Virus record (IMG/VR): IMGVR_UViG_3300044591_002231
Location: 1-37,167 of that record
DNA: 37,167 nt
From: a virus
Strand: one strand, 5' to 3'
Part shown: positions 1-37,167 of the stretch, one piece after another
Layout: every line of letters starts with the position of its first letter
Numbering within the stretch: the first letter of the stretch is position 1
Position numbers and translations under genes: made by a program
The notes under the pieces: generated by a model
Told to the model about the DNA's origin: nothing
Databases searched by the model: none
What the model saw: the letters and a program-made list of their open reading frames with translations, nothing else

Positions 1-2
1 CA

Positions 3-410
3 GAACTGCCTAAAGTTCAACCATTATCAGAATTTTTATTCAAGATTGCAAAACCAGAGTTGAATAAGATAAATAATATTCATGCTTTAGAGAGTTCTCT
101 TTACAGTAAAGTACTTGGAGTTGCTGGTACTGTAGACTGTATTGCTGAATATAATGGTGAATTGGCAATTATAGACTTTAAAACTTCTAAAAAACCAAAA
201 CCAATTGAATGGATTGAGCATTATTTTGTCCAATGTGCGGCATATGCCTGCATGTTTTATGAGTTAACTGAAATACCAGTTAAAAAATTAGTAATTTTAA
301 TGGCATGTGAAAATGGAGAATGTATTGTCTATGAAGAGTACGATAAACAAAAATATATTAAGTTGCTCGCAAAATACATTAGAGAGTTTGTTAACAGTAA
401 ACTTAATTAA
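3..410 (+). CDS. PD-(D/E)XK exonuclease, partial (5' end outside window)
   Basis: The reading frame is open to the left edge, so only the C-terminal part of about 135 residues is present and the true start lies upstream. The TTG at 60 is probably internal. The core of a RecB-like PD-(D/E)XK nuclease is visible: a Glu in HALESSLYS, the Asp of GTVDCIA (codon 135), the D-x-K of IIDFKTSKK (codons 174 and 180) and a following Gln in VQCAAYA (codon 231), the usual arrangement of this fold. Related exonucleases of cyanophages and the mitochondrial MGME1 type process DNA ends in replication and recombination. The stop is 2 bases before the gp33 start, so it is probably in one operon with the replication genes that follow. 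The family assignment is fairly secure; the exact substrate cannot be told from this fragment. Confidence 0.75.
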   Translation, partial: ELPKVQPLSEFLFKIAKPELNKINNIHALESSLYSKVLGVAGTVDCIAEYNGELAIIDFKTSKKPKPIEWIEHYFVQCAAYACMFYELTEIPVKKLVILMACENGECIVYEEYDKQKYIKLLAKYIREFVNSKLN

Positions 411-411
411 C

Positions 412-666
412 ATGGAAAATAACATTAAAGATGTAATTAAAGATAAGTTTCTATGTCCACAAAAGTTTGCTCAAGATATTGAAAGCATTGTAAAAATTTC
501 TAAAATTAGTTACATTGATGCTATTGTTACTTATTGCGAGGAAAATTCAATAGAAATAGAGACTGTTCCAAAATTAATTCCAAAACCACTTAAAGAAAAA
601 ATAAAATACGAAGCTACAAAATTGAATTTTCTTAAAAAGACTAGTAGGGCAACTTTGAACTTTTGA
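412..666 (+). CDS. 33: gp33-like late transcription co-activator
   Basis: An 84-residue protein, read from the ATG at 412, which lies 1 base after the upstream stop. An upstream in-frame ATG at 307 would overlap the nuclease gene by about 100 bases and is unlikely. It is shorter than T4 gp33 (112 aa) but lies immediately before gp59 and close to gp32, the T4 order 33-59-32. The sequence is small and Lys-rich with a helical core (KFAQDIESIVKISKISYIDAIV) and a basic C-terminus. In T4, gp33 links host RNA polymerase to the sliding clamp gp45 and, with sigma factor gp55, activates late promoters. Late-type promoters elsewhere in this window fit that role. No obvious Shine-Dalgarno is seen, so translation may be coupled to the upstream gene. 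The call rests on size, composition and synteny. Confidence 0.72.
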   Translation: MENNIKDVIKDKFLCPQKFAQDIESIVKISKISYIDAIVTYCEENSIEIETVPKLIPKPLKEKIKYEATKLNFLKKTSRATLNF

Positions 667-669
667 ACC

Positions 670-1260
670 GTGACTCCCTTTGATGTTTACAAAACTTATT
701 TGGCTATAAAAAATCACTTTACAAAAGAAAAATATGATTATTTTAAGTATTGCGGAAGGTCAAGAGCATCTATAGATTCATATAACAAAAGAAAAGATAG
801 ATACTTTTTTGAAAAATTATCTCGTCAAAAAACAGATGACGAGATAAAATTTTATTTTGTTGCTAGTTTTATAGAATGCACAGATCCCCAATCTTTATGG
901 ATTGGGGAAATAATTTCCAATGGGGAAAAAAATTATACTGAGTGGTTAAAAAAATATCAGAGTCTTACTTATTTGTTTAAAACAGAAAGTGAGATTTTTA
1001 TTTCTAAGGATAGTTTGGACCATTTATTTACATGCAAACCAAATAAACATCCAGAGATATTAAAAAAGTATTTGCAAAATGCAATTACTTTGGAAACTAT
1101 GGTAATACTTGATTCTATTCTTGGATATGTTTCAAAATTTGATAAAAAAATTTTAGACCCAGTGTGGGAAACCGTAAGTCTTAAAATTAAAAAATATAAA
1201 CCATTCCTAAATATTGATGAGGCAAAATTTACAAAAATCTTAAAGGAGATAGTATTATGA
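670..1260 (+). CDS. 59: gp59-like DNA helicase loader
   Basis: A 196-residue protein starting at a GTG 3 bases after the gp33 stop (T4 gp59 is 217 aa). The N-terminus MTPFDVYKTYLAIKNHF and the segment with KYDYFKYCGR are typical of T4-family gp59, an all-helical protein that binds forked DNA and gp32 and loads the gp41 helicase. The middle part has the expected aromatic-rich FYFVASFIE stretch and a YTEWLKKYQSLTYLFK helix. It is flanked by gp33 and, one gene later, its partner gp32. The stop codon overlaps the next start (ATGA at 1257-1260), indicating translational coupling. The GTG start is chosen because no in-frame ATG gives the conserved N-terminus. Confidence 0.82.
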   Translation: MTPFDVYKTYLAIKNHFTKEKYDYFKYCGRSRASIDSYNKRKDRYFFEKLSRQKTDDEIKFYFVASFIECTDPQSLWIGEIISNGEKNYTEWLKKYQSLTYLFKTESEIFISKDSLDHLFTCKPNKHPEILKKYLQNAITLETMVILDSILGYVSKFDKKILDPVWETVSLKIKKYKPFLNIDEAKFTKILKEIVL

Positions 1261-1589
1261 CTAGATTTTTTGATTCAGAGATGGTCAGAAAATCTGTATT
1301 AGAATTAGAAGAAATTCAACAAAAACTTTTTGAACAAGTTTTGAATCTTTCATTCTATGATAATAATGGTAAAAAAGAACATCTTGAATTGATGAAGGAG
1401 TTTCTTGAAAAACAAAAACTTTTTATCTTTAGATTATCTTTGTCTGATGATCCAGAAGCAATTGAAATGAAAAAGAGAATTATTGATTCTGCTAAATTAT
1501 TTGGTTTGGCAGAAGATGGGACCGTGAATGATTTCTTTGAAATGCTTGAATCCAATATTGAGTCTCTTGAGAAAACCCTTGACGACTGA
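1257..1589 (+). CDS. DUF1825-like protein
   Basis: A 110-residue acidic helical protein. The N-terminal FFDSEMVRKSVLELEEIQQ resembles the start of DUF1825 proteins, a small family of unknown function found mainly in cyanobacteria, and the length (about 110 aa) and pattern of long amphipathic helices also fit. It starts at an ATG overlapping the gp59 stop, with a good AAGGAG Shine-Dalgarno at 1243-1248, and lies between gp59 and gp32, so it is expressed with the replication genes. This suggests a role near the replisome or a host-derived regulator, but function is not known. The -35 box of the gp32 promoter overlaps its last codons. The family call is from memory of the N-terminal pattern. Confidence 0.65.
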   Translation: MTRFFDSEMVRKSVLELEEIQQKLFEQVLNLSFYDNNGKKEHLELMKEFLEKQKLFIFRLSLSDDPEAIEMKKRIIDSAKLFGLAEDGTVNDFFEMLESNIESLEKTLDD

Positions 1590-1607
1590 CCCATTGCCTG
1601 ATACAAT
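1579..1607 (+). promoter_or_regulatory. sigma70-type promoter for gp32
   Basis: TTGACG at 1579-1584, a 17-base spacer, then TACAAT at 1602-1607: one mismatch from consensus in each box, at ideal spacing. It overlaps the 3' end of the DUF1825-like gene and predicts a transcript starting near 1614, giving gp32 its own early supply by host polymerase as well as readthrough from upstream. Confidence 0.7.
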
Positions 1608-1608
1608 T

Positions 1609-1661
1609 AATACGTACCAATACAGTACATACACGTTCAATACTACTAATACGGAGAATAC
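1609..1661 (+). promoter_or_regulatory. gp32 leader with five AATAC repeats (candidate autoregulatory site)
   Basis: AATAC occurs five times, at 1609-1613, 1619-1623, 1639-1643, 1648-1652 and 1657-1661. The last three are at exact 9-base spacing, and the Shine-Dalgarno GGAG (1653-1656) sits between the last two copies. No strong hairpin is apparent. T4 gp32 represses its own translation by cooperative binding to an unstructured A/U-rich leader, so this run may be the equivalent operator. The repeats are seen directly; the regulatory role is inferred. Confidence 0.45.
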
Positions 1662-1663
1662 GA

Positions 1664-2602
1664 ATGTCTTTTGCTGATCTTAAAAAGCAATCTAAAATGG
1701 GTTCTCTCACCGAGAAACTCATTAAACAAGTAGAAAAACTGAATGATGGTGGTTCCAAGGATGATGACCGTTTTTGGAAACCTGTTATGGATAAGAGCGG
1801 TGTAGGTTCCGCAGTTATCCGTTTCCTCCCTGCTCCCGAAGGTTGTGAACTGCCTTGGGCACAAGTATGGTCTCACGCATTCCAGGGTACTGGTGGTTGG
1901 TTGATTGACAACTGCCTCACTACTCTTGGTCAGCAATGTCCTGTTTGTGAAAAGAATCGTGTTCTCTGGAACTCTGGTTCAGACCGTGACAAAGAAGAAG
2001 CACGTAAACAAAAACGCAAACTTTCTTATTTTGCGAACATTTATGTTATTCGTGATCCTGCCAATCCAGACAATGAGGGAAAAGTTTTTCTTTATAAGTT
2101 TGGTAAGAAAATCTATGACAAGATTCTTGCCGCAATGCAACCTGAGTTTGAAGATGAAACTCCCATCAATCCTTTTGACTTCTGGACTGGTGCTAACTTT
2201 AAACTGAAACTTGTCAAGAAAGATGGTTATTGGAACTACGACAAGTCCGAATTTGCAGCACCTTCTCCTCTGCTTGATGGTGATGATGACGATCTAGAAA
2301 AGGTCTATAAGTCTCTGAATAATCTGAATGATTTCACAGACCCTAAAGAGTTCAAGTCTTATGATGACTTGAAGAAGCGTCTTGAATATACTCTTGGTCT
2401 TCGTGGTGTTCCTAAGAATCAAGATCCAGAAGTTGTTGCTGAGGAAGAAGATTGGGATCGTGAACGTCGTGGTGAAACTTCGTCCTCTTCTAGGTCCGCA
2501 TCTTATGATGATGTAACTTCTAGTTCGTCTAAGAGTAGTTACGAGGATGAAGATGGGGAAGATGATGCTCTAAGTTATTTCCAAAAACTTGCTGAATCAT
2601 GA
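1664..2602 (+). CDS. 32: gp32 single-stranded DNA-binding protein
   Basis: A 312-residue protein, close to T4 gp32 (301 aa). The N-terminal basic region (SFADLKKQSKMGSLTEKLIK) matches the B domain used for cooperative binding. The core contains the zinc site His71, Cys84, Cys92 and Cys95 (ending CPVC), the T4 pattern. The C-terminus is a Ser-rich and then strongly acidic tail (SSYEDEDGEDDALSYF), which in T4 recruits replication partners including gp59. It coats single-stranded DNA in replication, recombination and repair. It has its own promoter and a GGAG Shine-Dalgarno 7 bases before the ATG. Codon use is richer in C-ending codons than in neighbouring genes, consistent with high expression. 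The stop overlaps the next start (ATGA at 2599-2602). Confidence 0.96.
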   Translation: MSFADLKKQSKMGSLTEKLIKQVEKLNDGGSKDDDRFWKPVMDKSGVGSAVIRFLPAPEGCELPWAQVWSHAFQGTGGWLIDNCLTTLGQQCPVCEKNRVLWNSGSDRDKEEARKQKRKLSYFANIYVIRDPANPDNEGKVFLYKFGKKIYDKILAAMQPEFEDETPINPFDFWTGANFKLKLVKKDGYWNYDKSEFAAPSPLLDGDDDDLEKVYKSLNNLNDFTDPKEFKSYDDLKKRLEYTLGLRGVPKNQDPEVVAEEEDWDRERRGETSSSSRSASYDDVTSSSSKSSYEDEDGEDDALSYFQKLAES

Positions 2603-2838
2603 AGTCGTTGATTTTTCTTTCTGTGCTTGTTATTGCTTTTCCAGTAAAAGCAATAACTTGGAATGAATTTTGGAGACCATTTAGAGGGGGAGGATATTAT
2701 TATGCTCCCTCATACTATTCCCCAAGATATTATAGCAATTGCAGAAGGGAAGTCATTCGTGAAGAGGTAGTTTCTGGAGATGGAAGAATTGAACCTTATG
2801 TCAGAACATTTAAAGAGGTTCAATACTATCCCTGTTAG
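2599..2838 (+). CDS. small exported protein, Tyr/Pro-rich
   Basis: A 79-residue protein not recognised as a known family. The first 18 residues form a clear signal peptide (MKSLIFLSVLVIAFPVKA), with likely cleavage after VKA. The mature part starts ITWNEFWRPF and has a Gly/Tyr/Ser-rich stretch (GGGYYYAPSYYSPRYY), then an Arg/Glu-rich part, with two Cys (one in SNCRR and the C-terminal residue) that could form a disulphide. It is translationally coupled to gp32 through an ATGA overlap and is the last gene before the terminator at 2879. A periplasmic or thylakoid-lumen product made with an early replication protein would suit a host-modifying role, but no function can be assigned. Confidence 0.7.
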   Translation: MKSLIFLSVLVIAFPVKAITWNEFWRPFRGGGYYYAPSYYSPRYYSNCRREVIREEVVSGDGRIEPYVRTFKEVQYYPC

Positions 2839-2878
2839 AAAATCACCCTTTTGAATAAAAAAAGGTCGAAAAAAAATT

Positions 2879-2912
2879 CCCGCAAAATTTTCTATCGTGA
2901 AAGTTTTGCGGG
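2879..2912. terminator. bidirectional hairpin terminator between convergent operons
   Basis: A 14-bp stem with one G-U pair (2879-2892 with 2899-2912; outer arms CCCGCAAAA and TTTTGCGGG) and a 6-base loop TATCGT. On the minus strand the stem is followed by a long U run, from the A run at 2868-2876; on the plus strand it is followed by ATTTTC. It lies exactly between the + gp32 operon, ending at 2838, and the - tail operon, ending at 2917, so it can stop both. Confidence 0.82.
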
Positions 2913-2916
2913 ATTT

Positions 2917-3207
2917 TCATGTATTATTTCTTGGATTATATGCTTTCTTTGTCGTAGAATCTACGTATTGAGAAGATCTACTATACTTCATCATATTTCT
3001 CATATCATATGTGACAGAACCAATATATTCTGGTCTTAAAAGAAGTATTGTTCTTTTCTTTTCGTTCTCTTTTACTTCATAATCATAATTTGTTACTGGG
3101 GTAACTACATTTTTTACTGTCTGTATATTTCCTTCGGTATCGAGATATTCCAATATTTGACTATCGGATTCGATAAAAATTTTCATTCCAGGATAGGGGA
3201 ATTTCAT
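2917..3207 (-). CDS. conserved small protein of the late tail operon
   Basis: A 96-residue protein, last gene of the minus-strand operon. Its start overlaps the gp53 stop by 4 bases and its stop directly abuts the terminator. The sequence (MKFPYPGMKIFIES, then a charged beta-rich middle and a basic, Ser/Tyr-rich C-terminus) looks like a small single-domain protein with no signal peptide or membrane segment. Position suggests a baseplate or wedge accessory protein translated with gp53. I do not recognise the family. Confidence 0.6.
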   Translation of the reverse strand: MKFPYPGMKIFIESDSQILEYLDTEGNIQTVKNVVTPVTNYDYEVKENEKKRTILLLRPEYIGSVTYDMRNMMKYSRSSQYVDSTTKKAYNPRNNT

Positions 3208-4055
3208 ACTGGTAACTCGTTGGTGAATTTAAAGGTTGGTTGAAGAACTCCATTTACAAGAGTTCCTGTAATTTCGTACAATCTTTCTGGTATCCTTATT
3301 TTATTATCGGTAATAATATCAGTTAGTTTTACTTCAACTTCTTCACCACTTCTTTGTTTTACTTTTAATACTCCACCCCAACTATAAGGCCAGTCTGCTA
3401 AACTATTTAATATTGAAATATCACCAAAATTATTCGTTCCAATTTTTGACTTTACCTTTAAATAAGAAACGTTTGTTTGAATATCTGTTACCAAATATTC
3501 ACTTGTTCTGATGTCTCTTCCATATATGGTTAGTTTTTGACAAAGATTGATACTAATTACAGTATTACTTTTTGAACTTGGGAAAGAATTTAACAAATAT
3601 TCATTTGAGTTTTCATTCGTCTGAATTGATTCAGACTTTGCAGGGTCTACTTGTAATCCCCCTTCAATAATAATTCTTCCATATTCATCTTTATACTCTA
3701 CAGTTTCATAATGATGAACTTTTGCCAACTCTTCGTCTGATCCATATTTTTGAATCATATAATTATACAAAGAGTCATTATTCAATGGCCATTCATTATT
3801 TAAGTCAGTAATATTATTAGTTAATAGAATAATCCAGTCTAAATCTGGGTCATCATATACCTTTTTGGCAATTTGTTCTGGTCTTTCATTATCAACTATT
3901 TGATAATAAGTAAATGCAGTAGCAAAATTTGCCACATCATTTCTTAGTTTTGCTCTTCTAAAAATATTTTTTGCTGTTACAAATTCATCAATATAATTTC
4001 TCGTTTTAAATGGAGAAGGGTACTGTAAATCTGGAAGTTCTCTAAAGTATGGCAT
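3204..4055 (-). CDS. 53: gp53-like baseplate wedge protein
   Basis: A 283-residue protein. The N-terminal 110 residues are the recognisable part: a Pro/Tyr-rich start (MPYFRELPDLQYPSPF), FATAFTYYQI, then ERPEQIAKKVYDDPDLDWII and the LLTNNITDLNNEWPL segment, a LysM-like stretch characteristic of T4 gp53. T4 gp53 (196 aa) completes the baseplate wedge and lets six wedges join around the hub. The C-terminal 150 residues are a beta-rich extension not in T4. One base separates it from gp48, and it overlaps the next gene by 4 bases; all are driven from the late promoter at 6568-6575. Confidence 0.82.
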   Translation of the reverse strand: MPYFRELPDLQYPSPFKTRNYIDEFVTAKNIFRRAKLRNDVANFATAFTYYQIVDNERPEQIAKKVYDDPDLDWIILLTNNITDLNNEWPLNNDSLYNYMIQKYGSDEELAKVHHYETVEYKDEYGRIIIEGGLQVDPAKSESIQTNENSNEYLLNSFPSSKSNTVISINLCQKLTIYGRDIRTSEYLVTDIQTNVSYLKVKSKIGTNNFGDISILNSLADWPYSWGGVLKVKQRSGEEVEVKLTDIITDNKIRIPERLYEITGTLVNGVLQPTFKFTNELPV

Positions 4056-4056
4056 A

Positions 4057-5580
4057 TTAGTAACCTACATCGTCTGCTTCTATTGGATCTAAATCTGGTT
4101 TGTCTTTTAATTTATCCCAGATGGTATTCTGGTAATCAGATTCAAAGATTGGTTCTAACTCTGTAAATCCCATTCCAATGTTTACCGAAACTGGTTGTCC
4201 CTCATCATATGCAGACCATTGACCGTCTGGTGTATAATTGACACTAAACCCAGTTAATGCACATAATTTAAATCTATTTAATCCAGAAATTGGTCTATCA
4301 TCTACAGTTTTATATTGCAATTTAAATATATTAGGAGTTCCGAGTAGTGCGGATGATGCTCCAGCACCAGAAGAAGCACTTAATTTTCTTGCTGCCATTC
4401 CCTGTTTGAAGAATCTTATAATTCTTTTTACAGTTTTTGCTTCTGTTGCACTTCTTGGACTCATTCTCCAAGAAAATTCAAAACTTCTTAATTTTGGAGC
4501 ATTAAATAGCAATTCCATATTAGAATTTGGAACGACTCCAAATCCTCTTGAAAGTATTGTTTCTGGTGGAATGTCAAAACCTGCTTGCTTCATAACCAAA
4601 GAGCTAGTAATTGCCTGAACTTGCTTCAGTACATTAGGGTCTTTTAAGTCTGGACCTATCTTTTGAATTAAATCAAGATAATAAATTGCTTGATTTGGAT
4701 TTACTCCAGTAAGTTGCTTAGTTAATGCTCCAGCAAGAGCTCCAGCAGTAGTTCCACCCAAATCTTTAGAAACAGTAGATAGAATTGCAGCATTAATATT
4801 ATTCATAGTATCTTCTGCCCATGCAACAGAATTTGAATCGGATGCATTATTTGGAATTGGAAGAATTACGGTTCCTTTAAAATCTTCTTTCCCTACTTTT
4901 GCTCCACTTGATCTTTGTACTCCTTCTGTTACTATGCTTTCTGCTGATTGACCACCAAATAGACTTTCTCCAGAAGGAGAAGAATAATTATACATTGTTA
5001 TCCTTAGTGTATCTTGTCGGTTTTCAAGGATATCAACTGGATAAACAAGCAATTTGGATGCTCTTATTGCTTCTGTCCCAAAAAGAGCATCTTCATTTAC
5101 ACTTGGGAAATCTAGAGGAGAATTAAATGCAGGTAATGACCCTGGAGGTGATGATAAAATTGGTCCCCCAGGGACAGCAGTTGCAATACCTGGATTTGTC
5201 CCTGGGAAAAAATTATTAATTCCTGCAGTCCCAGATGGATCTAATGCAGTTTTGTTTATTTTTAATCCAGAATTTGCCCCACCACCTTTTGTGTATGCTG
5301 CTCCAACCTTTCTTCTAATATCTTCACTTATTTGATTTGCTAATGCAGTTGGTTTTCCATCTTTGAATAGTTTTGGGTCTTTTAAAGCATCCCCATACCA
5401 ACTTCCATTTTTGTAAAAAACTGCAAGTCCAATTCCAATATCGTAACTACCACCAAGACCTTTTTGTTTTAATTCATAATCACCAGTTGTGGGGTCATAC
5501 CTTAATCCGAATCCTAAAGGAACTCCAAGAGGGGCAATTCCAGAAGTATAGTAATTGTCTTTTAATAACTTATAACTCAT
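4057..5580 (-). CDS. 48: gp48-like baseplate tail tube cap
   Basis: A 507-residue protein, larger than T4 gp48 (364 aa). The diagnostic part is near the C-terminus: NSNMELLFNAPKLRSFEFSW followed by RMSPRSATEAKTVKRIIRFF, the tube-like fold pattern of gp48/gp54 proteins that cap the hub and start tube growth. The N-terminal 150 residues are Gly/Pro-rich (GGPILSSPPGSLPAFNSPLD), probably a flexible or cyanophage-specific region. The middle includes Ala/Gly-rich helices (DLGGTTAGALAGALTKQL). It abuts the unassigned gene upstream and lies 1 base from gp53. In T4, gp48 and gp54 act in sequence on the finished baseplate; here the gp54-like gene is just across the divergent promoter region. Confidence 0.8.
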   Translation of the reverse strand: MSYKLLKDNYYTSGIAPLGVPLGFGLRYDPTTGDYELKQKGLGGSYDIGIGLAVFYKNGSWYGDALKDPKLFKDGKPTALANQISEDIRRKVGAAYTKGGGANSGLKINKTALDPSGTAGINNFFPGTNPGIATAVPGGPILSSPPGSLPAFNSPLDFPSVNEDALFGTEAIRASKLLVYPVDILENRQDTLRITMYNYSSPSGESLFGGQSAESIVTEGVQRSSGAKVGKEDFKGTVILPIPNNASDSNSVAWAEDTMNNINAAILSTVSKDLGGTTAGALAGALTKQLTGVNPNQAIYYLDLIQKIGPDLKDPNVLKQVQAITSSLVMKQAGFDIPPETILSRGFGVVPNSNMELLFNAPKLRSFEFSWRMSPRSATEAKTVKRIIRFFKQGMAARKLSASSGAGASSALLGTPNIFKLQYKTVDDRPISGLNRFKLCALTGFSVNYTPDGQWSAYDEGQPVSVNIGMGFTELEPIFESDYQNTIWDKLKDKPDLDPIEADDVGY

Positions 5581-6078
5581 TTATGGTGCGTCCCAGACTC
5601 GGTATTTTGGTACGGATAATCCGTTTTTATCGACAAATTGCTCTGTCGGTAATAATGAAACACCAACCCAATCATTTTTTGGGACTTTAAACAGTTCACT
5701 CATCACACCAGAAAAAAGATATTTGTGAATAGTCTTTTTTGGTGCATTGGAAATTCCTGTTTTATTTAGGAGTGATTTGGCAAATCCCCCTCTATATTGT
5801 GGATTTAAGTAATGAAGATTGATTCCAATAAAGCTACCTTCTCTCGGGTTTACATCAACTATAAAGGATAATGGGTGCCTATCCCACCAAAGATATTTTT
5901 GGGGATATTTTGCTGAATATAAGAAAAAAACTAAATCTCCAGGAACTATAAAATTAGTATCAAATTCATTTATATTTTTTCTTTGATAATTTCTTAATTC
6001 ATTCATTGTAGCATTTGTCCACCAATTGCTACTTCTGAATTTTTTTCCCGCTTGTTGTTTTATGTCCTCTGATATCAT
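5581..6078 (-). CDS. conserved phage structural-operon protein, function unassigned
   Basis: A 165-residue protein. A short helical N-terminus rich in Trp, Asn and Arg is followed by a compact beta-rich part: IVPGDLVFFLYSAKYPQ, then WWDRHPLSFIVDV and FIGINLHYLNPQYRGGF. This PGDLVFF...D..PL.FI.....F.GINLHYL pattern is widespread in T4-like and jumbo phages and looks like a small SH3/KOW-like barrel, but I know no established function. It overlaps gp4 by 4 bases (ATGA) and abuts gp48, so it is made with head- and tail-completion proteins. It does not resemble T4 gp2, the usual neighbour of gp4 in T4. Confidence 0.7.
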   Translation of the reverse strand: MISEDIKQQAGKKFRSSNWWTNATMNELRNYQRKNINEFDTNFIVPGDLVFFLYSAKYPQKYLWWDRHPLSFIVDVNPREGSFIGINLHYLNPQYRGGFAKSLLNKTGISNAPKKTIHKYLFSGVMSELFKVPKNDWVGVSLLPTEQFVDKNGLSVPKYRVWDAP

Positions 6079-6542
6079 CTTACTTTAATTCCTAGGTCTT
6101 TTTCTGTTAAGATACGAAATTCGTATTTTCTATCTTCACAATATTCTTTTGCTGCTTTCCATTTTGCCTGATTTATTGCCCATGTTTTTACATTATATGC
6201 CCAAGATTTTGTTCTTCTTTTTGGGTTTTGTTCTGGCATTTTTAAATCTTTTTCTGGTTTTATTTCTACAACTAAAGTACGAGTATTTCCATTTTTATCT
6301 CTATACTTAACAAAGAAATCTGGGAAATATCTATGTACTTTATTATCTATTGGTGATATGTAAGGAATAAAAAATTCTTCAGATTTCCATTCATTTACAC
6401 TTTCTGTTAGGTCACAATATTGCATGAATTTTAATTCATATGATGACCTGTAAATTATTTTAGTTGGATCTCCTTTGTATTTTTCTGGTTTTTGTGGTCT
6501 AAATTTTCCTTGTCTGTACCCAGAATCATCTTTATGTGGCAT
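6075..6542 (-). CDS. 4: gp4-like head completion protein
   Basis: A 155-residue protein (T4 gp4 is 150 aa) with strong resemblance throughout: PEKYKGDPTKIIYRSSYELK matches the T4 pattern KYRGDPKKITYRS, then a Trp, FFIPY, RYFPDFFV, LVVEIKPEKD, WAINQAKWKAA and the C-terminal FRILTEKDLGI. The family has a nuclease-like fold with conserved residues (Asp in FPDFFV, E-x-K in VEIKPEK) and is required for filled heads to join tails. It is the first gene of the minus-strand late operon, 26 bases downstream of a perfect TATAAATA late promoter. Confidence 0.92.
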   Translation of the reverse strand: MPHKDDSGYRQGKFRPQKPEKYKGDPTKIIYRSSYELKFMQYCDLTESVNEWKSEEFFIPYISPIDNKVHRYFPDFFVKYRDKNGNTRTLVVEIKPEKDLKMPEQNPKRRTKSWAYNVKTWAINQAKWKAAKEYCEDRKYEFRILTEKDLGIKVR

Positions 6543-6548
6543 ACATAG

Positions 6549-6556
6549 TATAGATA
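6549..6556 (+). promoter_or_regulatory. late promoter for the gp54-like gene
   Basis: TATAGATA, one mismatch from TATAAATA, lies 20 bases before the ATG at 6577. It is directed toward the minus-strand late promoter 11 bases away, so the two divergent blocks have overlapping start regions. Confidence 0.5.
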
Positions 6557-6567
6557 TTTTTTAAAAA

Positions 6568-6575
6568 TATTTATA
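6568..6575 (-). promoter_or_regulatory. T4-type late promoter for the gp4-gp48-gp53 operon
   Basis: The minus strand reads TATAAATA, an exact match to the T4 late promoter element, ending 25 bases before the gp4 ATG. It explains expression of the whole minus-strand block and faces the opposing promoter at 6549-6556. Confidence 0.75.
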
Positions 6576-6576
6576 A

Positions 6577-7347
6577 ATGGCACAAAGAGATTCGAAGGGG
6601 CAACCAGACATAGGGCCACTTTATGTAAAGATGACCACCGAGAGATCAGATGGTGCGGTCACACTTGAGGGTGCCAGAAATATTCTTGGTGCATTATCAT
6701 TAACAAGTCAATTTAAAGTTGCATTGCACTTGACAAATACAACGTCAGATGATGATAGGTTGATGCAATGGCTGACAAATTCTGGATTGACTAATGATGC
6801 AGTTAAAAATGCTTATTATGACTTTTATTGTTCAGAAGCAGTAATTCCAGGGGCAACATTCGAAGTTGCTGAAGAGGCAGGAAGTCGTCAGGGAATAATC
6901 GAAAGGATACCAACGAGGAGAATCTATACTCCAGTAACTTTAACTTTTTATGTCGATAATGATTATAGACTTATTCGTTTATTTGAAGAATGGATGAATT
7001 TCATCAACCCACTTTATGGTGGTACTGGTTCATATCCAGTATCTAAAATTGGATTTGGTGATGCTAAAAATAGAAATGATTTTTTTAGAATGAGATATCC
7101 AAATGAGTACAAAAGAATTATTAGTATAGTTAAATTTGAAAGAAATTTTAAGGAAAGACCAGAATTAAGTGGTGGGAAACTGGGAAATGTTCCAACCATT
7201 ACATATAGACTAATTGATGCATTTCCAACAAACATAACTGCACTTCCAGTTTCATATGAGGGAAGCACCATAACTAAAACAACTGTAGAATTTAGTTATT
7301 CTAGGTATGTTTATGAGAAAAATGATGGTACTGGTAATACTCGATAA
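6577..7347 (+). CDS. 54: gp54-like tail tube initiator (tube-fold protein)
   Basis: A 256-residue protein with features of the T4 tube/initiator fold: a long beta-rich domain including YTPVTLTFYVDNDYRLIRLF and EEWMNFINPLYGG, then RYPNEYKRIISIVKFER and a C-terminal strand pair with ITYRLIDAFPTNITALPVSY. The DNDYRLIRLFEEWMNFI pattern and the DAFPTNI...Y ending are shared by gp19 and gp54 proteins. T4 gp54 (320 aa) binds the gp48 cap and starts polymerisation of the tube. The position, opposite gp48 and before the hub genes, favours gp54 over the main tube protein gp19, but a gp19-like tube protein remains possible. Confidence 0.65.
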   Translation: MAQRDSKGQPDIGPLYVKMTTERSDGAVTLEGARNILGALSLTSQFKVALHLTNTTSDDDRLMQWLTNSGLTNDAVKNAYYDFYCSEAVIPGATFEVAEEAGSRQGIIERIPTRRIYTPVTLTFYVDNDYRLIRLFEEWMNFINPLYGGTGSYPVSKIGFGDAKNRNDFFRMRYPNEYKRIISIVKFERNFKERPELSGGKLGNVPTITYRLIDAFPTNITALPVSYEGSTITKTTVEFSYSRYVYEKNDGTGNTR

Positions 7348-7350
7348 ATA
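7343..7350 (+). promoter_or_regulatory. late promoter GATAAATA before gp26-like gene
   Basis: GATAAATA fits the NATAAATA late element and lies 28 bases before the ATG at 7379. The stop codon of the gp54-like gene (TAA at 7345-7347) is inside it. Confidence 0.6.
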
Positions 7351-7378
7351 ATCGTAATGAAGACTATATTAGGATATT

Positions 7379-8110
7379 ATGCCTTTACCAAAGATTTCTA
7401 CACCAACATATGAGTTGGAGTTGCCTTCAAACGGAAAAACTATAAAATATAGACCATTTTTAGTAAAAGAAGAAAAGATTTTAATTATTGCATTAGAATC
7501 ACAAGATACTAAACAAATTACTACTGCAATAAAACAAGTATTAAAGGAGTGTATTATTACCAAAGGGGTGAAGGTAGAAGAACTGCCCACTTTTGACATT
7601 GAATATGTATTCTTAAATGTAAGAGGAAAGTCTGTAGGGGAAAATATTGATTTAATTGTAACTTGTTACGATGATGATTCCAATACACAAGTTCCAGTAA
7701 CAGTCTATATTGACGAAATTAAGGTGAAAAAAGACCCAGAACATTCATCTGATATCAAATTAGATAATAATTTAATAATGAGAATGAAATATCCTTCATT
7801 GGATCAATTTATCAAAAATAATTTTGATTTTAGTGATGCTCAAAGTGAAAGTAATATTGAAAAGTCCTTTGATATTATTGCATCATGTATTGATATGGTT
7901 TATAGTGATGAAGAATCTTGGGCAGCAGCAGATTGTACAAAGAAAGAATTAATAGAATTTATTGAGCAGATGAATTCTAATCAGTTCAAAAAGATTGAAA
8001 AGTTCTTTGAAACAATGCCAAAACTTTCTCACACAATTCAGGTTAAAAATCCTAAGACTGGAGTAATGAATGAAGTGACGTTGGAGGGATTAACGAGTTT
8101 TTTCGGTTGA
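7379..8110 (+). CDS. 26: gp26-like baseplate hub / tail chaperone-type protein
   Basis: A 243-residue protein (T4 gp26 is 208 aa). The N-terminal MPLPKISTPTYELELPS and TIKYRPFLVKEEKILIIALES are the hallmark of the T4 baseplate protein family that includes gp26 and gp51. It continues with a central beta part with Asp-rich loops, KYPSLDQFIKNNFD, and a C-terminal helix-strand end (FKKIEKFFETMPKLSHTIQV). It precedes the two gp29-position proteins, as hub and tape-measure chaperone genes often do. Its last codons AGT TTT TTC GGT TGA contain a -1 slippery heptamer, and the next frame is open in exactly the -1 register, so a longer 305-residue form may be made. Confidence 0.8.
   Translation: MPLPKISTPTYELELPSNGKTIKYRPFLVKEEKILIIALESQDTKQITTAIKQVLKECIITKGVKVEELPTFDIEYVFLNVRGKSVGENIDLIVTCYDDDSNTQVPVTVYIDEIKVKKDPEHSSDIKLDNNLIMRMKYPSLDQFIKNNFDFSDAQSESNIEKSFDIIASCIDMVYSDEESWAAADCTKKELIEFIEQMNSNQFKKIEKFFETMPKLSHTIQVKNPKTGVMNEVTLEGLTSFFG
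8083..8104 (+). other. candidate programmed -1 frameshift site
   Basis: The heptamer T TTT TTC (8098-8104) is in the zero frame of the gp26-like gene, one codon before the last sense codon. A Shine-Dalgarno-like GGAGGG (8083-8088) lies 9 bases upstream, close to the arrangement that stimulates the E. coli dnaX frameshift. A -1 slip reads on as CGG TTG ATT ATG, entering the following open frame without a stop. A weak 8-bp hairpin (8129-8136 with 8154-8161) is 24 bases downstream, farther than usual. Codons and spacing are seen; the frameshift itself is inferred. Confidence 0.55.
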
Positions 8111-8295
8111 TTATGTCCCATATGGATCTTGAGGCATATTTCAAAATCAATTTTGCCTTAATGCAGTTCCATAAATACTCTTTGACTGAGATTGAAAATA
8201 TGATGCCTTGGGAAAGGGACATTTACGTTGGATTATTGCAGCAGCATATTGAAGAAGAAAAACTGAAGCAAAAACAGCAAGCACATGGCAATTAA
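8104..8295 (+). CDS. frameshift extension of gp26-like protein or separate small protein
   Basis: This open frame is in the -1 register of the gp26-like gene. Read as an extension, it adds 63 residues after the two Phe codons of the slippery site, giving a protein of about 305 residues. Read separately, it could start at TTG 8107, ATG 8113 or ATG 8122, none with a well-placed Shine-Dalgarno. The sequence (AYFKINFALMQFHKYSLTEI, then MMPWERDIYVGLLQQHIEEE) resembles the short downstream partner in tail assembly chaperone pairs, where an MPWWER-type motif precedes a charged helix. By analogy with lambda gpG/gpGT it may help the tape-measure protein in tail assembly. It overlaps the next gene by 11 bases. 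Confidence 0.6.
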   Translation, partial: RLIMSHMDLEAYFKINFALMQFHKYSLTEIENMMPWERDIYVGLLQQHIEEEKLKQKQQAHGN

Positions 8296-10168
8296 ATCTG
8301 CCCTTAGACCAGAATCAATAGTAAGAAGAAATCCAATAAATTCACAATCTGCTCAGAATTTTATTTCTGGTGGAGCACCTTTAGGGTCTTCTGTTGTTTC
8401 TTCTGCTGCAAATAAAATTGTAGGATTCCAACGTGCTGCAGTAAAACCAGTAACTCCAGACATTAATTCTATTGTAAGTACTATTTCTTCCAATATTTTA
8501 AATCAGGTTGATAATAGTATTAGAAATGCTACAAATATAACAAATAGGCAAGTAGACGGAAAATTACAACAAGTAGCATCAAATACAATAAATCAAATAC
8601 AACAAATTAGGCAGCAGCAAAATTCTCAAGTAACTCAACTACAAACTGTTGTACAAAATATAAGACAACAGACTGCCAATTTCACTAAACAACTTTCCGA
8701 CAATTATCAAAAAAGACTTAGAGATGTTGATGCAGCAAAACCCGTTGGTATTTTAGATAAATTTTTAGATGCATATAAGAATGCCCTTGGATTTGTAAAT
8801 TTCTTTGGAAGTGGAAAAAACATAAAACAGTTAAGAGAAAGTCTCGCAACACTTAAGACTTCTTTTACTGAAAGTTTTGAAATTGCAAAATTAATTAGGC
8901 AAACCATTCTCAAAATAGTAAATCAACTATCAAATTTACCACAAGCATCTCCTGGAGGAAGTCCAGGATTAAATTTGGATATTGATGTTCCAGGTGGACC
9001 ATTAAGAAGAACTACCCCAAGAAGTGCTAGGATAGGAAGAAGGGGGGCGGGTCTTTTGGGATTAGGTCTTGGTGCAGTTGGTGGTGGGATGGCAGTTAAT
9101 GCTCTTGCAGATAGTGATAGATTGCAGAGTATCCCACAAATTTCAAATATACCGACAGGATTAGTTGATACATTTGCATTTATTGTAAACAAATTTGCAA
9201 ATGCTGTTGAAGAAATGATAAAAGGTTCATCAGCAAAGATAGGTCAAGGACCATCAACTTCTTCTCCTGGAGGTGGAGCACCTTCTCCAGCACCTTCATC
9301 TAGTCCTGCTTCTTCCCCTGGAGGGATGCCTTCTGGTCCATCTTCTTATTCTCCAGGAACAATTCCCAAAGAAGTTTCTAAAGATACCTCTTTCACAAAA
9401 GGAGTTACTGATATTTCTAAAAAATATAATATTCCAGAAGATTATCTTTATGCAGTCATGGGATTTGAAACTGGAGGAACATTTAGTCCTTCAATAAAGA
9501 ACAAAGCTGGCAGTGGTGCTACTGGATTGATTCAATTTATGCCAGATACTGCAAAGGGATTGGGAACTTCCACTGATGCTTTGTCAAAAATGACAAGAAC
9601 AGAGCAACTTAAATACGTTGACAAATATTTTGAAGGAACTTTAAATAAAGGTGGATCTTTATCCGATGTTTATATGTCTGTTCTTTTTCCTGCTGCTGTA
9701 GGAAAACCTGACAATTTCGTTCTTTTTGGCAAAGGTGCCATGAGTGGTTATACTGGACGTGCTTATACTCAGAATGCAGGTCTCGATTTAAATAAGGATG
9801 GAAGTGTAACAAAAGAAGAAGCATCGAAAAAAGTTAAAGAATATTTACCAAAAACTTCTCAAGTAAAAGGAGGAATGGGTGGACTTGGTGTAGACCCATC
9901 AATGTTTGCCCCAGAAGAGAGGGCAAAATTAGCAATGAGCATATCTCAACCACCACCTTCACAAGCAAAACCATCAGTTGTAACATTGCCTGGGATTACT
10001 GGAGGACAACAACAATCTTCTGGTGGTGGGGGAGGTGGACAAGTTATAATTCCACCAACCAATCCTTTGGGTGATAGTGGTCCATCTATACCTATTTTAC
10101 CATCTTCGGACTCTGCTAATTTCTTAACAATGTATTCAAAAATCGTTTATAATATTGTTGACGGATAA
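8285..10168 (+). CDS. tail hub/tape-measure-type protein with lytic transglycosylase domain
   Basis: A 627-residue protein in the T4 gp29 position. Residues 60-220 are Gln/Asn-rich helical and coiled-coil-like (TINQIQQIRQQQNSQVTQLQ). Residues 255-280 form a Gly-rich hydrophobic segment (GAGLLGLGLGAVGGGMAVNA), followed by a Pro/Ser/Gly linker. Residues about 370-525 form an SLT-type lysozyme fold: candidate catalytic Glu395 in MGFETGG, the GATGLIQFMP motif at about 411-420, and later YVDKYF. A perfect EF-hand-like loop, DLNKDGSVTKEE, is at 501-512. A tail of motif GGMGGLGVDPSMFAPEE (from 529) recurs in the next gene. Probably a hub-associated muralytic protein that cuts peptidoglycan glycan chains during infection, possibly also a tape measure. 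Whether it or the next protein sets tail length is open. Confidence 0.75.
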   Translation: MAIKSALRPESIVRRNPINSQSAQNFISGGAPLGSSVVSSAANKIVGFQRAAVKPVTPDINSIVSTISSNILNQVDNSIRNATNITNRQVDGKLQQVASNTINQIQQIRQQQNSQVTQLQTVVQNIRQQTANFTKQLSDNYQKRLRDVDAAKPVGILDKFLDAYKNALGFVNFFGSGKNIKQLRESLATLKTSFTESFEIAKLIRQTILKIVNQLSNLPQASPGGSPGLNLDIDVPGGPLRRTTPRSARIGRRGAGLLGLGLGAVGGGMAVNALADSDRLQSIPQISNIPTGLVDTFAFIVNKFANAVEEMIKGSSAKIGQGPSTSSPGGGAPSPAPSSSPASSPGGMPSGPSSYSPGTIPKEVSKDTSFTKGVTDISKKYNIPEDYLYAVMGFETGGTFSPSIKNKAGSGATGLIQFMPDTAKGLGTSTDALSKMTRTEQLKYVDKYFEGTLNKGGSLSDVYMSVLFPAAVGKPDNFVLFGKGAMSGYTGRAYTQNAGLDLNKDGSVTKEEASKKVKEYLPKTSQVKGGMGGLGVDPSMFAPEERAKLAMSISQPPPSQAKPSVVTLPGITGGQQQSSGGGGGGQVIIPPTNPLGDSGPSIPILPSSDSANFLTMYSKIVYNIVDG

Positions 10169-12300
10169 TGGCAAAAGCAATTACATCTCCATTAGTATCT
10201 TCATTTAATAGTATTGCTTCGTATAACGGCAAGACTAAACGTGACTTGTCAAAAATGCAGTCAGAATATAAATCATTTTCTACTTTTTTGGTTAAAGAAA
10301 CCAAGTCTCTTCAAACCATAAAATTACCACCAAAAAGAAAAATAAAAGAACTAGCAAATTTAAATGTTGCTAATAATTTTGGGAATGTTGGTAATTTATT
10401 AAGGTCACTAGTTGGTGGTGCTTTAGATGTTGGTGGTTTTCTTGGAAATATGTTCCCTGGAAAAGGAAAACTTGGTGAGCCAGCAAAAACATCTTCAAAA
10501 CCTTCAAGGCAAGCAACCCCAATTCCAAGAGGACAAGGTTTAAGATTTACTGGGTTGAGATCAATTGGAATTGTAAACAGTATTTTTGCTGGACTTGATT
10601 TTGCAACTGGACTTGCTGAGGGGGAATCTATTGGCAAAGCAGCAGCAGGTACTGGAGGTGCTCTTGCTGGAAGTTTACTTGGTGGTGCTATAGGGCAAAC
10701 ATTGATACCAATTCCTGGAGTTGGATTTGTTATTGGGAGTATGGCAGGTAATTTTGTTGGTGGGTTTGCTGCAGATAGAGCATATGAGGGAGTTACTGGT
10801 GAAAAATCATTAGAACAAAAGCAAAAAGAAAGACTCAAGGCACAAGAACAAAAACAAAAAGGATTGTCGGAAGGTTCTGGTGGATTTAAAAATGCACTAG
10901 ACAAATTTTCAAGTGTTGTGGATAAATTTAGTAATTTTGCAATGGGTTTTTCTGTATCTGGTGGAGAAATAGGACCAGGAACATATACCGATAATATTTC
11001 TGCGGACCCAAATAATATGGGACCTGGAGTAAACGACCAAGGTGTTACAGATGCAAATTATCCAGGATTTGATAATGTTGAAAGAGTTGCTCCATTTGTT
11101 ACTGGGCATGTAAGCACTTATGGTGGAGCACAATTTGGAGCAGCAAGATCACATGGGTCTCATGCTGGACAAGATATTGCAGATCAAAAAGCAGGAGATC
11201 CTGTTTTAGCAGCAATGTCAGGAACTGTAGTTGAAGTTGGACGTGGATATGCTTGGCAAAAAGGAGGAGGAAGTAGTCAAACAATTGGCATCAAACATAA
11301 AGATGGAAGTATGACCAGATATGTTCATGTTTTATCAAATGTTTCTACAGGGACAGAAGTTAAAACAGGACAAAAAATAGGCACTATTTCACCAGCAGAT
11401 AAGGCAAGTTCTCCAGATTTTCCTCATTTGCATTTTGAACTTTATAATACTTCAGGAAAATTAATAGACCCAAGACCATTTTTAAGAACCGCACCAAAAA
11501 CTCCAGCAGTTGCACCAATAAAAACTGGAACGCAAGCAGCGACAGCACCTGGAAGTTCTATGAATGGAAAATTCACTTCAAATGATATTGGTGCAGCACC
11601 AATGCTTACTATAGGAGATAGCATAGCAAAGGGGTCAAAGGATTCTTCTGGTTCTGCAGGAACTGCTACAGTCGGAGCAAGTCCAAAAGATGTTATGGGA
11701 ATGCTTCAGAATCAAGATTTAAAAGGTAAACTTATTAGATTATCTTCTGGTATTTCCAATGATACTTCAGATTTAGCAACAGTTCGTCAACAATTACAAT
11801 ATGCTCAGAAAATGGGAGCAAAGGGAGTTCAATTGATGGGGACAAGTGTTGACAGAGGAGATTTGGCAGCAATGAATCCAAAACTACAAGCACTTGCAAA
11901 TGAATTTCCTGGTTTTGTTCAGTTTGGTGGGGGATTTAATGCAAAAGATAAAGTTCATCCAGATTATACCAAATACAATAATAAGCTTCAAAATTTACTC
12001 AAGTCTAATGTTGGTGGAATGGGTGGAATGGGTGTAGACCCATCTATGTTTGCTCCAGAGGAATTATCAAAATTGGGAAAAAATATTTCAGATTATCCAG
12101 AATATAATTCTCCAGGTTCATCTATAGTTTTAATTCCAATAGAAGGACAACAATCTCAATCAAGTTCTAGTCCACCTTCTGTTATAACTGCTCCTGGTGG
12201 TAATAGTAATTCCACACCCACTGTAATGGGAACACCACCATCTCAAGTGGTAAATAGTTTAATGAAGTCTCTTCTTTTAACCAATCTTTCGCAAACATAA
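10168..12300 (+). CDS. tail hub protein with M23 peptidase and SGNH hydrolase domains
   Basis: A 710-residue protein whose start overlaps the previous stop (TAATG). Residues 100-210 are Gly/Ala-rich and hydrophobic (GTGGALAGSLLGGAIGQTLI), a likely membrane-active region, followed by a Lys/Gln helix. Residues about 310-445 are an M23 metalloendopeptidase with H332-x3-D336 (HAGQD) and the HLHFE motif (His420, His422), zinc ligands for cutting peptide cross-links. Residues about 475-610 look like an SGNH hydrolase: GDSIAKG with Ser485, an SGISND block (Asn531), and D594-x2-H597 in DKVHPDY. The C-terminus carries GGMGGMGVDPSMFAPEE (from 616), as in the previous protein. A dual wall-acting tail protein is inferred; the SGNH part may remove acetyl groups from peptidoglycan or surface sugars. 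Confidence 0.8.
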   Translation: MAKAITSPLVSSFNSIASYNGKTKRDLSKMQSEYKSFSTFLVKETKSLQTIKLPPKRKIKELANLNVANNFGNVGNLLRSLVGGALDVGGFLGNMFPGKGKLGEPAKTSSKPSRQATPIPRGQGLRFTGLRSIGIVNSIFAGLDFATGLAEGESIGKAAAGTGGALAGSLLGGAIGQTLIPIPGVGFVIGSMAGNFVGGFAADRAYEGVTGEKSLEQKQKERLKAQEQKQKGLSEGSGGFKNALDKFSSVVDKFSNFAMGFSVSGGEIGPGTYTDNISADPNNMGPGVNDQGVTDANYPGFDNVERVAPFVTGHVSTYGGAQFGAARSHGSHAGQDIADQKAGDPVLAAMSGTVVEVGRGYAWQKGGGSSQTIGIKHKDGSMTRYVHVLSNVSTGTEVKTGQKIGTISPADKASSPDFPHLHFELYNTSGKLIDPRPFLRTAPKTPAVAPIKTGTQAATAPGSSMNGKFTSNDIGAAPMLTIGDSIAKGSKDSSGSAGTATVGASPKDVMGMLQNQDLKGKLIRLSSGISNDTSDLATVRQQLQYAQKMGAKGVQLMGTSVDRGDLAAMNPKLQALANEFPGFVQFGGGFNAKDKVHPDYTKYNNKLQNLLKSNVGGMGGMGVDPSMFAPEELSKLGKNISDYPEYNSPGSSIVLIPIEGQQSQSSSSPPSVITAPGGNSNSTPTVMGTPPSQVVNSLMKSLLLTNLSQT

Positions 12301-13610
12301 TGTCAAATCCAGCAATAGAAGGTTTAAAATATAATTTTGTTGTAATTGAATCTCTTGATGGAAAGAAAAAAATTGACATCACAAACTCTATTTTGTTTTG
12401 TGATTATTTTGAAGACATTCTTTCTCCATGTGTAACTATGAGTATGATGGTTTCAAATACAACTTCTCTTTATAATTTTCTACCAATAAGAGGAGGAGAG
12501 AGAGTTTCTATTAGTGTAACTACTGCTTCTGGAGAATTTACTTTGGATGAAACATATTCAATGTATGTTTTTAAAGTTAGTGATGTAATGGCAAAAGATA
12601 CCAGAGAAACATTCACTTTACACCTCGTATCAAGAGAAGGTATCACAAATGAAACAACAAGATGTTTTAGGAAATATGGTGGAAATATAAAAACAACAGT
12701 AGAAGCAATATTAAAAAATGATTTAAAGACGGAAAAGTATAAAGAAAAAAATATAGAAAATACTTCAAATAGTTATAGCTTTATTTCAAATAGCAGAAAA
12801 CCATTTACAGTACTGACTTGGTTAGGACCAAAGGCAATGCCAGCATCTTCTGGTGGAGTTTCTGGTGGAGGAAATACTGGTGAAGCAAAAGGAACTGCAG
12901 GATATTTGTTTTATGAGAACAGAGATGGATTTAATTTTAAAAGTATTGATAGTTTAGTTTCAAACACTCAAGTAGGTTCTTCTTCAGCAGACTCAAAGAA
13001 TATACCAAAATATACTTTTACTGGTGCAATTTCTGCAAACCAACAGCAAAATTCTTTTATAATATTAAACTACAATATTGAAAAAAATATTGACCTACTA
13101 AAAAGTTTAAGGGTTGGAATGTATTCCAATAAAACATACTTTTATGATTTTTATACTGGACATATGGACATATATCAGTATAAGTTAAAAGACCAAATAA
13201 AAAATACACTAGGAACAGATGACACAATTGCTGTGTCTAAAGAATTGGGAGATTCGTGGACAAGAATTTTAGTAAGAACTTCAGATAGAGGTGTTTTAGA
13301 TACTGAAACTGTAACAAAAGAATCTGGCAGAGATGTTGCAGATATGGCAAAATCTGCTTCGAGATATAACATTTTGTTCACACAGTCACTAAATATGGTA
13401 GTACCATGCAACGTAAATCTGAAAGCTGGAGAGTTAATCTATGCGGAATTTCCAGCAATTGAAATGACAGATAAGAAACAAATTGATAAACAACAAAGTG
13501 GAAATTATTTGATTAAAGAATTACGACACCACTTCGAGGGAAATCAAGTTGTAACTAGTTTAAAACTAATCCGTGATAGTTATGGGCTTTACGGATCTAC
13601 CAATAGGTAA
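12300..13610 (+). CDS. 27: gp27-like baseplate hub protein
   Basis: A 436-residue protein (T4 gp27 is 391 aa), coupled to the previous gene by TAATG. The N-terminal half has the tube-like barrel pattern: ITNSILFCDYFEDILSPCVT, MMVSNTTSLYNFLPI, RGGERVSISV and TFTLHLVSREGI, shared by gp27 and VgrG-type hub proteins. The C-terminal half includes KTYFYDFYTGHMDIYQY and the closing NYLIKELRHHFEGNQVVTSL, usual for gp27 and GPD-like proteins. It forms the trimeric hub that holds the gp5 needle at the centre of the baseplate. A Gly-rich loop (SSGGVSGGGNTGEAKG, about residue 180-196) is an addition relative to T4. Confidence 0.82.
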   Translation: MSNPAIEGLKYNFVVIESLDGKKKIDITNSILFCDYFEDILSPCVTMSMMVSNTTSLYNFLPIRGGERVSISVTTASGEFTLDETYSMYVFKVSDVMAKDTRETFTLHLVSREGITNETTRCFRKYGGNIKTTVEAILKNDLKTEKYKEKNIENTSNSYSFISNSRKPFTVLTWLGPKAMPASSGGVSGGGNTGEAKGTAGYLFYENRDGFNFKSIDSLVSNTQVGSSSADSKNIPKYTFTGAISANQQQNSFIILNYNIEKNIDLLKSLRVGMYSNKTYFYDFYTGHMDIYQYKLKDQIKNTLGTDDTIAVSKELGDSWTRILVRTSDRGVLDTETVTKESGRDVADMAKSASRYNILFTQSLNMVVPCNVNLKAGELIYAEFPAIEMTDKKQIDKQQSGNYLIKELRHHFEGNQVVTSLKLIRDSYGLYGSTNR

Positions 13611-13615
13611 CAACA

Positions 13616-13825
13616 ATGGAACTACAAACAGTAATTACTGATATATGCGAGGAACTTGAGAGTCCTGCAATAAATAAACAAAGAAAAAGATATTTGGAAG
13701 ATTATCTTTCTGAATTACTAGAGTATCAAAAGCACAATCCAGAAGCTATTGATTGCCCAACAAATTTTGAATTATATTGTGATATAAACCCAAACGCACC
13801 TGAATGTAAAATTTTCGATGATTGA
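13616..13825 (+). CDS. small conserved protein between gp27 and gp5
   Basis: A 69-residue acidic protein. It has an N-terminal helical part (QTVITDICEELESPAINKQ), a second helix (RYLEDYLSELLEYQKHNP), and a C-terminal acidic, Cys-containing end (FELYCDINPNAPECKIFDD) with Cys spaced to pair. It starts 5 bases after gp27 and overlaps gp5 by 8 bases. A similar small protein with the LELYC..NP.APEC.I.DD ending is, to my recollection, common at this site in cyanophages. Its function is not known; a hub assembly factor is plausible from position. Confidence 0.7.
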   Translation: MELQTVITDICEELESPAINKQRKRYLEDYLSELLEYQKHNPEAIDCPTNFELYCDINPNAPECKIFDD

Positions 13826-16409
13826 AGGATCTTTATTAAAATCAAATTATTTGGGCAAAGACGGATTCATTTGGTGGATTGGTCAAGTTGCTCCTGCATC
13901 AGTTTGGAGAGACGAAAAATCTGCTCCAGATGCAGGTAAGAATAAGAAAGGAGAGACTAGTGGAAGTTGGGCATATCGTTGTAAAGTAAGAATTATTGGT
14001 TATCATCCCTTTGATAGGGATGTTCTTCCAGATAACGATTTGCCTTGGGCACATGTCATGACTACTGGAGCAGAAGGATCTGCCCAAGGTGGAATCGGAC
14101 AAACTCTGAGATTGTCTGGGGGTGAAACTGCATTCGGATTTTTCTTGGATGGAGATGATGGGCAGCAACCAGTTGTAGTTGGATGTCTTCATAGGAACGA
14201 AAGTGTAACGAACTTTCCATCAGAATCAATTAAAGACCAGTTAAGACCCTTTACTGGGCACTCTGGACCATTAAAACAGGCAGCAACACAAATAAGAAAA
14301 CAAAACCCAGGAGTACAATCTCAACCAACCACATCATCTATACCAGTAGCAGGAGTTGCGAGCACAAGTTCAGTTGGTCCTTTGACTCCATCAACAAGAG
14401 ATGAAAATAAACCTGGTGCTGATCAATTAATTAGGGAAGATTTAGCAGCTCAACAATTTGCTGCCGAAGGAGAAATTTGCATAACAAGAGAAAATGGATG
14501 TAATGATAATCTTATAGGTAAAATATCAAAAATACTTCAAGAATTTATACAATTTACTGGAAGAATACAGGATTTTATTGGAACTTATATTGACCCAATA
14601 TTGAATGAATTTGTTGATATTGTAAATGAAATAAAAGGATTTGCGAGAAGAATTGTCGGGGTTATAAAATTCATAGTCAATAACCTTAGGGGAGCAATTA
14701 TAAAATTAGTTACATCACTATTCCGTGATTTTATTGCAAAGGTTCTGCCTCTCCCACAACATCCACCAGTGGCAGAAGCAACAAAAAATATCATTAATAT
14801 TATTTTCTGTTTATTTGAAAAACTTATTCCTTTAATTATTGATTATATTGTAAATCTTTTAACCAACATGATTGGCAGAGCAATAAATGCTCCAATGTGT
14901 GCTGTTGAAGAATTTGTTGCAGGAATCCTTGGAAAATTAATGAATTTCATTGAGGATTTGCTTGGACCAGTAATGTCTGGTTTGGATTGGTTGCTCGGGG
15001 GAATAGGACAAATTTCAAGTGTACTTGGACAAATTTCCTCAGTTGCTCAGCAAATTTTGAATTTCATTGGTTGCGATCAATTGAAATGTGAAACAGCCTC
15101 ACAGTGGTGCTCCAAATCTGGGTCTTCAAAAAGTGGTAAAGATAGTTGGTCAAGAACCCTTAAGAAGTTAAACTTCATGAAGGGAATCAATGAAAATATA
15201 GACCAAGCATTGGGGTCATCGTCTTTGTTTGGTTACACTGGTCCTTCTCCATTTAGAGATTGTGCAAATAAAGCAACTAATCCAACCACTCAAAAAGAAA
15301 AAACACCACAATCAGAGGGAACAAAGTCTGCTTCATGTATTCCCCCCATTATAGAAATATTTGGAACAGGAATTAATGCAGAAGCACTTCCAATTGTTGG
15401 AAATGATGGATCTATATTTACTGTTCAGATCTTAAATCAAGGGAAAGGATATACAAAACCACCATCTATAAATGTAATCGATAATACAAATCATGGAAGT
15501 GGTGCTAAACTTGAAGCAAAAATTTCTAACGGAAGAATTGAATCAATATATGTGGTAAATCCTGGATCTGGATATTGCCCATCTAATTATTCTACAGTGT
15601 TTATTCCTCCCACTTATGCAGTTTACGCAGACAAGTATACTGTATTTGAAGGTGAAACTATAACATTTACAATTTTAACTACTAATGTTAAGGACGATAC
15701 TGAATTATTTTATGATATCACTGGAGATATAAAAATAGAAGATTTGGAAATCAGTTCATTATCAAATAAAATAAAAGTAGTTAATAATAGAGCAACATTA
15801 AAAGTAAAAGTAAGGCAAGATAATCAAACTGAGCCAGTTGAGACATTAGTGTTTAATTTATATGATCCAGATGATGACTATGTAGCAAAGACTACTATTT
15901 TGATAGGAAATAGACTTTCTCCTACTTTGCCCCCAGCACCAAATCAACCAAATGAATCTCCTCCAGGAACTCCAATCCCAGATGAGAGTGGGGGAACTGC
16001 TGGTATTGGAACAACTTCAATTAATGGACCGACTGTTCCTTTCCCTGGAATTGGTACATTTACTGGAATTGGAACATTTACTGGAATTGGAACAAATGTT
16101 GTTGGAATAATCACAAATATTATTATTACAAATCCAGGATTTGGATATACTAGTGGAGATAAAATTAAGTTTGGTAATTGCTCATTTAATGTAATTATTG
16201 CCCCAACAGGTGCTATAGTTGGAGTAACATCAGTAAGTGGTGTTTGTGGAGATTCATTTAATACAAACCCAGGATTTGCAGAAATTATTACGCAAACGGG
16301 AGAAGGGGCAACTGCATATCCAGTCTTGCAATATACTCCAGAGTTTAACAAAATCACAGTTGTTAATCAATTTGGTGTTATTGAAGTTATTGATTGTATT
16401 ACTAAATAA
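13818..16409 (+). CDS. 5: gp5-like baseplate hub protein, no lysozyme domain
   Basis: An 863-residue protein (T4 gp5 is 575 aa). Residues 1-140 form the OB-fold of gp5: GKDGFIWWIGQVAPASVW, YRCKVRIIGYHPFDRDVLP, PWAHVM and a Gly-rich end VVVGCLHRNE. Residues about 230-420 are a run of long hydrophobic and amphipathic helices (for example NIINIIFCLFEKLIPLIIDY and FVAGILGKLMNFIEDLLG) where T4 has lysozyme; no lysozyme motif is seen. Residues 515-600 and 760-860 carry GKGY/GSGY/GFGY beta modules also found in the fibre proteins, with a Calx-beta/Ig-like domain between them (about 605-690: YTVFEGETITFTI). The needle beta-helix is absent and appears as the next gene. The hub role is well supported; the helical domain is new to me. 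Confidence 0.82.
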   Translation: MIEGSLLKSNYLGKDGFIWWIGQVAPASVWRDEKSAPDAGKNKKGETSGSWAYRCKVRIIGYHPFDRDVLPDNDLPWAHVMTTGAEGSAQGGIGQTLRLSGGETAFGFFLDGDDGQQPVVVGCLHRNESVTNFPSESIKDQLRPFTGHSGPLKQAATQIRKQNPGVQSQPTTSSIPVAGVASTSSVGPLTPSTRDENKPGADQLIREDLAAQQFAAEGEICITRENGCNDNLIGKISKILQEFIQFTGRIQDFIGTYIDPILNEFVDIVNEIKGFARRIVGVIKFIVNNLRGAIIKLVTSLFRDFIAKVLPLPQHPPVAEATKNIINIIFCLFEKLIPLIIDYIVNLLTNMIGRAINAPMCAVEEFVAGILGKLMNFIEDLLGPVMSGLDWLLGGIGQISSVLGQISSVAQQILNFIGCDQLKCETASQWCSKSGSSKSGKDSWSRTLKKLNFMKGINENIDQALGSSSLFGYTGPSPFRDCANKATNPTTQKEKTPQSEGTKSASCIPPIIEIFGTGINAEALPIVGNDGSIFTVQILNQGKGYTKPPSINVIDNTNHGSGAKLEAKISNGRIESIYVVNPGSGYCPSNYSTVFIPPTYAVYADKYTVFEGETITFTILTTNVKDDTELFYDITGDIKIEDLEISSLSNKIKVVNNRATLKVKVRQDNQTEPVETLVFNLYDPDDDYVAKTTILIGNRLSPTLPPAPNQPNESPPGTPIPDESGGTAGIGTTSINGPTVPFPGIGTFTGIGTFTGIGTNVVGIITNIIITNPGFGYTSGDKIKFGNCSFNVIIAPTGAIVGVTSVSGVCGDSFNTNPGFAEIITQTGEGATAYPVLQYTPEFNKITVVNQFGVIEVIDCITK
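16047..16100 (+). repeat. three tandem 18-base repeats in gp5
   Basis: Units at 16047-16064, 16065-16082 and 16083-16100, each beginning GGAATTGG, encode GIGTFT, GIGTFT and GIGTNV in the Pro/Gly linker of gp5. The first two differ at one base, indicating recent slippage and a linker of variable length. Confidence 0.8.
16401..16408 (+). promoter_or_regulatory. possible late promoter before the spike gene
   Basis: ACTAAATA differs from NATAAATA at one base and lies 21 bases before the ATG at 16430. The gp5 stop codon (TAA at 16407-16409) overlaps it. It is a weaker match than the others in the window. Confidence 0.3.
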
Positions 16410-16429
16410 AAAAAACTCCCTAATATCTA

Positions 16430-16981
16430 ATGACAGATCAGAAAAAAGAATGGTGGCAGCAGGGATATGGATTTAAGGTCCAATCTGGAACAACAATCAA
16501 CGGAAAAGAAGTTGGTTATGGAATGATTACAGATGAGCATACTGGGTATACTTATTACAAGGATGGAGACAAGTGGGATATTTCATTGAAAACTTCAATG
16601 GAAATTTGTGGAAGAAAAGTAAATGAAAAGGAACCAGCAAAAATAATCTATGCTAGGAATGGGGACATTCATTTTGAAGCAGTGAATGGTCAAATTACAT
16701 TAAAAGCAAGAAGTATTCGTTTAGTTGCTGAAGATGGTGATGGTGAGGTAACAATCCAAGCAGGAAAAGTAGTTGAGATTGATGGTCCTACAAGTAGAAT
16801 AAAAGGAACAAATATTGATATTCCTGCACAAAATTCAGTAAATATTATGGGGCAGTTTGTAGAGCAGGCAGCAGGAGTACAACAGTCCAGTTCTTCATTA
16901 GTAGATATTTTTCAAGGTTCTTTTATAGGACAAATATTAAATGCTTTGGGTAATTTAAAGAAATTCTTATCTATATTGTAA
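16430..16981 (+). CDS. gp5 C-terminal spike-like beta-helix protein
   Basis: A 183-residue protein. An N-terminal domain (GYGFKVQSGTTINGKEVGYG, YTYYKDGDKWDISLKT) is followed by short strand repeats: GDIHFEAVNGQITLKARSIR, LVAEDGDGEVTIQAGKVVEI, TSRIKGTNIDIPAQNSVNIM. This is the pattern of the triple-stranded needle of T4 gp5 and VgrG. The C-terminus is hydrophobic (GSFIGQILNALGNLKKFLSIL). It follows gp5 directly, and gp5 here lacks a needle, so it probably supplies the membrane-piercing spike as a separate chain. The next gene starts 1 base after its stop (TAATATG), suggesting tight coupling. Confidence 0.7.
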   Translation: MTDQKKEWWQQGYGFKVQSGTTINGKEVGYGMITDEHTGYTYYKDGDKWDISLKTSMEICGRKVNEKEPAKIIYARNGDIHFEAVNGQITLKARSIRLVAEDGDGEVTIQAGKVVEIDGPTSRIKGTNIDIPAQNSVNIMGQFVEQAAGVQQSSSSLVDIFQGSFIGQILNALGNLKKFLSIL

Positions 16982-16982
16982 T

Positions 16983-17927
16983 ATGCCAGCACTATCTTCT
17001 ATAGCAACCGTTGGTGATAAATTAATCGTTGGGCAGGTTGACACTTCATTTTTAACTGCTTCTTCTAGAGTAACCCCAGGAACTGCAGTTCTTAATGGAC
17101 CAGTTTATATTGGAGCAACTCCTCAAATAGGAATTGCTCGTGCAACTTGCATGATAGGACCTCCATTGGGTAGTCTTGCTGTTCCAGCATCACTTGAAGT
17201 TACTGGAATTACTAATATAATTGGTTCATTAAATGTATTTGCAGTAAGTTTATTCCAGGGAGTAACAACTAAAAATGGAATTACTATTAAAAATGCATTA
17301 AGTTTAAAAAATGCGGTTGATTTAAAGAATTCAATAAGTCTTGGAAATGCTCCCAAAATTAATAATGCTCCGTTAATAGTGCATTCTTCTGGATCATTTG
17401 GTGGGTATGTACAGGCTTTTGATTTTGTTACAACAACTGGAGATTCTTTGGTTGCAACAAATGCAATAGCAAGGCAAGCACTTGCTCTTGCTGGAAAGGG
17501 ATTTGATATTCCACACCCAACAAAAGAAAACCATAGATTGAGATATATTTGTCTCGAAGGACCAGAAGTTGGTGCATATATTAGGGGGAAATTAGAAAAT
17601 AACAATATTATCGAATTACCAGAATATTGGAAGAATCTTGTTTATCCAGAATCGATAACAGTAAACTTAACTCCAATAGGACAATATCAAGAATTATTTG
17701 TTGATTCTATTTCACAAGATGGTACTAAAATAAAAATAAAGACAAACTCTGGAGTGCCGATTAAGTGCCATTATACTGTCTTTGCAGAAAGAGTAACTAA
17801 TGATAAATTGCAACCAGAGTATAAAGGATTGACACCATATGATTATCCAGGAGATAATAGTGAATATGCATTAGGTGGTTGGGATTATGCTACACATAAA
17901 GGGGAAAATAAAACATCAGATTTATGA
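16983..17927 (+). CDS. conserved cyanophage tail structural protein
   Basis: A 314-residue protein. Residues 60-135 contain short strand repeats like a spike or fibre shaft (VTGITNIIGSLNV; TKNGITIKNALSLKNAVDLK). Residues about 175-300 are a compact conserved domain: GKGFDIPHPTKENHRLRYIC, LEGPEVGAYIRGKL, IELPEYWKNLV, ESITVNLTPIG and GLTPYDYPGDNSEYALGG. I recall this domain as common in cyanophage tail and fibre proteins, sometimes at the place where other phages carry a chaperone or peptidase end domain, but no biochemical role is known to me. It lies between the spike gene and the oxygenase, so a baseplate tip or fibre attachment function is likely. Its end overlaps the next gene. Confidence 0.65.
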   Translation: MPALSSIATVGDKLIVGQVDTSFLTASSRVTPGTAVLNGPVYIGATPQIGIARATCMIGPPLGSLAVPASLEVTGITNIIGSLNVFAVSLFQGVTTKNGITIKNALSLKNAVDLKNSISLGNAPKINNAPLIVHSSGSFGGYVQAFDFVTTTGDSLVATNAIARQALALAGKGFDIPHPTKENHRLRYICLEGPEVGAYIRGKLENNNIIELPEYWKNLVYPESITVNLTPIGQYQELFVDSISQDGTKIKIKTNSGVPIKCHYTVFAERVTNDKLQPEYKGLTPYDYPGDNSEYALGGWDYATHKGENKTSDL

Positions 17928-18606
17928 GATATTCCCAACAATAATTTATCGTGGAGAAATATCTTGTCATACTGAGTTTAAAGACAATTACTTAGAGGAA
18001 TTAAAAGGATATTGGCATTATTCTGATGATTTGCCGAGGGAAGAATTAGAATCACCAGAGAATTCGGGAAGATATTTTTTACACCATGAAGAAAGGTATA
18101 AAGAGTTTTTCAAATGCTTATCTGATAACGTTAGAGAATATTTGACTGTTCTTGATGTTGAAGAATCTCATTTAGATATTCATGTAACAAAATCTTGGTT
18201 GAATATTCATAAAGAAGACCTTCCTGATATAAAAGTCCATACCCATAATTGTAGTGACATATCTTTTTGTTATTATTTGGATTGCAATGAAACTTCAGAT
18301 AAATTATGTTTCCATCAAGCAAAGAATCCAAATGAAGTATCTGATTTTATGTTCCAAACAACAAAAAGTGGAAAATATAATTTGATAAAAAAATTTAATA
18401 AGTACAATTGTAATAATTTCAATATCACACCAATAGAAGGTACTGTAGTTCTTTTTCCAAGTTCATTGATGCATTCTACGTTACAATTAACAAAACGGGA
18501 GGGACAAAGAGTTGCAATCTGTGGAGACATAACACTCACAGTAAAAGAAGATTATTTAAAATGCGAATTTAGTAGACTAAATCCATCTCTTTGGAGGTCA
18601 TTTTAA
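17887..18606 (+). CDS. 2OG-Fe(II) oxygenase-like protein
   Basis: A 239-residue protein from the ATG at 17887, overlapping the previous gene by 41 bases; a GTG at 17875 is possible. The body starts IYEIFPTIIYRGEI, typical of phage 2-oxoglutarate/iron oxygenases. The HTHNCSD segment supplies a probable iron-binding His and Asp, followed by ISFCYYLDCN. The C-terminal core GTVVLFPSSLMHSTLQLTKR has the second metal His, and GQRVAICGDIT includes the Arg expected to bind 2-oxoglutarate. Enzymes of this type hydroxylate protein or small-molecule targets and are frequent in cyanophages. The position among tail genes suggests modification of a structural protein or late host metabolism, but the substrate is unknown. 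Confidence 0.75.
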   Translation: MLHIKGKIKHQIYEIFPTIIYRGEISCHTEFKDNYLEELKGYWHYSDDLPREELESPENSGRYFLHHEERYKEFFKCLSDNVREYLTVLDVEESHLDIHVTKSWLNIHKEDLPDIKVHTHNCSDISFCYYLDCNETSDKLCFHQAKNPNEVSDFMFQTTKSGKYNLIKKFNKYNCNNFNITPIEGTVVLFPSSLMHSTLQLTKREGQRVAICGDITLTVKEDYLKCEFSRLNPSLWRSF

Positions 18607-18609
18607 TAA

Positions 18610-18617
18610 AATAAATA
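18610..18617 (+). promoter_or_regulatory. late promoter AATAAATA
   Basis: AATAAATA matches the late element NATAAATA. It lies in the short gap after the oxygenase stop and 27 bases before the likely ATG at 18645. Confidence 0.6.
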
Positions 18618-18644
18618 CTAAAAACCGTGTTAGTTACCTTTACA

Positions 18645-20330
18645 ATGTCAGAGTCCAGAGAAATAATTGCAGAGTTGAAGCAAGAACTAGAACTCAAAAT
18701 CAAACAAAGAGAAGGAATTCTCGATAGATTATCATTGGCTGACATTGAGATTGATAAAATGGATCAGTTGATAGAAGGTATTGATGCAGATGCAATTGGA
18801 ACAACAAATATAATAAATCAGTCCATAACTCCAGTAAAAACTGCATATGATTCTAGAATAACTTCTGGTTGTAGAACGGATTTAATTTGGAAAAAAACAG
18901 ACTCATATACACAATGGGTTACTTCTGGTTCTGGTGATGGAGCATCATTATCACAAGTTACTTTCACCGTTTATGAGGTTCAAAAAAATAGTGCTGTTTA
19001 CGACTATGAACCTTATCAAGGTTTAAAATATTACCAAAAACCAACTAATAGAGATTATGGTTCAAATTTAATCACAGAATTTGATGGATATCTTTCTTTA
19101 GGGTCAACAGTAGTTGGAGTAAATAGTGCAACTTCAGTTCCACAAGAGATAAAGATTGGAGATACAATATCAGACAATCTTGATAATCCAGTCGCATTTA
19201 CCACTGGAGATTTGCCAGAAGTTGTTGGGTTTGGGTCTACTACAGTTGTAGGAATCATTACCACTTTAGTTGGTGGCATATCCACTGGGTCTTATACTTT
19301 TGCTAATTTTGGTGCTGGTAGCATAACTGGGTTAACCACTGGAATGATTCTTCTTGAGCCAGAAGTTTCTGGAATGTCTACAAGTTATGTGGGAGTCTTG
19401 ACCACAAATGGTTATACTTCAATCGTTGGTTTTGGTAGTACTACGCAAACTATAGAATATTATGACGAGGTTGGAATAGTCTCGACTTCAACTTTACTCG
19501 TTCCCTCATTGATTTTAGATAAACCAGCAACTAATTATTTGGAAGAAGGTATTTTTAGAGTAGGAATTCTTACAACAATACCTGCTTTGTTTATATCAAC
19601 AACTACTTTGGCATCTTTTGCTAGTACAGCAATATATGTGATTAGGAATACTCCAAATATTGATGAAGACTTTAATTACGAGAAAAATCCAAATAGTCCC
19701 GTAAAAATAGGAATCATTGATAAATCAACAGTTGGTAAAGGACATAGTGTATTTTATGATACTTCTGGTGATCCAAATAGAACAGAATCATGGAAACCAG
19801 AAAAAGCAAGAGATGAAATAAAATCTAAGGGAGATGTAATAGTTAAAGAAATAAAAGAACCAAAAGTTGGAGCAGGTAGAGCAGATTATTATATTGGAAC
19901 AAAGCAATGGCCGACAATAACAACGTGTACCAGTAGTGGAGGTGAAATGCCAATTATAACTTGTACAACTACTTACGCTCCACTTGGAACAAAAGTTACA
20001 ATTGGTGGAACAGCAACCTCTGTTTCGATTGGTTATACTGGAATGGCACAAGGAGGACCAGATCCAAATGGAGCAACATGCTCCCAGTATGATTCTGCAA
20101 TTACAAGTGCCACAAATAATATGAATTCTGTAATATCTGCAAATCAACCGACTGCAGAGAAATTAATTTCAATGACAAAGAGATTAAGAGAAAGAAGAGA
20201 CGAAAGAGAACTCTATGCTTGGTCTTTATTACAATCTGCCGCAAGGACGAGAGAAGAGATTGATAAACTGAAAAAACAAATTCAAGAAATGGAAAATTTT
20301 GATTTTTCTAAGTATGAAAAGAAAAAATAA
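18645..20330 (+). CDS. large virion structural protein with coiled-coil ends
   Basis: A 561-residue protein from the ATG at 18645 (MSESREIIAEL); a GTG at 18627 would add 6 residues but lies closer to the promoter. The N-terminus is a coiled coil (AELKQELELKIKQREGILDR) and the C-terminus another (RLRERRDERELYAWSLLQSA, ending KLKKQIQEMENFDFSKYEKKK). Between them is a Gly/Thr/Ser-rich beta region with repeated GFGSTT and VVGIITTL motifs, resembling fibre shafts. Two long helices closing a beta-rich body suggest a trimeric or whisker-like tail component. It follows a late promoter and leads the fibre genes. I do not recognise a named T4 counterpart. Confidence 0.65.
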   Translation: MSESREIIAELKQELELKIKQREGILDRLSLADIEIDKMDQLIEGIDADAIGTTNIINQSITPVKTAYDSRITSGCRTDLIWKKTDSYTQWVTSGSGDGASLSQVTFTVYEVQKNSAVYDYEPYQGLKYYQKPTNRDYGSNLITEFDGYLSLGSTVVGVNSATSVPQEIKIGDTISDNLDNPVAFTTGDLPEVVGFGSTTVVGIITTLVGGISTGSYTFANFGAGSITGLTTGMILLEPEVSGMSTSYVGVLTTNGYTSIVGFGSTTQTIEYYDEVGIVSTSTLLVPSLILDKPATNYLEEGIFRVGILTTIPALFISTTTLASFASTAIYVIRNTPNIDEDFNYEKNPNSPVKIGIIDKSTVGKGHSVFYDTSGDPNRTESWKPEKARDEIKSKGDVIVKEIKEPKVGAGRADYYIGTKQWPTITTCTSSGGEMPIITCTTTYAPLGTKVTIGGTATSVSIGYTGMAQGGPDPNGATCSQYDSAITSATNNMNSVISANQPTAEKLISMTKRLRERRDERELYAWSLLQSAARTREEIDKLKKQIQEMENFDFSKYEKKK

Positions 20331-20375
20331 AAGGCTTCCTATATATTATAAGAACAAAAAGTATACAAATAACTA

Positions 20376-23300
20376 ATGGCAGACAGATATCCCTTAATTG
20401 CCAATCCAACGTCTAATCAAATAGAGGAATTGGCAGCTAATGACAATCTAAGTTTGTTGGGAAATAGTATTGTTGGAGCATCGACAATTACTGCCAATCA
20501 ATTTATTGGAAATTTAGCTGGATCTGCTACTACTTCAACTTTTCTTTTTAGTGGTGCAAATATTTTATCTGGAACAATTAATCCAGATAGACTTAGTGGA
20601 TTCTATCCTATTGGTGTTTCAACTGCAAATGTTTTAAACAATGCAACAAACATTCTCAGTGGAACAGTTCCAAGAGAGAGATTGTCAGGTAACTATGATA
20701 TTAATATCACTGGTACTGCAGCAACTTCCAACTCACTTACTAGTGCATCAAATATAACTGGAGGTATTCTTCCTTCTGCACGACTTAGTGGTGTTTATAA
20801 CATTGATATTACTGGTACAGCATATCAAGCAGTTGGTGCTGCTGCATCATTAACTATAAACAGGCAGACAGATAATCAGGTTCAATTTTTAACTTATACA
20901 AAGAATTTTGATAGTGACACCAGTGCATTTGTAAATCCAGAAGGTCTTGTCTATAACCCAGCATTAAATTATGTTGGAATTGGAACCAGCATTCCATTAG
21001 CAAACTTAGATGTTCGTGGAGTATTGAGGAATGTTGGTTTAACTACAACTAACAACTTATTTGCATTGGTTGCAAAAATTCCAACTCTTGAAGGTGTTAC
21101 TTCGATTGATGCAACTACAAGAAATACAATTGAAGTTTCTTTGGGATTGGATGTTTTAAATGATTTAACAGTCGTTGGATTGAGTACATTTGATGATACA
21201 AGGGTATTAAATCAAACAACGTTAAACAGATTAAATGTTACTGGAGTATCAACTCAAGTAACAGCAAACATTACAAATTTAACAGCAACAAGAGCAAATA
21301 TAACTGGAGTAACAACTGTATCTTCAGTTAGTGTTGGTTCAACACAAATCCTTAGTAGTGCAAGACAACTTCAAAACCTAACTGGTATTGATTCCACAAC
21401 TGCTGCATCATTTAGGGCAGACCTTGGATTAAATGCATTAACGAGCATTAATGTAACAGGATTAAGTACATTCCAAGATGTAACTGTAGCAGGAATTACT
21501 TCACTTACTAATGTTAATGTTTCTGGTGGTGCAACATTCCAAACCATAAATGCAGCAACATTCTTAGGTTCTGGTTCTCAACTTTCTGGTATTGTAACTA
21601 CTATTATTCCTGGAATTGGAGTTACAATTACACCAGGAAATGGCAAAGGTAGTGTTAGAATTGATGCATATAAACCAATTGGAAAAACAATTTTTGTCAC
21701 ACAAAATGGAAATGATTCAAATAGTGGATTGACAGAAAATGACTCAAAGGCATCTATAAAGGCAGCAGCAGCAATAGCACTACCTGGAGATACTATTAAA
21801 GTTTTCCCTGGATATTATGCAGAGAATAATCCAATTATACTTGGAAAAAATGTTGCCGTAGAGGGGGCAGAACTAAGAAACTGTCAAGTTAGACCATTAA
21901 ATCCAGATAAAGATTTATTCCATGTTAATAATGCGGTACACATTACTGACTTGAGTTTTGTTGGTCCAGATTCAACAAATGGTGCTGCAGTAGTTGCATT
22001 CCAACCTTTGGTTGGAGTTTCTAGCAACAGATTTTTTGATGCAGCAAGACTCATCAGAATGAATCTTGATTATATTGCAGGTGAGGCAGTTGGTTATTTA
22101 ACAAGTACTGCATATAAATCTCCAGCATTTGTTGTACCTACAGGAAATGCAAGAGACTGTAGTGATGACATTAAAGATATTTTCAAAGCAATATGCTATG
22201 ACATTACTAGAGGTGGAAACTCAAAATCTGTTGGTGCAGCAAAAACTTACTTTAACAATACTGGAGCACTTCAACACATCACTGGAACTGATGTAAATGG
22301 ATACAGTGTAAGACAAGCAACAATAGATACGATTAAATATGCAGTTGGCATTGCATTTTCTTGTGTTAATAATGTCTCTTGGACAGGAAATCATCAATCC
22401 CAAGTCACACAAGTTAAAGATTTGGGGATTTTACCAGACCCAGCAACTGGTTCAAATAAAGATATCGCATCTTGTGCAAATGTATTGTCAGCAGTCCATA
22501 CTTGTGCTGGTATTGTTACTACAATTATTGGGGCAGGTACGACAATCTTAGGTGTTGGAATTAATACTACTTATCCTGGAAATGCAGGAGCAGGAACTAC
22601 AATTCCAAATCATCCATCATTCTCTCCAGGTGTCGGTCCAATTTTACAGGGACCATACATTAGAAACTGTACTAATTTCATTCCAAAGAGTATTGGTATG
22701 AAAGTAGATGGATTTACAGCAGAACCAGGAGACCAAGATGATGTTGGTGTAACTGGGTCAATGTCTGTTGACTCATATACCCAGTACAATCAAGGTGGTA
22801 TTGGAGTTTCTATTACCAATGGTGCTTATGCACAGTTAGTTTCTATTTTTACTATTTGCTGTGATACTGCAATTTATACCGAATCTGGTGGTCAGTGTGA
22901 TATTACAAACTCAAACTCTTCATTTGGAAATAGAGGATTAGTTTCAATTGGAGTTGGGGACAATAGTACAAAATCAATCTATACATTAACTGGTGCTGCA
23001 ACAACTACAGTAACTAATGGACAAAATGAAATTATTATATCTGGCATAGGAAGTTATAGACCATATGACGGACAAGTAGTTTATTTTGATAAACTATACT
23101 ATTCTGTTCAAGAAGTAAGAATTACTGATGGTGGCTCTGGATATACTGCAGTTCCTAGAGTTACTATTGATACTCCAACGGGACCAAATGGAATTACTGC
23201 TCAAGCATCAGCAACAGTTGAAAATGGTTCCGTAACTTCTGTTACTATTGTTACTGCGGGTAGTCAATATGCTTCCGCTCCAAATATAACCATTCAATCA

Positions 23301-23741
23301 CCAGATTCTGGAACTACTGCTACCGCAGAAGTTTCAAGAATTGATCCAATTTATTATCGTGTTCTTGAATCAACTCTCCCATCTGCAGGAATTACAACAG
23401 TCACTCTTGCACAGAATCTAAATAATACAGTAAGTACTGGAACAACTGCATATTTTTCTAGATTGAGTTTACAACTTGCTTCTTCCCATGCCTTTGAATT
23501 TATTGGTTCTGGCACGGAAATTCTAAAAGCAAAACCAGCACTTGGTGGAGTAACTATTCAAGAAAATGAAGTTGTTAAATTGGATGGTGGTGATGTTGTT
23601 TATACAAGCACCGACCAAGCAGGTAACTTTAGAATTGGTGATGGAGTAACAATAAATCAAGCAACTGGTGCCGTCTCTGGTAGAGACTTTACAAAAGCAT
23701 TGTTCACAACAATGACACCATTCATTCTTGCACTCTCATAA
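20376..23741 (+). CDS. tail fibre-like protein with pectate-lyase-type beta-helix
   Basis: An 1121-residue protein. Residues 1-160 contain repeats of GTINPDRLSG / GTVPRERLSG / GGILPSARLSG. Residues 190-430 hold shaft repeats (YVGIGTSIPLANLDVRG; VTGVST, VTGLSTF). From residue 435 a right-handed beta-helix begins (GKTIFVTQNGNDSNSG, then ALPGDTIKVFPGYYAEN), as in DUF1565/pectate-lyase folds. Later come a Cys-containing helical insert (about 600-700), the segment ESGGQCDITNSNSSFGNRGL (about 835), GSGYTAVPRVTI modules (about 920-985), and a C-terminal cap (AFEFIGSGTE, GGDVVYTSTDQAGNFRIGDG). The beta-helix and cap recur in the 2574-residue protein. Role: structural tail fibre or wedge-attached adhesin; enzymatic activity is not established. 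Confidence 0.7.
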   Translation: MADRYPLIANPTSNQIEELAANDNLSLLGNSIVGASTITANQFIGNLAGSATTSTFLFSGANILSGTINPDRLSGFYPIGVSTANVLNNATNILSGTVPRERLSGNYDINITGTAATSNSLTSASNITGGILPSARLSGVYNIDITGTAYQAVGAAASLTINRQTDNQVQFLTYTKNFDSDTSAFVNPEGLVYNPALNYVGIGTSIPLANLDVRGVLRNVGLTTTNNLFALVAKIPTLEGVTSIDATTRNTIEVSLGLDVLNDLTVVGLSTFDDTRVLNQTTLNRLNVTGVSTQVTANITNLTATRANITGVTTVSSVSVGSTQILSSARQLQNLTGIDSTTAASFRADLGLNALTSINVTGLSTFQDVTVAGITSLTNVNVSGGATFQTINAATFLGSGSQLSGIVTTIIPGIGVTITPGNGKGSVRIDAYKPIGKTIFVTQNGNDSNSGLTENDSKASIKAAAAIALPGDTIKVFPGYYAENNPIILGKNVAVEGAELRNCQVRPLNPDKDLFHVNNAVHITDLSFVGPDSTNGAAVVAFQPLVGVSSNRFFDAARLIRMNLDYIAGEAVGYLTSTAYKSPAFVVPTGNARDCSDDIKDIFKAICYDITRGGNSKSVGAAKTYFNNTGALQHITGTDVNGYSVRQATIDTIKYAVGIAFSCVNNVSWTGNHQSQVTQVKDLGILPDPATGSNKDIASCANVLSAVHTCAGIVTTIIGAGTTILGVGINTTYPGNAGAGTTIPNHPSFSPGVGPILQGPYIRNCTNFIPKSIGMKVDGFTAEPGDQDDVGVTGSMSVDSYTQYNQGGIGVSITNGAYAQLVSIFTICCDTAIYTESGGQCDITNSNSSFGNRGLVSIGVGDNSTKSIYTLTGAATTTVTNGQNEIIISGIGSYRPYDGQVVYFDKLYYSVQEVRITDGGSGYTAVPRVTIDTPTGPNGITAQASATVENGSVTSVTIVTAGSQYASAPNITIQSPDSGTTATAEVSRIDPIYYRVLESTLPSAGITTVTLAQNLNNTVSTGTTAYFSRLSLQLASSHAFEFIGSGTEILKAKPALGGVTIQENEVVKLDGGDVVYTSTDQAGNFRIGDGVTINQATGAVSGRDFTKALFTTMTPFILALS

Positions 23742-23743
23742 TT

Positions 23744-23749
23744 AGGAGG
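23744..23749 (+). promoter_or_regulatory. strong Shine-Dalgarno AGGAGG
   Basis: A perfect AGGAGG lies 10 bases before the ATG at 23760. Many starts in this window lack a clear Shine-Dalgarno, so this site marks the 118-residue protein for high, independent translation. Confidence 0.7.
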
Positions 23750-23759
23750 AACTTAAAAA

Positions 23760-24116
23760 ATGGCAGTAGCAGCCGCAGCAGTTAATAATTTTAGAACTGT
23801 AACTAAAGTAGTAGGTTTAACTACAGAAACAATTTATGAGTCACCAGTTGGTTTTGTTGGTGTTATTTTGCTAGCACAATGTGCAAATGTTGGAAATACT
23901 GAACAGACATTAAGTTTATATCACAATAGAACTACTATTGGTTTTGGCACAGTTACTACCGAGATTCTAAAAGATTATCCAATTCCAGCAAATGATACTG
24001 CGAATTTACTCTCTGGAAAATTAGTTATAGAAACTGGTGATACCATTTCCATAAGCGGAAGTTCAAATGCAGATTTGAAATTCCTTTCCAGCATCCTTGA
24101 AACATTTAACCAGTAA
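23760..24116 (+). CDS. small virion protein between fibre genes
   Basis: A 118-residue protein, probably one beta-sandwich domain: MAVAAAAVNNFRTVTKVVGL, ETIYESPVGFVGVILLAQCA, TLSLYHNRTTIGFGTVT, then NLLSGKLVIETGDTISISGS and a final helix SSILETFNQ. The pattern of an external strand pair with a loop, ending TGDTISISGSSNADLKF, is common to small decoration or fibre-joint proteins of cyanophages. It has the best ribosome-binding site in the region, which suggests many copies per virion. The precise role is unknown. Confidence 0.65.
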   Translation: MAVAAAAVNNFRTVTKVVGLTTETIYESPVGFVGVILLAQCANVGNTEQTLSLYHNRTTIGFGTVTTEILKDYPIPANDTANLLSGKLVIETGDTISISGSSNADLKFLSSILETFNQ

Positions 24117-24122
24117 TAAGAA

Positions 24123-26486
24123 ATGGCTGATTATTTAAGTAATAGAGTTAAGAAGAAGTTTGGTGTTGGTTTATCCTCAACCAGATATGATTATCTGTCG
24201 TTAGACCAAACAGAACCAGATTTAGGAAATCCATTAGTTGGACCATCCTCGATTGGTGCAAAGCCATATCCAAATGGTGGTGCATATATTCTTGCATCTT
24301 TTGCTCAAACTGATAAATCTGATAGATATTGGGTCCCACCATCTGCACTTTCTGGTCTTGGTTTGGGTGTTATACCTGGAGCATTTACAATTAGAGATGA
24401 AAATGTTCTAGTTGGTGCGGCAAGTAGTTTTACGACTCTTAACTTTATTGGTCCTGGAGTTTCTGTTGATTTTGTCAGTGGTGACCCAGGGGAACAAACT
24501 GGAGTTGCAACTGTAAGAATTACTTCTCCTGCTGCTGGAACATTAAGAAATGTCCAATATCATGGAGCAGATAATCAACTAGCTGGTTCTTCTAACTTTG
24601 TATTTGATTATTCTACAAATAGAGTGGGAATTGGTTCAACACTTCCTGGCGTTTCATTAGATGTTTCTGGTGCAATTAGAGCAACTGGAGTATCTACATT
24701 AACAACATTATTTTCTAGTTCCGTAACATCCAATACAATTCTTATTAATGATTTAGCATCAGTAAATAGACTATCGATTGGAAGTACAGAAGTAATAAGT
24801 TCAAATAGACAATTAAGAAATATTGCTTCTCTTGATGCAACAACCACAGCAACAATAGAAGCAGCAATTGCAAATGCCCCCAATACTTTTACAGATTTAA
24901 TTGTAAGTGGAGTATCAACATTTAATGGACTTGTAATTGCTAATGGTGGACTACAAATTGGTGGTGGTTCTAGTTTAGCAAGTTTGTCTGTAAGTGGAAT
25001 TTCAACTTTTGGATATATTCAAGCAACTGGTGTAAATGTAACTGGAGTTACAACAACAGTTGGACTTGCCGCAACAAATGTCGTTGTTACTGGAATTGCA
25101 ACTATTGGAATTGCAACTATAGGGACAATATATGCAACTAATTCCCAAATAACTTCTTTAAAGGGTGCAGATGCATTTATTTCTGGCATAACAACAACTA
25201 ATGACTTAAAAACAAAGTATGCAAATGTTTCTACTGCAGGAACAATAGCAAACTTCTTTGCAACAAATGCAACAGTTTCTGGTCTAACATCAACTGGAAG
25301 TGTTTATACAAACACAGTAACCACAACATCCAATGTTTCTATTGGTGGAAGTTTAACAGTTGACACAAATACCCTAATTGTAGATTCTATAGCAAATGGG
25401 GTTGGACTAGGAACAACACCTGGACATAAACTTCATGTTGAAGGAGACTTTAAAGTTAGTGATTTAGTTTATGTAAGTAATGGTAGAGGTATTACTGGTC
25501 AAGTATTGATTTCACAAGGACCAAATCCTCCTGTCTGGGGTGCCCCAGATGCAGTGACTGTTGGTGCAGCACAATCTATTTACTTAACAAATGATAATAC
25601 AAACATTAATCAATATCTAACTTTCTCATCGTCTAGTTCTGATGTTGGTTATTTGAATGTAGATACTAATGGTCTTGTATATAACTCATCAACAAATAAT
25701 CTAGGAATAGGAAGCACTTCACCAGCATTCAATGTTGATGTTCTTGGAGATATAAACTTCACTGGAACATTATATCAAAATGGTGACCTTTATGTTGCAT
25801 CAAGATGGGCAATTAATGAATTAAATAGCAACATTTGGAGATTGAGCGGAAATGTTGGTGTTGGTACTAGTGCGTTAAATCATAAGTTCACAGTAAAAGG
25901 AAATACATTCTTAGATGGAATTACATTTATAAATGATGGATTCTTAAACGTTGGAGTTATAACATCTAAACTAATTCATGTCGGAACTGCTGGTACTATT
26001 GTTTCTATTGCCGATAGCACAGGAAGAGTTGGAATAGGAACAACTCTTCCAAGATCATCTTTTGAACTTGTCGGTGAAGGAAGACTTAATGGAATCACCC
26101 ATTTTGAAGGTTCAATTACAGAAAAAATATCCAGTACTTTTGGAACAAATATTCCATCTACAAGTGGAGTAATGAATATCAATGTCAATGCTGGAACTGT
26201 AATTGTTGGAGTATTAACAGAAGCAGTTTCTACTTGGGCATTCACTGGAGTCAATACCGAAGCATCAAAGGCAACCACAGTAACATTGATTATAGACTCT
26301 GACTCACTTTTGGGATATGGTGAAACTTGCACAGTAAACGGAACTAATATCACTGGAGGTGTTAGATGGGGTGGTGGTATTGCACCTCTTCCAACTAACA
26401 ACGAAGATATTCTAAGTTTCACAATTGCAACTGATTCAACTGGAACTATAAGAGTCTATGGTTCCTCTGCTCTCAACTTTAGTTAA
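24123..26486 (+). CDS. large fibre-shaft protein
   Basis: A 787-residue protein. The N-terminus (MADYLSNRVKKKFGVGLSST, then RYDYLSLDQTEPDLGNP) looks like an attachment domain; DKSDRYWVPPSAL and a GPGVSVDFVSGDPGEQ part follow. Most of the rest is shaft made of the same units as the neighbouring fibres: VGIGSTLPGVSLDVSG, LGIGSTSPAFNVDVLG, VGIGTTLPRSSFELVG, and (V/A)(T/S)G(V/I)(S/T)T. The C-terminal 110 residues form a different beta domain (VNAGTVIVGVLTEAVSTWAF ... TIRVYGSSALNFS). Probably a tail-fibre subunit that trimerises; the repeats make recombination with the neighbouring fibre genes likely. Confidence 0.65.
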   Translation: MADYLSNRVKKKFGVGLSSTRYDYLSLDQTEPDLGNPLVGPSSIGAKPYPNGGAYILASFAQTDKSDRYWVPPSALSGLGLGVIPGAFTIRDENVLVGAASSFTTLNFIGPGVSVDFVSGDPGEQTGVATVRITSPAAGTLRNVQYHGADNQLAGSSNFVFDYSTNRVGIGSTLPGVSLDVSGAIRATGVSTLTTLFSSSVTSNTILINDLASVNRLSIGSTEVISSNRQLRNIASLDATTTATIEAAIANAPNTFTDLIVSGVSTFNGLVIANGGLQIGGGSSLASLSVSGISTFGYIQATGVNVTGVTTTVGLAATNVVVTGIATIGIATIGTIYATNSQITSLKGADAFISGITTTNDLKTKYANVSTAGTIANFFATNATVSGLTSTGSVYTNTVTTTSNVSIGGSLTVDTNTLIVDSIANGVGLGTTPGHKLHVEGDFKVSDLVYVSNGRGITGQVLISQGPNPPVWGAPDAVTVGAAQSIYLTNDNTNINQYLTFSSSSSDVGYLNVDTNGLVYNSSTNNLGIGSTSPAFNVDVLGDINFTGTLYQNGDLYVASRWAINELNSNIWRLSGNVGVGTSALNHKFTVKGNTFLDGITFINDGFLNVGVITSKLIHVGTAGTIVSIADSTGRVGIGTTLPRSSFELVGEGRLNGITHFEGSITEKISSTFGTNIPSTSGVMNINVNAGTVIVGVLTEAVSTWAFTGVNTEASKATTVTLIIDSDSLLGYGETCTVNGTNITGGVRWGGGIAPLPTNNEDILSFTIATDSTGTIRVYGSSALNFS

Positions 26487-26501
26487 TATTTTTAATAAAT
26501 T

Positions 26502-27071
26502 ATGCCTAATTCATTTGGTGTTGCAAAAGCATTTCGTTCTGGGGAATTTCGTGACCCAGGGGTAACATATGGAACATTTTTTGTATTCAACTATCTGGTA
26601 ACAACTGGTGCTGACTTAGATATAAGGGCATCACTATTGAGTCCAACTGGTACTTCTGCAGTTTTAGGATGGGGTAGAGATAATGTTATTAGTAAAAGTG
26701 GTATAACATTTGCATATTGGGGAGGAGATAATACAGGAGTTGGTGTTGAATCAATCTATCTAGATAAAACAAGATTTCTGCAGGCATTTCCATCTGCAAC
26801 ATCATTTACATTTGATTTGAGATGTTTTTGGAACGCAGTTATTGGATCGGAAGTTATTGTGAGTATGGATGCATATCAAGGTGGTCAAATGGTTTTAAAC
26901 AATACCACACACACTTTTAGCAACCCAACAGCAACCAATACATTCCCAGCATCTAAATCAATTAGAAGACAAATTGATTTCCAATCATCAAACGTTGAAA
27001 CTGATGGACAACGACACTCAAGAGTTATTGTAGACTTTTTAGCAGAGACCGTAACATATTTTGCCAATTAA
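26502..27071 (+). CDS. fibre-associated beta-rich structural protein
   Basis: A 189-residue protein with no signal peptide. It starts MPNSFGVAKAFRSGEFRDPG and shows alternating beta patterns (VTYGTFFVFNYLVTTGADLD, SATSFTFDLRCFWNAVIG), then a C-terminal domain RRQIDFQSSNVETDGQRHSR with VIVDFLAETVTYFAN. It follows the 787-residue fibre gene by 15 bases, so it may form the distal or joint part of that fibre. Domain type not recognised. A weak AT-rich element before it (AATAAATT) is not a convincing late promoter. Confidence 0.6.
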   Translation: MPNSFGVAKAFRSGEFRDPGVTYGTFFVFNYLVTTGADLDIRASLLSPTGTSAVLGWGRDNVISKSGITFAYWGGDNTGVGVESIYLDKTRFLQAFPSATSFTFDLRCFWNAVIGSEVIVSMDAYQGGQMVLNNTTHTFSNPTATNTFPASKSIRRQIDFQSSNVETDGQRHSRVIVDFLAETVTYFAN

Positions 27072-27089
27072 AATACTGTCCACTCCATC

Positions 27090-27118
27090 TTGACTTTGCT
27101 GGGGAATGGTGCTATCAT
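27090..27118 (+). promoter_or_regulatory. sigma70-type promoter of a small-gene cassette
   Basis: TTGACT (27090-27095), a 17-base spacer and TATCAT (27113-27118), one mismatch from consensus per box. An inverted repeat TGGTGCT / AGCACCA (27107-27113 and 27133-27139) brackets the -10. It predicts an early transcript starting near 27125 and serving the genes at 27147 and 27310. Confidence 0.65.
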
Positions 27119-27146
27119 AATAAGAGATTGAAAGCACCACCAACCA

Positions 27147-27317
27147 ATGAAAATTTCAAGGGATAGTCTTAACGAATTGCGAGGGATTCAAGAGGACATC
27201 GCATCTCATTTTACTGAGGAGCATTTCCCAATAAGTGGAGAAACATATTGGACATGTGTTCAATGTCTTGCAGAAGCAAAACTTGCAGAACTCAGGGGAG
27301 AACTTGTGTATGAATAA
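27147..27317 (+). CDS. small CxxC protein
   Basis: A 56-residue protein, MKISRDSLNELRGIQEDIAS at the start, then HFTEEHFPISGETYWTCVQC and a helical end LAEAKLAELRGELVYE. The single CVQC pair could bind metal with a partner chain or form a disulphide. It starts 29 bases after the sigma70-type promoter and overlaps the next gene by 8 bases, which supports it as a real gene despite its size. No Shine-Dalgarno is evident. Function unknown; an early host-directed protein is plausible from the promoter type. Confidence 0.6.
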   Translation: MKISRDSLNELRGIQEDIASHFTEEHFPISGETYWTCVQCLAEAKLAELRGELVYE

Positions 27318-27513
27318 AAAATCTGAGTATTCAACCCTTAAAGATATTCCTGTGAAAACAACCCCGCAAAACGTAAAAGAAGCCAACGAATCCCTATTCT
27401 GTTCAAAAATGACTTTGCCAGCTGCGGCAAAACATTGTGGAATGACACAAAAAGAAATGAAAATGACATTTCTTGAATATTTGAAATACCATCCACCAAC
27501 ATATGTGAATTAA
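27310..27513 (+). CDS. small protein with HTH-like C-terminal half
   Basis: A 67-residue protein from the ATG at 27310; a longer reading from 27235 would lie inside the previous gene. The N-terminal half is polar (KKSEYSTLKDIPVKTTPQNV). The C-terminal half LPAAAKHCGMTQKEMKMTFL has the helix-turn-helix rhythm A..A..CGMT..E....F seen in small DNA-binding proteins, followed by EYLKYHPPTYVN. I recall similar short proteins in other cyanophages, without function. It is transcribed with the CxxC protein from the 27090 promoter, so it may be an early regulator or host-takeover protein. Confidence 0.6.
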   Translation: MNKKSEYSTLKDIPVKTTPQNVKEANESLFCSKMTLPAAAKHCGMTQKEMKMTFLEYLKYHPPTYVN

Positions 27514-27533
27514 TATTTTAGTATTAATTTCAA

Positions 27534-27541
27534 AATAAATA
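27534..27541 (+). promoter_or_regulatory. late promoter AATAAATA
   Basis: AATAAATA matches the late element and lies 19 bases before the ATG at 27561, so the next small gene belongs to the late class while its upstream neighbours have an early-type promoter. Confidence 0.55.
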
Positions 27542-27560
27542 CATTGTAGTGGGATGTATC

Positions 27561-27824
27561 ATGAAATACAAAATATCCTCAAACTATTGCTATCATGAAG
27601 GGGTAATAGTGGATATGTATTTTATCCAAGGAATTCCTTTCACATTTGATGATATTCCCACAGTAATGCAAGATGACCCGTATATTCAAGTAGAGGCAGA
27701 GGGCAACCTTGATTATACTGCAGAAGATTTATATTATTGGTCAAATTATTTAATTATGGAAGAATGCCATCCATTAATGTTTGAATTGGACTTAGAAAAT
27801 CCAGAAGAACTTCCCTGTGACTAG
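27561..27824 (+). CDS. small acidic protein, unknown
   Basis: An 87-residue protein from the ATG at 27561, preferred over the GTG at 27549, which lies too close to the promoter. The sequence MKYKISSNYCYHEGVIVDMY, GIPFTFDDIPTVMQDDPYIQ and AEDLYYWSNYLIMEECHPLM ends in an acidic tail (ELDLENPEELPCD). It is rich in Tyr and acidic residues, with no membrane segment or signal peptide. It lies between the early-type cassette and the giant fibre gene and has its own late-type promoter. Not recognised. Confidence 0.55.
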   Translation: MKYKISSNYCYHEGVIVDMYFIQGIPFTFDDIPTVMQDDPYIQVEAEGNLDYTAEDLYYWSNYLIMEECHPLMFELDLENPEELPCD

Positions 27825-27846
27825 AGGTAGTAATATTTTTTTGGTA

Positions 27847-27854
27847 GCTAAATA
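27847..27854 (+). promoter_or_regulatory. late-type promoter of the giant fibre gene
   Basis: GCTAAATA differs from NATAAATA at one base and lies 29 bases before the ATG at 27884. It is followed immediately by an 18-base palindrome at 27853-27870. Confidence 0.4.
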
Positions 27855-27870
27855 ACTTAAGATTAAGTTA
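27853..27870. repeat. 18-base palindrome at the predicted start site
   Basis: TAACTTAA, GA, TTAAGTTA: two perfect 8-base arms around a 2-base centre. The loop is too small for a good RNA hairpin, so a protein-binding operator is more likely than a terminator. It overlaps the end of the late-type promoter element. Confidence 0.6.
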
Positions 27871-27883
27871 CTGTAGTTATAAA

Positions 27884-30800
27884 ATGCCTCTTTCCAGGTT
27901 AGAGAATTTTCTCAAAAATGCTGAAGGTAATATCCTTTACGTAAACCCATCAGATTTTGATGCTACTGATAGTTTTGAGAACCAAGGAAACTCTTTATCT
28001 AGACCATTCAAAACTATTCAAAGAGCATTAATTGAAGCAGCAAGATTTTCATATCAACAAGGTCAGAACAACGATAGGATTGATAGAACAACCATTCTAG
28101 TTTATCCTGGAACACATTATATTGACAACAGACCTGGTTATTCTATTGAAGAAATTAACGGAACTGCCGTTTATAAAAGAAAAGTAAGTCCAACAACTTG
28201 GCAAGAAACAACTTTAGATCAATTTGGTCTTTCTACAAATTTTGATGTCCTAGATCCAAATAACGATTTATATAAGTATAATTCCGTTTTGGGTGGTGCG
28301 ATACTTCCTCGTGGAACATCAATTATTGGTCTGGACTTAAGAAAAACCAAAATTCGTCCATTATTTGTTCCAAACCCAGAGGACAACACGGTTGATTCAA
28401 CCAGCATTTTCAATGTTACTGGAACATGCTATTTCACTGCTTTTAGTATTTTTGATGGTGATCTAACAAAGAGTGTATTCAGAGATTATACATCAGCAAA
28501 AGTCGTACCAAATTATTCTCACCACAAACTTACCGCTTTTGAATATGCGGATGGTGTGAACAATGTGAAACTTGGTAATTACCAAACTTATATTACAGAC
28601 CTTGATATGTATTATTACAAGGTCGCAAGAGCATATGGTGATATAACTGGAAGAGGATTGGTAGACTTCCCAATAGGAAATGACTTTGAACCTTCTGTTG
28701 ATGAATTTAGAATTGTTGGTTCCCTAGATCCAAATCCACTTGGTATTTCTAGCATTAGAGCAGGAAACGGTGATGGTACTGGAGAACTAAATGTAATCAC
28801 AGTAACTACTTCAAACAAACAAACTGGAGAAACAGTTCCTCACAACTTGTTTGTTGATAGTCCATTCTTAATTAATGGTGTTACTATTGATTCAAATTCA
28901 TATAATGGTTCATTCACTGTAAAAGAAATTGTAGGAATTAATACTTTTACATTTGTAACTAATTCTGCTCCTACAGAATATCTACCAAATACAAATGAGA
29001 TTGACACTGCATCATTAACTATTGGTTCAGATACAGTAAGTTCTGCTTCACCATATATCTTCAACTGTTCACTTAGATCAGTTTTTGGATTAAATGGTCT
29101 TCATGCAGATGGAAATAAAGCAACTGGATTCAAGTCTATAGTTGTTGCTCAATATACTGGTGTTTCTCTACAAAAAGACAATAATGCATTTATTCTTTAT
29201 GATGATGGTATTTTCTATGATGAGACTACATTACCAGCAAATAGTCTAGAAAAACCATTACATACAAATTCCAGAGCAATATATAAACCATCATATGAAA
29301 ACTATCACATAAAAGCATCAAATAATGCTTTTATTCAGGCAGTTTCTGTATTTGCGATTGGTTTTGCTAGACATTTCCTTACCGAGTCTGGTGCGGATAT
29401 GTCTATTACAAACTCCAACTCAAACTTTGGTAATACTTCCTTAGAATCTGTTGGATTTAAACCAGAATCTTTTGATAGAGATGATACTGGATATATTACT
29501 CATATTATACCTCCAAGAGAAGTAGTAGTAGAGGAGAATGAAGTAACTTGGTTATCTCTAGACTCACTGAAGATAATAAATTCGGTAAGTGCAGATAAAC
29601 TATACCTTTACGGTGCAAATAATGTAGAGATTGTTCCTGCATTCCAAGTCGATGGATATAGAATTGGTGCAAGAGATAATGATAAATTATATTTAACTAT
29701 TACTATTGGAACAGCACAAACTACCTATAGTTCTCCAGTTTTAATGCCAGTTTCTGGTGGTGTTGGAACTTCCGCAAAGAAAGAATATGAAGTAACCAGA
29801 ATAAACGGACAGAATAATATTGTAAACAACATTCTGTCATTCACTACAAATCACCAATTAATCAATGGTGAAAAAATTAGAATTGTTAGTGATACTGGAC
29901 AGACACCTGATGGAGTCGAAAACGAAGGAATTTACTATGCAATCACTACAGGTATTGGTGCTAATCAAATTAAATTGGCACAGTCACTAAATGATGCTAT
30001 TGCCAATATACCAATACTTGGTTTGTCAAATACTGGAGGAGTTCTAACAGTAGTAAGTAGGGTTTCAGATAAACTTCCAGGAGAAATTGGACACCCAATT
30101 CAATTTGATGAGTCTGAGAATAATTGGTATGTTACTGGTTCAACTAATCCTACCCAAAATGAAATTTATAGTGCGATTGTTGGCATTGGGACTGTCGTTA
30201 TTGGAACAGAGACATCATCAACATTTATTAAGAGAAAGTTAGATAATCGTTCTATTGATGATAAAATCTATAAAATTAGATATGTAATTCCAAAAGACTA
30301 TGAAAGTGCGAAACAACCAGAAGCAGGTTATGTAATTCAAGAATCTAAGACTGTTGGTGTTACTAGCATTTCATATACAAATGATCCTCTATTAAGTTCT
30401 AAGGACTTAAGAAATGAAAGAGTGATTATTGATGCTTCTGCAGGGACAGTAATTAACTATAATCAAGTAGTAACAATCACCACAGAACTTCCTCATGGAT
30501 TGATTGCTGGGGATACAGTAAAAATACAAAAAGTAAGAAGTACAAATAATCCAAATGCAACTGGAATTGTATCTTCTTATAATGGAATTTATTCAGTAGA
30601 GTCAATTTTAAGTTCCAAACAATTCCAATACACAATTAGTGGGGTTTCAACAAATCCTGGAACATTCTCGAATGATATTAATGCGAGAAATACTAGACAA
30701 CAAAGAGAGGCATTGCCAGTATTCTCTAGAGATTCATACAAAAATACCTACTTCATCTATAGAGTTTCTCAAATAAAGAGACACATTCCAGGTGCAGATG

Positions 30801-33800
30801 GACAAGATGGAATTTATCATTTGATTTGTTTAAGTTCTAATGTTGCTCCCACATCTAACGTTGGATTTGGATTAAATAAAAAGCAATTTAACCAAGACGT
30901 AAAAAATCTTTATCCTCAATTAGATAGAGATAATTTCGATACAAATCCAAAGGCATCTGTAAGTTATGCGGAACTTCAAACTCTTGGAAAAATTGTCACA
31001 AGTGATAAGAGACATTCTATTACAAGAGAAGCATTAAATTACTTTGCAAAGAATAGCAAAGTTGGATATGGATTAACCTATGTTGCATTGAGTGGAGTAG
31101 GAAATACTACCATAACAGTTAATACTGATGTTCAGCATAATCTAAACTCAATCAAGAGTATTACTTTTACTTCTGGTTCTGGTTATCCTGCATCCCAAAC
31201 ATTATATTCCAAGCAGTTATTCCCTGTAATTTCAAGTGGAAACGGTGCTACTGTAAAAGTAACCACAGATCCATCTGGAAATATTTCTAATGTGGAATTG
31301 CTAGACCCTGGTTCTTCTTATAGAGTAAATGATACTTTAAGTATTCCTGGTGGTTCTACAGCAAGTGTTGTCACCGTTACTGCAATTAATGATAACTCAA
31401 ATTCTGTTATTGAATTAAATGGTTTCCCACAAGAAGAATTAAATAATGCGTTTAAAATTATTTCTATTCCAGACTCAAATTCTGTTGTCCTTGGTGCCCC
31501 AACAGGAATTAGTACGTATGAACCAAATACCAATGGAGAATTGCCTTATCTAGTTGTTTCTGGTGAATCTTGCGGAATTACATCTTCAGTAATTAGTGAC
31601 GTAAGAACAGGAATTATTACTTATACCACAGCATCTCCACATGGATTGCTTCCAGGAAATAAAGTAAGAATTGTTCAAACTGGTTCAAATATTCTGAACG
31701 GTGAATTTGTAGTTAGAGAAGCAGTAGGAATCAATACGTTTAGTGTAGTTTCTTATGGACTAACTCAAACTGCATATTCTTCATCTGGTGTAGTTTTAAG
31801 AAGAACACTATCACCTAATGCAAGAAATATTGGTAGAGGTGAAGAGAATCTTGGTTCTCGTGGTTCAACTATCTATGATAAAATCACTGTTTATACAAAT
31901 CAACTTTTTGACGGAAATAGTAACACCATAAGTTTTACTGATCCTACAGCAGTAAGAAGAGGAGATTATTATCAAGTAAACTCCGAAATCATTAGAATTG
32001 CAAGTTCTTCCAATCCATTTACTGTTCTTCGTGGTCAATTTGGAACATTTAAGACTACTGCACCTATTGGTTCTGCAGCTAGAAAAATAAAAATTCTTCC
32101 AGTAGAGGTTAGAAGACCTTCATTCATGAGGGCATCTGGACACACTTTTGAATATCTTGGTTTCGGTCCTGGTAACTACTCAACTGGTATGCCACAACGT
32201 CAAAACAGAATTCTTTCCGAAGATGAAGTTTTGACATCTCAAGCAAAAGAGCAGAGAGGTGGTTCAGTAGTTTATACTGGAATGAATGACTTAGGTGAAT
32301 TCTTCTCTGGAAGCAAAAAACTAAGTTCTGCTACTGGTGAAGAGAGTGTTATTGAAGCACCAATCCTAACATACACTGGAGACGATTCTCAAGGAGAGTC
32401 CGCAACAGTTTCTAGTGGTATTTTTGACGAATTGCTTGTTCGTCAAAGACTTACTGTTGAGGGTGGAGAGAATAATAATCAAGCATCACAATTCTATGGT
32501 CCAGTAAACTTTACTCAAAAAGTAACTAACTTATCAGACTTTGGAATAGAGACTAAAAATCTACTCCTGAAAGGAACAGCAGCACAATCAAAACTAATTA
32601 CTGTTGGTATTTCAACTCCAACATCACTCACACTTTCTGCTCCTCGTTCTGGTGATATTTCTTTACTATCCAATCCATCGAGTTATATTGGTCATGTAAG
32701 AGTCAACAATGAATGGAGACCATTCGGGGTAATTAGCAGACAACCAGATACTCTTGATGTGAGAGTAGATAAATTACATGTCAATACTGTAGCAGATAGT
32801 TCATTTAACTTTGAAGTTCGTGGTGAATCAAAGGTACAAAACTTAATCGTAGATGGTCAAGTAGTATTCACTCAACCACAAAGTTTGGGAAATGTTACTT
32901 TCCAAAATGCAACTGTTCAAAGAACTGCAATATTTACTGGAACTGGATTAGACCCAATTTCTGGATTAACTTCCTCTTATACCCAAATACATCTTGCTGG
33001 AATTTCACTATTAAATGATTTAGAAGTTACTGGAATTTCCACCTTTGCGGGAAGAGTAGATTTCAATTCAAATATCTTTGGTATTGGTGCAAAATTTGGC
33101 AATATTCGTATTGGTGTTCGTGATGATAATACAATTGATACCGTAATTGGTGATTTAACAATTGATAGTGATTCTGGAACAACAAGAATTATTGATAATT
33201 TAGTTGTTGATGGAAATAAGATAGAATTGAATACTGGAAATTCTGTTTCAATTGGTGGAACAATTACTACACGCATCAACAATTCAAGAGTCTTTGACAT
33301 TGGTATTGGAAATACAGATGGGTCCACATCAGTAATTCTTCACGGAGATGATAGAACTTATCAGAATGGTGGACTTGTTATCCGAAAGAATGATTTGGCA
33401 TCTGGTGAAGGAACCGATATCATTCATAGAGGACTATCAAAATTAAATATTAATGCTTTTGATGCAGGTGGTCAAGTATCAATATTAACTTCGAATATAG
33501 AGAGAGTTCTTGTTGGTTCTTCTGGAACAGTAACAGTTTTCCAAAATAATAGTGGAACAGAATTAAAAGGAAATCACTTCAAATTAACTCAAGCAGGAAG
33601 TGGTGACGTTGTAATGTCATGGGATATTACAAATAATAATGCAAACCGTCGTTGGTATGCTGGAATTGATGCAAGTGATTCATATGCATGGAAATTAGCA
33701 AATCCAGAAGCAACTCTTGCTTATGGATTAGAAAATTTCGAAAACCCATTAGAAACAAAACTAAGAATTGCTTCAAATGGTGATACTACTATTGCTGGAA

Positions 33801-35608
33801 CACTAACTCTTGGTGGAAACTCTTTAGCAACAGTAAGTCCAACATTTAGTCTATTAAACAATAATGCTGTAATTATAAATGCTTTCCAAGCAGCAACAAC
33901 ATTAAGCATGGGAAGTAATGCTGCAAATGCCACTGTTACCATCAGAGGTACAACACAATCCAATAGCACTGGAACTGGTGCTCTTGTTGTAGGTGGTGGT
34001 GTTGGAATTGCTGGTAATCTTTATGTTGGTGGTTACCATGGCAATACATCAATTCAAGGCACATTGAGTGCAACTGGTGATACCACTCTGGGTGGAACAC
34101 TTTCATTGGCAAGCAATGCTGCGATAGGAGGTAACTTAAGAGTTGCTGGAATCACTACAATTACTCAAGGATTGCTTGTTGGTGGTGACTTTGACCTAAC
34201 TGGTTCTGCTGATGCTGATGGTGATATTTTTGGCAGATCATTTATTAAGAAGAATCCAGGAGCACCAACAAACTTCTTAAGAGCAAATGGAACAGATAGC
34301 ATTTTAACTGGACAAGATTTCATTAATTCTCTCGGATTCATTCCTGGACCTCCAATTACAGTTTCAACATATCCAGTAGGAAACTCAATTATTCTTGATG
34401 ATATATCTGGTGCATTTGATGGAACAACAATTACGTTTAACTTAACTAGAGATGGTGGAACTCCATTTGTTCCAGTTGGACCTATTAACCTGATTGTTTC
34501 TCTTGGTGGTGTAATTCAAAAAGGAAATACTGATTATCTAATTCCAACTAATGTAGATGGTGCTTATACTTCAACAATAAGATTTACTACTGCTCCTAGT
34601 GCTGGATTGGGTTGTTTTATTATTGCACTTGGTGGACAGGGAGCACTGCTTTCAGACCCAGCATGGGATAGAAAGGGTCAGATTCCTATTGGCATTCGTG
34701 ACAACACTGCTGTCATGCAAGAAGTTGGAGCAAATGGAACTGTTTTAACTGCAGATTCTTCTTCTCAGACTGGTGTGGGATGGAAATCAATTCCACCTGG
34801 TGTTCCAACTGGATCGGTATTTTATTTTGCTACTGCTGCAGCACCAGATGGATATTTGGTATGTAATGGAGACCTAGTTCCAAATGGAACAGGAACAGTA
34901 CAAGGAGTAACAGCCAACTTTGCTCCGTTATATACAATGCTAGCAACAACCTATGGTGCTGCTGGAAAACTACCAGATTTGAGAAATTATTTTACTGCGG
35001 GTTCTGGAAATTCTTATCCAATTGGGTCTACTGGAGGTGCTAATACCGTATCATTAACTACAGATCAACTCCCATCTCATAGCCATTCGGCAAATTCTTC
35101 TGATGCTGGTGGTCACTCTCATGCTGGTTCATCTACTAGTAATGCAGGAGACCATACACATAGTGGTTCTTCTACATCTGCTGGAGATCACTCCCACAGT
35201 GGTTCAAGTAGTTCTGCTGGGGATCACTCTCACAGTGGTTCTACAAGTTCTGCTGGTAGTCACAATCACAACTATCAAAGACCAAGTGACAAATCAAGTA
35301 CACAACCTGGAGGTGGACCTGGAAAATGGACTAGCACAAATGGTGATGGTACTGGAAATGCTGGAGATCACTCTCATAGTATGTCACTGAATCCAGCAGG
35401 AAACCACTCACACACTATGTCATTAAATCCTGGAGGAAGTCATTCTCACAATATGTCATTAAATCCTTCTGGAGGACACTCACACAGTGTTTCAATTGAT
35501 GCAGTTACTGGTCATACCCACACAATTACAGTTTCTTCTACTGGTTCTGGATCTGCTCATGAAAATAGACCTCCATATGTAGCACTACTTCCTGTTATTA
35601 AATACTAA
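27884..35608 (+). CDS. giant tail fibre/adhesin with collar domain and His-x-His tip
   Basis: A 2574-residue protein. Residues 10-500 start as a pectate-lyase-type beta-helix (GNILYVNPSDFDATDSF, PFKTIQRALIEAARF, TTILVYPGTHY) and reach ESGADMSITNSNSNFGNTSL. Residues about 300-1320 contain at least four copies of an HGL..G..V.I....Y.G.F.V....F.. beta module. A cap (about 1415-1480: HTFEYLGFGPGNY, GGSVVYTGMNDLGEFFSG) resembles that of the 1121-residue protein. A fibre shaft follows (about 1500-2150). Residues about 2307-2379 are a phage tail collar domain (PTGSVFYFATAAAPDGYLVC, LPDLRNYFTAGSG). The end carries eleven HxH pairs, most at a 12-residue period, as in metal-binding gp12/gp37 tips. Probably the main host-recognition fibre, trimeric and stabilised by metal ions. 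Confidence 0.8.
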   Translation: MPLSRLENFLKNAEGNILYVNPSDFDATDSFENQGNSLSRPFKTIQRALIEAARFSYQQGQNNDRIDRTTILVYPGTHYIDNRPGYSIEEINGTAVYKRKVSPTTWQETTLDQFGLSTNFDVLDPNNDLYKYNSVLGGAILPRGTSIIGLDLRKTKIRPLFVPNPEDNTVDSTSIFNVTGTCYFTAFSIFDGDLTKSVFRDYTSAKVVPNYSHHKLTAFEYADGVNNVKLGNYQTYITDLDMYYYKVARAYGDITGRGLVDFPIGNDFEPSVDEFRIVGSLDPNPLGISSIRAGNGDGTGELNVITVTTSNKQTGETVPHNLFVDSPFLINGVTIDSNSYNGSFTVKEIVGINTFTFVTNSAPTEYLPNTNEIDTASLTIGSDTVSSASPYIFNCSLRSVFGLNGLHADGNKATGFKSIVVAQYTGVSLQKDNNAFILYDDGIFYDETTLPANSLEKPLHTNSRAIYKPSYENYHIKASNNAFIQAVSVFAIGFARHFLTESGADMSITNSNSNFGNTSLESVGFKPESFDRDDTGYITHIIPPREVVVEENEVTWLSLDSLKIINSVSADKLYLYGANNVEIVPAFQVDGYRIGARDNDKLYLTITIGTAQTTYSSPVLMPVSGGVGTSAKKEYEVTRINGQNNIVNNILSFTTNHQLINGEKIRIVSDTGQTPDGVENEGIYYAITTGIGANQIKLAQSLNDAIANIPILGLSNTGGVLTVVSRVSDKLPGEIGHPIQFDESENNWYVTGSTNPTQNEIYSAIVGIGTVVIGTETSSTFIKRKLDNRSIDDKIYKIRYVIPKDYESAKQPEAGYVIQESKTVGVTSISYTNDPLLSSKDLRNERVIIDASAGTVINYNQVVTITTELPHGLIAGDTVKIQKVRSTNNPNATGIVSSYNGIYSVESILSSKQFQYTISGVSTNPGTFSNDINARNTRQQREALPVFSRDSYKNTYFIYRVSQIKRHIPGADGQDGIYHLICLSSNVAPTSNVGFGLNKKQFNQDVKNLYPQLDRDNFDTNPKASVSYAELQTLGKIVTSDKRHSITREALNYFAKNSKVGYGLTYVALSGVGNTTITVNTDVQHNLNSIKSITFTSGSGYPASQTLYSKQLFPVISSGNGATVKVTTDPSGNISNVELLDPGSSYRVNDTLSIPGGSTASVVTVTAINDNSNSVIELNGFPQEELNNAFKIISIPDSNSVVLGAPTGISTYEPNTNGELPYLVVSGESCGITSSVISDVRTGIITYTTASPHGLLPGNKVRIVQTGSNILNGEFVVREAVGINTFSVVSYGLTQTAYSSSGVVLRRTLSPNARNIGRGEENLGSRGSTIYDKITVYTNQLFDGNSNTISFTDPTAVRRGDYYQVNSEIIRIASSSNPFTVLRGQFGTFKTTAPIGSAARKIKILPVEVRRPSFMRASGHTFEYLGFGPGNYSTGMPQRQNRILSEDEVLTSQAKEQRGGSVVYTGMNDLGEFFSGSKKLSSATGEESVIEAPILTYTGDDSQGESATVSSGIFDELLVRQRLTVEGGENNNQASQFYGPVNFTQKVTNLSDFGIETKNLLLKGTAAQSKLITVGISTPTSLTLSAPRSGDISLLSNPSSYIGHVRVNNEWRPFGVISRQPDTLDVRVDKLHVNTVADSSFNFEVRGESKVQNLIVDGQVVFTQPQSLGNVTFQNATVQRTAIFTGTGLDPISGLTSSYTQIHLAGISLLNDLEVTGISTFAGRVDFNSNIFGIGAKFGNIRIGVRDDNTIDTVIGDLTIDSDSGTTRIIDNLVVDGNKIELNTGNSVSIGGTITTRINNSRVFDIGIGNTDGSTSVILHGDDRTYQNGGLVIRKNDLASGEGTDIIHRGLSKLNINAFDAGGQVSILTSNIERVLVGSSGTVTVFQNNSGTELKGNHFKLTQAGSGDVVMSWDITNNNANRRWYAGIDASDSYAWKLANPEATLAYGLENFENPLETKLRIASNGDTTIAGTLTLGGNSLATVSPTFSLLNNNAVIINAFQAATTLSMGSNAANATVTIRGTTQSNSTGTGALVVGGGVGIAGNLYVGGYHGNTSIQGTLSATGDTTLGGTLSLASNAAIGGNLRVAGITTITQGLLVGGDFDLTGSADADGDIFGRSFIKKNPGAPTNFLRANGTDSILTGQDFINSLGFIPGPPITVSTYPVGNSIILDDISGAFDGTTITFNLTRDGGTPFVPVGPINLIVSLGGVIQKGNTDYLIPTNVDGAYTSTIRFTTAPSAGLGCFIIALGGQGALLSDPAWDRKGQIPIGIRDNTAVMQEVGANGTVLTADSSSQTGVGWKSIPPGVPTGSVFYFATAAAPDGYLVCNGDLVPNGTGTVQGVTANFAPLYTMLATTYGAAGKLPDLRNYFTAGSGNSYPIGSTGGANTVSLTTDQLPSHSHSANSSDAGGHSHAGSSTSNAGDHTHSGSSTSAGDHSHSGSSSSAGDHSHSGSTSSAGSHNHNYQRPSDKSSTQPGGGPGKWTSTNGDGTGNAGDHSHSMSLNPAGNHSHTMSLNPGGSHSHNMSLNPSGGHSHSVSIDAVTGHTHTITVSSTGSGSAHENRPPYVALLPVIKY
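35107..35544 (+). repeat. tandem 36-base repeats encoding HxH tip of giant fibre
   Basis: Two blocks of 12-residue units: four or five of type AGDHSHSGSSSS (about 35107-35275), a 27-residue Gly/Pro spacer, then five of type AGNHSHTMSLNP (about 35360-35544). Each unit carries one His-x-His. The regular 36-base period makes copy number prone to change. Confidence 0.75.
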
Positions 35609-35616
35609 TCCCAAAA

Positions 35617-35624
35617 AATAAATA
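35617..35624 (+). promoter_or_regulatory. late promoter AATAAATA before gp12-like gene
   Basis: AATAAATA lies 17 bases before the ATG at 35642, with an AAGGAT-like Shine-Dalgarno between them. Confidence 0.6.
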
Positions 35625-35641
35625 ATTAAAAAGGATATAAT

Positions 35642-36442
35642 ATGTCAAGAACAGAAATAGAAATCATTAAAGATGGAAAAATAGTTGCTGCAGATTTGGC
35701 ACCAGACTCTGTTTTAACTGCAGCAATTGGAAATCTCCAAGTAACAACAGCAAAACTTGCAGACCGTTCAGTTACTGCACAAAAATTAGATGCATCTATT
35801 AACTTTTTCCCAACTGGTGGAATTGTTATGTGGTCTGGAACAGTACTTAATATTCCTTCTGGATGGACATTATGTAATGGACAAAATGGAACACCAGATT
35901 TAAGGGATAGATTCATTGTCGGTGCTGGAAGTAATTATTCTACTGGTTCTATTGGTGGAGTAGATTCAGTATCACTTTCTGAATCTCAAATGCCATCGCA
36001 TAGTCATTCAATTTCAAGTGCTGGAGATCACTCTCACAGTGGGTCTACTAGTGGTGCTGGAGATCACACCCATACTGGAACTACCAGTAATGAAACAGCA
36101 AATCATTTTCATAGTGGAACAACAGATACTCAAGGAAGACACAATCACGGATATACTTTAACTCTGCCACAAAGAGGAACAAGTGGTGGTGGTGCTAGAG
36201 ATGGTGCAAACCCGCAAGGTGGAACTACTAGTGATGCTGGAGACCATGCTCATAATTTTAACACTGGTGGGGCAAGTGGACCTCATGCACATAATTTTAG
36301 TATAACTGGAGGAGGACACTCACACAGTGTTTCAATTAATAGTGCTGGAAATCACTCTCACTCTATGTCTACAGCAGGAAGTGGAGCAGCACACGAAAAC
36401 AGACCTCCATATTATGCTCTTTGCTTCATTATGAAAACCTGA
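35642..36442 (+). CDS. gp12-like short tail fibre with collar domain and HxH tip
   Basis: A 266-residue protein, half the size of T4 gp12 (527 aa). Residues 1-55 form a short attachment part (DGKIVAADLAPDSVLTAAIG, LADRSVTAQKLDASIN). Residues about 57-110 are a phage tail collar domain: PTGGIVMWSGTVLNIPSGWT, LCNGQNGTPDLRDRFIVGAG. The remainder has nine His-x-His pairs (SHSHS, DHSHS, DHTHT, NHFHS, RHNHG, DHAHN, PHAHN, GHSHS, NHSHS) and ends AAHENRPPYYALCFIMKT, closely like the end of the giant fibre. In T4 gp12 and gp37, such His pairs bind Zn or Fe along the trimer axis of a receptor-binding tip. Likely a second adhesin or short tail fibre. Confidence 0.8.
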   Translation: MSRTEIEIIKDGKIVAADLAPDSVLTAAIGNLQVTTAKLADRSVTAQKLDASINFFPTGGIVMWSGTVLNIPSGWTLCNGQNGTPDLRDRFIVGAGSNYSTGSIGGVDSVSLSESQMPSHSHSISSAGDHSHSGSTSGAGDHTHTGTTSNETANHFHSGTTDTQGRHNHGYTLTLPQRGTSGGGARDGANPQGGTTSDAGDHAHNFNTGGASGPHAHNFSITGGGHSHSVSINSAGNHSHSMSTAGSGAAHENRPPYYALCFIMKT

Positions 36443-36448
36443 TAAATA
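36441..36448 (+). promoter_or_regulatory. late promoter GATAAATA
   Basis: GATAAATA matches the late element; the gp12-like stop codon (TGA at 36440-36442) overlaps its first two bases. It lies 30 bases before the ATG at 36479. Confidence 0.55.
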
Positions 36449-36478
36449 TTTTTGTAGTTATTTTAAATTAATAAGCAT

Positions 36479-36655
36479 ATGGATGCGAAAACAATGAATG
36501 AAACTCTTCTCGCAAAAGCAGAAGAACTTAGAAATGAACTTATTCAATTAGAACAAGATTTTAATCTAAAAAAAGAGCAATATTTAAAAATTCAAGGAGC
36601 ATTAGAAGCTCTTAACGAATTAGATAAAGATTCATCATCAAACTCAGCAGAGTGA
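36479..36655 (+). CDS. small coiled-coil protein
   Basis: A 58-residue protein: MDAKTMNETLLAKAEELRNE, then LIQLEQDFNLKKEQYLKIQG and ALEALNELDKDSSSNSAE. Almost all of it is one heptad-patterned helix, with a polar Ser-rich tail. Short proteins ending in a QGALEAL-like segment are found near tail and fibre genes of several phages; a fibre chaperone or scaffold is possible, but nothing in the sequence proves this. It has a good late promoter and is the last gene before the regulatory gap at 36656-36856. Confidence 0.6.
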   Translation: MDAKTMNETLLAKAEELRNELIQLEQDFNLKKEQYLKIQGALEALNELDKDSSSNSAE

Positions 36656-36687
36656 TTTTAACCAAATAAAACCACCCTCGTCAATAG

Positions 36688-36716
36688 TTGACAACCTCAA
36701 GATTCAGTGTTATGCT
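36688..36716 (+). promoter_or_regulatory. sigma70-type promoter inside a hairpin
   Basis: A perfect TTGACA (36688-36693), a 17-base spacer and TATGCT (36711-36716). The predicted start is near 36723. The -10 box lies in the loop of the inverted repeat at 36695-36731. Confidence 0.7.
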
Positions 36717-36738
36717 GTATAAGTCTTGAGGTTTCTTT
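36695..36738 (+). terminator. hairpin, probable terminator for late readthrough
   Basis: CCTCAAGA (36695-36702) pairs perfectly with TCTTGAGG (36724-36731) around a 21-base loop, followed by TTTCTTT. It could stop late transcripts after the coiled-coil gene. RNA started at the enclosed promoter would lack the first arm and escape it. Confidence 0.45.
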
Positions 36739-36822
36739 GTAACTTTGAGAAATCTAGACCCGTCTATGGTGGTGGACGGTTTACGCAGTGTCAAGGGGGG
36801 GAGTGGTGTCCTCCCCTTTTTT
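36723..36822 (+). ncRNA. candidate short RNA or attenuated leader
   Basis: The interval from the predicted start of the 36688 promoter to the T run of the 36798 terminator is about 100 bases and holds no convincing gene. It contains an internal hairpin CCGTC/GACGG (36760-36764 and 36775-36779). It could be a small phage RNA, or a leader whose termination controls the metallopeptidase gene. Inferred only from promoter and terminator positions. Confidence 0.3.
36798..36822 (+). terminator. intrinsic terminator in the metallopeptidase leader
   Basis: GGGGAG (36798-36803), a 7-base loop, CTCCCC (36811-36816) and TTTTTT (36817-36822): a GC-rich stem with an uninterrupted T run, the clearest intrinsic terminator on the plus strand here. 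Confidence 0.82.
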
Positions 36823-36823
36823 C

Positions 36824-36832
36824 TGCTATGAT
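36824..36832 (+). promoter_or_regulatory. possible extended -10 promoter for the metallopeptidase
   Basis: TGCTATGAT fits an extended -10 (TGn plus TATGAT). It lies just after the terminator and 24 bases before the ATG at 36857. No good -35 is seen; the expected position falls inside the terminator stem. Confidence 0.4.
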
Positions 36833-36856
36833 GAACGGAGTTCAAAAGCACACCAG

Positions 36857-37167
36857 ATGCCCGTCAACCTAGAAGTTAAAGGTTCCCTTGCCAAATGTCT
36901 GGCAACTGAGAACCTGATTATCGAACATAAGAAAGTTCCGACTGCAATGTTTGATGTGGACCGTCGTGTTCTGACTCTCCCTACTTGGGATAAAGCATCT
37001 GCGACTGTCTATGACCTTCTGGTGGGTCACGAAGTGGGACACGCATTGTTTACTGATAATATTGACTGGACCAAAGAGTATTCTGAAGTTCCTAAGGATT
37101 TTGTGAATGTTCTTGAGGATGTTCGTGTAGAACGTCTGATGAAGAAAAAGTATCCTGGTCTTTCTCG
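36857..37167 (+). CDS. HEVGH metallopeptidase-like protein, partial (3' end outside window)
   Basis: The first 103 residues of a gene running off the right edge. The start MPVNLEVKGSLAKCLATENL and the segment TAMFDVDRRVLTLPTWDKAS precede HEVGHALFTD (from about residue 71), a zinc-metallopeptidase HExxH motif, followed by the helix FVNVLEDVRVERLMKKKYPG, whose Glu/Asp residues may give the third ligand. I recall proteins with this start in T4-like cyanophages, often next to an AAA+ ATPase and possibly with a von Willebrand A-like part, which is not visible here. Base composition is richer in G and C than the fibre genes and resembles gp32. Expression probably depends on the promoters and terminator just upstream. 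Confidence 0.75.
   Translation, partial: MPVNLEVKGSLAKCLATENLIIEHKKVPTAMFDVDRRVLTLPTWDKASATVYDLLVGHEVGHALFTDNIDWTKEYSEVPKDFVNVLEDVRVERLMKKKYPGLS

Follow-up and report, generated by a model that had tools for sequence, protein, structure and literature searches.

Does the gp26-like gene of this virus yield only the protein that ends at its own stop codon, or do some ribosomes leave its frame shortly before that stop and append an overlapping −1 reading frame? The window, by which we mean the whole stretch of DNA analysed, comprises 37,167 nucleotides of the IMG/VR virus record IMGVR_UViG_3300044591_002231 and contains the following features:

6577–7347, plus strand: tail-tube-like protein, upstream neighbour (phrog_45, Pfam Phage_TTP_2)
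7379–8110, plus strand: gp26 or TAC-N, the short form and frame 0 product of 243 aa (open reading frame)
8083–8088, plus strand: Shine–Dalgarno (SD)-like GGAGGG, probable frameshift stimulator (SD-like core in 115/118 homologues)
8098–8104, plus strand: slippery heptamer T TTT TTC (kept in 133/133 cyanophage-type loci)
8104–8295, plus strand: −1 frame extension or TAC-C with its stop, 63 aa beyond the slip (RLIMSHMDLEAYF...) (phrog_634)
8108–8110, plus strand: frame-0 stop TGA, one codon past the heptamer (spacing in 131/133 loci)
8113–8115, plus strand: ATG codon in frame with the extension, unlikely to be a genuine start (ATG in 91/115 homologues)
8285–10168, plus strand: large tail protein with SLT domain, downstream neighbour, in the place of a tape measure gene (Pfam SLT, phrog_196)

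The 3′ end of gp26 reads AGT TTT TTC GGT TGA in the window, and GGAGGG is separated from the heptamer by 9 nt. No stop interrupts the −1 frame across the slip site, the frame being open from 34 nt 5′ of the gp26 stop (as read at locus L002, whose gp26 is identical). A −1 slip leads to the reading CGG TTG ATT ATG... and, after 63 codons, to a stop that ends at 8295; the predicted long form therefore has 242 + 63 = 305 aa, with the peptide ..TSFFRLIMSHMDLEAYFK predicted across the fusion junction. The slippery heptamer, the upstream GGAGGG, the open −1 frame and the sizes of a short and a long form, all of which a preliminary description of the DNA had given, were thus confirmed in the sequence. 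The gp26 protein belongs to the Pfam family T4_baseplate, PF12322 (E 6e-72, 242 bits at a curated cut-off of 24.5), and matches the baseplate hub family phrog_150 (E 3.7e-80). The extension matches phrog_634, baseplate hub assembly catalyst (E 2.8e-29), and a Pfam scan of the extension alone gave no credible family.

The frameshift proposed in the preliminary description is supported by an alignment of the 3′ ends of cyanophage gp26 genes. The window protein and Syn19 gp26 served as queries to collect homologues from IMG/VR, and annotated phages were added, which yielded a cyanophage-type sample of 133 loci with a readable 3′ end and 118 distinct gp26 proteins; KVP40-type and Stenotrophomonas proteins as queries gained few further loci. 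T TTT TTC stands at the equivalent position, together with the −1 overlap, in 133/133 cyanophage-type homologues, which do not count as independent trials because the sequences share ancestry; other synonymous sites in them vary freely. The distance from TTC to the stop is one sense codon in all but two of these loci, and the identity of the frame-0 stop differs among them (TAA, TAG or TGA). Moreover, the constraint reaches individual bases: The codon preceding TTT ends in T in 118/118 distinct homologues, and elsewhere in gp26 a final T is found in 63% of the Ser codons, 30% of the Ala codons and 46% of the Gly codons. Only two of the 74 conserved-residue columns of gp26 have zero synonymous variation, and these are the two Phe codons of the heptamer, TTT in 116/116 genes followed by the A-site TTC in 116/116. 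The Phe background in gp26 is 933 TTT vs 359 TTC (TTC 28%) and the other Phe columns are variable, which argues that the nucleotides are held here beyond the residues alone. Away from this site, in-frame copies of the heptamer number just two among 26,964 codon positions of the 116 aligned gp26 genes; in the open reading frames listed for the window there are three in-frame copies in 10,577 codons, and only the gp26 copy lies at the end of a gene.

An SD-like core is found 5′ of the heptamer in 115/118 homologues, where it falls within a conserved Glu-Gly. At codon −6, 104 of 115 Glu codons are GAG (90%), compared with 27% GAG elsewhere in gp26, which indicates that the element is selected at the nucleotide level. 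With an assumed 16S tail sequence, the duplex of the window's GGAGGG with the anti-SD amounts to −9.8 kcal/mol, and the mean predicted energy of pairing to that tail is −8.0 kcal/mol at the site vs −1.8 in the remaining gene. The −1 frameshift of E. coli dnaX has an SD-like element upstream of its A AAA AAG heptamer, and the element described here occupies the same side of the heptamer at similar spacing. By analogy, it likely stimulates the slip. The two cases differ in that the genes are unrelated, that the heptamer here is T TTT TTC and that no conserved downstream stem-loop is present in 16 sequences. Folding of an alignment of 16 diverse loci gave no consensus pairs, and a downstream RNA structure as stimulator was set aside on this basis. 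The downstream hairpin noted in the preliminary description, and considered there too distant to count as support, had no conserved counterpart in that alignment; the slip is probably promoted by the SD-like element on the upstream side.

The extension evolves as a protein: its median dN/dS in the −1 frame is 0.10 among moderately diverged pairs, and it is under purifying selection in that frame. How its translation begins is the point at which other readings part from a frameshift. The one that survives best adds to the frameshifted long form an internal initiation that would release a free C-terminal domain wherever the ATG is kept; it is compatible with the frameshift, and we regard it as unlikely. 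The ATG is indeed retained in most lineages, and the T4 record annotates an internal product gp26′, so internal starts in the gp26 family are not unheard of; however, an SD-like 4-mer at normal spacing, 5–15 nt 5′ of the first ATG, precedes only 4/103 first ATGs.

Alternatively, the extension might be a separate small gene, the annotated gp51, translated from ATG 8113 by ribosomes that terminate at the gp26 stop and reinitiate, which we consider very improbable. This ATG lies 2 nt past the stop, its counterpart is ATG in most homologues, and GenBank annotates the extension of relatives as a gene of its own from the ATG (P-SSM2 PSSM2_015, Bellamy gp11). However, ATG, GTG and TTG are all absent within 30 nt of the junction in 12/118 homologues, which makes a separate gene unlikely; the cultured cyanophage Syn19 also lacks an ATG close to the junction. 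The Met is exchanged for Leu in 24/115 homologues, with the codons CTC, CTT and CTA among those used, not all of which can serve as starts, and the residues preceding the ATG counterpart retain their character among homologues. The GGAGGG lies 24 nt 5′ of the ATG, too far for a start but suited to the slip site; the T4 gp51 is an in-frame fusion to a gp26-like domain; and the invariant slippery heptamer would be left without explanation. The preliminary description had named two observations that would speak against a frameshift, homologues whose two frames lie apart and a strong, conserved start site of the second one; neither was encountered: the overlap is universal among these homologues, and the dozen start-less ones have nothing from which a second gene could begin near the junction. 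The separate 'gp51' of cyanophages is thus very probably the end of the fusion protein. The least probable reading, transcriptional slippage rather than the ribosome making the join, can point to the T6 run within the shift site, but such slippage would favour a longer T run than these six, which is short for it, the seventh base is C in 133/133 loci, and an SD-like element that is under selection and keeps a fixed distance implicates the ribosome.

We compared the frameshift product with the two related hub factors of T4. T4 gp51 scores 177.9 bits against PF12322 (cut-off 24.5), and its residues 15–246 align with a profile of the predicted fusions across the junction, where T4 gp26 stops. As the E-value of the profile comparison comes from a two-sequence search only, the Pfam match is the stronger evidence for gp51. 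Against the −1 ORF of P-SSM2, gp51 gave E 0.0036, and the extension is homologous to the C-terminus of T4 gp51. Both T4 proteins are PF12322 members, and gp51 corresponds end to end to the frameshift product. T4 carries a pair of genes that lack a slip site, and the frameshift phages a single gene with one. The link to T4 gp26 and gp51 drawn in the preliminary description gains support in the form of a full-length homologue of the long form and a protein that ends at the junction. A single PF12322 gene is present in 9/9 frameshift genomes tested and two (gp26 and gp51) in 7/7 T4-type genomes. In a tree, frameshift proteins, gp26 and gp51 form three groups, of which gp51 has full support and the other two moderate support (86/89 and 84/83), with long branches and a root that is not determined. 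These observations fit a duplication in a Straboviridae lineage that may have replaced the frameshift. In RB43 (locus L176, 1495–2788), the gp51-like and gp26-like genes are in tandem and overlap on one strand, and the T4 pair is divergent; the RB43 pair looks like a less rearranged duplication.

The heptamer and the overlap also occur in Aeromonas PX29, phages of the Vibrio PVA8/KVP40 type, Stenotrophomonas BUCT608, Acidovorax ACP17, Agrobacterium OLIVR6 and Synechococcus MA01. At the OLIVR6 locus (L089, 2150–2351), a member of the frameshift type, TTC is followed by two sense codons before the stop, and the annotation makes the extension a gene of its own, a baseplate hub assembly catalyst whose start lies inside the full −1 extension. 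In the Ackermannviridae (GG32, phiMAM1 and 15 further loci) and in Vibrio D492, the overlap persists together with a related extension, and the junctions read RATTTTC, GGTTTTC or ACTTTTC, not T TTT TTC. These non-canonical junctions are found at L090 (GG32) 2300–2320, L151–L165, L092 and L088. In GG32 the first possible start lies 36 nt into the extension, which carries no annotated gene.

The neighbourhood resembles in part that of a chaperone gene: The upstream tail-tube-like protein matches the tail tube family phrog_45 (E 4.5e-37) and Pfam Phage_TTP_2 (E 7e-15), and the downstream protein of 627 aa at 8285–10168 matches Pfam SLT (E 1.3e-6) and the baseplate hub family phrog_196 (E 6.5e-40). 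With its place after a tail-tube-like gene and before a large SLT tail protein, gp26 would occupy the usual position of a chaperone gene, between tail tube and tape measure. The downstream protein gave no match to the tape-measure PHROG of T4 gp29, which falls in another PHROG. The products of 8285–10168 and 10168–12300 are consecutive large tail proteins with peptidoglycan-cutting domains (SLT and peptidase M23). Further along, amid tail genes, a 567-aa ORF with a GTG start (18627–20330) has no PHROG match at E 1e-4. An AlphaFold2 model of gp26 reached a pLDDT of 85.8, and its first match among 350,542 PDB chains was the HK97 chaperone 2ob9, at a non-significant level (E 1.2–2.0); a gp51 model gave no meaningful match in the PDB, and the HK97 chaperone was not found. 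For T4, both gp26 and gp51 have been counted among the hub assembly chaperones, and the final particle is without gp51 (PMC3004832). Most likely, gp26 is the short and gp51 the long form of a tail assembly chaperone.

Among the closest known arrangements is that of phage lambda, and the analogy with lambda G/GT proposed in the preliminary description is supported. Xu, Hendrix and Duda reportedly described the general frameshift of tail assembly chaperone (TAC) genes, with lambda gpG/gpGT, in 2004. As in gpG/gpGT, a short protein is accompanied by a −1 extended form, the two frames overlap at the 3′ end, genes for a tail tube and a large tail protein lie nearby, and the extension is predicted to be helical in its T4 gp51 counterpart. 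The lambda slip site is G GGA AAG; the locus described here differs from it in slipping on T TTT TTC and in having an SD-like stimulator. Pfam and PHROGs gave no family match to lambda-type TACs.

The preliminary description knew of no such case in T4-like phages, a claim that fails on prior work: Vladimirov, Gautam and Davidson are said to have identified the tail assembly chaperone genes of T4-like phages (Virology, 2022). Papers that cite them credit that group with the T4-like finding: one with poly-T slippery sites in some T4-like TAC-N genes (PMC12846349), and the PRFect paper with some T4-like phages in which a short gene is paired with a fused long one (PMC10885494). The latter summarises Vladimirov et al. 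and leaves the T4 baseplate and cyanophages unmentioned. Judging by these accounts, the TAC-N/TAC-NC genes of Vladimirov et al. are the same kind of gene as ours. The literature searched contained no direct description of a frameshift in cyanophage gp26 and no ribosome-profiling paper on cyanophages, and we found no protein or ribosome-profiling evidence for the frameshift product. As the general idea is published, the gain lies mainly in breadth and mechanism: what appears to be additional is the scale of conservation, the selected SD-like stimulator and the non-canonical junction of the Ackermannviridae.

Taking together what can be read from the genomes, namely the site and its conservation, the coding extension, the homology to gp51 and the one-versus-two gene copies, we hold with high confidence that the locus is a tail (baseplate hub) assembly chaperone gene of a marine T4-like cyanophage and that it gives two proteins from one mRNA by a −1 frameshift. 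The slip itself, its efficiency, the role of the SD-like element and the chaperone function are inferred: The majority of ribosomes would terminate at 8108–8110 and release the 243-aa gp26 (TAC-N), and a minority would be held by pairing of the 16S rRNA with GGAGGG. The held ribosomes would shift one base back on T TTT TTC, with both Phe tRNAs re-pairing on TTT TTT, and would read 63 more codons to give the 305-aa long form (TAC-NC). Short and long forms may then jointly chaperone the tail tape measure or hub without entering the virion, like lambda G/GT. In T4 and its near relatives two genes would take over these roles, with gp26 as the short form and gp51 as the in-frame long form. More tentatively, and at somewhat less than even chances, the chaperone ratio in cyanophages (Kyanoviridae) may be set by the pairing of SD and anti-SD alone, without RNA structure, and the related Ackermannviridae may fuse their frames at RATTTTC or GGTTTTC.

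For annotation, the cyanophage 'gp51' would be corrected to the end of a fusion protein, and an extension missed altogether in the Ackermannviridae records that we looked at would be added. If the more tentative proposals are true, RATTTTC/GGTTTTC would be a new shift motif, and T4 gp26 and gp51 would represent an ancestral frameshift that became fixed as a duplication. With a frameshift in most T4-like lineages sampled and two genes in T4, these phages would offer a natural comparison of frameshift and gene duplication as ways to a two-protein ratio.
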